A stretch of DNA of 64,000 nucleotides from Pomphorhynchus laevis. Lineage: Eukaryota > Acanthocephala > Palaeacanthocephala > Echinorhynchida > Pomphorhynchidae. Below are positions 1-64,000 of this stretch, in pieces; the first letter of the stretch is position 1; every line of letters starts with the position of its first letter. The notes beneath the pieces were generated by a model. That model saw only the letters and a list, made by a program, of their open reading frames with translations. It had not been told where the DNA came from and did no database searches. The position numbers and the translations under genes are program-made. Location: assembly GCA_012934845.2 (NCBI GenBank), contig WNNJ02003702.1, positions 19,467 through 83,466 of the forward strand. Reading direction: 5' to 3'.

Positions 1-332
1 TTATACGATCTGTTCAATTCATTGAGGCAATGAAGGATTTTCGATGAGAATTGTGCTAGATCTTGGATGCCGATTATCGCCTTTTGCAATTAATTCCACG
101 TATTTATTGTTCGATGTAAAAGTCAAAATAACGAGGGAGCTTATTCCTGTCGGTTTTAATCATTAAATATCTGAATTTTATGATTTTTTGTTCCCAAAAG
201 AACTAAATTCTAAAATTATATTGTGAAAAATAATATAAGTTAATTTTAATGAATAAAAAATTCAATAATTTTTAATTTTATTAAAACAAAATCGTACAAA
301 AAATACGGACAGAAAAAATAGGCAATTAATGA

Positions 333-1604
333 CTACAACAGAAATGCGGAAGTGAATTGATCATCTCTATTTGGTACTAGTCTATTAAAGTATTGTGGTG
401 TATTTATATAATCTAAATTACTAATTCGCATTTGTTTAACTGGATTGGGATAGCTAAATTCATCTTGAAAATATGTTTGAGATGAATCAGGGAACATAGC
501 ATCACTAGGCAAATCACATCCCATTTGAAACTGTCGAATATATTCCTCCGAATTTTGTGATTGATATAAGTTGCCGGCCGACAGTTGAAGGTTCGTCGAA
601 GATAACAAATTTTGATTTGCTATTAAATCGATTGGTTGTTGATTAGGTACATTTTTTCGAAACTCGTTCGATAAGTAAATGGAATTATTTTGTTCATCAA
701 ATAGTAATCGACCTAAATCTGTTTCGACGTAGCTATTGTTATTTTGGTTAATTTCTTCTTCTTTTCTCATACGTGCAAGCTTGGTAGGACACTGAAAATC
801 ACTGTCCGATTGTACTGCTCTCTTTCTACGATTCGGTTCATCTCTTGTTAGATCACTCCTTTGTTGCCGGTTATTGTCTTTACGTTTACTACATATTTTA
901 AATCGCTTTTGCCTTCTTAGAAAACATCCGTTTTCAAACATATTACCAGCATCTGGATGCAACGTCCAGTAGCTTCCTTTTCCTGGTTTATCAGCCGTCC
1001 TCGGAACTTTCACAAAGCAATCATTGAAACTTAAACTATGACGTATTGAATTCTGCCATCGCTGTGTATTATGACGATAATAGGGAAAATATTGCATTAT
1101 AAAAGTGTATATATCATTAAGCGTGACCATTTTTGATTCGTTTTTCTCAATCGCCATCGTTATCAAGCTAATATAGCTATACGGGGGTTTAGCCATGTGT
1201 GGATTTACATCAGGGGCTAAAAAATGCGCTGTCTCATCCCCATTGTAAAATTGATCGTTGAAACCATAATATTGAACTGATGTGGCATGAGGCATATTAA
1301 CTGGTTGCTGGGGAGGGGGTGGAGACTGCCACAATGAGCTGTTACCAGCAGTTTCTCCGCAAAATTTTCTTTCGATGCATTGTTTCATTTCTGGGACGGG
1401 AATATCGAACAATGCTGTAGAGTGGTGATCCATTATTGGTGAGCTATTGCCACTGAACTGATCGATAAATGTTGCAAATGCATTGACTTCACATTGGAAT
1501 CGGCGATATCGGCCGTTACAGTAAACTGATGTCGCCGCTGTTGATGCCCCACAATTGTCAACATAATCAAGATTATTCCTACAATTCTTTGATTCAGAAG
1601 TCAT
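333..1604 (-). CDS. foxA: FoxA-type forkhead transcription factor (HNF-3/PHA-4-like)
   Basis: A 423-residue single-exon ORF encodes a sequence-specific DNA-binding regulator. In animals FoxA proteins act as pioneer factors in endoderm and pharynx development. The forkhead domain spans about residues 137-236. It opens with [17 protein letters not shown], has the recognition-helix segment [16 protein letters not shown], and ends with [17 protein letters not shown], the signature that separates FoxA from other Fox classes. A basic tail ([12 protein letters not shown]) follows. Near the C terminus, [18 protein letters not shown] weakly resembles the FoxA C-terminal transactivation boxes. The N-terminal third is low in recognisable motifs, with one Pro/Gln run. 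I start at the ATG at 1604: the codon before it is GTG, and an in-frame TGA lies seven codons upstream. AATAAA occurs on the minus strand at about 277-282, possibly the poly(A) signal. The absence of introns in this frame is noteworthy. Confidence 0.93.
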
Positions 1605-4600
1605 CACAGATGATTTTGTTTTTCATAAAAATTTAAATTAGCAACGGCAAAAATTTTGTTGACAGTAGACACAACAATAATACTACACCTTTTCCTTTAG
1701 TTTTTTGAAGTTAACAGTTTTTTTTCAAACAGTGTGTAAATTCGTGTTCGAAATGTTTCGTTTTCCTTTCAAAAGTGCTGCGCAACTAAGAAAATTCTAA
1801 TATTTCGCTGAGTTGTCTTAATTATCACTTCTAGCAATACTCTAAATAAACGATTTTCATTGGTTGAGTTGCTTCCAATGAAAGCAAAATAACATTTGCA
1901 CAAAGCTCGGCAATTTTTGTCATAATAAAGTCATTTTGGAAGAGGCAATGACGAAAATAAACCAAAGTTTGTGCTGTAATGTGCTTGCAAGCATTAAAAA
2001 GTCAAATTTTAACTATTTATGCCAACTTGACGAGATAAGAAATTACTTTTGATGGTTTGCAGTTAACGTATAGCAACATATATTCGGTATAGCATTGATG
2101 CCAATATCGTGCACCAATTATCATTGCGTTCTATTAATAGGTCTAAACTGTCAGATCCAGCACTGAAATCAAACAATCGTAAATGAGTCGGGAGTTATTA
2201 AGAATCGCTAAATGTAATACTTTTCTATTTAAATGATTAATTATCAAAAATTGCTTATAAAGACCAAATTTTCTATTAATTTAAAATTAATTCACATACA
2301 TTAAGTTGATTCCAGAAATTGAAATTCTGTTAAATATTAAATTAATTGATGGCTATTTGTACTCCAGAATTCAATATTAAATCATAGATTTTATGATTTA
2401 ATATTAAATCATGGATATCAATCAAATGAGTTTAATTGTTGTTTGATATTCGTTGATAATCAACACGAGTTTATAAATTCGCTTTAGTACTTGAAATAAC
2501 TTCCAGCTGCAATTACTTGTTTATGTGAAATTTCATATTCACTTTTAAAAAGTGTATTGAAGAACAAGATTTTATATTTTTTTAGAAAGAAGAACTTCAA
2601 TTCGTTTTTTTCTAAAGTTCTTGCTAATCACCACTTTGTACTTTCCAAATACGTTGTATTATAAACATTTACAATCAAACATAAATATAAACAAAAAGGT
2701 ATAGGTTCAAATAAAAAGTTATTTTATGCTTTTCTTACTTTCTTACTTTCTTATTTTATTACTTATTTAGTAATACAATTGTTTAATGAATATGAAAATT
2801 AAATCTAAATAATGCATTAATTGTTATTTTCTCATAATTATTGACTGTTTTTGCTAATTTTAATTCAGCTAAATTCAGAGTATTTTCATTTGTAGGCAAA
2901 ATATAAAATCTAAGTTTGATATTTGTTTTTTAAAAGGGCTAATTTTAATTCAGCTAAATTCAGAGTATTTTCATTTGTAGGTAAAATATAAAATCTAAGT
3001 TTGATATTTGTTTTTTAAAAGGGCATATATCATAATGATATAAAAATGTTAATTAAATTAATCTTGATCTCAAATTTTTTATTCATTTTGATAAAAATAG
3101 ACAATTATTTGATTATTTAACCATTGCGTGATTCAAGATTTATGATTAATTTTAAAATCAAATTGACAACAACATATTGAATCGACATATTTACTAACAT
3201 ATGATTTATTTTGCTTTACATCATAGTTTTGTGACCAATCACAACATAAATTAATTCTAACTGATTCTACGTATTTAATAAAATTATAAAACAAAAACAA
3301 ATAATAATGCTAAATCAATAAATCAACAGTTAATTATATAATAAATAATTATAAGATTGTAATAATTGTAATCTTATTATATAAGATTATAATAATTGTT
3401 ATAAGATTTTTTATAATTTAAATCAAGTTAAAATATCTTAATATCTTGATATAATATCTTATATCAAGTTAAAATAAATAAAAACTATGAATATTTTTAA
3501 TAAATTGCAAATAATGTGTGAATATTTAAAAAATCTTCAATCAAGATTTGTTGGATAAACCTTAAAAATGACTTACAAATCAATTAGCTAACAGTCATAT
3601 ATAACAATAACGACTGAAATATACAATAACAGATTTACAATAATTTGTAAGCAATATATTTGTAAATTTGTTTACAAGACAGTTTAATAATATCTTTAAG
3701 TATCTTTAATATTATCTTATTAAAGATATTATTTAATAATATCTTTATTTTAAAATATTTTAATAATTTATTAATATCGAAAAAATACTTTGCTTTAAAA
3801 CTTTTATAATTATAAAGTTATAATTTATTCTGTTATCAAAGAGCAAGAAAAACACCTTGAAATTATTTACACAAAAACATAAAGATTTTAGAAATTAAAG
3901 CTTTTTTATTATATTTAAACATTTTGTTTCAAAATTTCTTTTAATTTTCAACTCAACGGTGAAAGATTCGCTCTTAAATTAATTAGGGTCTTATTTTAAA
4001 ATTTCATAAACATAGCTATTTTGTTGTACTAATGCTTTAGTCTAATTTTACAACGTCTTTTAGCACTAATTGACCGTATTTTAATTGGTTGCATATTTCT
4101 TTTAAGAATTGTAAAATTTATCTTAGTTTCGGTTGACTGTTTCTTTCTGAGCAAACAATGCTATCTCTTCAGAGGGTTTAGTTTTATCACGGCGTATTAC
4201 ATTTAAATGCTACCACTATTCGGCTGTGACTTACCAGTGAATCGTTATCTATCTGTATGCTTTAAGTTTTGCACAAGTTGTTTGCTAATATGAAGTTGTC
4301 TATTTGCTCGATTTGTGTTTACACTGCCTAATAAAGAGTAAATAGTGAAATGACTTCAAAAGAACAATAACTAGACCAATGGCAAGCGCGGTCAGTGAAT
4401 TGAATAAAATTCACAACTCTTTGATTGTTTTATGCCCGTCATAAACAAAAACTCCGAAATGTGTCATAAGGAAGCAATAAATTTGAAATATATGGAACAA
4501 AGTTAAAGTACAAATTATTTGATTATTGCCAACTAGCGTTGATTCAATAAATTGCATCTTAATTATATACTAAAAAATTATTATTAATAAAAATTTCGAT

Positions 4601-7600
4601 TTTTTTGCATTGATAAAATTATTTGTTATAAACAGCATTACATTTTAAATTTTAAATCATATTTGAGTTAAATTAATCTATTAATTGTAGAAAAGCATAA
4701 GGTGTCTTGAAATCATATTATTAATTCACCTAATTATTAAACCATTTAATGTAATTGTGACTATAATTATTCAAAATAAATATTTCATTACCGATGGTTT
4801 GCTTAAAAATATTATATTTTAAATTGATAAATTAATTAAATATTATTATTTAGATAATTTAATTATATTAAACTTTATACTTTAAATTATTATAAATATT
4901 AAAATATATTATTCATTATGATATAGAGGAAGTAATAATATTGGATTGTAAAATTTGTAATGAATATACAAATTGGAATAGAATATTAATAAAAAACACA
5001 AGAAAATAATTTACAAATTATTTAAATTGTAAAATAAGCAATTTAGAAGCGACACATGACATGTTTCATTCAAAACATTGCTATCTTCTTCGGAATAAAA
5101 ATAACTAAAATAAATAAAAACTCAAACATAATCACTTCAAAATAAATATTTCATAACCGATGGTTTGCTTAAAAAATAAAAAGTTATAATTTGCTTAAAA
5201 TGAAGTAATATAGGATTCCGAAATTTGTGATTTTATTAATTTGTATTTTCATCAATTTTGTATTTTTACCATTTGTATTTTCAAACAAGCAAAATTTTAT
5301 TCACCAAAAATGCCTTCACAATTCAATTATAAAAAGTCATTAATTTAATACAAAAGAGTTCAATAGCTAAATAACATTTTATTTTTTAAACACAAAATCT
5401 GGATTACAATTTTGCATTCCTCATATGAAAAAATCTTTAAAGCAGTCAAAATGATCTCGAAATCTTCAAACTAAATATTTCCAAAATTATTACCAAAATT
5501 CAATCTAAATATGCATATGCCAAATTCGGTTTTATTAATAATCGATAATTGATAAACACTTTGTATTATCACTTTGTATTAATTCAATCTAAATTTGCAC
5601 CGCCGTCGAGAGCGGCAGTGCTATAATAAAATCTCTCATTAATTTAATTAAATCGTTTCTATTAATATTTGTGTTTATTGGATAAAAGTGTTTATAAATA
5701 GAATATAAATTTATTTAGAAACTATTTTTGCAATAAACGGTTTCAGGTTGCTTGTGATTATGGCACACCAAAATGTAAAATTTACTAATATATTTATTAA
5801 GTAATTACAAATAAATTCTTAATTTATTTTGTATTTGGAAACAATAAAAAATTTAATACGAATTATATCTTTATATCAACTGATTTAATCAACTGATTAA
5901 CTAAAAGATTTATTTGAATTACGACAGTATCTAATCGGAATAAATATATTTATTAATCATTAAGTTATAAATAAATTTGTGTTGATTATTAATTGTCGAT
6001 TTTACAGCGAAGAAATTATCTTATACATCCAATATTGAATAATTCATCATAATTACGTCAATTCAAAATAATTTATATTATGTATTAATTTAATAAAAAT
6101 AATTTATTTAAAATATCATAATTTGTCTATCAAATAAATTAATTATAATATATTTAGATTATCAAATCTAATTTAAGTTTATCTTATACGTAAAATATTG
6201 AATAACAACAATTTCTTGTCAAATTAAATTAATTTGATTTTTTAAAATCAAATTAACTTAATTTTAATATATTTTTATAAAATGAAATTATAAAATTCTT
6301 ATCTTATATAAATCTGAATTATAGAAAATCTTAGAATTCAAATTTTTGTTTATATGCAATACAAAAACGTAGACTCGGCAATCAAATGTCTAAATAAACA
6401 TAGTAATAATTTATAATCTTAATTATGAGCAATTCACAAAAATTGAATTTTAAGATTAGGATATTTGCTATTTTTCAGACATACTCGGTTTGCTGATCAA
6501 GTATTTATTAACTGTGTTTTATTCTTTAATTGGAATGCCATCACAATTGATGATATTGTAGCTGTAAACCAAAGTTGAAACCGTAAAAAGCTTCAACTGA
6601 CCAAAATTAAATCAGTTAAACTTTTAAAGCTTCGACTGATTAAGCTTTAAAGCTTCAACTTAAAGCTTTTTCTTTTAGAGCTTTTTGAAAATGTGTTCAG
6701 CGACATGTAATAATTTCGTTGGATGACCATTTCTTATTGGAAATGGTCATCAAACCATTTCTATTATAGCTTTTCTTATTATAGATTTTTTACACTAAAG
6801 AAATGATCGAATCTGATAAGATCAAATTGAATAATTAAACAAGTGCTCACAAAATCCATGGATGTAAGCAACATCCATGAGATGTTGCTTACAATATAAA
6901 TGCTTAATTAAAGCTATATAAAATAATGAATTTTAACACGTTAAATTTTTAATTAACAATTGTTCTATAACTTTATATATCAGTTATAAAATTGATTAAT
7001 TAATTTTACACTCTACGCCCATTAAACAAAGAGACAAATATTTTATCAATATTTATTTAATAATTTACAAATTAATTTATTCGGTATTTTATTATAAAAT
7101 AAAAACACATTCAATATGCGTCTAATTATAGTCAGACAAATATCTTAGAACAAAGATCACAGATTAATAATTAACATTATCCATAATATTAGCAAGATAA
7201 TTCTGGAAGAACTTTCTTGTGATTTTCGATCTAGAACTAACCTAGGACTAACTAGCAGCAAAACCAAATATACTTTTAGCGCTTTTATTTAGAGCGTAAA
7301 TTTTATTTACCTTTATCGGATCATTTGAACCTCAATCAATTTCATTGCTTCAATATTCTGTCATTTTGGGATCATAAAGGTTGTCCGCTTTATGGCATCA
7401 TTATAGGCCTTCTATTTTTAATTATTGGAAATCCGAAATTTATTCTATTTCGTTGATTCTATTTTATTCTGTATTCTATTTTATTTGATTCTATTTTATT
7501 ATATTTATTTGGATGTCATCTTAAACCAAATCTATTATATCTTCTGATATAATAGATAAACTATCCATAATTCCATCTTAAATTTATTCCCACGTTCCCA

Positions 7601-7780
7601 TATTAGCCAGAGAATTTAAAGCGTACCTATAACGTCACCATCAAAGTAAAACAAAACATTAAAGAATTTTTGAATTTTCTAAATAATAGAAATTGTAAAA
7701 AGAACAAGTCAGATCAAATAACCGAGTCTATATAAAAATAAAGATAAATAATAAATATAGGATTTTATATAATTTATATA
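1605..7780. other. AT-rich intergenic DNA without recognisable genes
   Basis: Upstream of FoxA no frame gives a convincing protein. The stretch at about 1620-2200 and a patch around 3960-4480 are less AT-rich than their surroundings and could hold FoxA regulatory DNA, but I cannot name sites. A segment of about 40 bp containing ACCGATGGTTTGCTTAAAAA occurs near 4770-4810 and again, slightly diverged, near 5136-5175. Confidence 0.5.
2853..3022. repeat. 85-bp direct tandem duplication
   Basis: Two adjacent, nearly identical copies begin at 2853 and 2938 (period 85). Each starts with GCTAATTTTAATTCAGC and ends in a T-run followed by AAAAGGG. It looks like a recent local duplication with no coding potential. 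Confidence 0.85.
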
Positions 7781-8437
7781 TTGAAATAATATATAAAAAT
7801 AATATAAAATATAATATATTGAAATATTGAAATTTAAAATAAAAGTCACTTTTTATTAATTGAATAATAAATAATAGACGATGTATCAGAATAAGGATTA
7901 GAGATCATTATGAGGAACTGCTATGCTATCAGGTTTCTATTGTTGGACCCAACATAGCAAACGGGCCAAATACGTGCTAATGACGTATTTCTTCCGATAA
8001 GATTTGACTATTTAGTGTACATTTTTCTAATACAATTCCATTCGTAAAAAATTCCAGGTTAATTTATATTATAAAGTATCTTAGTCTAATACAAAGTATA
8101 TTATTTATCCATAAAAATTTCCCGCTAATGATTTTAAATTTAATTTTAATATTATTGTGGTGATTTATATATTTTACTATTTTCTGCTTGATGTTATTTT
8201 TATAGTAACCTAGTTTAAAATATGTATCTATTAAATTATTTAAATGATTTTTAAGAAAGCCAATATCATTACATATTGTTGCAATTCTTAAAATTTCATT
8301 ATTTAATGTATTATATTTTATATTATATGGTATGCATGAATGCTCATGCAAAAATATGTTTCTTGTAAATTTAAATATGCCATCTTTACGATATAAATTA
8401 ATAGTAGTTTTAGTTAATGTTAATTTAATTTTCATAT
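7780..8437 (-). mobile_element. Penelope-like element (permuted type), 3' end fragment
   Basis: On the minus strand this carries the end of a PLE reverse transcriptase and its 3' flank. The readable ORF (8064-8435) is the RT thumb and C-terminal region: NLYRKDGIFKFTRN, then FLHEHSCIP, then a Lys/Asn-rich tail ending near FLWINNILCIRL. The same thumb recurs at 22880-23173. Downstream on the minus strand is the family's conserved 3' block (about 7860-8040), containing the AAATACGT hairpin and remnants of the CTGCTATG/CATAGCA pairing. The copy is 5'-truncated, and the sequence after the ORF has stops. Confidence 0.72.
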
Positions 8438-8639
8438 CTAGATATACACCTTCTTTATCATTTATATTGGTTTTGTAATAGTAGTTTTAATTGATGCTTA
8501 TTTAATGTTCATATCTAGATATATACCATCTTTATCATTAATATTGGTTTTATTAAGAATAAGACTACCTGAATAAAGTTTAAAGTTTAATTTTAAAGTT
8601 TTTGGATAAAAATTATTAGAGTTAAATACACATATGTAT

Positions 8640-9500
8640 TATATTAATGTAATATAATAAATGGTATACACGAATGCTCATGCAAAAATATGTTGCAAAT
8701 TTAAATATGTCATCTTTGAAATTTAAATTAAAAGTAGTTTTAATTGATGTTAATTTAATGTTCATATATGACGGTCGATGACGGTCGTACGGTATAAATG
8801 AGAAATAATTACAAGCTTTCGTCTAAAATTAAATGAAGAAATTGTAACATATATGATAAATAAAATAGTATATAATTTGTACTATTTAAAACTGCATAGA
8901 ATATAAGCGTTTTAATAAATGCTTATAAGCACATAGTTTGTAAAACATATTCAACATGTTAGAACCAGCAATTTCATGATCGAAATGTCAGTCAAAAAAA
9001 TCAGATCGGCTAATTGAGTCTATGTATTTTATATTATTTTTAAATAAAAAATAAATATAAATGATAAAAAATATCATTTATATAAAATGATAAATAATTA
9101 AATAATTGTAATTTTAAATAATTGATTTTATAAATTATAATTTTATATTATATATGTGTTGCCTAAACCTAGTTTTTAACATTTGATATGTTACACTACA
9201 CCTGTGGTATTGCAGTTTTAACAAAAAAAATTATGTTTATTATGTACATGACATATATGATTTTATAAAATTTATATCAAGTTAACATTTAAAATAAAAG
9301 TTTATTTGAAATTCTTTAATATTATCTAGTATGCATGAATCTTTACTATAAAATTTATTAATAGCTTTTAATTTTGTTGATTTACATATTTTACGATTTT
9401 CTGTTTAATTTTAGTTTTATAGTAATCTAGTTTAAGATATTTATTAAATTATTCCAAAGGTTTTGAAAAAGTCAATATTATTACATATTATGGCAATTCT
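8640..9500 (-). mobile_element. Scraps of the same PLE family
   Basis: Three short decayed pieces are visible. At about 8655-8770 there is a thumb-domain fragment, with the FLHEHSC-coding stretch mutated. At about 9145-9222 there is a piece of the GIY-YIG domain, with an internal deletion relative to 27000-27120. At about 9300-9500 there is a thumb and 3' fragment. None is open. Confidence 0.55.
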
Positions 9501-9879
9501 AAATGTTCCCAGATTTCGGTCCCAATTCCTCAACACAATACATGGGGTCAAATACATGCTAATGACGTATTTCTTCTGATTATAATTATCATATTCTAAC
9601 ACAAAGTATATTATTTACTATCCATCCATAAAATGTTTTATCACAATTGTTCAAATTTATTTTAAAATAAAATAAATTACTATTTATTTTATCGACCGCT
9701 TATTATCGACCCAACATACCAACGAGATAAAATTTTCGAATGTGCACAAAGGTGTTAAGGTTTAAAATGAGTGTACACTAATTTAAGTTTCCATAGTTCC
9801 AACAGATAGGTTGAAATTATGGAAATTATGATAAATTATTGATAATTGTTGAAATTATTGATATTTTATATAATTTATA

Positions 9880-10180
9880 TCAAGTTAAAATAAAAACATA
9901 TAAGATAAAAGTCAATTTTTATGAATTGACTAATCCATAACAGACGTTGTATCATAATAAGGATTAGAGATTAGAGGTCACCAGGATGTACTGCTATGCT
10001 GTCAGGTTTCGGCCCTAATGCCTCGAGCCAACATAGCAGCGGGCGAAATACGTGCTAATGACGTATTTCCTCTGATGTAATTTGATTATCAAGTATTTTA
10101 TTCTGAAACAAAAGATATTGTTTATTATCAATCCATAAAAATTTTCCTCTTGAGAGTTTTATAAATTTAATATTCTAATA
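9880..10180 (-). mobile_element. PLE 3' block, solo copy
   Basis: This copy of the conserved PLE 3' flank lacks most coding sequence; only the end of the thumb region remains near 10100-10180. CTGCTATG (9991-9998) pairs with CATAGCAG (10032-10039), GGCCC (10011-10015) partly pairs with GGGC (10041-10044), and AAATACGT/ACGTATTT (10046-10068) forms a hairpin. Confidence 0.65.
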
Positions 10181-10853
10181 ATATTTTGTTGATATAGAAT
10201 TCTTCATTAGCAGTAAAATAATTCATTAACTAATAATTCATTAATTCATCAGCAGAAAATAATAATGTTGTACCAATCATAGTTTCAGTATTTCTGACAG
10301 AAATTATATTACCGGGCAAACAAAGTCCATGGGTCAATAATAAGTTGTCAGTTGAATATAACTGACACTAATATAACTTAAGAGTTAAATAATTAACATA
10401 AAAATAATTATTAATAATTATTATAATAAAAATATAATTATATATGAGTATAATAATTATAGATAATTATAGTATATTTATTATTAATAATTAAAATAAT
10501 TATTTAACTTAGAGAGTTTAAATTTAACTTGAGACTTAAACTTTACTACCAACTATATTATTTATTAATTTGATTATTTAGTGTATCTTATTCATCCATA
10601 AAATTTTTAGCTTAACAGTTTAAATTTATTTTTAATAATATTTTGTTGATTTATACTTAGAAACACTTAAATGCACTTAAAGTAAAAAATCATTAATAAA
10701 TGAACGTTCAATTTAGTAATTGTCGAAACTATCAAATGACATGGATATGTTTTATTGTTATTAAATAATAATAATTATTAATAATAAATATTAATAATAG
10801 TTTTTTTTTCTTTTTTTTATATTTTTTATTATAAATATTATTACATTAATATA

Positions 10854-10871
10854 GGTTCCCGCAAATGGGCC
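10854..10871 (+). repeat. Left terminal inverted repeat
   Basis: An 18-bp perfect inverted match to 14615-14632. Pairing does not continue inward or outward. Confidence 0.8.
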
Positions 10872-10994
10872 TTAATTTACAATTTTAAAGAAAAAACCTC
10901 ACCAAGCCTGTTTTAATATTCAAAAAGTCACTAAATTATTCTTCATTGATTAAACATAAATCCCTTTGAGGACGATTTGGTAATTAAAATATTA

Positions 10995-11176
10995 ATAATA
11001 GTGATATTAATAATAGTAATATCACTTTAAAATTGTCTTGGTTATTAAAATTCTTACAATCTAAAATACATTCAATCTACAATATATAATAGTGATATTA
11101 ATAATAGTAATATCACTTTAAAATTGTCTTGGTAATTAAAATTCTTACAATCTAAAATACATACAATCTACAATAC
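10995..11176. repeat. 91-bp tandem duplication in the element's 5' region
   Basis: Two copies with a period of 91 contain the internal palindrome-like stretch GTGATATTAATAATAG...AATATCAC. They lie between the left inverted repeat and the first ORF, where a promoter or 5' UTR would be expected. Confidence 0.75.
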
Positions 11177-11196
11177 ATACACCCAATTACCTCACA

Positions 11197-11315
11197 ACAA
11201 ACTCACGACAACCTCACGACAACCTTACGACAACCTCACGACAACCTTACGATAACCTTACGACAACCTCACGACAACCTTACAATAAAATTACGATAAT
11301 CTTACGACAACCGTA
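11197..11315 (+). repeat. Minisatellite, about 10-bp unit ACGACAACCT
   Basis: Around ten imperfect copies of ACGACAACCT or ACGACAACCTT follow each other just upstream of the Cys-rich ORF of the RT element. It is a likely 5' UTR repeat. Confidence 0.8.
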
Positions 11316-11561
11316 CTGCTGTGAAACTTGACAGTTTTGACGGCTATTGCATAATACGTTAGAAATGCTTGACTAGTTACCGGAATTATGTGACAATTAA
11401 CCTAACATACTTTACACCAACTTCCCCGTACGAGTTACTTTAGGATGAGAAGATAACAAACAGAAGCAAATCGACTTTTTTCATTAATCGACTAAAACAA
11501 CAAACTTACACTACACCTTTAAAAATTGCAATTCTGAAGCAAATCACATTTGGTTTAACGT

Positions 11562-11771
11562 ATGGTTCGCGGACAACCATCAGATAAGTACTTGTGTTGC
11601 AATTGCAACGGCCTCGCTGCCGTCTGCAAAGGTTGCCGCTGCGCTAAGTCAAACAAGATATGCTTTAACTGCACCGCACCGAGATGTAGAAACAAAACCT
11701 CTAATATCGACGCTACAATTCAATTCAACACGCAACTTGATAATCAACCGACGGATGCTTTGTCAGAATGA
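11562..11771 (+). pseudogene. Cys-rich N-terminal domain of the RT element
   Basis: The 69-residue reading frame begins MVRGQPSDKYLCCNCNG and contains a dense Cys array (CCNC, CKGCRC, CFNCTAPRC). This Cys-rich box is characteristic of the N terminus of this RT family. It is presumably a zinc-binding nucleic-acid-binding module that contacts target DNA or element RNA. The frame is lost after about residue 65 and continues in another frame (from about 11737), so the copy is frameshifted. Confidence 0.7.
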
Positions 11772-12239
11772 CTTTCTCAACGAGGAAATACCCAGCACCC
11801 CTAAATCAATAACCGACTTTTTTGACGCAGTAATTCATTGGAGACCTAACCTTATAGAATTGCCACGTTGTTCCGCCAGTCACAAAATAGTCGAAATCCT
11901 GGCCAATTTATATTGGTAATCCTCAGAAGCCCATGCCGACACTTGGACACTACTACAGAAAACAACGATCTTCTCTCACTGTATTTTGCAAAGAATACCA
12001 TCCAGAAAAATCTCGCTGATTCGCAAGACCCTCGAGTGAAGATTAGTCAGTTGGCAAAATAAATATTACGAAGCTGTTTATAACGAAGCTTTTTATCTGT
12101 AAAGTAATTTTGGATCTCGCAAGCCTCTTCCACCGAGAAACTGGGTCAAGCATTATCAAGGCCTAGTAACAAAGGGCAAAATCAGAGCCAGCTCGACTGT
12201 GCTATAAGACACGATTGAAACAAAAGCCCTGCATCCACA

Positions 12240-13300
12240 ACATATCATTGATGGCACTTCGATACTATCAATGCTTCAAGACTTACACCCCGAGGCACAT
12301 CAAGCAGATCCAGATACGCTCTTGACTACTCCGTTCCCTGGATCCAAAGTACATCATCTCAGCCAGTTCTATGCTCTGAACGAAACACACATTATCATAT
12401 CGAGTAAAAAAACCAAAGGAAGCTCGGGGCCGTCCGGAATTGATGCTCGCTAATGGCTTCACATGCTGACAGATTTTGATTCGAATTTACTCAGCCTAGC
12501 CAAAGCACTTGCCAAATTCGCTATCTTCGTCGCAACAGAACAACTCACTCCAGGAACTTTAGATGCTTTCACCGCTTGCCGTCTGGTTGCTTTAGAGAAA
12601 AAGTAAGGAGGAATCCGCCCCATAGGAATTTGCAATACTGTCAGACGCATTATAAGCCGGGTCATTCTAGATATTGTTCGCAATGACATTCAGGACGTAG
12701 CTGGGTCTGTTCAATTGGAGGCTTCTCAAAAAGCCGGTATCGAAGTCGCCATCAGCACACTTAGAGATGAGTTTAACAGTCGCGACGACCACTGTCTTTT
12801 GTCAATCGACGTTTCTAATGCTTTCAACCGAACAAACAGAGCGGTGGCATTACACAACATAGATTTCGTATGCCCGTCGCTTTCTCGGGCTCTTTGTAAT
12901 GTCTACGCAAACCCTGCACAACTCATTGTGGGAAGTCAAAGCTTATACTCCACCGAAGGTTTCACCCAGGGCGATCCTTTTGCGATGGCTGGCTTCGCCA
13001 TGACCTCTCTCCTGTTGATAAAAACAATTCAGCGCAAAGTTCTGTCAGTCTTCCAAAAATGATATGCATACGACGCCAACTTTATTGGGACCACTGACGT
13101 TTTGAAACAGGTATGGGAAGTGTTTCATACCGATGGACCAAAGTATGGCTATTTCGTAAACACACGTAAATCACACCTTCTTTCACACCTTCAAATTGAT
13201 CAATCGAACCTCCCCGACCCCGAAATAAAACTTCCATCGATGGGACCATCATTCTCGGCAGTCCAGTCGGGTCCAACGATTTTGTAAATGCAGCAACCGC
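12240..13300 (+). pseudogene. Reverse transcriptase domain of the TIR-flanked element, broken
   Basis: Successive RT motifs are readable: GSSGPSGID (12418-12447); GGIRPIGICNTVRRIISR (motif 2, about 12606); LLSIDVSNAFNRTN (motif A, about 12795); TEGFTQGDPFAMA (motif B, about 12950); and YAYDANFIG (motif C, 13063), followed by GPKYGYF. The normal YADD reads YAYD, because the first catalytic Asp is a Tyr codon at 13069-13071. In-frame stops occur after GIDAR (about 12451), before GGIRP (about 12604) and at 13060-13062. Inactive. Confidence 0.82.
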
Positions 13301-13417
13301 AAAACTTCTGTCTACATCGAACACAATGCTGCAACGTTTCGATTCTGTTGCCAAGGTAGATCCGCATTCGCTTTTGCAAGATTAATCAACTCCGTCCAAT
13401 TTAAGTGGACACATATA

Positions 13418-14585
13418 ATGCGCACTTGCAACTGTTCAGCCACGATCTGGTCGAATCTGTCACACACCTTAACCACACAGCTTCTCCCAAACTTCGTCTC
13501 CTGGGACCTCGATGAAGACTGGAAATCAATATTGTGCTCTCCTTTAAAATTTGGAGGTATTGGTATTGCGGACCTTGAAACTACAGCCACACTTGAATGT
13601 AAATCCTCAGACATGCTAATTTCAACCTATAATTCCGGTTTAGGTGGCGATAGCCTAAGAGAAAGGCAGAAAACAATGCTTCGCGAAATCAAGACGCTAC
13701 GATCACTATTGCACCAAGAACGCATCTCTAAAGTTCTAATCTTAGCGATACCCGCAACCAGCAATCTGATCGCGCATGCTGCTTGCAATGGAGTTTCTTC
13801 GTGGTTAAGTGCTCTCCCGCTCGAGCATGAAAATTTTTATCTTTCTACTAACGAATTCAGGGATGCTTTGAACGCAAGGTATGGACACACTGATCTTAGA
13901 TTGGAGTCAGCAACTGCATTTGCAGTACTCAAGTCAGTGTGGCTCATTCCTTATCATGTAGACGAGGTGCCTTGCCTTCGATCCTGCATAATGCAGTCCG
14001 CGACATCATCTCACACTATCTTAGCTGCATATCTCACGGCGGAGCTAGCGAACCTCAGCTAACCGAGGTTCCTGAAAATATTACTTTCGAACGAACGAAC
14101 AACAACCCGTGATCCAAGCGCGCGTCTTGACATAGTTTGTTCCGGGCTACACGGTAGTCGATTTAAGCGAACATTTTTTGATGTTAATGTATTTGTTGTA
14201 CCTGCTCAATCGAACATATCACGGAAGCCTGAGTCTGTCTTTGAATACAACGAGTCGAAAGAAAGCCAAATACAGTGAGCGGATTGCGCTAGTTGAACAA
14301 GGGTCTTTTATACCTCTTATTTTCTCAACTTCGGGAGGAATGGGCATAGAAGCGGAAAGATTAATCAAAACCACGGCTTCAAAACTGACGCATCGGTCAA
14401 CGCGTTCTTATCCTGATCTAGCCATAAAGATGAAACGAGACATCAGTTTTGAAATCGCACGATCAGTTTCCGCGTGCTTACGTTCGCCACGTTCTAGCTG
14501 TCCCAAACCTATTCATCTTATGAAAACCCACCAAAGCGAGTTTTGCGCTGTGTTCGAAAACTATTTTTTTTCTATTGTAGGTTAA
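13418..14585 (+). pseudogene. C-terminal region of the RT element with PD-(D/E)XK-like nuclease
   Basis: The 214-residue frame (13418-14062) contains LKFGGIGIADLE, the connection block typical of this RT family, and ends near the expected start of the nuclease. A shifted frame then gives ARLDIVCSGLHGSR and FFDVNVF (about 14115-14190). Another gives the conserved FSTSGGMGIEAERL block (about 14325) and a tail ending in ACLRSPRS. The LD...FFDV spacing resembles the PD-(D/E)XK restriction-like nucleases of R2-type elements, so I infer a target-nicking role. At least two frameshifts separate the blocks. Confidence 0.7.
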
Positions 14586-14614
14586 CGGCTTTCTGTTGCC
14601 TTGTAATAACGAAT

Positions 14615-14632
14615 GGCCCATTTGCGGGAACC
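14615..14632 (-). repeat. Right terminal inverted repeat
   Basis: Exact reverse complement of 10854-10871, lying 30 bp after the last readable stop of the C-terminal domain. Confidence 0.8.
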
Positions 14633-15072
14633 CTCCTCATGTATAATTTTGTAGTATAATAAATTATTATATTTAAAAAATAATATTAATAATTATTATT
14701 AATAATTATGCTAATATTATGTTAATAATTATTTTCCTAAAAATACTGAAACTTTGTATTATTGATTTTCCGCTAAATGTTTGATGAATGTTTTCTTTTT
14801 CTTATAATGGAGAATTATACAATAAAATATTATAAAAAATATAAAATTTATATAAATCAACAAAATATTATTAAAAACAAATTTAAACGAAAAAAATTTC
14901 ATGGATAAATAATAAGTAATAAACTTCGAGTTAAAAATTTATCCAGTTAATTATATAATTATCCAGTATAATATAATTCTATTATAATATAATTAATTAG
15001 TTATAATTAGATATAATATAACTAATATAATCATTTGAAATATTCAGGGACGATCAGGTAAAATTGAAATAC

Positions 15073-15128
15073 TAAATTATTTTGATATTTCGGTAGCAAC
15101 TACTTTCATCTTCAGAAATAAATTTAAA
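15073..15128 (-). ncRNA. Minimal hammerhead-like motif with palindromic stem III
   Basis: On the minus strand: CTGAAGA (15115-15109) fits the CUGANGA core. A hairpin GTAG-TTG-CTAC stands for stem II (with extra unpaired A residues). Then come GAAA (15091-15088) and TATC (15087-15084), giving A15.1-U15.2-A16.2-U16.1 with C17. Nine of eleven positions pair in a putative stem I (AAAATAATTTA with TAAATTTATTT). Stem III is AUAU, palindromic with no loop, so it could only form between two molecules or stay very weak. Probably a decayed retroelement-end ribozyme. Confidence 0.45.
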
Positions 15129-15149
15129 AAATAAATTTAAACGATGAAG

Positions 15150-15310
15150 CGGAAAAGTTCCTCTTGATGACCTTTTCTAGAGGTCATCAACAGGACCCGC
15201 TAACATAGTAGCGGGGCCACTTCGCCCCGCTGCTATGCTACGTCGAGGAATAGGGGCCGAAACCTGATAGCATAGAGTTCTTTCTGATGACCTCTAATCC
15301 TTATTATGAT
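15150..15310 (+). mobile_element. PLE 3' block, copy in the opposite orientation
   Basis: The same conserved block as at 7.9, 10.0 and 52.4 kb, but with its sense strand on plus. GCCCC (15224-15228) and CTGCTATG (15230-15237) are followed by GGGGC (15253-15257) and CATAG (15271-15275). A second local hairpin (TAGTAGCGGGGC with GCCCCGCTGCTA) precedes it. The surrounding coding part is absent. Confidence 0.65.
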
Positions 15311-16470
15311 AATATTAATATAATATGATAATATTAATATTACAGTATTACAGTATTTACTGTAATATTTATTAATATTACAATATTACAGTATTTTTTA
15401 AACTGGACACATTTTAAAACGTGACAAATTTGAAGTGCTTTATAAAATCATCTAATAATGAATTTTAAAAAATAAAAAAAATATTTGAAATGTTGAAAAA
15501 TGCGAAAGATAAAATTTTTAGACCGACTATGAAGATCAGAATGAAAAAATGTGTACTCAAGCGGATTAAAATTTTTTTACCGTCTAGTCTTTATCGAAAA
15601 TATTTTAAATTACAATATAAGCGAAAAATTATAAAGCAAACCAGCCCCAAATGTTCTATTAGAACTTTTGATAGAAACAAAAATATAAACACTTTTAATG
15701 GGTTCATCCAGGCAAATTAGTGATACACAGTGATGCAATTAGGGCTGGATTTACCATGTCAGGTAAAGAAAGAAATCTACAAAAATAATAAAGCAAAGAA
15801 TTATTATATAATATTATTATTAATATTAATATCAATTAATATTTATGTTTTATAATATTAATTATTTTATAATTATTACTAATCGGAATAGATTAGTCTG
15901 ATACAAAATATGTTATTTATTAGTCAATTCATAAAAATTGAATTTTATTTTAAATTGCAATTTTTTATTTTAACTTGATGTAAATTATAAAAAATCTTAT
16001 AACAATTATTTATTTTATTATTTAATTATTAAATTTTGATTTAGCATTATTATGTTTTGTTTATTTTATAATTATATTAAATATGTAGACTCAGTTAGCT
16101 GATTTGATTTTCTTGTAACTTCGTATTATTTTATTATTTATTATTTTAAAAAATTATAATTATTTAAGTATTTAAATGTTATTTAGCATTATAAATATGA
16201 TATATAATAAATTGATAATAACTTGATATAACTTATATAAAATATTATAACAATTATTTATTATTTATAATTATTTATTATTAAATTATGAAATTTTGAT
16301 TTAGCATTATTAGAAAACAGAAATCTAAAGAAAGAAAGTTTAAAGAAAAAAATAAAAAAAACTTAAAGAAAGTTTGAGAGATAAGTAACATATATATCGA
16401 CAGCCTTAGGAGATATTGTTAAGAAGAAAAGTTAAAAATGATCAAGTTAATTACAATTTTAACTAACTAC
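15310..16470. other. AT-rich intergenic stretch
   Basis: It contains a 76-codon Lys-rich open frame (15490-15720) that I do not recognise, and PLE-flank-like AT sequence near 15930-16150 (a minus-strand copy of the ACTGAGTCTACGTATTTAAT repeat). I see no supported gene. Confidence 0.4.
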
Positions 16471-16475
16471 TAACA

Positions 16476-16572
16476 AATCAACGAACAATCAGGAATCATA
16501 ATCAACGAACAATCAGGAATCAACTAACAACCAGGAATCAATGAACAATCAGGAATCAACGAACAATCAATG
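16476..16572 (+). repeat. 18-bp minisatellite AATCAACGAACAATCAGG
   Basis: Five to six imperfect copies directly precede the LINE reading frames. It is probably part of the LINE 5' UTR or promoter. Confidence 0.8.
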
Positions 16573-19500
16573 AATCAAACACAGCTATCTCAAGCAATCA
16601 ACAAGAATTGAATCTCTCGGGCTAAATATCTTCCTATATTCATTATTTTCTGAGATAGAGCAAATAATCTACAGTATTTCCTCTCAACTCAACGAGTCAA
16701 ACTTTATTGATGGTTCAGTTATGATAAGCAATGATTGCATTAACTCGATTTTAACAAGTAACTCGAAATGTTGTGCTTTCAATTATGTGAACGCAGTTCG
16801 TAGAATTTGTAAAGGCAGGTCAAGAGTGCGTGGATTGTTCTGTTTCATAATGCCGCAACAAAGAGCAAGTTGACAAAGATCCATTTGATAATTATAAATA
16901 ATTGCAACCTTTAGCCTTAACTAATGAAATTCGTGATTGCGCGGCTTGTGTATCTTTAGAATTAAAATGTACTAACGGAGATTGTCCTGTTACTCCCTAG
17001 TAAAAGTAGCTCGACAAATATCCAAGGGAATTCTTTTTAAAAGATTTCTTTTGTGGGTACTATAGTGCAAATAATTTACTTAATATCAAGGATATCTAAA
17101 ATCCACTGTAGTTGACATAGATCGTATAAAGAATGAACTTAAATCTTTTATCCTTTCTCTTCAGCAGTGTGAAAATTTAGTGACAGGTAATGAAAGTGCA
17201 CATTTTAAAAGTCAAACATCAACCGGTAGTTATGCTCAGTTGCTAGGAATGCGATTTCTTGTACACTCTTTGCTACTTCACGTATATCACATAGTTCGCC
17301 TCTTGAATTCGTTCGCGCTTGTAAACGTGAAACTAAGTGTCTCGAATGTCATTATTAGATGATTACCAACATCAGAAAATGACATGGAGAAGTTCGAAAT
17401 ATCTTATCTAGTATTGGAGTCAACTTTAAAGACACCCTACGTATTCGGATTCATCGCCTTCCTGACCGTCGAAGATACGTCCCTTCTTGGTTACAAACTA
17501 TAACATTTCGATATTTACCGTAATGTATTTATTAATCCAGATCTTTTGATTCCGAAAAGAGAAGCCCGTAAACTACTCTTAAATGAATTACACGAAAAAA
17601 GAAAGTCAGATCCATTTAATTTTTATTGTATACAAGATAATAGAATAATTCGATCTTTAAAAAAGCAAATATATTCTTCAATACCTTCCGAAACGAATAT
17701 CGTATCTCCTAACAGCTGACTAGATAAACGGATCAATACACACGCATCATTTCGCCTTGTTTTGTTCAAAATAGAAGGCATCCAATCACTTGTAAACAAG
17801 GGTATTAAGTCGTGGTTTTATGATTAAGACATTATGGTCTTGTGTGAAACATTTTGCGGTACAGATTTATCATTAAAAAACGTTTATGTATTAAATAGCT
17901 CGGCGATATCGACTATGCGTGGTCGGTTGTCCTGTAGGTGGAGTGCTTGTAGCAATAAAACCTTTCTCCGATAATTGGACTTTCAGATCATCTAACAATG
18001 TTGTTAATATTATTCTTCCAACATTGACCAGAATTGGTTGTTATTTTAATCCTAAGTTTTCTGCTGCAGATATTATAGGTGAGATGTCTACCTTCTTGAG
18101 TCCTTCTTCCACTACTGAGGAACCGGTATTAATAGCAGGTGATTTTAACGCAAAGCTACTAGATTCTATACTTTTAAAACTTCAATTACTAATAGACTAT
18201 TTTGCAACGCTAAACTTAACTTGCAATTTCCCCCGTAGAGATATGGACATACGAATCATTCAATGGCCGTAGTTGCATTGATTTAATTTTTGCAAATTTC
18301 CAAATCAAAAAGGTGCATCTAGATCTAGCAAATTAGTGGGCGATTATAAGAAAGCACAAGCCGGTATCCTGTACTTTAGACTTAACGACATTTAGAAAAC
18401 AGGTCATAGCTTCAAGCTCCAATCTTAGTAGAATACAATACATTGGAGCTAATGCGGTAGATAATATCGAGGTGGCTATGCAACTCTTGGTAGAAGGAAA
18501 TGTTATTAAAAGCGATTATCTAGCTAACGAAACTCTTTTAAAATCTTGCTTAAAATCAAAAAAGTCGAGTTTTGAGGTTAGGTACACCCGAAAGCCGTGT
18601 TATATGCGCAAGCTTGCACGATACCTAATTTCGCTTTGTAAAATTTGTCGATACAAAGATAATGATAATTTTAAGAATTAATACTTCATGTGCAAAACGC
18701 AGTAAAGGATTCTGTCAAATGAATTTAATCGATTACGCTTAACCAGGTTAGAGTCTCAAAAGATAAGGTATGCTGACTTACAACTAACCGTCATCAAAGG
18801 TCTTCTTTAATTCTTCTTACAGAATGGAGCTTGCACTTTTTGGTAATTTTAGGTGGACAAAATGTTGTTGATTTAAGACAGGAATTAAATAACCTCATCT
18901 CTCATAATACGCCGTCACTTTGCGATCCATTAAATGCTCTATTTTCGAAAGAAGAACATAAAATGAAAAATAAGAAAGCCGCTGGTTCTGATAAATTATG
19001 CATATAAACTATTAGAGCATCTTTCGATATCATTGCAGATTATTGGGGTTTTCTTTTCAACTGCTTTTTTAGTGACTGCTCTGCTCCTGAATATTGGAAA
19101 GAAGGTATTATTAAAGTATTGTATAAAGGAAAGGATGATGTTAATAATGTTGATTCTTATCCTGTTATTGCTCTTCTTAACCATACCTATAAGCTTTTAT
19201 CCTTCGCCGTGACTCGTCGCATTATTAAATTCCGCGAATATTTGCTTCCACATGAACAATTCCGTTTTCGTACTAACCGCTCAACTTTAAATGCATTGAA
19301 TATTGACAGGAATGAAGTACATAAATCATTTTCTGTTAGAAAGCCTTTGTATACCATATTAATAAATTTTGCTAAAGGTCTTGACTCTGTTGATCGCCCA
19401 ATGCTGCTTTTCAAATTTGCTCATTATTTTCACATAAATGGTGGATTACAACAGTAAATAAAGAATATCATAGAACCAAACTGCCTTAAAGTTTTTGACG

Positions 19501-20540
19501 GCCTAAATTACTCTGAATATTCATCATCTACAGAGGGTGTCACACAGGGCGACCCTCTGAGTTCTACTTTATTTGCCTTTTTCGTAGCGGAGTTACCTCG
19601 TAAAATTTGTGGTGGTAGAAGCTCGATAACGACGGTAATGTATGCGGACGACCTAGCTATGATGTCTACAAGTCTGTTCGAATCACAACTAGCTTTGGAT
19701 AAATTATCTATATACTGTATGGACAATTATTTGAAAATAAATGTGCTCAAATCTAAAGTTTTAAAATTTAGGCGTGGAGGTCTATTAAGGAAAAAGGATA
19801 AACTTATTTTAGACTCTCAGATTCTTGAATTTTGCAGGAATATTACATATCTTGGGTTGCAGTTGGATTCTAGATGGTCCTTCACCTCTGCTGTCGAGGA
19901 AAAGGCTTCGAAGATTTCTATGGCTATCTGTAGTGTACGTAATCTGGGTGCTCTATCATACGAGGTGTTATTAAATACTTTCGTGTAATGCTATTATAAA
20001 TTTTGACATACGGTTTGCTGGTAATATGGTCGGACTTATCCTTTTCGAAATTTGCTCAAATTGATAACTGCCAGAATATATTTATAAAGCACATTGTGGG
20101 TGTCTCAGTGAAATATTTTTTTACATCGGTCGCCATATTATCTCGATTCCTACTTTCTCTAATTATATTGACGCAATCTTCAATTAACCAAAAACTCAAG
20201 CGTTTCGATTAATGAATGTGAATTTATTCTGAAAAGATCCAAACTTAACTTTGAAATTTATTTAACACCTATATTTTTACAGACTCGGTGGCAGCAGGCT
20301 TGTTATATTAAGATTGATTACTATGGAGGTTTTCTATTCATGGTTATTATGATAAACTTTTCATTATTAATATTTCAATAAATCCAGTCTCCATTCAATG
20401 TAAATGTGTATTCTGTGGCTCTCAGTATGCATCCTTACTGCATGTTTTTTCTTGTCCACATTTGTCTAAATTAGGATTAGCTGGGATTGGTAAACTACAC
20501 AGATCCTGATATGGCGCACACCTGCCGAAATTCTTATTGA
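16476..20540 (+). mobile_element. APE-type LINE, nearly full length, decayed
   Basis: An ORF1-like stretch (about 16600-17740) includes LRIRIHRLPDRRRYVPSW and FINPDLLIPKREARKLL, patterns of LINE ORF1 proteins. ORF2 starts with an AP-type endonuclease (MVLCETF near 17832; GGVLVAIKP; PVLIAGDFNAKL near 18125). RT follows (19100-19990): DSYPVIALLNHTYKLL; LYTILINFAKGLDSVD (motif A); EGVTQGDPLSSTLFA (motif B, 19530); MYADDLAMM (motif C, 19638); ITYLGLQLD. The thumb decays after 19988. There are several stops and frameshifts. Clade (CR1/L2/Jockey/R1 region) is unresolved by eye. The 5' end is marked by the minisatellite and the 3' end is near 20540. Confidence 0.85.
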
Positions 20541-20569
20541 AGTATTAACATGTAGATAACTTATCTTAA

Positions 20570-20665
20570 ATAGTATATATATTTAAGTATATATAATATA
20601 TGATATATATTATATATAATATATAGTATATATAATAGTATATATACTGATCTCAAATATATATA
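20570..20665. repeat. TA-rich low-complexity and palindromic tract
   Basis: An imperfect (TA)n-rich run immediately follows the LINE 3' end. Confidence 0.7.
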
Positions 20666-22380
20666 TTTGTCTGTTTATTGAATTCAATAATTGTTTGTTT
20701 TTCAATTCCTACCGAAAGATTATACGGATAAATAAATTTCTCTACATTATTATTTTTTATAATTTCATAACTATATTAAATATATAGAGTCAATTAACTG
20801 ATTTGATTATATCGCACGACAAAATGGTATCGTTTATATATTAATATAACGATTGAATTCTTCATTAGTAAATTGCAAATACAAGAGAAATTAATTTTTA
20901 TTTTGGTAAACATAAATTAATTTATGTTGCAATTAAAATAAATATAATAATAACTTATTAAAGCCACAATTATGAAAATAATTTATCATCTAGAAACTAT
21001 TTTAAAAGCTATTTATTCACAATTTAAATTCATAATTGTGAAAATAACTCACCATTTAAAAACTGCATATCGATATATTAGAAGATAAATTGTATTTTTC
21101 GATGTCTAAACAGCAGTACACCAAATTCAAACGAATTTACATTTCTAATCTTAATATATTATATATCTAAGTCTTTGAATGAATTTGAAGAATTTTAACA
21201 TAATTATCTACTGTGACAATTCGTAAATATTAATGATTATGTCATCTTTTATGTTTAATTTTTATAGTAACCTAATTAATTTAATATGTATCTATTAAAT
21301 TATTTAAATGATTTTGAAGCCAATATCATTACATATTATAACAATGTATTATATTATATATATTTAATGAATATAGTATTATAATATTAAATATTATGAC
21401 AACATTTCCGAAAGGCAGGCACAACTAGGCAAGAAAAAAATTATAAAAAACGAAAGACCTTTATTAGACATTTAAAAAACATCTTTCATCTTTTTGCAGC
21501 ATAGTGTAGGTAAAGTTTGAAATTAAAATTTATTTTTTTATTAATAAAAAATTAATAGCCGTCGATACGACGTCTATTACGCTTCAGAGAAAATGTTCAA
21601 TTTTTTAAACTTAAAAATATTTTTTCCTAAAATATCGATATGATAACCCATACTTTTTTTCATCTCACAACATCAACCATCTATTAACATTTACACAAAA
21701 ACTTATGAATTGACTTATTCAGTATGTTGAAAAAATTTAAATTTTAATTTTTTAAATAAATAATGATAATTAAATTTTTACCATTGCTCTTGTTAGTAGT
21801 TTGTTTGCTGCAATATTATTATAATACGATTACAAATCATATATCTACATTATTTTCAAGTTTGAGATTGATTTAACATATATTACATTGTAAAACAAAA
21901 TTTAATTTTTTGAACTTCAAAATACTTTTTAAGCACTTGAGAAAATGTTCAATTTTTTGAACTTAAAAAAATTGTCTTAACTTTATCTATTTTTTCCTAA
22001 AAAATCGATAAAGTTTGAAATTAAAATTATTTTTTTTTTATTTTTAACATTACTGTGTTGATTTATATATTTTACTATTTACTGCTTGATATTATTTTTA
22101 TAGTAACCAAATTTAAAATATTTATCTATCAAATTATAATAATGATTTTGAAGAAAATTATTTAAATAATTTTGAAACTAAAATGTAAGAAACTAAAATA
22201 TTAGGGCTGGTTTACAGCCCAAGTATATGTTAGATGTCTCAGGCTTTAATCCTATTAATGTTGGATTTATTTATAATTTTATATTATTTATTATATTATA
22301 CACGATTCATTATAATTTAGAATTAATTTAAATTGTGTTAAAATTTATTTAATTTTAGTCTTACTTAATTTTGTTCTTTT
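20665..22380. other. AT-rich stretch with short duplications
   Basis: GAGAAAATGTTCAATTTTTT occurs at about 21588 and 21940, followed in each by a CCTAAAATATCGATA-like segment. This indicates a partial direct duplication about 350 bp apart. PLE thumb-flank scraps begin at about 22040. No gene. Confidence 0.45.
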
Positions 22381-22879
22381 CTACTTAAGAGTTTAAATTT
22401 ATTTTTAACAATACTTTGATGATTTATGCATTTCCCTAATTTTGTTTGATTGTATTTTATAGTAACCTAGCTAAAATATGCATCTATTAAATTATTTAAA
22501 TGACTTCGAAGAAAGCCAATATCATAACATTTTATCATATACCTGTAATTTAGTAAAATTGATTATTTATCATAAACGAATAAACTCTGGTACAGGTGAT
22601 TCAACTAATTATTCAGTCGACGTATTTTTAGTATTCTATTGATATCGTGTTGATTTATATATTTAACTATTTTCTGCTTGATGGTATTTTTATAGTAACC
22701 TAGTTTAAAATATGCATCTATTAAATTATTTAAATGACTTCGAAGAAAGCCAATATCATAACATTTTATGGTAGTTCTTAAAATTTAATTTTTTAATGTA
22801 TTATATTTAATTTTATCTGGTATGCATAAATATGTCATCTTTACTATAAAATTTATAAATAGTTTTTAATTATATTTTG

Positions 22880-23173
22880 TTAATTTATATATTTTATTAT
22901 TTTCTGTTTGATTGTATTTTTATAGTACCCTAGTTTAAAGTATGCATATCTTAAATTATTTAAATGATTCGGAAGAAAATCAATATCGTTACAAAATGTT
23001 GCAATTCTTAAAATTTCATTATTTAATGTATTATATTTTATACTAATTGGTATACATGAATGCTCATGCAAAAATATGTTTCTTGAATATTTAAATATGC
23101 CATCTTTACGATATAAATTAAAAGTAATTTTTATTGATATTAATTCAATGCTCATAGCAAAGAGTAAAACCAA
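22880..23173 (-). pseudogene. PLE RT thumb region
   Basis: The 97-codon frame contains FNLYRKDGIFKYSRN, FLHEHSCIPISIKYNTLN and LGYYKNTIKQKIIKYIN. It is colinear with the ORF at 8064-8435. In PLEs, the LYRK...(H)...S.HP block lies after the RT palm. Confidence 0.65.
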
Positions 23174-23349
23174 TTAATATTGATTTTATTAAGAATAACG
23201 CTACCTGGATAAATTTGTTAACTTATTGAATAAAATTTATTACAGTTAAATACGCTCATCATCGATATATAATAATGATTTTAATAGAAACATATATTTC
23301 ATATCTTTATATAATTAATATTTATTTTTTACACAGTTATGAACAAATT

Positions 23350-24720
23350 CATATTCTATAAAGCTTAAAAATAAGAAAGCTATAATTAGGCTACCATTAC
23401 CTATAATTGGAAAACATTTTATTTGTCTAAATATAGATGACCCTACTTTTAAATAATTTTGATTTATCAAATTAAGGATTCTAAAAATTCAATTTTATCC
23501 ATATATTTATATTTACTTGATGGTTTAATTTTTGTTAGATATGCATTATAGTTATTATAACATATATGTATATCGTTGTCCGAATATAAGATTAATTAAT
23601 TTTTCTAACACTTCTTTAATATCTGTTAAATCGAGATATGTATAAAGCGTATTGAAATCTAACATATTTATATTCTGAAAATTTATTCCTTTTGCGTGTT
23701 CTAAAAATTCTATTGCAGAATTAATACTAAAATAGTGTTTTATACCAGTATTAATTTCGATTACCTTGCAATATTTTTTAAAATGTGCTTTAATTAGTTT
23801 AAGTAGTTTATTCATAAGAACAGAAAGTGGTTTCAATGTATATTTAAAAGCAACTGCATATGAACTTAAATTTTATTGGATTTTTATTTAATTTTGAATT
23901 CCAATATAATATAGGTATAGTTTTATTATCTGATTCAATTTTTATACCCTTCTTATCCATTATAGAACAACAGTATATCACAATAAAGCCTTTTTGCAAA
24001 TGAAGACAAAGTTATTACTAGCTTTATCAATAGTTGTTATTATTAATTCATATTCTATAAAGCTTAAAAACAAGTCAGCTATAATTGGGCTACTATTACC
24101 ACCCATTGGAACACCTTTTACTTGTCTAAATATAGATGTCCCTACTTTTAAATAATTTTGATTTATCAAAATATTTAAGGATTCTATTAATTCAATTTTA
24201 TCCATATATTTATATTTATTTGATGGTTTAATTTTTGTTAGATAGGCGTTATAATTATTATAACATATATATGTATATCTTTTTCCGAATATAAGGTTAA
24301 TTAATTTTACTAACGCTTCTTTAATATCTACTAAATCTAGATTTGTATAAAGCGTACTAAAATCGTATGTATTTATATTTTGAAAATTTATTCCTTTTGT
24401 CTGTTCTAAAAATTCTTTTGTAGAATTAATACTGAAATAGTGTTTTATACCAGTATTAATTTCGATTACCTTGCAATATTTTTTAAAATGTGCTTTAATT
24501 ACTTTAAAGTATTTTATTCATATAGACAGAAAGTGGTTTTAATGTACATTTAAACGCACTACATATGAACCCAGGTTTTATTGGATTTTTATGTAATTTT
24601 GGATTCCAATATAATATAGGTATAGTTTTATTATCTAATTCAATTTTTATACCCTTTTTATCCATTATAGAACAATGACTTGTAATAATTGTTTCTAATC
24701 TAATATCAATACATTCATAT
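23350..24720 (-). pseudogene. PLE RT palm, partial tandem duplicate
   Basis: From high to low coordinates: SIMDKKGIKIELDNKTIPIL, YWNPKLHKNPIKPGFICS (primer-grip/template region), then IFRQVKGVPMGGNSSPIIAD (24150-24090), which is the PLE motif B, followed by LFLSFIEYE. At about 23960 the sequence returns to the MDKKGIKIE start and repeats to 23350, where the motif B region is degraded. This is a direct duplication of about 650 bp. The catalytic YxDD region is not readable. Confidence 0.72.
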
Positions 24721-24749
24721 GTTGCATTTACATGTTTATATTATATTAA

Positions 24750-26515
24750 AGGTCTTGACCTAATTGGACGTCAACCACAAACATCAGAAAGCAAAATAAA
24801 AGAATAAGAAAGTCTCAACAAATTCTTTGCTTCCAAGCTACTCGTTCCCTTGCCAGTAGCACCAATATAGCCAACCAATTTTCACGGTATGTTCGCCATC
24901 CAACGTTGGTCTTCTGAAATAAATACGGTCGTGCAATTTGCTCAAGGCTTCTTTTGATTAGTGATAACTTCTCCAATAGGACGTTTCCGTGATGATTTTG
25001 ATGGAGCAAGAAGCGTTATTTTAGGCAGTCGATTGTCGTCCATCCTCAATACGTGACCAACATATATCCATCGACGATGGGCAAACGTACTGTTGATGGT
25101 TTCAATCTGTCCACACTTCTTCATGACCTCTGAATTCGACATATGCAACAGCGGGGTGATGTGTGCAATTCTTCTGAGGAAAATGTGGTCAGCCGACTCT
25201 AGCTTGCGAATCATCACTTTTTTGTCAGGTGGGGTTTCACAGCCGTATAGTAGTACCTGACGCACAATTAATGCATATACTTTTATCTTTGTTTTGAGGT
25301 TAACGTCTCGTCGTTTCCACAACTTCGAAAGTCCGCCAAACGCTCGATTAGCTCGGACTAGTTTTGAGAGTATGTCATCTTCTATGTCAGCGTTGACCGA
25401 TATTACACAACCTAGATAGGTGAATGAGTGTACACACTCGATCGGTTGATGCTCTATAGTGATAATCCGACGCAGAGTATCTTACATTTGTTGGGGGTTC
25501 AAGTAGAGTTCGTACTTCGATTCAGTATCGGATGTTCTAGTAATAATGTATCTTAGGTCTTCGAAATTTTCGGCAATTAATGCAATGTCGTCCGCATGAC
25601 TTAGGTCACAAATACACTTTCCTTGTGTGACAATTTCTATGCCATCATGAGGATCTATTAGGGGGCTATTTAGTATTTTATCAACAACGATTTATAACAA
25701 AGTTAGAGCTAACACGCTGCCCTGTCTCACCCCTGTCATGACTTCTCTGATTATACCTTTCGATTGTTCGTAGAGAGCCTTCACGACTGCAGTTATCTTC
25801 GCAGGGAACCCACAACCATCTAAGAGAGGTCACACTTTCTATACAAACACTGTCAAACGCGGTTTTAAAATCCGGAAACGCTATCACCGTCTGTTGTTTA
25901 AACTCATTTCGAGTCTCGAGTACACATCGCAAGGAAAATATTTGGTCAATACAGCTACAACCATTTCTGAATCCTGCTTGACTCTCACGTACTTGCCGTT
26001 CTCGCACTGACCGAATGCGTTCCAGTATGATTAATTCTAGAACCTTGTAAACGACAGAAAGTAACGAGATTGGACGATAATTCTCGCGTTATCTTGCATA
26101 ACCCATTTTGTAAATCGGCATAATGATCGCCGTTGAGAAATATTCTGGAATTCTAGAGACGCTTCGTATAGATTTAAAAAGGACTGCGAATTACTGATAT
26201 AATGTGACCCAGAAGCTTGCAAGATTTCAGAAGTGATCCGCTTAATAAGGAGGAGCGCCAGCGTTGTCTGAAGAGGATGTGGTCAATCTGATTCCTACCC
26301 TACCATTAGGATAGGCCCATGTTTCGAGATGTCGTCTTTTATGGCGGAAGAATGTGTTTGCCATAATAAGGTGATGTCTCTCGGCAAGTGAAATTAGCCG
26401 CTTGTTATTAGGACATAATTTAATAGCAGAATGATGTCCGACTCTAGAGATAAGGGATTTCTAGGACATCCAAGTTGAGCATTGAAGACGCCTGCCGAAA
26501 TTATTCTTATCTCTT
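24750..26515 (-). mobile_element. RTE-like LINE nested in the PLE
   Basis: The minus strand starts with the tail of an AP-type endonuclease (LISLAERHHLIMANTFFRHK, then QIDHILF, about 26400-26270). RT follows: VRESQAGFRNGCSCIDQIF and TVIAFPDFKTAFDSV (about 25990-25850), then a region coding GSVLALTL and the D-rich motif C area (about 25700-25580). The 3' portion gives LLYGCETPPDKKVMIRKLE and WIYVGHVLRMDDNRLPKI, the characteristic end of RTE/BovB-type ORFs. It is 5'-truncated and frameshifted. Its boundaries coincide with a break in the PLE and with a 40-45 bp direct repeat at 26540-26585 and 26825-26868. Confidence 0.82.
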
Positions 26516-26541
26516 AATGGTTGTTTTTTGTATTTCTAATC

Positions 26542-26838
26542 CTAATGGGTACATGGAATTAAGCGTTTTAATCCACAAATGATATCTTTAGAAAAACTTC
26601 TTATATGTACATAAAGATCATTTAGCTTATTATCACTTAAAAGTTGTTTTACTAATTCTAATTGCTCATTTATATACATATCTTTTTTAATATTTTTAAA
26701 TCTATTTTTCCTATTCCTTTTATACCCATGACTTCTTGGTTTGCGTTTAACCGGATTATTATAATATAGTTGTTTATTATGTATTATACTACTTCTGCCA
26801 ATTCCTTGTACCACGTCATTCAATCCTAATGGGTACAT
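26542..26838 (-). pseudogene. PLE linker between GIY-YIG and RT
   Basis: The frame continues from FWIKTLNSMYPLGLNDVVQG, the conserved 'YPxGLN' junction that follows GIY-YIG in permuted PLEs, into a Lys/Arg/Asn-rich segment (RKPRSHGYKRNRKNRFKNI). The tail (CGLKRLIPCTH) is created by a second copy of the junction DNA just before the RTE insertion. Confidence 0.6.
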
Positions 26839-26904
26839 GGAATTAAGCGTTTTAATCCAAAAATCTTCTTTTTCTAATAGTTTTTGATTTAATATTGAAA
26901 TGTT

Positions 26905-27267
26905 TTATTCAATACTATGTTCTAAAATAAATAATTTGCAGTTTTTAATATCATGTCCTATTAATCTCATATGTTTATGAAATATAGTTTGACTATTATG
27001 CTGTATATTATATATGTGTTGCCTAAACCTAGTTTTTAACATTTGATATGTTTTTCCTATATATTGCAATCCACATGTACATTGTATAAGATACACTACA
27101 CCTGCGGTATTGCAGTTACAATTATTATTAATATTTAATGAAAAACATTTGTTTGTCGTATTACTTACGATACAATTATTATTAATAACATCACAAACTA
27201 TACAATTTTTTCTGTTACATTTAAAATATCTAAAATTGAAATCATTAGTACTTACGTATTTTTCCAA
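26905..27267 (-). pseudogene. GIY-YIG endonuclease domain of the permuted PLE
   Basis: The domain is recognisable from VVYLIQCTCGLQYIGKTYQ with downstream LKTRFRQH. It has the two Tyr of GIY-YIG (VVY...QYIG) and the catalytic-region Arg and His. It is preceded by a Cys-rich stretch (KCNRKNCIVC; NNNCNCN), as in PLE nucleases. GIY-YIG cuts target DNA to prime reverse transcription. The in-frame TAA at the end (26905) interrupts the link to RT, and the true N terminus is lost. Confidence 0.82.
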
Positions 27268-27309
27268 TCTAATTGACTACATGTAACTTTTAAGTCATAA
27301 TTTTTAACG

Positions 27310-27520
27310 TTGCTTTTTCGGTGTCGCCACCTAGTTTAGTTGACTCAGACTAAACTTACAACGGGCCATCCATCAGCATCTGACAGGGGGCTGCTCTGCT
27401 TAAGGCGGTTGCAGGCTGGAACAAGATCTACCACCTTCACTCCACGCGCTACGCGACCTAGCTATTGGCCGTTACCTGGTCTCTTAAACGTGATCACGTG
27501 AAGCAGTTTATATTTTAAAG
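27310..27520 (-). other. GC-richer island upstream of the PLE, probable TE 5' UTR fragment
   Basis: About 210 bp of much higher GC than its flanks. On the minus strand it includes the hairpins GTTTAGT/ACTAAAC and GGTG-GCGA-CACC followed by GAAA. No open frame runs through it. It is not tRNA or rRNA by eye. Best read as the 5' untranslated end of a LINE-type element. Confidence 0.35.
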
Positions 27521-27529
27521 TGTAAACAT

Positions 27530-28590
27530 CGTGGGATGCAAACTTCTCCCTTTTTTATAATTTACAAGAAATAGGAAAAATAAAATAAAATTTATCAAAC
27601 TTGCTTGAAAACTAGAAGCAATGTCGCATCAATACTAAATCAATATTCAGTATTTCTGACAGATCATATTACTGGGAAACCAAAGTCCATAGGTCGATAA
27701 TAACTCGTCAGTAGACATCTTAACTTTTCGATATTTAATATACGTATACTCAGTTGCTTAATCTGATTTGTATAAACTTTTCGATTTACAAGGTAACAAC
27801 AAACCTGATTTAAATCTACCTCTGAAAACAGGTAAAGTTGCCACAAATTTTATGTTACCACTAACTGACGTTTTTATTTCATTGTTCACTCTTTATTTGT
27901 CCACCTAAATATTAGAAAATAATTTGAACTTGAACAAAATGCTTTCAGTTATTTTTATTTATAGTTTTAGTGTAAATTATAATCAATTCATAAAAATTGA
28001 CATTTATTTTAAATTTTATTTTTAATTTTAAAGTTGATATAAATTATATAAAATTTTGTATAAAATTATTAAATTATTAATAATTATTTAATTATTTATT
28101 ATTTAATTATTTCATTTTTATTTATCATTATATTTAATTTATAATTTAATATACGTATTCTCAGTTGCTTTATCTGATTTGTATAAAATTTTCGATTTAT
28201 AATTCATAAACTATTTATTACGTATTCGGCATCATACGTTTTATGTATATACGTATATTTAGTGTCCTCATAAATAATTTCGATTCGTTTTGTGCATTAC
28301 TGTACAAATCCATATTCTACAACAAAGTTTAGAAATATCTCTATCGCTCACATTTATTTTCGTGCACTTTTTTATTCAAGTTGCACCAGAAACGTCGTGC
28401 ATTAAACTTCGGTTATTTGTTTGTATACATTCATGTTAAAAAATTGCATGTATGTGGTGTATACGTTGGCACATGTATACATATTATTTTTCACAAGTTG
28501 TTAACAAAATCCTTATTATTTTTTACACAAAAATAAAATGTAACCAAACAACGCTTGCGGGTGATCAAAGAAAAGCAATAAAATTCATTT
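27530..28590. other. AT-rich stretch without recognisable features
   Basis: It contains fragments resembling the PLE flank (about 27950-28190) and no supported gene. Confidence 0.4.
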
Positions 28591-28599
28591 TTCTGTAAA

Positions 28600-29900
28600 T
28601 GCAGATACAATCTCAAAGGTAAGTGAAGATTTTTCTTCTAATTCTAGCTCAGACACAGAGGTGGAGCTTCCTCCTGTGCCACAATTGGTAAATTTAGTTA
28701 TTATAAAACTATTACAACCACTGGAAAGGGAAAATATCTTTAACATATCGCTCAGAAGCTTTACAGATCAATATTAAGGAAGGATTTTGTTCAACACAAT
28801 TAAGTACTACGAAGCAGAGGTAAGCATCTCATTCTGTACCTCTGACCTGGCGATAACATACGTAGACTACTTTAAAAAAGTTCGCTGACTTTGGAACAAT
28901 AATATATAAGCCTATTCAGGCTTCGATCAAGATAAACAATATACCGCACTTTATATCTGAAGATGATTTAAAGGAGCTAGAAAATGAATATGATATTTTC
29001 AATGCCCGCTTGGTCACGGGGAAGGTATTACCTTTTTATTCCGGTGGCCTTTGGATTAACTTCCGTAAGCCACGCCATTCTCTAGCGAATAACGCATGTA
29101 ACCCCTTTTTGGGCATAATTTATCCTTTGCAGTCCTTGACTCTGACGGACTGACTTTCCGCCCTTGTAATTCATGTCACAAATGGGGGCACTAAGCCTGT
29201 AAATACTCTCTTCCTTGGATGTGTGGAGTTTGTGATTCCTCCGAGGATCATGATGACAGTAAGTGTGAAAAGCCGCCACTTTGTACTAAATGTGACGAGA
29301 ACCATCATGCATGGTCCAGAAAGTGCAGCTTCTTTAAATCATACAAAAACAGACACTGTAGACCTCCTGACCTTCCGGCTAACTTTGCCGAAGCGGCCAA
29401 ATCTAATTTTAACGATAATATAATGAAACAGACGGAAATAATCAAGATCATAGATGCAAGGCAGCAAGCCAACATGAAGGAACCACTTAGTCTGGCCGGG
29501 TGTGAAAAGGGCAACCTTCACACATCCGGTTCTGAGTAGAAGGAAGCATCCCATTCCGGTTAAGTCAACACAATGCAAAGTAATCAAGATCCTATTTCAC
29601 TAAATATCATTCAGTTGAATTCGGGAGGTGCTTCTAGCCTTAGCCTTCTATATGGTAGAGATGCAGATGTAATAGTCTTTCAGGAGACGCAGTCTATCCA
29701 TATCCCCCAGGACATTACTCGATTTATCCCTAAGCACATTTACACTCACTATACTCTGTACATAACTCAACCTCACTCATCTTCATCTCGAGGTCTTTTC
29801 ATCCTAGTAAAGAGATCCTTAAGATCATCCCTCTTATTGAACTTTTCTTACCCAGCCATGTCTTGTTTAGCTATATCACTCTGTAAAAACGGTAATTTTT
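28600..29900 (+). mobile_element. LINE 5' portion: gag-like ORF1 and start of endonuclease
   Basis: The ORF1 region has several frames: SIKINNIPHFISEDDLKELE (about 28925), then a zinc-knuckle region with CDSSEDHDDSKC, CTKCDENHHAWSRKC and FFKSYK (29226-29350). A second ORF opens at 29573 with SLNIIQLNSGGASSL and VIVFQETQSI, the N terminus of an AP-type endonuclease. It ends at 29902 in unrelated AT-rich DNA. LINEs normally lose their 5' ends; this one lacks the 3' part, so it was interrupted or deleted after insertion. Confidence 0.75.
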
Positions 29901-29904
29901 AAAC

Positions 29905-31830
29905 GTCTGCAAAATAAAAAAAAATCGGAATCAGCTTATTCGAGGCTATAATGTTTGTAATTACATTCAGATATTATAATACATTCCTTCTTCAATAGCC
30001 ACTTTTCGTAACAATTTTAAGAGATCGTGGTTGATTTCGTCGGTTGTTTGCGTAATTGCAGGAAAAAAACATCTTTTAATTTGATTCACGCATTTATCAT
30101 ATTTTGCGAACTTTTTGTTTGAATGGAATTGAAATTTGATTAACTACTAAGCGAATTTGCATATGAATTGACAAATTATTTATTTTTTACATAGTGAACC
30201 ATATTGTCAGTATTAATTGTTTATAATTGTAATAAAATCTTCGGCTTTGAAGATTTTTTAAAACATTTCATATAAAAGATTTCTATAATCAAATCAGCTT
30301 ACTGAGCCTACGTATTTAATATAATTATAAATAAATAAATAAATATAAATAAATATAAATAAATCAATAAATCAAAATTTAATAACAAAATTGTATAAAT
30401 ATTATTTTATTTATCATTATTTTTAATTTAAATAATTAATTCAGCTAACTGAGTCTACGTATTTAATAAAATTATAAAATAAAAAATAAATAAATAAAAA
30501 TAATCGAACTATTTATTAAATAATTGAATTGAACAACAGTATATAAACAAAATTAATAATCATAAGGAGCGTTTTATAATCCTTTAGGCCATCAAATACG
30601 AAAATAGTTATCAGACACGAATGATTGTTTAGCTGATTCTTAATATCAAGTATAAAAATACAACACAGAATTATGTATAACGCCTATTTTAAATCTTTAA
30701 TTTAAAGAAAAAAGTACAATTTACCAAAAGTTTAATTATTTAAGCGTAAATTTCAGAATCGAAACTTTAGCTCAAACATTCATAGATCGTAAAATTCTTT
30801 AAAAGTTTCAAAGATGATCTTAATAAGCAACAAATTATTTATGCAATTTAAAAACATAAATTACCTTGATAATTCCATTTAAATTCAAATTCGTGAATTT
30901 AAATTCACAATTTAAATTCACATTCGTGAATTTAAATTGTATAAACAAAATTGTATAAATATTATTTTATTTATCAATATTTTTAATTTAAATAATTAAT
31001 TCAGCTAACTGAGTCTACGTATTTAATAAAATTATAAAATAAAAAATAAATAAATATAAATAAATAATAATGCTAAATCAATAAATCAAAATTTAATAAC
31101 AAAATTGTATAAATATTATTTTATTTATCATTATTTTTAATTTAAATAATTAATTCAGCTAACTGAGTCTACGTATTTAATAAAATTATAAAATAAAAAA
31201 AATAAATAAATAAAAATAAATAATATATGAATAACAATAATAATGCTAAATCAATAAATCAAAATTTAATAATTAAATAATAAAATTAATAATTGTTATA
31301 AGATCTTATATAATTTAAATTTATTTTTTAATACAATTGAAATTTAAAATAAAAGTCAATTGCTATGAATTGACTAATGAATAACAGACGTTGTATAATA
31401 GCGATTAATAAATAAAAAAATAATTAATATAAATTATATTAATAAATTAATATCTGATGTATTTTACCCACTGTAGCTTTTCGGCATGTGGCGGTAAACA
31501 AAAATGTTTATATTAATAGATCAATTCAGCAAACTGAGTCTACGTATTTAATAAAATTATAAAATAAAAAATAAATAAAAAATAATATATTAATAATAAT
31601 GTACATTTCAATTTATCAATAAATCATAATAAATTAAATAAATAAAATAACAACTGATTTCCTTTTTTCAATAAATTTTATAAAATCTACAACCGGCAAT
31701 AAAGTCTAATTTACAATAAAAAACGAGTTTGTATCACAAACTGAATAAAACGTCACAAATATTGTAAAATACACTTTTAATTCTGAACGTGTAATCGGTT
31801 TTGCTATCCTAATTTTGTTCATTGAACCGT
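29905..31830. repeat. AT-rich DNA with recurring PLE-flank units
   Basis: The unit AACTGAGTCTACGTATTTAAT followed by AAAATTATAAAATAAAAAAT occurs at about 30300, 30440, 31005, 31165 and 31520. At 31310-31400 it runs into the PLE 3' segment with AACAGACGTTGTAT. This is a cluster of partial PLE 3' flanks. No genes. Confidence 0.55.
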
Positions 31831-31841
31831 TTGCAAGGTCT

Positions 31842-32945
31842 TCATACAATGGACGAAACATCGCCAGAATTTATTTGACATGACATTTCCAAATCTTCAC
31901 TTTTAAACATGTCGTCGATTTCAAACTTCATATCCGTTGCCAAGACTGCTTCATAGTGATTGTGGATGTCATGCTTTATCAAGTTGAGGTGAGGTAACGG
32001 CCATATATGACTTGCCGACCATAACACTATATATATTAAACTCACGGAAATTGTTAAGGCCGGTGTGAATATCGGTAGCTGTGTACATTTTTTTGGATTT
32101 AGACTATGCTTTCGTTTATGAGTAATGATAGCCGCGATGCACAGAGCCGGATACAGCGTAACGAAAACTAGATTCGACGAAAAATAACAGCCGCTATTCG
32201 AAAGTTTACTATGCAATAGTGTAAATAGGAAAGCGAATCCCGCAAAATACGACCAGCTACCATCAATTACTTTACATCTTTCGAAAATATTTACAGAATG
32301 GTCTGTCCAAGCGTAATCAAACGCATAAAACGAGTATGCAAGTGAAATCATCAAATTGAGCATAAATTTACAATAACAACTTGAAACAGTTTGGCCGATT
32401 GGCGTTAGCACGACAAATACAATTCCAGGTGTAGTTATGGAAAGAATATAATCAATAAATAGGTTGCCATTTTCATAAGTATTCGGACGTTTTGTATCTG
32501 TTGCAATAAAACCATTCGCCGCCAGCGATTTTTCAACAAATGCTCGCATAAATTTGTACATGAATATACGGGATACGATTATTGATGGAATTAACAAAAT
32601 CAGAAAATAAGCGACTGAAATACTGGCAACTAATACCCATTGAACACCACTGTCACCTGTGATATTGCCAAATAGTATTGTGTAAAACCAAAGATTCACA
32701 GGAATGAAAATTCGATGAAAACTCATATTGATCAGAGACAGCATTACGAACTGAGCAACCAAGCATAGCCACAGGATTGTTGATGATCTCTGATAGTTTC
32801 TGTTCGTAGTAGGGAATGCTTCTATGAATAAAATACGTACGAACACTATGACTGATAGTAAAAAATGAACAATGCCAGTAAAGAAACCAGCAGTTATGAA
32901 AAACAGTGAACTCAAAATCTGAGCTAGAAGTGATAATTTAACCAT
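31842..32945 (-). CDS. EI24: EI24/EPG-4-like ER membrane protein
   Basis: A 367-residue single-exon ORF with six or more hydrophobic segments. The family is an ER-resident membrane protein (human EI24, worm EPG-4) required for autophagosome maturation, with further reported roles in p53-linked growth control. Family blocks are visible in order: FHRIFIPV at about residues 76-83; an IIVSRIF-type segment (about 121-128); then YSFYAFDYAW (about 204-213) and GSWSYFAGFAFLF (229-241), which match the conserved EI24 signature around 'YCFEYRW' and 'WPYYFGFG'. The tail is polar and acidic. The start is the first ATG in frame (32945). The frame is open upstream to a TAA at about 32985 but has no earlier ATG. 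The N-terminal segment before residue 70 is not clearly conserved. Confidence 0.82.
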   Translation of the reverse strand: MVKLSLLAQILSSLFFITAGFFTGIVHFLLSVIVFVRILFIEAFPTTNRNYQRSSTILWLCLVAQFVMLSLINMSFHRIFIPVNLWFYTILFGNITGDSGVQWVLVASISVAYFLILLIPSIIVSRIFMYKFMRAFVEKSLAANGFIATDTKRPNTYENGNLFIDYILSITTPGIVFVVLTPIGQTVSSCYCKFMLNLMISLAYSFYAFDYAWTDHSVNIFERCKVIDGSWSYFAGFAFLFTLLHSKLSNSGCYFSSNLVFVTLYPALCIAAIITHKRKHSLNPKKCTQLPIFTPALTISVSLIYIVLWSASHIWPLPHLNLIKHDIHNHYEAVLATDMKFEIDDMFKSEDLEMSCQINSGDVSSIV

Positions 32946-33415
32946 TGAACTATCCAAAAACAACAATTGTTTCAACTCAGAGTTTTATGCAGCGTGCTTG
33001 TGGTGGTCATGTGGAGGTAGAATGAGCTATTATGTTGTGATGCGTTGACAAAGCACGTGCCTACAATTCGTTTATTGCACATTTATCAATAATTAGACCA
33101 GTCTGCAAGTTGTAGATTGACGTAACAAAACAGCTTAGTCACATTGGTTTAGAAATCTAGAAAATCATTACGTTCAATTAAAGACAAAACTGTGATTTTT
33201 ATTTAGCAACAAAACGCTCAATTCAACATAGAAAACTCAGTCTGTAGTAGCAATACGCTTTTAATCAAAGACTTTGTAGACATAACTTAAATTTGAACTC
33301 GGAATTTTCAAATCTTGAAACAATAAATTCTTGTTTGTAAATTATAATTATAAATTCTGTAAATTCTCATAATACAATTTTATTAAGATGCTATTATAAA
33401 TATATACACGATTAT

Positions 33416-34640
33416 ATAAATTATTGTATATTTCTACTAAATATCGTATAAAATATCCAAACCTTTCAGTAATTATGTAATTTTATATTATAATATACAA
33501 TACTTTCACACAAAATATAATAATATTATATTATTTTAATATATATGATATTATATATTTTATAATATCATATATATGTGTATATATGATATATATTATA
33601 TATATTGAATATTATCAGCAAATCAAACTCGAGAGCCCATTGAGGCTGCTTTCAAATAAATCGTTAAACAAATCAAATCAAGAATCGAGTAACATCAGCG
33701 ATTTTTCTTTTATAGCACAATACAAGGGCTAAGCTTTCGGAGTAAAAGCCTTCTTCATAGTTGTAAGCAGCCAACAAAGTTCAAACTGAACTTCAGTGGC
33801 TGCTAATATAACTACTTACAACTCTGAAGGTTTTTACGCCGAAAGCTTAGCCCTTGTATTGTGCTATAAAAGAAAAATCGCTGCTGTTACTCGATTCATT
33901 ATATATTTAATATATTATAAATATATTAAATATATATTATATTATATATATTATATATTAAACATATATTATATTATTTAATAATAAATAATATAATATA
34001 TTTATAATAATTATATATTATTATAATATATGCTTGAGGAAAACTAAAAAATTTCAATTAAATTTATATTTATTTTACAATAAAATTAATGATTTGACCG
34101 CGAAAGCTATGGTAATTAGTAATATTTTGTTATAATTTATTTACGAATAATAAACAAAAAACACGATTTACATAATTAATGACATTTCACACCTTAGTTG
34201 TGAAACTTGATAATATTACAATCAATTAATTATTATAGTGCATTGTAATTATATAATCATTATTACTTTATATATTAATTTGTATATTATATATTAATCA
34301 ATAATTTTAATATTTCGCACTTCACATTAGGCTTTAAATGTAAATTAGTTCACCTAATATTTTAATTCTCACTGTGATTTTTTATCTGTGAAATTTAATT
34401 ATTGTATATTTCTACTAAATAAATATTGTATATTTCTACTTTAAATGTAAATTAGTTCACCTAATATTTTAACTCTCACTGTGATTTTTTATCTGTGAAA
34501 TTTAATTATTGTATATTTCTACTAAATATCGTATAAAATATCCAAACCTTTCAGTAATTATGTAAATTTATATTATAATATACAATAATTTCACACAAAA
34601 TATAATATTATATTATTTTAATATATATGATATAATTTTA
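33416..34640. repeat. Duplicated AT-rich segments around an inverted repeat
   Basis: ATTGTATATTTCTACTAAAT and the 120 bp that follow it occur at 33416-33555 and again at 34505-34640. A second, local direct duplication containing TTAGTTCACCTAATATTTTA lies at about 34330-34440 and 34440-34530. Confidence 0.7.
33672..33898. repeat. Inverted repeat, about 100-bp arms (foldback element)
   Basis: The left arm (33672-33770) and right arm (33795-33898) are largely complementary and include TAGCACAATACAAGGGCTAA. Each arm carries a hammerhead-like sequence at its inner end (CTGAAG ... GCCGAAAGCTTAGCC). The loop is about 25 bp. It resembles paired solo ends of a ribozyme-bearing retroelement. Confidence 0.75.
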
Positions 34641-34839
34641 TTTTAACCTATAAGTAAGGAACATAACGCTTAAATATTTTTAGTTTTTATTAATTTCATT
34701 TTATTAGAATAAAATTTTAATTATAATTTTTAATTTCAGTTTGAAAATTAAAGGTTGAAATTAAAAAGTATATCAAAATTTAGAGCTAAATTTTGATATT
34801 AAAATTTTTAAAATTATTAAAATCATTTGAAATTTCTTA

Positions 34840-35200
34840 GTGCTTCTTTTGATAACAATCTTTCTCTTTTACCCTTTGTTCATGAAAAGGTTTGTTCTTG
34901 CTCTTCTTCATGACCTTCGATGTATTTGTAAAATAGTTAATCAGCACATCTACAGACAACTTATTTCCTCACCTTTATTCTCGCAACTAGATTATTGTCT
35001 CAGTTTACTAGTCAACTCACCCAAAACCTTACTACGCCCTCTTTTACTCGTTATCCACGCAGCCACTCGTATCTAATTACGCCTCCGACGCTTTGTTCAT
35101 ATTTCTTCTCATTTATTGCTTCTCAATTGGCCTAGTATCTCTCAACGCGTCACCATGCGCTTACAATTTATTGTTTCTCGTTTCTGTCCATTCGACTTAT
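34840..35200 (+). mobile_element. LINE 3' fragment (RT C-terminal region)
   Basis: The frame 34840-35076 contains SPLFSQLDYCLSLLVNSPK and RPLLLVIHAATRI, followed after a stop by a region still matching the same LINE C-terminal thumb as at 51.7-52.2 kb (DYCISIFADSPK). It is frameshifted and short. Confidence 0.65.
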
Positions 35201-35846
35201 CATAATATTTTAAACGTCCTTCCTACGACTCAATCCATAAATCTTCCATAACTCTACGATCCATTCACACAGGTATTTTAGCCATTCTTAGATATTGCAC
35301 TAATTAAGGCCTCGGTGCATACCATGTTTCTGGGCAACTATAATAGAACGGCCTTTCGTTGACATCCCCTCAGCAAAGTCTGACCTGATCTTTCTTCATT
35401 TCACATATGTCCTCTGGCGTATATATCTTGTCAATTAAAACCAAGATTCATTGTTGGCAATGCGAACGATAAACCTGACATATTGCATCTATTACATATT
35501 TTTACCGCATAAAATAAATTGTATTTTTGTTCTATTTTACAATTTACCTAGGAAAGCAGCACGATTGTTTATAGCTGATGCTGATCATAAAATGTAAATG
35601 GAATTGAGAGGAATAAATCAAGAATCCAAATAGATTTTTTTGACGAATTCGACCCTTAAATTATAATTTTAAAATTTATTAATATTGTACCGGGCTGGCG
35701 TGATATATAAGTAAAAAGTAATTTGAAACCTATTAATAAATAAATCTTATTATAGATCTTGTTGTTAGATCTTATCATTAAACCTATTAAGAAATAATAT
35801 CACTGAAGTTATCGACAGTAATAGTTAAATTTGAATAATTAACTTT

Positions 35847-36159
35847 TTAAATAGTATAGCTCCCATTATTTTCTTCGCTATCATGTTCATGCGATCCATG
35901 AGCGTTGCTGTGACCACTATCTTCCGATTCGGTTGATGTATTCGCGGCCGCGATGGTGGCGGTTGTAATGAATTCGTTATTTCTTCGAACCATGTTTGAG
36001 CAACTCTTCAAAATTGATGCGATATTACTACTTTTATTCGTAATTAAGTGATTGGCGGTATTTGTTGTCGCTATCATTTGTACTGCCGCTGGTGCGTCGT
36101 CATGTTGATTATGCTCAACACCTTGAATAGCTCGCAGTTTTGTTTTGAAATATGATGGA
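35847..36159 (-). CDS. Probable last exon of an unrecognised gene
   Basis: A 3' splice site (TTGTTATATAG, minus strand, AG at 36161-36160) precedes an open frame: PSYFKTKLRAIQGVEHN, then Ala/Thr-rich sequence, RRNNEFITTATIAAANTS and a Ser/His/Glu-rich end (HGSHEHDSEENNGSYTI), with stop TAA at 35847. The exon would begin in phase 2. Composition is less AT-rich than the surroundings and codon use looks coding. I do not recognise the family; the low-complexity acidic tail is typical of a cytoplasmic C terminus. Upstream exons were not found in the next 700 bp. Confidence 0.45.
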
Positions 36160-36956
36160 CTATATAACAAAATATAATTATTTTTATTAATAAATTAATA
36201 AAAATAATGTAGTTGTTTAATTGTAATTATATACTTCTAGATTGTTGTTTTTCCGCATTTTTAAGTCAGGCAGCTAACTTCAGAGAGTTACTAAAACGTC
36301 AATCGCTTATCTATAATTTTTATAATTTTGTTCCTTATAAAAATAGAAACATAGCTGAAACCAGCACAAGAAAACGTATTTATCTCTGCTTCTTACTCTA
36401 GTTTCAATAATCAATTTACTGACATAGGCTAAATCCTCTTCCGTCGTAAACATTCAATCAAAGGCAAATGAAAACCTTTGATAGTTGTTCATGATTTAAC
36501 AAGTTTACTCAAATAAGTGACTATTTATGGGAATGTAATTTAAGAAAGTGTTATAAGTTGTTAGTTCATTCATTGACTCATTCAACGAGGAAATCCAAAG
36601 TAAGACAAAGTTACAGGTATATACAAAGTGCGTTATAGGTAGAGATACACAGTGCGTTTCTATCTTACTCTGACATTATAGCTCAAAAATAATTATTCGA
36701 TAAGAAAATTATAAATCACATCACACAGTTCGGTATTAAATATTCTAGAATTTAAATATTCAAACTTAGCTTAAGTAAATATGTTTTGTTCTATCAGAGT
36801 ACATTTATATAAAATGGGAAATGATAAATTATTCTTTGATTTCTCTTGATAAAAGATAAATCAAGTTAGTTAGACATCCTGGTTTCTGTGTTTCCATAGC
36901 TTTTATTCCTTTAAATATTTATTGCTAATATCGATAACTATTGATATTTTACTATA

Positions 36957-37450
36957 TTTTAATTAATTAAAAGAAATTTTTAAATAGGAGGATGCAGTAA
37001 AGGCCGAGGACCAACTGGTGACAACAACTTAAGCTAACCTACGCTAATTGTCAAGACGTAACATATTAATATATTTTAATTAATTAAAAGAAATTTTTAA
37101 ATAGGAGGATGCAGTAAAGGCCGAGGACCAACAAGTAATGAGAGCTCACATACGCTAAACGTCAAGACGTAACATATTCGTTAACAATATTAAACATATA
37201 AATATATATGTTAAGGATATTTTAATATATTAATGGCTTTGCCGTTCTATTTAAATAAATAATTAAATAAAATTCAATATTAAAAAATGAATTTATAAAT
37301 AAACTAACATCAAATTAAATACTCTGACTTTACAGCTCAAATTAATTAGCAATTAAAAGAAAATTTTAAGTAGGAGCAATTTCAATGATGCAGTAAAGGC
37401 TGATAACCAACCAGTAATGACAGCTAACCTACACCATTTGCCAAGCCGTT
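36957..37450. repeat. Short-period repeat with GCAGTAAAGGCCGAGGACCA
   Basis: Units containing AGGAGGATGCAGTAAAGGCC and ending in CAAGACGTAACATATT occur at 36957 and 37075 (period about 118). A diverged unit lies at 37345-37450. Confidence 0.75.
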
Positions 37451-37876
37451 CCCTAGCTTTTATTCCTTTAAATATTTATTGCTAATATCGACAATTTTTG
37501 ATATTTTAATATATTAATGACGTTGCCGTTTAACTTTAGGAAAGAATTTTTAATTTTTAATTTAAAATTGTCTAGATTCTTTAGCATACCATTTCAGTAA
37601 AATAATTTGTATAATGAAATATTTTTACAATATTATATATTATTAAATAATTATATAACTTCATTTTTACTGTAATTTTTACAATTCAATTAATTTACAG
37701 TGATTACAATGAGATATGCTTACAAAGGCTTAATCCTCGAAACGTCTTTAATAAATCATTAATTTTCGCAACTGATTGTATTATTCGGGTTGATTAATTG
37801 GATTAAAACTATATCGCTGACATCCCATTAGAGGAGCCCCTAATGTGGTCAAACAATTATCTTAGTATATATATGG

Positions 37877-37912
37877 TGATTTTCGGACATGGTGATTGAA
37901 ATCACCATGTCC
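37877..37912. repeat. 17-bp-arm palindrome at the satellite start
   Basis: TTTCGGACATGGTGATT and its exact reverse complement are separated by two bases. The second arm forms the start of the first satellite unit. Confidence 0.85.
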
Positions 37913-40391
37913 GAAACGACCAGTGTGTACCTCATTCTACTGATTAGTGTTGCGGGTACTCATCATTTCGATGCTGAAGTGGTCGTCTAGAAGTGACATG
38001 GTGATTGAAAGTCGTGAATCGAAGTCCAGTCTATCAAGCAACATTATTTAGTATAAATGCCGTATTTCGTAAGAAATCCTGGACCATTGTTTACTCAGCA
38101 CATCTGTGCACTACTATTATACATGCCGTATCCATTAAGGATCCAACGAGTGCAACGACAATTCAGCAACAACCTCTGCCTAGTGTATAAGGATGGTCCA
38201 CACAGCAATTCGATCTGGTAAAGAGCGTAAGCCTCAGTCGATTAAGCAAAGTGTCGGAAACGCCTTTATTCACAATGTCACACAGGCAACCGAAACGACC
38301 AGTGTGTACCTCATTCTACTGATGAGTGTTGCCGGGTACTCATCATTTCGATGCTGAAGTGGTCGTCTAGAAGTGACATGGTGATTGAAAGTCGTGAATC
38401 GAAGTCCAGTCTATCAAGCAACACCATTTAGTATAAATGCCGTATTTCGTAAGAAATCCCGGACCGTTGTTTACTCAGCAGATCTGTGCACTACTATTAT
38501 ACATGCCGTATCCATTAAGGATCCAACGAGTGCAACGACAATTCAGCAACAACCTCTGCCTAGTGTATAAGGATGGTCCGCACAGCAATTCGATCTGGTA
38601 AAGAGCGTAAGCCTCAGTCGATTAAGCAAAGTGTCGGAAACGCCTTTATTCACAATGTCACACAGGCAACCGAAACGACCAGTGTGAACCTTATTCTACT
38701 GATGAGTGTTGCCAGGTACTCATCATTTCGATGCTAAAGTGGTCGTCTAGAAGTGACATGGTGATTGAAAGTCGTGAATCGAAGTCCAGTCTATCAAGCA
38801 ACACCATTTAGTATAAATGCCGTATTTCGTAAGAAATCCTGGACCGTTGTTTACTCAGCACATCTGTGCACTACTATTATACATGCCGTATCCATTAAGG
38901 ATCCAACGAGTGCAGCGACAATTCAGCAACAACCTCTGCCTAGTGTATAAGGATAATCCACACAGCAATTCGATCTGGTAAAGAGCGTAAGCCTCAGTCG
39001 ATTAAGCAAAGTGTCGGAAACGCCTTTATTCACAATGTCACACAGGCAACCGAAACGACCAGTGTGTACCTCATTCTACTGATGAGTGTTGCCGGGTACT
39101 CATCATTTCGATGCTGAAGTGGTCGTCTAGAAGTGACATGGTGATTGAAAGTCGTGAATCGAAGTCCAGTCTATCAAGCAACACCATTTAGTATAAATGC
39201 CGTATTTCGTAAGAAATCCTGGACTGTTGTCTACTCAGCACATTCGTGCATTACTATTATACCTGCCGTATCCATTTAGGATCCAACGAGTGCAGCGACA
39301 ATTCAGCAACAACCTCTGCCTAGTGTTTAAGGATGGTCCGCACAGCAATTCGATCTGGTTAAGAGCGAAAGCCTCAGACAATTAAGCAAAGTGTCGGAAA
39401 CGCCTTTATTCACAATGTCACACAGGCAACCGAAACGACCAGTGTGTACCTCATGCTACTGATGAGTATTGCCGGGTACTCATCATTTCGATGCTGAAGT
39501 GGTCATCTAGAAGTGACATGGTGACTGAAAGTCGTGAATCGAAGTCCAGTCTATCAAGCAACACCATTATTATAAATGCCGTATTTCGTAAGAAATCCTG
39601 GACCGTTGTCTACTCAGCACATTCGTGCATTACTATTATACCTGCCGTATCCATTTAGGATCCAACGAGTGCAGCGACAATTCAGCAACAACCTCTGCCT
39701 AGTGTTTAAGGATGGTCCGCACAGCAATTCGATCTGGTTAAGAGCGAAAGCCTCAGACAATTAAGCAAAGTGTCGGAAACGCCTTTATTCACAATGTCAC
39801 ACAGGCAACCGAAACGACCAGTGTGTACCTCATTCTACTGATGAGTGTTGCCGGGTACTCATCATTTCGATGCTGAAGTGGTCGTCTAGAAGTGACATGG
39901 TGACTGAAAGTCGTGAATCGAAGTCCAGTCTATCAAGCAACACCATTATTATAAATGCCGTATTTCGTAAGAAATCCTGGACCGTTGTCTACTCAGCACA
40001 TTCGTGCATTACTATTATACCTGCCGTATCCATTTAGGATCCAACGAGTGCAGCGACAATTCAGCAACAACCTCTGCCTAGTGTTTAAGGATGGTCCGCA
40101 CAGCAATTCGATCTGGTTAAGAGCGAAAGCCTCAGACAATTAAGCAAAGTGTCGGAAACGCCTTTATTCACAATGTCACACAGGCAACCGAAACGACCAG
40201 TGTGTACCTCATTCTACTGATGAGTGTTGCCGGGTACTCATCATTTCGATGCTGAAGTGGTCGTCTAGAAGTGACATGGTGACTGAAAATCGTGAATCGA
40301 AGTCCAGTCTATCAAGCAACACCATTATTATAAATGCCGTATTTCGTAAGAAATCCTGGACCGTTGTCTACTCAGCACATTCGTGCATTAC

Positions 40392-40393
<2 letters not shown>
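37905..40393 (+). repeat. 380-bp satellite array, about 7 units
   Basis: Head-to-tail units have periods of 380, 380, 380, 379 and 379 bp, judged from CTGATGAG at 38319, 38699, 39079, 39459, 39838 and 40217. A first, variant unit has CTGATTAG at 37940. Units differ by a few per cent, and the last three share a subtype (ATTCGTGCATTACTATTATA). Each unit shows small open frames, but these are not a recognisable protein and are broken by stops in the full unit. Each carries hammerhead core segments (see findings). The last unit is cut by a (TA)n tract. Diverged copies lie at 43.3-44.6 kb. Confidence 0.95.

Positions 40394-40465
<72 letters not shown>
40394..40465. repeat. (TA)n microsatellite
   Basis: A pure TA dinucleotide run of about 72 bp expanded from the CTATTATA of the last satellite unit. 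Confidence 0.97.
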
Positions 40466-40467
<2 letters not shown>

Positions 40468-40574
40468 AAGAATTGTTTTTAAATCACTTCTGGTGATGGT
40501 GATCCTCATTTTGAGATGCTGTCATATATTTCATTGAATAATTTGTATACCCAGAGAGACAAAAACAGACTATT

Positions 40575-40602
40575 TTTTGACGTTTCGCCCTAGAGGGCTT
40601 TT
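40575..40602 (-). ncRNA. Decayed hammerhead-like end motif
   Basis: On the minus strand GCCC-TCTA-GGGC forms a stem II-like hairpin followed directly by GAAA and CGTC, i.e. A15.1-C-G-U16.1-C17 with palindromic ACGU. The CUGANGA segment is replaced by an A-rich run, so it would be inactive. Confidence 0.3.
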
Positions 40603-40639
40603 TTAATCTAAAACATAGGCACAATTACAATAAGATCAT

Positions 40640-41215
40640 TAGCGCAATGTAATTGCGCTAATGATGCTATTTGGTGAAGCAGTAGTGCTGATTCAGCACT
40701 CAATGATGATGTCACTAGAGATTTTCTAGTGCATCATTCACATGATTCGTTGATAGAGCCGTTTGCTAGTCCTCCTCTGCAATCAGCAGTGGGAGGGAAC
40801 TGGCACTGAATAGTCATAGTGATGACGAAACGGCGTCTAACAATGATCTTCGTTGTTCTTCTACGTCTGGTTAAATGACTAACAAAATTCATGCGGATTG
40901 GTATCACTCTCGTTTTGAGATATTCATAAAATAAGTTAGCCGATACACAAGATACCTTGCGCTGGCATTCGCCAGTGCTTTTTGCGCTAATGATCCTATT
41001 TGATGAAGCAGTAATGCTGGTTTAGCACTCAATTATGATGTCACTAGATGTTTCCTAGTGCATCATTCACATGATTCATTGATAGAGCCGTTTGCTACTC
41101 CTCCTCTGCATCCAGCAGTGGGAGGGAACTGGCACTGAATAGTCATAGTGATGACGAAACGGCTTCTAGCAGTGTTTTTCGTTGTTCCGCATCCGGCTAA
41201 AATGACTAACGTATA
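40640..41215. repeat. Two diverged copies of a unit of about 330 bp
   Basis: The segment from GCGCTAATGATGCTATTTGG through GTGATGACGAAACGGC to AAATGACTAAC occurs at about 40656-40882 and 40984-41211. The internal sequence includes the inverted segments TCACTAGA and TTCTAGTGCATC. There is no coding frame across both. Confidence 0.8.
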
Positions 41216-41292
41216 TTATATCAATATACTATATTATATTAATATAATATATTATATTAATATAATATATTAATATATTATAATATATTACA
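41215..41292. repeat. TA-rich palindromic tract
   Basis: Interleaved TATTATATTAATATAATA units that can fold on themselves. Confidence 0.75.
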
Positions 41293-42650
41293 ATGCTTTT
41301 AATTCAACATTTGAAAGATTTGAAATGTAGGAATTATCAGGTTTCATGTTTCCAAAATATTTATAACATTCTTTCCCATTGTATTTGTTGCTTTAATACG
41401 TTTGTCTTCGTCAACTTTATTTTTAAATAAGTCCCTTGCAATGATACTTAAAGAATTTGTTAAATTTTATCTTGAAAATTCTTTAGGAATATTTTAATCA
41501 GAGATCAAGAACATCAATCTTAAAAAGAAATCAGATAATTAAACGATGATCACTCAAACTTAATAAGTCACTATAATTAACGGAAACATTACATTCCGAA
41601 CTGGATAAGCATAGATCGAGGAGGCTTTGAGAGTTGTCTCTAAATCTGGTAAAATCTTATACGTGCTGAGTCAAATGACATTAATTAATGACATAGAGGA
41701 GTAGAGTAGACTGATAATCTCAACCTGGAGGTCGGTAATAACTTGTTCAAATAACGTTGGGAGCATTACAATCTTCCAACATGCATACATTGTAATTGAT
41801 CGAAAATTGATTATATTAAATGAAGTGTATCATAATACTTAGTGAGTCAGATAGAGAACTACGATAAAGGATATCAATAATCACGCTATGAGATTAATGT
41901 TCAACCACGAGATCATATACCACAAAGATTCTTAGCGGTCAATTGAATGACAACTCAATACCTCGACACTCAACTGATTATGGACATCAATACATCGACA
42001 TACGTGTAATAAATCAAGCAAATTAATGCATTGAAGTCAGTTTTGAATATTAAAAGATAGGAATATTAAAGCTTTTTTATTCGACGAAATATTGCAAAAC
42101 ATCACTATCATTTAATTTACAAACTAGAGAACATAAGATTGTCTGTATACTTTAACTTATACTTCAACGAATAAATGTCATTATCTAAGCAAATTAATGA
42201 TCTTATAAAATTTATTAAAAAAATCGAATAAACAAATTATTAAAAAACGAAGATGCATAATAGAGAGCATGACCGGAGGAGGATCGTCAATGCTGCTTCC
42301 GTGATGGGTAGTAGCGTGATATGTCCGTATCTACGTCGGTCCGGTTTGAAGTTATCAAGACAGCACGACATTTGATTAGATTTGTTTTTTTAATGAAACT
42401 ATTTCTAATAAAAAATAATTAAAAATTAAATAATTGCTAACGAACAATCGATTTCTAAAGGGATATTATTTGTATGATAAAATCCTTAGATTTTATCATA
42501 AATATTAAATAAAATTTTATTGTACCCGAACTTTACTATAAAAAGGCAGAGTTTAATATTTAATGGATAAATATAACTATTACAATATTTATTAATTTTC
42601 AACTATAAATCCTAATTACATAATTCGAGCTGAAAACAAAACGTTTCATC
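41293..42650. other. Intergenic, one unexplained GC-richer island
   Basis: Mostly unremarkable. At 42258-42370 about 110 bp is far less AT-rich than its surroundings. On the minus strand it has a frame with RYGHITLLPITEAALTILLR that ends shortly after. It might be an exon, but I cannot place it. Confidence 0.35.
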
Positions 42651-42734
42651 TTACAGTATGCAAATAACGCTTTATGATACGCTTAGAATAAAAACAAGTC
42701 TTGATATGCAAAAGTTTAAGTTTCTAAGTTTTAG

Positions 42735-43130
42735 TTATACAAATAATGTTGCCATTGATACTATTTTTGCCATCTTGGGATTTTTTCGGAGCACTGATGA
42801 TATTGGTTTGATAATCCTCGTACCCAAAGGGTTATTATCATTGTCGATTAAAACAACGTAACTGCTATCGAAACGTGCTCTTCCTGGTTTATGAAAATAT
42901 CCTTTACAACCGACGACAATGGCTTTACACATGCGGCCGCAAAGGGCTAAGAGAACCCTGTCTCCGATTGATGCACTGTTTTGTTCATTATACACATTGA
43001 TAATTATGGGACGCCGCTTGTAAAGCATTCCTTCCAAAGCAAGACGACTATTGTCCACGATTTCAACTCTACTTCTATTTATCAAACTTAGTTTCAGAGA
43101 AGTTGTCGAAAATAATCGATTGAATATCAT
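42735..43130 (-). CDS. mrpl14: Mitochondrial large-subunit ribosomal protein uL14m
   Basis: A 131-residue intronless ORF with a true ATG at 43130. uL14 is a five-stranded beta-barrel protein of the large ribosomal subunit near the factor-binding face; the mitochondrial form serves the mitoribosome. The conserved core is clear: SRVEIVDNSRLA (about residues 20-31), then GDRVLLALCGRMCKAIVVG (about 57-75), RFDSSYVVLIDNDNNPLGTR (about 85-104), and the C-terminal IVSMATLFV, which matches the uL14m tail. The short N-terminal extension (MIFNRLFSTTSLKLSL) is amphipathic with basic residues and fits a mitochondrial targeting peptide. Length equals that of family members. It lies between the 330-bp repeats and decayed satellite. 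Confidence 0.93.
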   Translation of the reverse strand: MIFNRLFSTTSLKLSLINRSRVEIVDNSRLALEGMLYKRRPIIINVYNEQNSASIGDRVLLALCGRMCKAIVVGCKGYFHKPGRARFDSSYVVLIDNDNNPLGTRIIKPISSVLRKNPKMAKIVSMATLFV

Positions 43131-43319
43131 CTATGCATAAAATGTTATTGATCATTTCTCTAGAAAATCAAAAATTAATTAACATTAAAAATTATTTAGC
43201 CAAGACAGCTTAGTTTTATTTCATATAAAAATTTTATCAAAATCTCCGAATTTGAATAATACCTGCTGATTTTTCCTAATTTAATTAAATTGAATAAAAA
43301 CTAAGAGTGAAAACCTCAT

Positions 43320-44590
43320 ATGCCACTTTAGACATCTGAGTGGGGGAATTTCCCTCGTAAAGGGGGGGAATTCGCTTCATGTCACTATGAGGAGTGACAT
43401 GATCACTTTCGCTCCATTAGAAGTGACATGGAGCATGCAGCTCGTTGATCGAAGCCAGTTTCAATCGGCAACTGCATTGAATACATAACGAATTCCATTC
43501 GGAATCCTGACCGTTGTTTCATTCCGCACTTATATTCTATATGCCGAATGGTATTTCAATCATTTCGATGTTGAAGTGGTCGTCTAGAAGTGACATGGGT
43601 CCTTCAGTTTGTTGATCGAAGCAAATTTCGACACTGATGAGTGTTGCCGAGTACTCCATAATTTCGGAGCTAAATGGTCGTCTAAAAGTAACATGGTGCC
43701 TAAAAGTCGTGAATCAAAGTCCAGTGTATCAAGCATCACTATTTTCTATTATATATAATTTGTTGTTACACATGCTTTGGGGCACCCACCGGTGTACTCA
43801 TAAATAAATCACTATGTTTATATCCTCTGCTGAGCAGATAAGCTAATGTACACAGCGAATGTTCTGGTTCGAGAACGAAAGCCTCAGACGTTTAGGCAAC
43901 GTGTCGAAAATGCCTTCTTTTACTGTCACACAGTCAACCGAAACGACCAGTGGGTACTTCATTCTATCGATGAGCGTTGCCGAGTACTCCATCATTTCGA
44001 TGTTGAAGTGGTCGTCTAGAAGTGACATGGGTCCTTCAGTTTGTTGATCGAAGCAAATTTCGACAATTACATAAAACTATATACAATGGTGTTACTTGAT
44101 AGACTGGACTTCGATTCACGACTTTCAGTCACCATGTCACTTCTAGACGATCACTTATAGACGTCTAGAAGTAGCATGTTGACTGAAAGTCGTGAAATAA
44201 AGTCCAGCCTATCAAGCAACATCATTTTTGATAAATATCGCATTTTGTACTCAGCACATATAATACATATTATACATGCCGTATCCATTTAAAATCTAAA
44301 GAGTGCAGCTACAATTCAGCAACAACCTCTGCCTAGTGTTTAAGGATAGTCCGCACATCAATTCGATCTGGTAAAGAGCGTAAGCATTTTTCAATTATGC
44401 AAAATGCCGGAAACGCCTTCGTTCACAATGTCACACAGTCAACCAAAACGACAAGTGGGTACTTCATTCTACTGATGAGTGTTGCCGAGTACTCCATAAT
44501 TTCGGAGCTAAATGGTCGTCTAAAAGTAACATGGTGCCTAAAAGTCGTGAATCAAAGTCCAGTGTATCAAGCATCACTATTTTCTATTAT
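43320..44590 (+). repeat. Decayed copies of the 380-bp satellite
   Basis: Fragments recognisable by GGTCGTCTAGAAGTGACATG, ACTGATGAGTGTTGCC and GTCGTGAATC are shuffled, with short inversions (44090-44150 is inverted). Two units keep an open frame (43859-44047 and 44397-44645) with the shared peptide YFILLMSVAEYSIIS, read here as satellite translation rather than a gene. Confidence 0.8.
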
Positions 44591-44795
44591 ATATAATTTG
44601 TTGTTACACATGCTTTGGGGCACCCACCGGTGTACTCATAAATAAATCACTATGTTTTCCTCACAAAGAGGCATAAACACCAGGCAGCATTCTATATATC
44701 CTCATCAGACCAAGAAATAGAACTGAAGTATTCTCGCAATATTCAAAGTCGTTAGGTATGCCCAATCATCATATGTATGACGACAAACTTTAAAG

Positions 44796-44835
44796 CGGTA
44801 TCCGCGTTTCGCTTTAACGGAGCTCATCAGTACCG
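44796..44835 (-). ncRNA. Type I hammerhead ribozyme core, copy 1
   Basis: Minus strand, 5' to 3': CGGTA (stem I), CTGATGA, stem II GCT/AGC around CCGTTAA, GAAA (44810-44807), CGCGGA, TACCG (stem I return). The catalytic boxes are intact. The cleavage-site U16.1-C17 has become G-A, so self-cleavage should be weak or lost. Confidence 0.7.
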
Positions 44836-45257
44836 TGACTTTAATAATCATCCATAGGCACCTTAACACACGCTTAAACTTGGTTTAATGCTCGAAAAAC
44901 AGAACTACCTTTAATCTGAATCATCGGAGAGAATTTAGCATATGCTCTGTGCATAGCAGGGCGTATTGCAGTTTAACCATGCATTAGGCACTAAATTCCT
45001 TTAAATAGAAATGCTGTTTTACAAGGACACCTTCAAGTGTACAAATATATAAAATATAATTTGTTGTTACACCTGCCCTGAGACTTCCAATAATGTACTT
45101 ATAAATAAATCATTATGTTTTCCTCGTGAGGAGGCATAAACACCAGGCAGCATTCTATATATCATCATCAGACCAAGAAATAGAACCGAATTATTCTCGC
45201 AATATTCAAAGTAGCTACGTATGCGCAGTCATCATATGTGGTACGACAAACTTCCAC

Positions 45258-45301
45258 AACTGTAGACGCGTTTTGCTCTAACGGAGCTCATCAGTACAGT
45301 T
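45258..45301 (-). ncRNA. Type I hammerhead ribozyme core, copy 2
   Basis: Minus strand, 5' to 3': AACTGTA (stem I, 45301-45295), CTGATGA (45294-45288), stem II GCTC-CGTTA-GAGC, AAAA where GAAA is expected (G12 to A), CGCGTC with cleavage expected after C (45265), then TACAGTT (45264-45258), a perfect 7-bp stem I. Stem III, ACGCGU, is self-complementary, as in hammerheads that work as dimers. G12A predicts low activity for this copy. Confidence 0.75.
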
Positions 45302-45420
45302 ACTTCAATAATGATCCATAGGCACCTTAACACACGCCTAAACAGTGTTTAAAGCTCCAAAAGCAGAACTATCCTTAATCTACACCTACCCTGGGACACC
45401 CAATAGTATACTCATACATT

Positions 45421-47286
45421 TTTACTCGCTATTTTTATTAATCAAATTGAAAACGTATTTTCGGTGTAGAAATATCCGGTGATTAGAAAAGAATGCAAAG
45501 ATTAAAATGGCCTTAATGTCAACCTTATGATTTGATGTGGCATTCAGTGAACCGCTGCTTACAAAAATATAGGAAAATGTTGGTATAAGTTAAAAATAAT
45601 AATTCTAAAATTATTTACTTTAAAAGTGTGAGCGCATTCATCAAGTGCTTACAATTACATAATCACTTTGCATAGGAATGTTTCATTGCTAATTGCAAAG
45701 TATGCAAAGCGATCCTCTAAACCTGTTAAGGTTATCTTTGGTCTTATGATGTATCAACCATTTAACATGCGAGAAGCACTTCGTGTAAATTCTGTTATCT
45801 ATGGAGATCATCTCGTCACACTGTCGCAAAATATCCAAATTGCTTAAGACTCACACAACGCGCTGGCCAACTTTTGTTAATTACATATAATAGAAATTAA
45901 CCGATAAATCTAAGATCAAATCCAGGAAATTAGGTTGTCGTAATGATAGTTAATGAAATTGGGTTAATGGCATTAGTCATAATGAAATTAGGTTGTCATT
46001 GCAATAACTGCTCGCTATAGTAATGTATTCACTATACTTTGATATTCTACGTATAACACAAAAGACTTTGAGCAAATATATGGACAGCAAATCTAATAAG
46101 ATCACGATAACTACTTATCTTGTACCAGATATTGGATCCTTACCATTTGACTCCTCTATACGATATTTCTTCTTATAATTTCAATGTGGCGTATAGGTAT
46201 TTAGGTTAGATCCTTCTCCATCAAATTTCACAAATTGGCAAGTGCTATAGAGATTTATAAAATATATGCTAGCTGTATCCATTAAATTCTTTCCAATTAC
46301 TGCATATGTTTTTACTCAGAGCCTTACTTGTTTTTATATTTCTTATACTTTCTACATATACCTCGAACTACTAATTTGTTTAGCCACCAAAGCTAAGTCG
46401 TTGTCATTTAACCTTGACCCGGAATCATATTTAACGTCAAATCTCATCTAAGCCATGCGGAGAGAGCCAAAATAAATATAGTGATATAACGATCATGTAA
46501 GAGGGATCTGAAAGCTTTTATATTATTATTACAACACAGCACTTTAACCACAAGGGCTGTTTTGCCTGCTCATCGATAACCGAACGTCAGTAAAATATAC
46601 ACGACAAAAAGTAAAATAAAAACTCAGATTCTTGGGTATGTAGCTCGGTTTCATTAACGGAAAGACAAACGAGTCTCTGAAAACTACATAGGCTTCGCTG
46701 TAGTAGGCGTGTGCAGTTCATAAACGCTTAAAATTTCCGTTTGCTAATTATAATTTGATGCATATTATTACAACACAAGGTTTTAACCACAGGGCTGTTT
46801 TGCCTGCTCATCGATAACTGGACTATAGTAAAATGTACATGACAAAAGAGTTTAGTTTTCGTTTGCTTTACGATAACTTATTTAACAATTGTATAGATAT
46901 CTCTCTAAGTTTTTTAGGTGTCTGATTGATATAAGAAAACATCGTCATTTTTTGGGTATGTAAACTTATTATTTCCCAGGATGCCTGGTTTTGCGCACCG
47001 AGTTCGAGGTTTTGCCACAGATACGAATTTTTTAATGTGCGAATCAGCAATGAAGAGTCTTAAGGATGTTAAAGCAGTCATTATATGTATCTGCCGTTCA
47101 TATATAGATGAAAATTTACTATTTGAAGTCAAGACTGATGAATCAAAAATAGCGAGCGATAGTGGCTACTTTGAGCCAGGGTGGTAATATTGTCTAAACG
47201 TTAAAAAATTCACTTCAGCAATTGAATTAGAATATCTGGCCATTATTAGAAGCTCTGACCAATATTTAGGCTCTTTAAGAATGAGG
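45421..47286. other. Intergenic, with a duplicated segment of about 95 bp
   Basis: ACAGGGCTGTTTTGCCTGC and its flanks (CACAAC...TCGATAAC...AAAAT) occur at about 46525-46620 and 46765-46850. A 68-codon frame at 46981-47187 is unassigned. Confidence 0.5.
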
Positions 47287-47670
47287 CAGAAATGTACGCC
47301 ATTCAGAACTCAATAAAATTGTGAAAATTGCCCTAGCTTCCGCAGGAATTTCATCCAGACTGGAACCTGTCAGTTTGACTAGAGACGACGACAAGCGGCC
47401 CGACGGAGCTTCGTTACTGCCGTGAGAGGTGGGGCGAGTACTTGTTTGGGACTTTACATGCCCAAACACTCTCGCAGCCAATCACATAGCGCGCAGTACA
47501 TTCTGCAAGTTCCGTTGCTGATCATTCTGAACTTGTGAAGCATACCAAATATAGCGGCTTAGATGAGCGGCAGTACGAGTTTGTTCCGATCGGCATCGAA
47601 ACCATGGGAGCAGTTGGTATCAGCGAAGCGGCTTTTTTGCAGCTTCTGGGAAATTATATCGGTCGACCGG
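47287..47670 (+). pseudogene. C-terminal nuclease fragment of the second PD-(D/E)XK RT family
   Basis: Frames give GRNVRHSELNKIVKIAL, SLTRDDDKRPDGASLLP, a stop where the family has Trp (TGA after LLP), EVGRVLVWDFTCPNTLA, and after a frameshift KYSGLDERQYEFVPIGIETM and AAFLQLLG. The order RHxxLN - DDxKRPDG - WDFTCPNTLA - ExxPxxIET matches the end of the elements at 58-61.7 kb. PD(x about 15)D is the putative catalytic spacing. 5'-truncated. Confidence 0.75.
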
Positions 47671-47676
47671 AGATAA

Positions 47677-47704
47677 ACGGGCAATGAATTTCCTCATTGC
47701 CCGT
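47677..47704 (+). terminator. Perfect 11-bp hairpin after the RT fragment
   Basis: ACGGGCAATGA - ATTTCC - TCATTGCCCGT begins within the last codons of the nuclease frame and covers its stop. It could be a 3'-end recognition or processing structure of the element; 'terminator' is only the nearest label. Confidence 0.4.
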
Positions 47705-47709
47705 CCGGG

Positions 47710-48960
47710 AAACGCGACTTGTTTTGCGGAATCGGCAGGAGAACCATCGCTATATTTCTAATGAACTGTATTTATTTATTTTACTTCGAATAGGATCACA
47801 AACGAAAAAAATGTTATTAATTGATACTGAAAGGTTCAAACACTCAACTAGCCAGTAAAAAATGCTTTATCCATAATCAAGAAGATGCTAACAGTAGTCA
47901 GCGAAATATCAAAAATAATTTTTTTCCTTTGATCCAGCTCCAATAATTATTTAAAAAATTGAATGCTGACCAAAATGAATTCCTACCCCAACAACGACAA
48001 CCTCAACCATTAACTTATCAAAATTAAATAAAGCTTCCCGCTAAGCTACTGACGAAAATAGCAATGAAGAAGGAGCGTCAACTCAATCAAACTTGGATAT
48101 AGATAGAGCGATGAATACGATGACAGTCAATCAATCTAATAACGCTGTTCACAGTAGTAAAATACAACGAAGTAAACCTTCTTCCTTGTCGACAGCTACA
48201 TAGGGGAAGAATCAAGGTATATAACTAAATAAATCTAGTATATATGAATATAAAAACTGTTTTGTTGTTTTGTAGATTGTTGAATAAATCCTCTTCGTTT
48301 AGTCTTCGTTCGCTTTACGACCACAAAAGCATTCGAAATGCGCCCTAATTACTTCATCTGACTGACGAGAATGTCTCGCATTAAATATGGATTAGCAAAC
48401 AATTGTAGCCAGCTTAGGCTTTTTGACCGCAGTGTCAAGCTATTTTCCGCCCCAATAATTTTATAAATTTGTAGTTATGTAAAAATAGGTCAAATCCAAC
48501 CGGTTTGATGATTAAATTGCTCATGACAAATTAACGGGTCAATAACTCTCAATTAAGAGTATTTTTTCTATTGTGGTTGTAAAATAAAAAAGACATCCCA
48601 AATTCATCGTTGTTCATATTAGTTACTAAATGAACTCCAGAAAAAATTTAAATCATCAAATTGATTTATGCGCAATTCTGCAAATTTGCAACTCATTCTA
48701 TTGTGATATTTGAAAAAATTATAAAAATATATTTTTTTAAATATTATTTTAAAATGATAATTTTGCATAATTCGACTGAGTAAACTCGTAACATTGATTG
48801 CTCAGCTAAGTTTCAAATTATCGGCATGAAAATTGCAAATCTTAATACACGGATATTGAATGTATGCAAACAAGCTTTGTACTTTATCGTCAAAGCGATT
48901 TATTCTATCGCCACAAAAATGTCATTATGATGTTATCGATTGGAAAAAAATATCATTGTA
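47710..48960. other. AT-rich stretch, nothing recognised
   Basis: No frame, repeat or RNA that I can support. Confidence 0.4.
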
Positions 48961-48961
48961 G

Positions 48962-49234
48962 ATTGTGTTGCACTTAACCTCTCTCTATTCATGGGTCGAC
49001 GGAATAGTCACAAGTCGCCCAATGTTTTATGGAAGACAGCAAAATATAAACTTTTTTACTTACACACGATCCGTAAAAATGGGCGACTTAAGGCGACTAT
49101 TTATTACAAAATTGGGCGACTTTAGGCGACTATTTATTACAAAATTAGGCGACTTTAGGCGACTATTTATTACAAAATTGGGAAACTTGTGACTATTCCG
49201 TTGACCCATGAATGGGTATTAAGTGCCACACAAT
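48962..49234. mobile_element. 273-bp MITE-like element with internal 36-bp tandem repeats
   Basis: The ends are inverted repeats of about 60 bp, beginning ATTGTGTTGCACTTAA on the left and matching ATTGTGTGGCACTTAA on the right strand, then TTCATGGGTC(G/A)ACGGAATAG. The middle holds three copies of GGCGACTATTTATTACAAAA. No transposase. Confidence 0.8.
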
Positions 49235-49559
49235 AGGCTATTTAGAAGAATTGCACGCAACTCGTTACGTTAACAACATTTAGATCTTATGATTTGATTT
49301 ACAATTAAATAAACCATAATCCAGTCACTATTAGGTGACATTAATTAAATATGCTTTCTCATAAACTTGTAAACATCGACAATGCATATTATTTAATGTA
49401 TATTAAATAAAAATGATCAATTACATATTAAATAAAAACTATTTTTTATTAAATACTATAACCATATTAAATATGTTTTTTTTCTGAACTAAATTATTTA
49501 ATATTATTAAATATTTTTAATATGTATTATAAAAAATACATAAAACGACTATGTACTAA

Positions 49560-51005
49560 AAAACTAATTGAAAACAGTTGGCAAAAGTAAGTGCTATCAA
49601 AACGGTCTGAAGCCAGTTTTCTTTATCTACTACCAAAGATACACAAGCCACAATTGCAGATGCGTCCAATTATTGCTAGCTATATATCATTTAGTCACAA
49701 ACTTGCAAAGCAAATAAATAAATTACTTACGAAATACTGTGTAAAGTCCTTCTCATATGTTAGAGATGGTCCACAGTTCGCCGAGAAAGTTCGTGCATAT
49801 TGCAAACCTACTGATTGGCTCGTCACAGCGGATTTTAAAGCTTTATTTACGAATATACCTCTTGAACCTGCCATCAAACTAGCAAGTGAAATACTTGCAA
49901 GGAATTGTGAAGTTCCAAAATTGTCAATAGAACATTGGACGTCACTATTACAATGGTGTACATGTAAAAATGCATTCTGGTTTAACAACAACATATATGA
50001 TCAGATAGACGGAGTTGCTATGGGCTCTCCTTTGGGACCAGTTCTTGCAAATAACAATATGAGTTATTGGGAGTGATATATTTACAGTCTTACCGAATTT
50101 ACAACATTGGTGGAGATACGTGGACGACGTCTTCATGATTTTATCCGATCTGCCAAATAAAAAACTATTAACGGATACATTAAACTTAAAAGACCCTTCA
50201 ATTCAATGGGACGTCAGTTTGGAAAGCACTAATCGTTCAATACCTTTTCTGGGTGTGTTGGTTAGGAAAAAAGAACTAAGTATAGAAACGTCATTGTTTC
50301 GCACATCTCTTGGTTTCCTCCTCCATGGCACACGCATACTGCAAATCGGTACAAGATTTCCACCGCAGTAGCATTATTTCTTCGTCCTGCTCTTATTTGT
50401 TCCTCAAAGCGATTAATGGAAATGGAACATGACCAAGTAGAGAAAACACTAAAGAAGGTTGGATATCCTGCTGTGGGCAATTAAACTAGCCAAAAACAAA
50501 TCACGTGACACTTGGTTTCGCCTACTCTCTAACCAAGGAACAAAAATTCAAAATCCAGAAAGCGACAATCAACATATGCTCGCTCATCCCATATTAATGA
50601 AAGTTGCAATAACCGTTTACACAGGAATCTTAAGAACTTAGGACTGCAAAATGTGTATGTGTACCACAAAAAAAGCTAGTTCACTGACGGGATTATTTAA
50701 AATCAAGAACCAATATCAATCCCTTGGTACCGTATACAAGATTCCTTGTTCCGATTGCGATGCTTGCTATGTAGGACAGACGTGCCAAAAGCTGAAACAA
50801 CGAGTGTACCAACACAAATATGCACTCAGACGGCAATTGCAAACCATGTATACAATAGCGGACATGCTGTAGACTTCGAAGGAACAATGAAATTAACAGC
50901 CGAGAATGACTTAAATCGAAGATTAGTTAAAGAGGCAATATTAATAAACACATGCCCAACAATTGGTGGTCGAAAGCTCAACAATTTTTATTCAATAACA
51001 ATACT
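49560..51005 (+). mobile_element. Penelope-like element, C-terminal GIY-YIG type, 5'-truncated
   Basis: RT begins at about 49600: ASFLYLLPKIHKP, QMRPIIASYISFSHKLA, WLVTADFKALFTNIPL (motif A), DQIDGVAMGSPLGPVLAN (motif B, about 50000). A frameshift near 50070 follows, then LQHWWRYVDDVFMILSDL (motif C, about 50110) and IPFLGVLV. The GIY-YIG domain follows at 50700-50950: GTVYKIPCSDCDACYVGQTC, LKQRVYQHK, then (frameshifted) NHVYNSGHAVDF. This domain order is the ordinary Penelope/Poseidon one, so two PLE architectures coexist in the window. The catalytic YVDD is intact but the ORF is broken at least three times. Confidence 0.85.
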
Positions 51006-51109
51006 TTTCATGTCTATAATGTTCTCCCACAATCACCGCTTTAATCTAAAAAAGGCACGAATGAAATGTTCACAAAAATATTATAAATACATACATTTTA
51101 TTAAAAATG

Positions 51110-52262
51110 TATGTATTTTTAGCGGAACACTCGACATCATCGCTGTTCCCAATCGTTTTGCTGCCTACACCTCACTGTCATTCTCCGATCCTGGTCTATC
51201 CGATCACTGTCTCGTCACCCTTGATATCACTTCCAAACACTTCCCGCTTCACAACCTACCATCTTACGCCGCCCTTGGAGAAATCTTGACCTCCCCCTTC
51301 TACGCTCCGCCTTACTTAAATCGTCTCTATCTTCTCACACAATAACATCATCCTCTCCTCACGATCTTGCCTTCTTTTCGACTCTGAACTCACATTCACT
51401 CTCGATCTTCTCTTGCCTCTCAAGCCTCACCCTCAACCATAGCATACACGATATCGCAATTTCTACCTCCAACTGTCTTTCTTCTATCTACAAACGTCTC
51501 TCCCATCTTCGTCTCGTTCTAAACCCAGACAAGTCCAAAATAATGTGGATCCTCCTCCGTCAACCTAACATATATCCTTCCCTTGTATCTTTTGCCTCGT
51601 GAATTATCCCCATAGTACATAATCTCACTTTCTTATGCTTCCATTTTGATGATCACATTTCCCTTAAACACTTCGTTCGCGACAAGGTTCGCTTGTCAAA
51701 CTTAATTCTCTGTGACATCCGCCGGATCCGTCCCCTTATCGACTTTCGTTCCTGTTTGTCTCTTCTTTCATCGCTTATTTTCCCCAGAATCGATTACTGC
51801 ATTAGCATTTTCGCCGATTCTCCAAAATCCATCATCTTACCCATACAACGCATCATCAACTCCTCCGTTCGAGTGCTCTTATGTATCCGTCGCTTTGACC
51901 AAACATCCACATATATTGTCCAACTCTCCTGGCCCACCATCCACATCCTTATACAACTCTGCTTTCGTCTCATCGCTGTCGGATTCCCATCGTGCATTAA
52001 CCTACCTTTCTTAGACGGCACTCGTCCCAACTCTCTCTATCACTGCGTTCCCGTAATTCCCTCTTACTCTACGTTCCCAATTACTCTAACAACTACGGTC
52101 TCCGATCCTTCCTCGTCGCCGCCCCACTCGCCTAGAACCCGCTCCCACTTGACGTCCGCGGCGCTACCTCCTTTATTACATCCAAATGCCGCATCCGTAC
52201 CCACCTCCTTGATACATGATTTGGATTTTTGTTGTTTGTTGAAATTGGATTATTTAGATTAA
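51110..52262 (+). mobile_element. LINE fragment with internal RT deletion
   Basis: It starts with the endonuclease end (TLDIIAVPNRFAAYTSLSF, SDPGLSDHCLVTLDI), passes through degraded sequence, then NPDKSKIMW (just after RT motif C, about 51520) and the C-terminal thumb (FRSCLSLLSSLIFPRIDYCI, then WPTIHILIQLCFRLI). Most RT motifs are missing. GC is higher than in the flanks. Same family as 34840-35200. Confidence 0.72.
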
Positions 52263-52309
52263 GAAAATAATAATCAAATAGTAAATAAATATAAATAGTA
52301 AATAATTGC

Positions 52310-52690
52310 AAAAGATTTATATAATTTAAATCAAGTTAAAATAAAAAATTGAAATTTAAAATAAACGTCATTTTTATGAATTGACTAATAAATAACAGAC
52401 GTTGTATCAGAATAAGAATTAGAGGTCATCAGGAGGAACTGCTATGCTATCAGGTTTCGGCCCCTAACTCCACTATCCAACATAGCAGCGGGGCCAAATA
52501 CGTGTTAAGGACGTATTTCTACTGATAAAATTTGATTATCTAGGATTTTATTCTAATACAAAGTATATTATTTATTATCCATAATTGTATCAGAGTTTAC
52601 AATATGTATATCTATTAAATTATTTAAATGATTTTGAAGAAAGCCAATATCCTTACAAATAGTTGCAATTCTTATAATTATTAATAATAT
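52310..52690 (-). mobile_element. PLE 3' block, best-preserved copy
   Basis: It follows the LINE end directly. It holds the full pairing set: AAATACGT/ACGTATTT (52496-52518), GGCCCC/GGGGCC (52459-52464 with 52490-52495) and CTGCTATG/CATAGCAG (52439-52446 with 52481-52488). Part of the RT thumb flank follows to 52690. Confidence 0.72.
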
Positions 52691-52977
52691 TTAATCACGT
52701 ACTGCCTAACGTTTCTCATAAAAATATAACTATGAACTAATAACTCTAATTTATTTATTTCTCAGATTGAATTCTTAATTGAATTTAAATATCGATGCTA
52801 TATTTATTGTCATTGTAATTGAGACTGTAAAAAGAAATGCTGATATACAAATCATCATTTATGTAATCGCTAATTCAATTCATTTCTAAATTGAATTGCT
52901 AGTCATTTGGTATACAAAATGACTTTAATTTATTAATTATCTATATTTCATGGTTTTCCCACTCAATGACAGATGCT

Positions 52978-53069
52978 GGGCCTGTTTCAAGACCCACCTA
53001 GCTTTCTTTAGGATACGTTTAAGTGTATCCAGGTCAGCTTTCGCCGACCAGTTCACCGTAACGGTGAAC
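52978..53069. ncRNA. Cluster of four consecutive hairpins
   Basis: GGGCCT/AGACCC (52978-52995), GGATAC/GTATCC (53011-53030), GGTC...GACC (53032-53049) and a perfect 9-bp GTTCACCGT-A-ACGGTGAAC (53051-53069). The block is GC-rich in an AT-rich setting. It may be a structured RNA or a transposon end; I do not recognise it. Confidence 0.35.
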
Positions 53070-53431
53070 CCAGGTATTTTAAAAAAATTAATAATATACG
53101 TTAACGTTAAAGTTTATAATAAATTATAATATACTTGAATAATTCAGTAACTTAGTTAATATAAATTAATTAAAAATTGAATTAAAAATTAATTTGGCAA
53201 ATTTATTTAGTTGATTATTCATTTTATATATTAAATTATCGTAATGGTTGATAGATCAACTATATTGAACGTTTGTATTAATATTAAGTATTCGCACGGT
53301 TTTGATGCGAATAAATAAAATGTACATATAAAATGTATCATCCTGAGAATTATAGCTAACTGCTATCATCATCAGAACAAAATTATGAAAAATGTACAAT
53401 GAAATCAAAATATATAGTATATTATATAATT

Positions 53432-53581
53432 ATGTTTCGACGTACGGATGCGACATTTGGATGCAATAAAGGAGGGAGCGCGGCAGACGTTGAGTGGGAG
53501 CTGATTCCAGGCCAGTGGAGCAGCGACGAGGAAGGATCGGAGACCGTAGTTGTCATTACTACACTAGTCATTACTTTTTAA
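53432..53581 (+). other. GC-richer open frame, possible exon
   Basis: About 150 bp with a frame FRRTDATFGCNKGG...VEWELIPGQW...SSDEEGSETVVVI. Composition suggests coding or transposon origin. No family recognised. Confidence 0.25.
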
Positions 53582-53839
53582 AATATCTAATATTTTCTAA
53601 AGATGACGACAACTGTACCAGAATAAATTTCGTATTTTATAAAATAAAATATTCTTATCGATTAAAATAAAAATTATTAATAAATATTAAATTATATTGA
53701 ATCATCCTCAGAACAAAATTATAATTTTGCCCTTCGAAAATTTGACTATATATAAAAATAATAATTTTACTCTCTCCACTAATAAGTGAACTAATGAGTG
53801 AACAATCAATTTGTAATGTAATGCGTTAGCATTCATCAA

Positions 53840-54082
53840 GATTTACGTGACATGTGGGCTCTGCAACGTGCTGTACTTACGATTTATACAATTGAACCTT
53901 TGATCAAGCTAAAGGTTTTGCGGGCATTTGCTGTTTCTCTATCAGGTCATTGTTGTTCATTTTTAAACTTGCCAATTGAATCAAGGAATTGTAAACCGAT
54001 GAAACAGCAAATCAATGCAACAATTCATGCCCGTGCAATGAAAGAGTTTAATTTTAACTATAAAAGAAACCAATTATCATAG
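53840..54082 (+). other. Unassigned open frame, 76 codons
   Basis: The frame HQDLRDMWALQRAVL...SGHCCSFLNLPIESRN...ATIHARAMKEFNFNYKR is open only on plus, with normal-looking codon use. Its last 110 bp are repeated at 62519-62630. It could be a gene fragment carried by the duplication. Function unknown. Confidence 0.3.
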
Positions 54083-54209
54083 CACGTGCTTCACAATTCA
54101 CATGTTACAACGCAAATGTACACTTCAACTAATTTTTGTAAATTTTATATGCAAAAATCTTTAAAAAGTAGTCGAATCGTTAAGGAATTGAAATAGCACA
54201 TTTTATAAA

Positions 54210-54255
54210 ATATTCAGGAACGATCAGGTAAAATTGACCTGATCGTTCCTAAAGA
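54210..54255. repeat. Palindromic element end
   Basis: TTCAGGAACGATCAGGT and ACCTGATCGTTCCT flank a few bases. Related single ends occur at 15048, 61735-61790 and 62722-62790. Confidence 0.7.
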
Positions 54256-55250
54256 ACCCGATGAGAATCAATTATTATATATTGTAAACTTAAAGAAGCA
54301 ATAATGCCACAGCAAAAGTCAATGTTAATATCACAAATGGAAAATAATTAATTTATTAAGGATTAAATAAAGTTTAATCATTTAAATACTTCATTTATGC
54401 CCAAATGTATCAATGAATTTGCGAAATTAATAATATACGTTAACGTTAAAGTTTATAATAAATTATAATATACTTGAATAATTCAGTAACTATTATTACT
54501 ATTTAAGTAATAATTCAGTTAATATAAATTAATTAAAAATTGAATTAAAAATTAATTTTGCAAATTTATTTAGTTGATTATTCATTTGATATATTAAATT
54601 ACCGTAATGGTTGATAGATCAACTATATTGAACATTTGTATTAATATTAAGTATTCGCACGGTTTTGATGCGAATAAATAAAATGTACATATAAAATGTA
54701 TCATCCTGAGAATTATAGCTAACTGATATCATCCTCAGAACAAAATTATGAAAAATGTACAATGAAATCAAAATATATAGTATATTATATAAATATATTG
54801 TATTAAAATATAAATATACGTTTATATTTAATTAGTGGAGAGAGTGAAATTATTATTTTTATTAAAAGTCAAATTTTCGATAGCTAACTTATATCATCCT
54901 AAGGGCAAAATTATGTAAAATTACATTATGTAAATATCACATATGGAAAATAATTAATTTATTAAGAATTAAATAAAGTTTAATCATTTAAATACTTTAT
55001 CATTCATGTTTAATTATTCAATTTAATCATTCATTTTTAAAAATTATATAATTAATAATTATATAAGTGCAATCATCATCAGGATAAAAAATTTTGTCTT
55101 GAGGATAATAGCAGTTAGCTATCGAAAATGTTACTTTTAATAAAAATAATTTCACTTTCTCCACTAATTAAATATAATAATTTAATTATTATTTAATCAT
55201 TAAAAAAATTAAAAGCATTGAATCGGAATGAGACATGCTGGGTTGACATA

Positions 55251-55536
55251 TTTGTGAATGGTTTTAGGGCCAAACCCAGCCAAAAAACGTTAAAAACGTT
55301 TAAGATTTTGTTATCAATATTTCTTTCGCTAATTGTGGACATTGTCAGGATAAATTATAATTAGCTGGAACACTTATAAATTTTCTTCCAGAAAATTGAA
55401 GAAAATTTATAAGTGTTCCAGCTAATTATAATTTATCCTGACAATGTCCACAATTGGTGGAAGAAATATTGATAACAAAATCTTAAACGTTTTTAACGTT
55501 TTTTTGGCTGGGTTTGGCCCTAAAACCATTTACAAA
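55251..55536. mobile_element. 286-bp nearly perfect palindrome (foldback/MITE)
   Basis: Arms 55251-55388 and 55398-55536 match over about 138 bp with few differences around a 9-bp loop. The outer part reads GGTTTTAGGGCCAAACCCAG. It lies between two copies of a duplicated flank (55060-55215 and 55760-55925) and is absent from the sister copy at 63.2 kb. No ORF. Confidence 0.85.
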
Positions 55537-55619
55537 AATTAAACGATTATAAAAGACAGGAAAAACAAACTGATTTAAAGAAAAATTAGATAACATTAAA
55601 GATCATCACAGTTAAAGAC

Positions 55620-55751
55620 ATTAGAGTGGGATTAAGATAAAACAAACAACGAAATCAAAATATATAGTTAGTTCACGGCGCAGCAAATCCAGGTGTTCAA
55701 AATCCTTTCCAGAATCTTGTTTACCATAGAGCAGGAGACCAAATTCATGTT
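55620..55751 (-). CDS. Possible exon, unknown gene
   Basis: Minus strand: CTTATATAG could be a 3' splice site, followed in phase 2 by HEFGLLLYGKQDSGKDFEHL, DLLRREL and a hydrophobic end before TAA at 55620. The polar part looks coding. It is confined to the insert between the duplicated flanks. Confidence 0.25.
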
Positions 55752-56257
55752 CTATATAAGTGCAATTATATAAGTGCAATCATCATCAGGATAAAAAATT
55801 TTGTCTTGAGGATAATAGCAGTTAGCTATCGAAAATGTTACTTTTAATAAAAATAATTTCACTTTCTCCACTAATTAAATATAATAATTTAATTATTATT
55901 TAATCATTAAAAAAATTAAAAGATTATAAAAGACAGGAACAACAAACTGATTTAAAGAAAAATTAAATAACATTAAAGAACATCACAGTTAAAGACATTA
56001 GAATGGGATTAAGATAAAACAAATAATTAAAAAATAATCATTAGAAAAATAATTATAATTCAATTTAAATTTAGATTAATTTAATGATATTTGAAAAGGA
56101 TTTGTTTTCAAAAAACATGAAACATTTAAGATACCGTTCAACTTACGAGAAAATTTAACTTTTATTATTATTTGAAAAAACCCTAGAATATTTTTTAATA
56201 AGATTTTTTCAACTTATTCAAATAATATAAACATAATGCGAATTCATCGGTTAGTGT

Positions 56258-56394
56258 TTATTTTTGATTGTCGATAGTTCGCATTACCAACCACCGGCCT
56301 GAAATGAACATTAACAATCCAGCTGACGATGCAAAAAATATAGTTTCAAACATGTTCTTGAACATCCAGCAATAGACAAGCCCGCCAATAAGAC
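56258..56394 (-). CDS. Last exon of a small membrane protein, duplicated copy A
   Basis: Acceptor TTTCAG at 56400-56395, then a phase-2 exon of 44 codons: LIGGLVYCWMFKNMFE, TIFFASSAGLLMFISGRW and LVMRTIDNQK, with stop TAA at 56258-56260. Two short hydrophobic segments suggest an integral membrane protein C terminus. Upstream exons of this copy are missing: a CR1-like LINE starts within 250 bp. The exon is the same as at 63712-63848. Family not recognised. Confidence 0.55.
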
Positions 56395-56599
56395 CTGAAA
56401 GATTTAAATTAATAAAATATGTTAAATATTAAATTTTAATTAATAAATTTAATTAAAATATGAGATATTTAATTAATATAATTAAACAAGGACAATTAAT
56501 ACATTCAAAAAACATTGTTATAAAGTAATAAGCAATTCATGATATTTTGAATTATTAAATGACGTCTTGATTATTAATGACGTCTCACATTATCACATC

Positions 56600-58200
56600 T
56601 TACGTCTCACTTGAAATAGCACGGCTACCCTATTCCTGAGCATACTGATTTCCGGTTAATATACGCTTCTGAAATTCAAAAGTATCTTACCAATGTTCGT
56701 CCCTTTAGTGTCGCTGGCCCCGACGACATTTCGCCATTCCTGCTCAAAGTATTGTCGAGTTACTTGGCCAGGCTTCTTGAGGTGGGTGATTTTTGCTTAG
56801 AGTCTGGCTACTAGAAATCTACCAGAAGGATGGAAAACTGCGATTGTTGTTCCTATTCCCAAAAAATTCATTGCATCATCATGTATCGATTACAGGCCAA
56901 TAAGCTTGACCTCTTCGATATGTCAAGTCCTTGAACGTGTTATCTACAGTGGAATATCTGACTATCTCGTCTCTCTTGGTATATTCTCGTCCGCTCAGCA
57001 CGGTTTTCGTCACGGTCGTTCGTGTTTGACGAACTTACTGCGCTCGAAATGTGGACCCAATCGTTGAGTGTTGGCAGCTCGGCCGATATAATCTTTATTG
57101 AGCCTGATCAGCTTGCTAGCTCACTACGGTATTTCTACAACATTGCGCAATTGGATTCGTGATTTCCTTTCAAACAGATTATTTCGAGTGAGGGTTGGCA
57201 GTAGCCTGTCTTCTGCTAGGCCTGTTAATTGTGGCGTTCCCCAAAATACATTCTTTGGTTTCTTGCTTTTCTTTATATTTCTAAATGACCTGCTCTTACG
57301 CATAAATTGGCATTTGCTGATGATGTGAAAGTCTGGTGCGATAGAATTTCCAACCCACAGGGTCAGCGCTTACATCACGATCTTTACACGATATATAACT
57401 GAAGTACTGTTACCGGTATGACCATGAACGTTGACAAATGTGTCCACATGAAGCTTGGCAACGGTAAACCTGATCGTGACTTTTATTTAGGATGTCAGAA
57501 GCTTCACACTATATCTGTGCACAGAGACCTTGGAATCATTTTGAAGAACGATATCAAGACTCGACACAATACTGATTATATCCATGGTAAAGCAATTAAG
57601 TCTCTGTATTGTATAAAGAACACATTTGCTAAGCTTAAGCCGGAACTATTCAAGCATCTATATTGCGCCTAAGTCCGCCCGCATGTGGAATACTGCATCA
57701 CAACAACTTTCCCATCCACCAAAGCTTAAATGACGAACACTGAATCTATCCTACGTAAAGGAAGCAAACTTTGTTTTGGCTCACATTATTCTTACACTGA
57801 GCGTCTAGCATGTTTGAAACTGCCTTCATTGGCTCAAATGCTACTATATTTAGATCTCGCAGCGATATGGCTCTTGGTTCATGGAACGGAAGGTTTCCCA
57901 TTATCTTGTATACAATTACGCAATTCAAGTAACAGAGGCCTTGTCTCTCGCGCTGTTTAAATTCACCCACGGTAAAGTCAGGAGTGTGAGTTGGCTTTCC
58001 CACCGATCATTAAATATTTGAAATTTGTTACCTGAGGACCTTGCCAGTGCTGCTAGCTATCGCCACTTCGAAAAGCTGTTGTTGAAGTGGATTGTCAATT
58101 CCGGTTTGGATGCGTGGATCCAAAAAAGTTACAAGTTACTATCCTAAAAAGGCATTTGCGGTTAGTAACTTGTAAGCTATAATAATTAGGTAATATCATT
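56600..58200 (+). mobile_element. CR1-like LINE, 5'-truncated RT
   Basis: RT motifs across frames: SVAGPDDISPFLLKVLSSYL (about 56710), LPEGWKTAIVVPIP, CIDYRPISLTSSICQVLERV (about 56883), HGFRHGRSCLTNLL, HYGISTTLRNWIRDFL, RPVNCGVPQ (motif B, about 57225), LAFADDVKVW region (about 57308) and NVDKCVHMKLG, with VHRDLGIIL (57518). The C-terminal thumb is readable to 57960. The GVPQGT.LGPLLF-type motif B with ADDVK is typical of the CR1/L2/Rex group. There are many frameshifts. Confidence 0.85.
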
Positions 58201-58263
58201 CACAGCAATTTTTGGAAAGGCAATATCAAATTAGAATACTATGGTTACAACCACCATTAACGG

Positions 58264-60680
58264 TTAACTATTCACAAAATTTTTGTGGATACAAGAAAAT
58301 TTGTTAATTTTCAATTTTTTATAATATATAAAGTTATCAGTGTCTCTGTCCGTTGTCCCCAGCATAGAAACTGCCTTGCCAGTTTGCACGGCCAGGCTGA
58401 TCCTCTGGAGTAAAAATGTCTTTGCGCAAGGCTCGTCGCAGTGACAGCGGAGACGCTTACCTAGCTTATAAGAAAAAACAGTAGTCCCTCTACCCAAGGC
58501 GCTGAGAGTTTCAATCCCCGTTGTATGAAATCCATGCCACTGGATGTGATGGCCTCGTACTTTTTCTTCTTTCTTTCCTCAGCTTCTGTGACTACGGCAC
58601 TTGGTCCTGATAACGCCGTAGATAAATGACTTGGAGACAGTGGACCTACACATTTCTCGTCCCAGCATGCAAAACACCCACTTCCCACGGGGTCACCGTG
58701 CCGCCATCCGGTCGTTTTCCGTCGGAGCGAGTGAAACCTGGAGGTTCAAGGCAGCTCGATACGTAAGCTTTTCCTAACGCATCTTGAACAATGCTGTTCA
58801 GCATTGAATGACGGGCAAAACGGCCAGCGGAACGTGAACAACTAAAGCCATGCGTTCGTAGTCTGTCAACGACCGCACCGCAACGGCACGTGTGGGGTTG
58901 AATATTGGCGTTCCTAATCGTAAGGCGATTGCCACTCTTAAGACTTCGTCTGTTAGCAAAGTTCCAGTCGTGGACATTGGAACTGCCTGTAGGAATGTTC
59001 CAGCAGCGGGTGCCTTAACGTTGATTAGGCGGCCTGTAGTAATTGCATCGATAGCACTTGCCGCGAGCTTGAGCGCACTTACCTCGAATAGAGGGATGTT
59101 TCATTCTTTTGGCGTGGTCCCAAAGTAGGCAAATGCTCGGCGACGGTGGCGTTAATTGGATAGTACCAATCATTTGGTTGTTTTCGCCGGAAGCCAGAGC
59201 TCTGCCTTTTACTAATTAAGTGCCAATGATCAAGGTTGTCGTGAAAATCTTTCGTTCCGAACAGGAATGAGTCTTGAAGTTCTGTAGGGAGAAGATCAAA
59301 GACGACCGATAGCGATGTCAGGTAAGACGATGAGTAAGCTGGTGTGGCAATGATTCTTACGCTTGAAATGCCTAGATCCCCGTGAGTTATCGGCAAAGTG
59401 GCTTGTTGCCAGCTTGATAATGATATTTTGACGTTAAGTACTTTCTCAAGTTGGTCCCTCCGAGCAGCATCATAATCCTGGAGAACACTGCTTTAGTAAC
59501 ATGACGTGGAGCTGAGTGTGCACATCAGTTTTGAAGCGCTGAGAACATTCTGGAGCAGTAAAAATGCAAGGTGTGTGTTGAGTCCGGCCAAGTGGCCTCC
59601 CATCAATTTCAGTTGCGATATCTTATCAAGTAGTACCTTATCATCGACTTTTGAGCTAGCTAGGGCGCCCCAGTAGAGTGGCGTCAGCCGGCTTAACGTG
59701 CTTTATACCTGGGAGAATTGTGCGAATCCTTGAAAGCGCGGTTGGTGAGTGTGAAACGAATTCGCATTTCGTTTCGTTTAGATATAGTCCGAATTCAGGG
59801 CCGAGTGGGGTTAGTAGTTCGATATAGTGGCATATGTCTTCGGTGTGGCCTCCGATAACACTGTCATCGAGATACTACACATTAAAACTGGAAGTGAGTT
59901 TTTTGAGCAGTGGATTGATGGCAAGGCAGAATAATAGCAGGCCGAGAGGATCGCCTTCTTGAACTCCTTCTTGTGATTTGATCGTGTGATCGCCGTATTG
60001 CAGGATACTTACGCCGGAATAGCGACAATTAACGAAGCGGAATAACGCGAGAAAGTGCTGTGTCGTTTCTGTCAGCACAGCTGTACGACTAACATTGTTG
60101 AATGCATTAGTATTATCTATCTTTAACAGGCCTTCCCCGCACGTCATTCCTACATAGAGGAATAAGTGTGTGGCGTACAATACCGCTTCACAACCTGATT
60201 TTACTCATACGCCGATTTGATAAGGCTTCAGAAATGTGGAAGCTTCACTGCGAATCAGTAACGAGGCAGTCTTTGCCACCAAACGACTGAGTGTATTGCC
60301 AATTGCGATCGGACGAAGCCATCCATCTTTCTTGTTAAAACTCAGTAGAGTGGCGCCAAAGAAATACGGCTGAATTGTTTTTGGTACATATTCTTTAAGG
60401 ACGATATTGATGAAATTTGTCAACTGTTTGGCTAGTCCTGTGTCTCTCCAAGTGTCTCCTGTGCCGACTAGGCGTTGAAGGTGACGTGTGCGAAGTCTGT
60501 CAAAACCTCCCGCCGTTCTCTTAGGAAAAGAGCGCATCGCCGCGATAACGTCATCCGGAGTTGCTATAAGCGCATCTGGGAGATCTGTTGAATATATACC
60601 AGATTGAATATTAGTGTTCCTTAGTGGATGTTTAAGGCGCATCAACTGAGCATTTTCGTGGGATAAAAGGCGAGCTGTTC
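58264..60680 (-). mobile_element. RT element, second PD-(D/E)XK family, copy Y
   Basis: Minus strand: RTAGGFDRLRTRHLQ and GWLRPIAIGNTLSRLVAK (60205-60645), LLKIDNTNAFNNVSRTAVL (motif A), SQEGVQEGDPLGLLLFCLAI (motif B, about 59940), then a TAG stop at 59875-59877 exactly where the family has Trp before YLDDSVIGG (motif C). The connection follows (LPITHGDLGISSVRIIA, about 59390), then CRCGAVVDRLRTHGFSC (zinc-ribbon-like, about 58890), SDGKRPDG and FACWDEKC (nuclease-like, about 58710-58660), KKKYEAITS and KTFLLQRISLAVQTGKAVSM at the end. Several frameshifts. Confidence 0.82.
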
Positions 60681-60689
60681 GTCACTTGA

Positions 60690-61740
60690 AGCAATTCTAA
60701 CAGCCCTTCTGATGTCCCCGCTCTCGACCTATCTTGTTATCATCTGATGGCAATCGGCATGAAAACGAATTGTCGATTATCTAATTCACTATATTTTTCA
60801 CGCTTCCGGAGCTCTGTTAAATCGGTTACACTACCCACGGACACGACATCAAGTGCTTCATAACTTGATACTAGAGTATTTACGCAGGTGAAATCCCATA
60901 ATAGGAGTTTTCCATCCTTCTACTGTATCAGCGATCAACCATCTAGGCGCTTACCGTAGTTCGGCAACAGCTATGCTGGCTCTAAGCGAGCGGCAAACCT
61001 GCGGCGGAAAGAGCCGATTTCATAATCCTGTTCAATTCTGAGTGGCGAGAGTGTCGCGATTTAACAAGCGAGCAGTCGAGTTTATGGAATCCTGATAAAT
61101 CTGTGCTTATTCCTCACCTGCTTAGCATTTCCCCGCAGAATTGAATGCTGAGACGGAGTGTAACCGCCATAGCAAAAGTTCTGTCGTCGATCCTAGTGCC
61201 AACAACTGAAATGGGCAGTGCTGTCAGAAACGCCCCGGAGTTATTTCCAGCTTCGCCTAGCAACCGCGCACGACTCTTAGCCGTTTCTGTCGTAGAAAGT
61301 AGGGACTTCCTGGTTAACTTGTGCAAGGGACGAGACCGACGTCTTTGAACATGAGCTTCCGTCGGTGTATTCTCTTCACACAATTCGGTCGATTGTGTTA
61401 CTCCTGAAATGTATGTAGCAATGTTAATCCATCTTAGACTCCTGAGATCCGGCCCGAGTAAGGGCCCTATCAAATCCGACGTTCCAGCAAGAGACGATAG
61501 GTAGGCGGCAATAGCGACTTCTTGGTTAGGAATTTTCCGAGTCCACAAAGATCCACAGTTAGTGTTGCTTGGGCGTATGCCTTATCACTGATGTTAAGTA
61601 ATCTACCCAAAGATTCGCGTAGGGTTTTGTCGTATGAATGCAGCGAAAATCTGCAATCGAAACATGGTGCACTGCGTAATAAATGAGAAATTCTAGGTAT
61701 GTGGAAGCTGGATCTTAAGAGAAATATTGAAAATTGACCT
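60690..61740 (-). mobile_element. RT element, second PD-(D/E)XK family, copy X (C-terminal half)
   Basis: The frame 61548-61114 contains KLTRKSLLSTTETAKSRARL, GNNSGAFLTALPISVVGTRI and FAMAVTLRLSI, the segment before the zinc-ribbon region. Lower coordinates give SRHSRHSELNRIMKSALSAA, GKLLLWDFTCVNTLVSSYEA and KYSELDNRQFVFMPIAI. RT is missing. It abuts copy Y head to tail with no spacer of note. Confidence 0.72.
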
Positions 61741-61975
61741 GATCATTGCTGAATATTTTAAAATACATGATCGTTCCTGAATATTTTAAAATACATATCA
61801 GGATGGATATATTTCTAACAAATTTTACTTTTGATTTTTCTAGATACTGTTTTTACTATTAGAAATTAAATTGCTCATCCCAAATTTCAGTGAAGAATAT
61901 CTAGTGAAAAAGGCTCACGAGTACTCTGCATTGTGTTAGGTCAGCTGGGTGGGATTGCCTCATCTCTAGACAGAG

Positions 61976-62520
61976 CTAGGGAGCGGAAAGGTTGCCCTTC
62001 TCGCTACCAACTCCGTCCTGGGCGAGTACTTGCATACGGGCAATGTCTTCATTTCCCATTAAGGCGCTTGTGTCCTTCGCTTTCAGGAGTTTTCCGATCT
62101 TGATGGGGGAACGGAATGAGCGATGCACCCCTCTTTTTAGATTGTGGCATAATTTGTTGTTTGGGAATTTCAGGGGAAGAGTACAATGCCGAAAGTATAT
62201 CGGCCGCCATACTTTCATCTGTTTTAGTATAGATCGTTTATTAGAATCTATAATATAGAGGATATCCTTGTCGGACATTCTTGAAGCTGTTGTGGAGAAG
62301 CTTGCATCATCTTTCTTAATTTGAGCCGGACGAGAAAACTTCATCCTATAGTTCATAAAGACGGAACATTTGCGGGAAAAAGCTGGGTGGTCACCTGCAC
62401 AGTTAGAACAAACGGAGAGAGCCCCTCATTTCTCCACCTTAACTAAGCTTTGACAGGAATCAAGGCTACATATTCCACAGGATTTTTTGTTGGGAAGATG
62501 AAAACATCTAATCAAGGCTG
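61976..62520 (-). mobile_element. LINE gag-like ORF1 fragment
   Basis: Minus strand: CFHLPNKKSCGICSLDSC, then CSNCAGDHPAFSRKC (zinc knuckle) and VFMNYRMKFSRPAQI, followed by a polar ORF1 region to 61976. It resembles the knuckle and FxSYK end at 29226-29350, so probably a related LINE. Only the 5' part is present. Confidence 0.65.
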
Positions 62521-64000
62521 CAATTCATGCCCGTGCAATGAACGAGTTTAATTTTAACTCTTTTTAGCTTTAAAAGAAACCAATTATCATAACGCATGCT
62601 TCACAATTCATACGTTACAACGCAAATGTACACCTGCAACTAATTTTTGTAAATTTTATGCAAAAATCTTTAAAAAGTAGTAGAATCGTTAAGGAATTGA
62701 AAAATCACATTTCACAAAATATTCAGGAATGATCAGGTAAAATTCACCTGATCGTTTTTAAATATTTTAAAATACATGATCGTTCCTGAATATTTTAAAA
62801 TATCTATCAGGATAGATATATTTCTAACAAATTTTACTTTTAATTTTGCTAGATACTGTTTTTACCATTAGAAATTTAATTTGTCCGCATAAAATATAAA
62901 ACAATATTTCTGCAAATGTGAATTTCTTGAGATGACAAAATATAAAATAAGAATTTGTAATTTAAATTGTTTAATTAACGCATGGCTCCAAAATTACTTT
63001 ATTCAAAGAACCCGATGAGAACCAATTATTATATATTGTAAACTTAAAGAAGCAATAATGCCACATTTAAAGGAAATTTTAATGTTAATGTTAATATCAC
63101 AAATGGAAAATAATTAATTTATTAAGAATTAAATAAAGTTTAATCATTTAAATACTTTATCATTCATGTTTAATTATTCAATTTAATCATTCATTTTTAA
63201 AAATTATATAATTAATAATTATATAAGTGCAATCATCATCAAGATAAAAATTTTTGTCTTGAGGATGATAGCAGTTAGCTATCGAAAATGTTACTTTTCA
63301 TAAAAATAATTTCACTTTCTCCACTAATTAAATATAATAATTTAATTATTATTTAATCATTAAAAAAATTAAAAGATTATAAAAGACAGGAACAACAAAC
63401 TGATTTAAAGAAAAATTAAATAACATTAAAGAACATCACAGTTAAAGACATTAGAATGGGATTAAGATAAAACAAATAATTAAAAAATAATCATTAGAAA
63501 AATAATTATAATTCAATTTAAATTTAGATTAATTTAATGATATTTGAAAAGGATTTGTTTTCAAAAAACATGAAACATTTAAGATACCGTTCAACTTACG
63601 AGAAAATTTAACTTTTATTATTATTTGAAAAAAACCCTAGAATATTTTTTAATAAGATTTTTTCAACTTATTCAAATAATATAAACATAATGCGAATTCA
63701 TCGGTTAGTGTTTATTTTTGATTGTCGATAGTTCGCATTACCAACCACCGGCCTGAAATGAACATTAACAATCCAGCTGACGATGCAAAAAATATAGTTT
63801 CAAACATGTTCTTGAACATCCAGCAATAGACAAGCCCGCCAATAAGACCTGAAAGATTTAAATTAATAAAATATGTTAAATATTAAATTTTAATTAATAA
63901 ATTTAATTAAAATATGAGATATTTAATTAATATAATTAAACAAGGACAATTAATACATTCAAAATACATTGTTATAAAGTAATAAGCAATTCATGATATA
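62519..64000. repeat. Segmental duplicate of 54.0-56.57 kb (copy B)
   Basis: Matching blocks: 62519-62760 with 54010-54250, 63005-63170 with 54245-54420, and 63205-64000 with 55735-56570 (offset about 7454). The last is nearly identical over about 800 bp. Copy B lacks the palindrome and the possible exon at 55620-55751. It runs off the window end. Confidence 0.88.
63712..63848 (-). CDS. Last exon of a small membrane protein, copy B
   Basis: The same 44-codon phase-2 exon as at 56258-56394 (LIGGLVYCWMFKNMFE to DNQK-stop), with the same acceptor TTTCAG. No LINE interrupts it on its 5' side within the window, so this is the better candidate for the functional gene, whose other exons would lie beyond 64000. 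Confidence 0.6.

Follow-up and report, generated by a model that had tools for sequence, protein, structure and literature searches.

A short tandem array in the 64,000-nucleotide stretch of Pomphorhynchus laevis DNA analysed here (the window) is probably a metazoan non-LTR retrozyme in the form of a small and dead array, and its two ribozyme-bearing copies would be old insertions. From the comparisons described below, we consider it probable that the family carries dimeric hammerhead ribozymes and is copied by a reverse transcriptase of the Penelope-like element (PLE) type, starting from inside circular or multimeric RNA. Metazoan retrozymes, dimer-type hammerheads and mobilisation by PLEs as a hypothesis are already known; the new element is the manner in which retrozyme arrays end. 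In the portions of the literature available to us, LINEs and PLEs are named as candidate sources of the enzyme responsible for moving animal retrozymes, on the basis of co-occurrence and shared hammerheads. Two preferred TA-tailed 3′ ends and head-to-head inversions, both seen here, are absent from the description in the accessible part of PMC7229834 (Cervera and de la Pena 2020). Neither two-end tails nor head-to-head inversions in retrozymes were found in the titles and abstract openings searched, and no paper combining acanthocephalans with 'hammerhead ribozyme' was found; both searches covered few subscription papers. The array ends provide a structural signature that could be sought in further genomes and put to the test in the PLE in vitro assay already published.

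The window array and its two ribozymes

Self-comparison of the window returned two pairs of direct repeats, 44585-44790 vs 45048-45253 (85% identity) and 44798-44917 vs 45262-45381 (86% identity). A sequence-only reading had described 463-bp direct repeats with minus-strand hammerheads; these are present, with a spacing of 463/464 bp and both cores in place. Positions in the unit (u) are numbered from the first nucleotide 3′ of the hammerhead cleavage site (u1), so that the window array extends from u348 at its 5′ end to u217 at its 3′ end. Its parts, all on the minus strand, are as follows.

44585..45381, minus: array of about 1.7 retrozyme units, each 463/464 bp (repeat comparison; corresponding to positions 1290-2086 of locus L031)
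45382..45417, minus: extra array piece, about u163-197, in the 5′ flank of L031 (limits by eye)
45259..45300, minus: hammerhead copy 2, with stem I ACTGTA/TACAGT, CTGATGA and stem II GCTC/GAGC (from the letters)
45288-45294, minus: CTGATGA core of copy 2 (from the letters)
45266..45271, minus: self-complementary stem III hexamer of copy 2, ACGCGT, with full pairing only to a second copy
44795..44836, minus: hammerhead copy 1, with stem I CGGTA/TACCG, CTGATGA and GAAA retained (from the letters)
44824-44830, minus: CTGATGA core of copy 1 (from the letters)
44802-44807, minus: ACGCGG, the copy 1 counterpart of the stem III hexamer (from the letters)
45102..45112, minus: start site 1 of the upper unit, about u155-163, ATTTATTTA (AT run; array-end mapping)
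about 44638-44650, minus: start site 1, copy closer to the array end
45041..45061, minus: start site 2 of the upper unit, AAATTATATTTTATATATTTG (approximate)
44585..44597, minus: array 3′ end, equal to start site 2, AACAACAAATTATAT, followed by ATAATA and after that unrelated DNA

An internal deletion, spanning about u198-347, apparently split the piece at 45382..45417 from the main array. Copy 2 reads, on the minus strand, ACTGTA-CTGATGA-GCTC-CGTTA-GAGC-AAAA-CGCG-TC-TACAGT, its sole gap as a hammerhead being the change of G12 to A (AAAA), with the cleavage dinucleotide UC retained. Copy 1 reads CGGTA-CTGATGA-GCT..AGC-GAAA-CGCG-GA-TACCG; its stem II has 3 bp, the fourth pair being gone, and U16.1 has become G with A at H17, which leaves it without a cleavage site. 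Inspection of the letters bore out the lesions named by the earlier reading, and since copy 1 lacks U16.1 and copy 2 has lost G12, both window ribozymes should be dead. The assignment to type I hammerheads with a dimer-type stem III was likewise upheld for both copies, and the paired change in stem I is as it had been described, TGTA/TACA in copy 2 and GGTA/TACC in copy 1, an exchange between a U-A and a G-C pair. One further genomic copy (L041; 2 of 77 distinct rows) shares the U-A pair seen in copy 2, and this pair therefore looks like a subfamily trait, not one private to copy 2.

Predicted dimer logic of the hammerhead

In its common form, stem III (A-CGCG-U) has 1 bp when a copy stands alone and 6 bp between two copies. 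For one intact motif, the active two-copy fold was predicted at -28.7 kcal/mol vs -10.1 kcal/mol for each single active fold. The best predicted folds of the same motif were at -30.9 kcal/mol for two copies and -10.9 kcal/mol for the monomer, with CUGAUG predicted to be locked in a hairpin with loop II in the latter. By these models the ribozyme is predicted to act as a dimer, with a full stem III forming only between two copies. The satellite hammerhead HHR_Amex1 of axolotl and newt is similar, as it has a 1-bp stem III capped by a palindromic tetraloop, and motifs of its type are weak as monomers and active as dimers, although the axolotl and newt satellites differ from the retrozyme in sequence, repeat length and animal group (PMC7229834, accessible part). 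The small PLE hammerheads that cleave as dimers likewise have little or no stem III and the dimer logic but are tied to autonomous Penelope-like elements (Lunse 2017, as cited in other papers).

Other hammerheads were seen in the same genome. Loci L048 and L049 (about 483 and 93, reverse complement) hold one with a full 4-bp stem III, ACGG/CCGT, and the loop TATG or TACG, which could act alone judging from its sequence. A further family has the stem II GATC/GATC or variants (L001, L002, L003, L007, L008, L009, L018, L022), with a palindromic stem III ACCGGT in L001, L008 and L009/L018.

Preferred 3′ ends and TA tails

The genome (a 249.4-Mb assembly of 3242 contigs) was searched by similarity with the unit, which gave at least 182 matches (38 of 1372 candidates scored), and 30 loci of this search were picked by likeness to the window copy. 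To map array ends, the matches that one natural unit (L034) gave in the loci were chained. Of 44 readable 3′ ends, 17 fell in u154-165 and 12 in u211-222, so that two 12-nt windows together contained 29, a clustering equalled in 0 of 5000 uniform random sets; L011 and L012, which have a common 3′ flank, are each counted among these ends. The 5′ ends were ragged, the best two windows containing 5 and 4 of 45. Measured from the cleavage site, the preferred 3′ ends lie approximately 155-163 and 205-220 nt downstream (start sites 1 and 2), at the AT runs ATTTATTTA and AAATTATATTTTATATATTT; out of seven AT runs in the unit, these two gather 17 and 15 ends and the others 0-2. An AC-rich hairpin, ACACCAUUGUGU, can be folded between the two sites, and the 80-nt stretches around them were no stabler than shuffled sequence in two retrozyme copies (z -1.0 and -0.2).

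Patterns requiring TA detected 114 tailed ends at site 1 and 71 at site 2 genome-wide (controls 0), and among the similarity-selected arrays (TA)n of at least 12 nt was present at 9/42 3′ junctions vs 2/44 5′ junctions. We read 40 of the 71 site-2 tails, in list order and skipping known arrays and a few others (C495, C1512), which is not a random sample, and 20 of the 114 site-1 tails, the first in the list minus contig-end ones (C250, C339). Retrozyme sequence of at least 32 nt precedes 59 of these 60 tails; the remaining one, preceded by a 30-41-nt piece, was read as a 5′-truncated retrozyme piece (u181-220) adjoining a PLE in opposite orientation (L109/L131). Comparison of target sites at array ends gave short common words only, without consistent duplication; target-site duplications of metazoan non-LTR retrozymes, when present, exceed 4 bp in the sources as far as they were accessible. 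The preferred 3′ ends, the ragged 5′ ends, the TA tails and the dispersal over many contigs point to reverse transcription as the way in which the arrays arose.

Template and head-to-head inversions

Upstream tracing of 40 tails (20 per site, those of site 2 being 20 of the 40 read, with L109, which starts at u181, and C449, C841 and C874 left out) revealed that 33 cross the cleavage junction and that none begins at u1. The remaining seven start at about u48-55 (L136, L138, L149) or u116-125 (L152, L158, L169, L170), the starts of L138 and L149 having been placed with the aid of the earlier tail reading. Some of these seven adjoin inverted pieces and there are just two start places in the unit; the 5′ starts may thus not be wholly random. 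The array ends therefore bear on the question of the template: because a linear cleaved monomer would yield starts at u1, and 0/40 traced insertions begin at the ribozyme cut, linear cleaved RNA is presumably not the usual template, which would instead be a ligated circle or an uncleaved multimer. The divergence of units, 4.1% within and 6.7% between loci (55 units), is compatible with both.

An inverted retrozyme fragment stands head to head with the array at 12 of the 42 5′ ends of arrays, and an adjoining same-strand fragment is present at none. The 12 correspond to 8 distinct junctions, because each member of an inverted pair enters the count. The corresponding counts at array 3′ ends are 5/42 for an inverted fragment and 1/42 for one in the same orientation. 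In L032 and in L016, whose pair has a wider gap and is outside the 12, each outer end of the head-to-head pair lies at one of the two start sites. Inversions at 5′ ends can also be produced by twin priming of the L1 type.

Penelope-like elements in the same genome

A fragment of a PLE in the window was used as the query for a search of the same genome, in which 150 of 2308 candidates were scored.

One PLE family (L065) has a 796-codon frame and a 351-bp pseudo-LTR. Of the 14 fetched 3′ regions of this family, five end after AATAAACAGAT or a variant and five, like L065 itself, end approximately 32-35 nt further on, after TCAGAA or a variant, while L078, L080 and L081 were without a match and L071 continued into element sequence; AT-rich DNA lies 3′ of most of the ends. 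In a second family, for which four copies only were informative on this point, the end follows ACAACAAT in L066 and L083 and lies about 29 nt further on in L085 and L087; L084, L088, L089 and L090 gave no information and L086 had its end elsewhere. Two PLE families of this genome thus have alternative 3′ ends approximately 29-35 nt apart, in AT-rich DNA, and inverted copies are present at the PLE loci L065, L067 and L068. As far as the accessible parts of the two reports go, reverse transcription by the Anolis PLE (Poseidon) begins at two positions within the RNA, AT-rich DNA is preferred, and both DNA strands are cut and extended (Frangieh 2024, PMC11167929), and the Penelope of Adineta has an optional 31-bp tail and a head-to-head inverted pseudo-LTR (PMC3846280).

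The retrozyme resembles PLEs, as described in those parts of PMC11167929 and PMC3846280, in that a hammerhead precedes two alternative 3′ ends, targets are rich in AT, copies stand in tandem and inverted 5′ pieces lie head to head. Unlike PLEs, it encodes neither reverse transcriptase nor endonuclease. The start sites also differ in position, being about 155 and 207 nt past the cut in the retrozyme and, by eye, about 65-108 nt past GAAA in the two PLE families here, and the PLE tails here consist of AT-rich DNA after the end and not of the long (TA)n of many retrozyme tails. No PLE with a retrozyme tail was present among the tails read (40/71 at site 2, 20/114 at site 1). The PLE segment ACACGAATGT resembles ACACCATTGT between the two retrozyme sites (8/10), the only such place in the unit, which we regard as a lead only.

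Locus L131 (500-3300) contains a divergent, minus-strand PLE that has its own hammerhead-like motif, CTGACGA..GGCGATAGCC..GAAACG, and also another short TA-tailed element, ending GCAGAAGGTAGT. In L042 (875-2850), a retrozyme array is apparently inserted within a PLE related to positions 23978-24517 of the window.

Proposed mechanism and alternative explanations

The explanation that we favour, and hold to be probable on the pattern of array ends, is a retrozyme with dimeric hammerheads that is copied by a PLE-type reverse transcriptase. Tandem transcripts would cleave themselves once two neighbouring hammerheads pair, and a host ligase would close the monomers, or uncleaved multimers would serve. 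The PLE reverse transcriptase would nick AT-rich DNA and begin copying at the two internal sites flanking the AC-rich hairpin, and by passing more than once round or along the template it would write new tandem arrays. The window copies would be old insertions, each of whose ribozymes has lost one essential nucleotide. A counterpoint to PLE-type copying is that no AT run in the unit exceeds one of the two sites in length and that the other site is one of the two next longest runs, so that base pairing with AT-rich ends may have done the priming instead. A broader proposition, which we put forward tentatively and judge slightly short of an even chance, is that metazoan retrozymes in general are free-standing pseudo-LTR replicons, the PLE enzyme starting at either site, passing the ribozyme junction and writing arrays; if true, the two-end tail of PLEs would be the missing link between retrozymes and their helper enzyme.

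The strongest competitor, which we nevertheless find rather unlikely, is that a LINE-type reverse transcriptase copies the retrozyme, the AT-rich nicked end annealing to AT runs of the RNA and priming internally. That both preferred sites are AT runs (ATTTATTTA, AAATTATATTTTATATATTT) and that many tails are (TA)n would be expected from such priming, and it is generally known that twin priming in LINEs also makes inverted 5′ pieces. However, the AT run at u417-425, equal in length to site 1, has one end and the run at u258-265 has none, both outer ends of the head-to-head pairs in L032 and L016 lie at one of the two sites, and in a PLE family here the two-end tails lie in AT-rich DNA that has no long TA runs.

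An origin of the arrays as leftover pseudo-LTRs of one particular PLE family, in place of an independent retrozyme, is improbable. The pseudo-LTRs of PLEs do bear a hammerhead or an apparent remnant of one, plus start sites, and the retrozyme unit resembles a free-standing pseudo-LTR. PLE fragments also occur in 11 of 42 array loci, and in four of these (L003, L035, L051, L054) at least one runs in the same direction as the array. These same-orientation pieces are short or broken, though, and both of those examined start in mid-frame and not with a pseudo-LTR followed by the start of the frame: counted on the L066 frame, that of L035, directly at the array 3′ end, starts at residue 256 (residue 426 on the L065 frame) and that of L051 at residue 275; the other same-orientation fragments are short or distant. 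Arrays moreover reach about 20 units (C616), and the unit had no match better than E 0.03 to four PLE regions, pseudo-LTRs included.

Still less credible is a tandem satellite that grew as DNA, through unequal exchange, and carries the hammerhead along as a passenger. The long arrays C616, C47 and C3154 appear locally amplified, as such growth would have it, yet the preferred 3′ and ragged 5′ ends, the TA tails and the scattering over many contigs speak against it, as does the higher conservation of the motif core than of the rest of the unit (see below). The earlier label of a satellite leaves out the dispersal and the way in which the arrays end. A chance likeness to a hammerhead in AT-rich repeats, to which the unmet Rfam gathering scores and the thin covariation (see below) would be congenial, has practically nothing in its favour beside 743 intact motifs in the genome and a core retained in 59 of 81 distinct motifs.

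Conservation and composition of the family

These motifs were counted with the pattern CTGATGAGCTCNNNNNGAGCGAAACGCGTHTAC, which requires the core, stem II, the stem III hexamer and a cleavable UH and leaves the 5′ strand of stem I free; it matched 743 times (352 + 391), and the reversed-pattern control 0 times. The 81 distinct motifs come from 162 places. A6, U7, A9, A13, A14 and A15.1 are invariant across them, and 62 of the 81 have the hexamer ACGCGT. Across 55 full units, chosen without a motif requirement yet from loci found via the motif or the window copy, the core columns are 98.7% conserved vs 94.4% elsewhere in the unit. The exact 27-column motif is intact in 35 of these units, a level that 6% of other windows of the same length reach. 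Given the number of intact motifs and the intact core in most distinct ones, the family as a whole is not decayed, and the description 'decayed retrozyme-type satellite' holds in this respect for the two window copies and not for the family. The search for other copies with both GAAA and UH, which the sequence-only reading had named as a check, thus found hundreds in the genome. An exact match to one intact-motif pattern was not found in viral contigs.

The arrays have repeat periods mostly of 462-465 and 515-516 bp. One natural unit has a GC content of 0.379 and, read as a circle, a longest ATG frame of 48 codons; it is without a long reading frame, and no reverse transcriptase or GIY-YIG endonuclease frame was found in it. 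As a measure of self-pairing of the unit RNA, which is high in metazoan non-LTR retrozymes, five natural units gave circular-fold z values of -3.8, -2.6, -2.2, -1.3 and -0.85 (30 shuffles each). A type I hammerhead per unit, a GC content below 50% and the lack of an encoded protein are shared with metazoan non-LTR retrozymes, which the family fits by its sequence, with units longer than published. According to the accessible part of PMC7229834, published units have approximately 170-400 nt, in contrast to 463/464 or 515/516 here, and the retrozyme here further differs from the published metazoan ones in its dimer-type stem III, in an apparent invertebrate.

Loci L023-L030 (G000:C3154:45881-54101) represent a 515/516-bp subfamily, whose additional 52 nt resemble, by eye, a duplicate of the segment lying between start sites 1 and 2. 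Several ribozymes of this subfamily have CCTG in place of CGCG in stem III.

Rfam scores and covariation

At the gathering cut-off, Rfam gave 0 matches in the whole window, so that the hit above threshold for hammerhead models that had been proposed as a check did not appear. With E up to 10, model RF02275 scored copy 2 at 19.2 bits (E 5.4), the gathering score being 52. The top RF02275 score genome-wide was 30.8 bits, at a locus from a different hammerhead family, and the retrozyme family's best in the genome-wide list was 25.1 bits (L005).

Covariation was assessed on 77 of the 81 distinct motifs, four being omitted. Paired cells amounted to 94.0% vs 93.7% after shuffling (reached in 47/500), the covariation score was 0.062 vs 0.053 (4/500), changes on both sides of a pair numbered 2 vs 1.1 (160/500) and double-change cells numbered 3 (62/500). 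The compensatory change noticed earlier is real, but its statistical support is thin over these copies. Covariation is weak, as expected since the copies are alike, and our case does not rest on it.

Rfam microRNA matches at 44082-44230 and 55321-55465 were rejected as inverted repeats under their own cut-offs. The latter is a long AT-rich inverted repeat, a transposon-like hairpin that is the source of sub-threshold microRNA matches.

Neighbouring repeats and other features

Positions 37911-40398 are taken up by another tandem family, with a 380-bp repeat (6.6 copies, 97%), and inverted and direct pieces of it at 43418-44600 adjoin the retrozyme array. Considered as a hammerhead, the repeat was rejected: it has CTGATGAG, but within a TGATGAGT/ACTCATCA hairpin and with no GAAA in place (by eye). 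The 380-bp family may move like the retrozyme. An exact 187-bp duplication (43633-43819 and 44471-44657, 838 bp apart) spans the junction of this family with the retrozyme 3′ end. A protein search placed one further feature in the window.

333-1622, minus: forkhead protein

On several contigs, COX1-like fragments with stops and frame breaks, glycine/valine-rich by eye (L061-L064), are probably nuclear copies of mitochondrial DNA.
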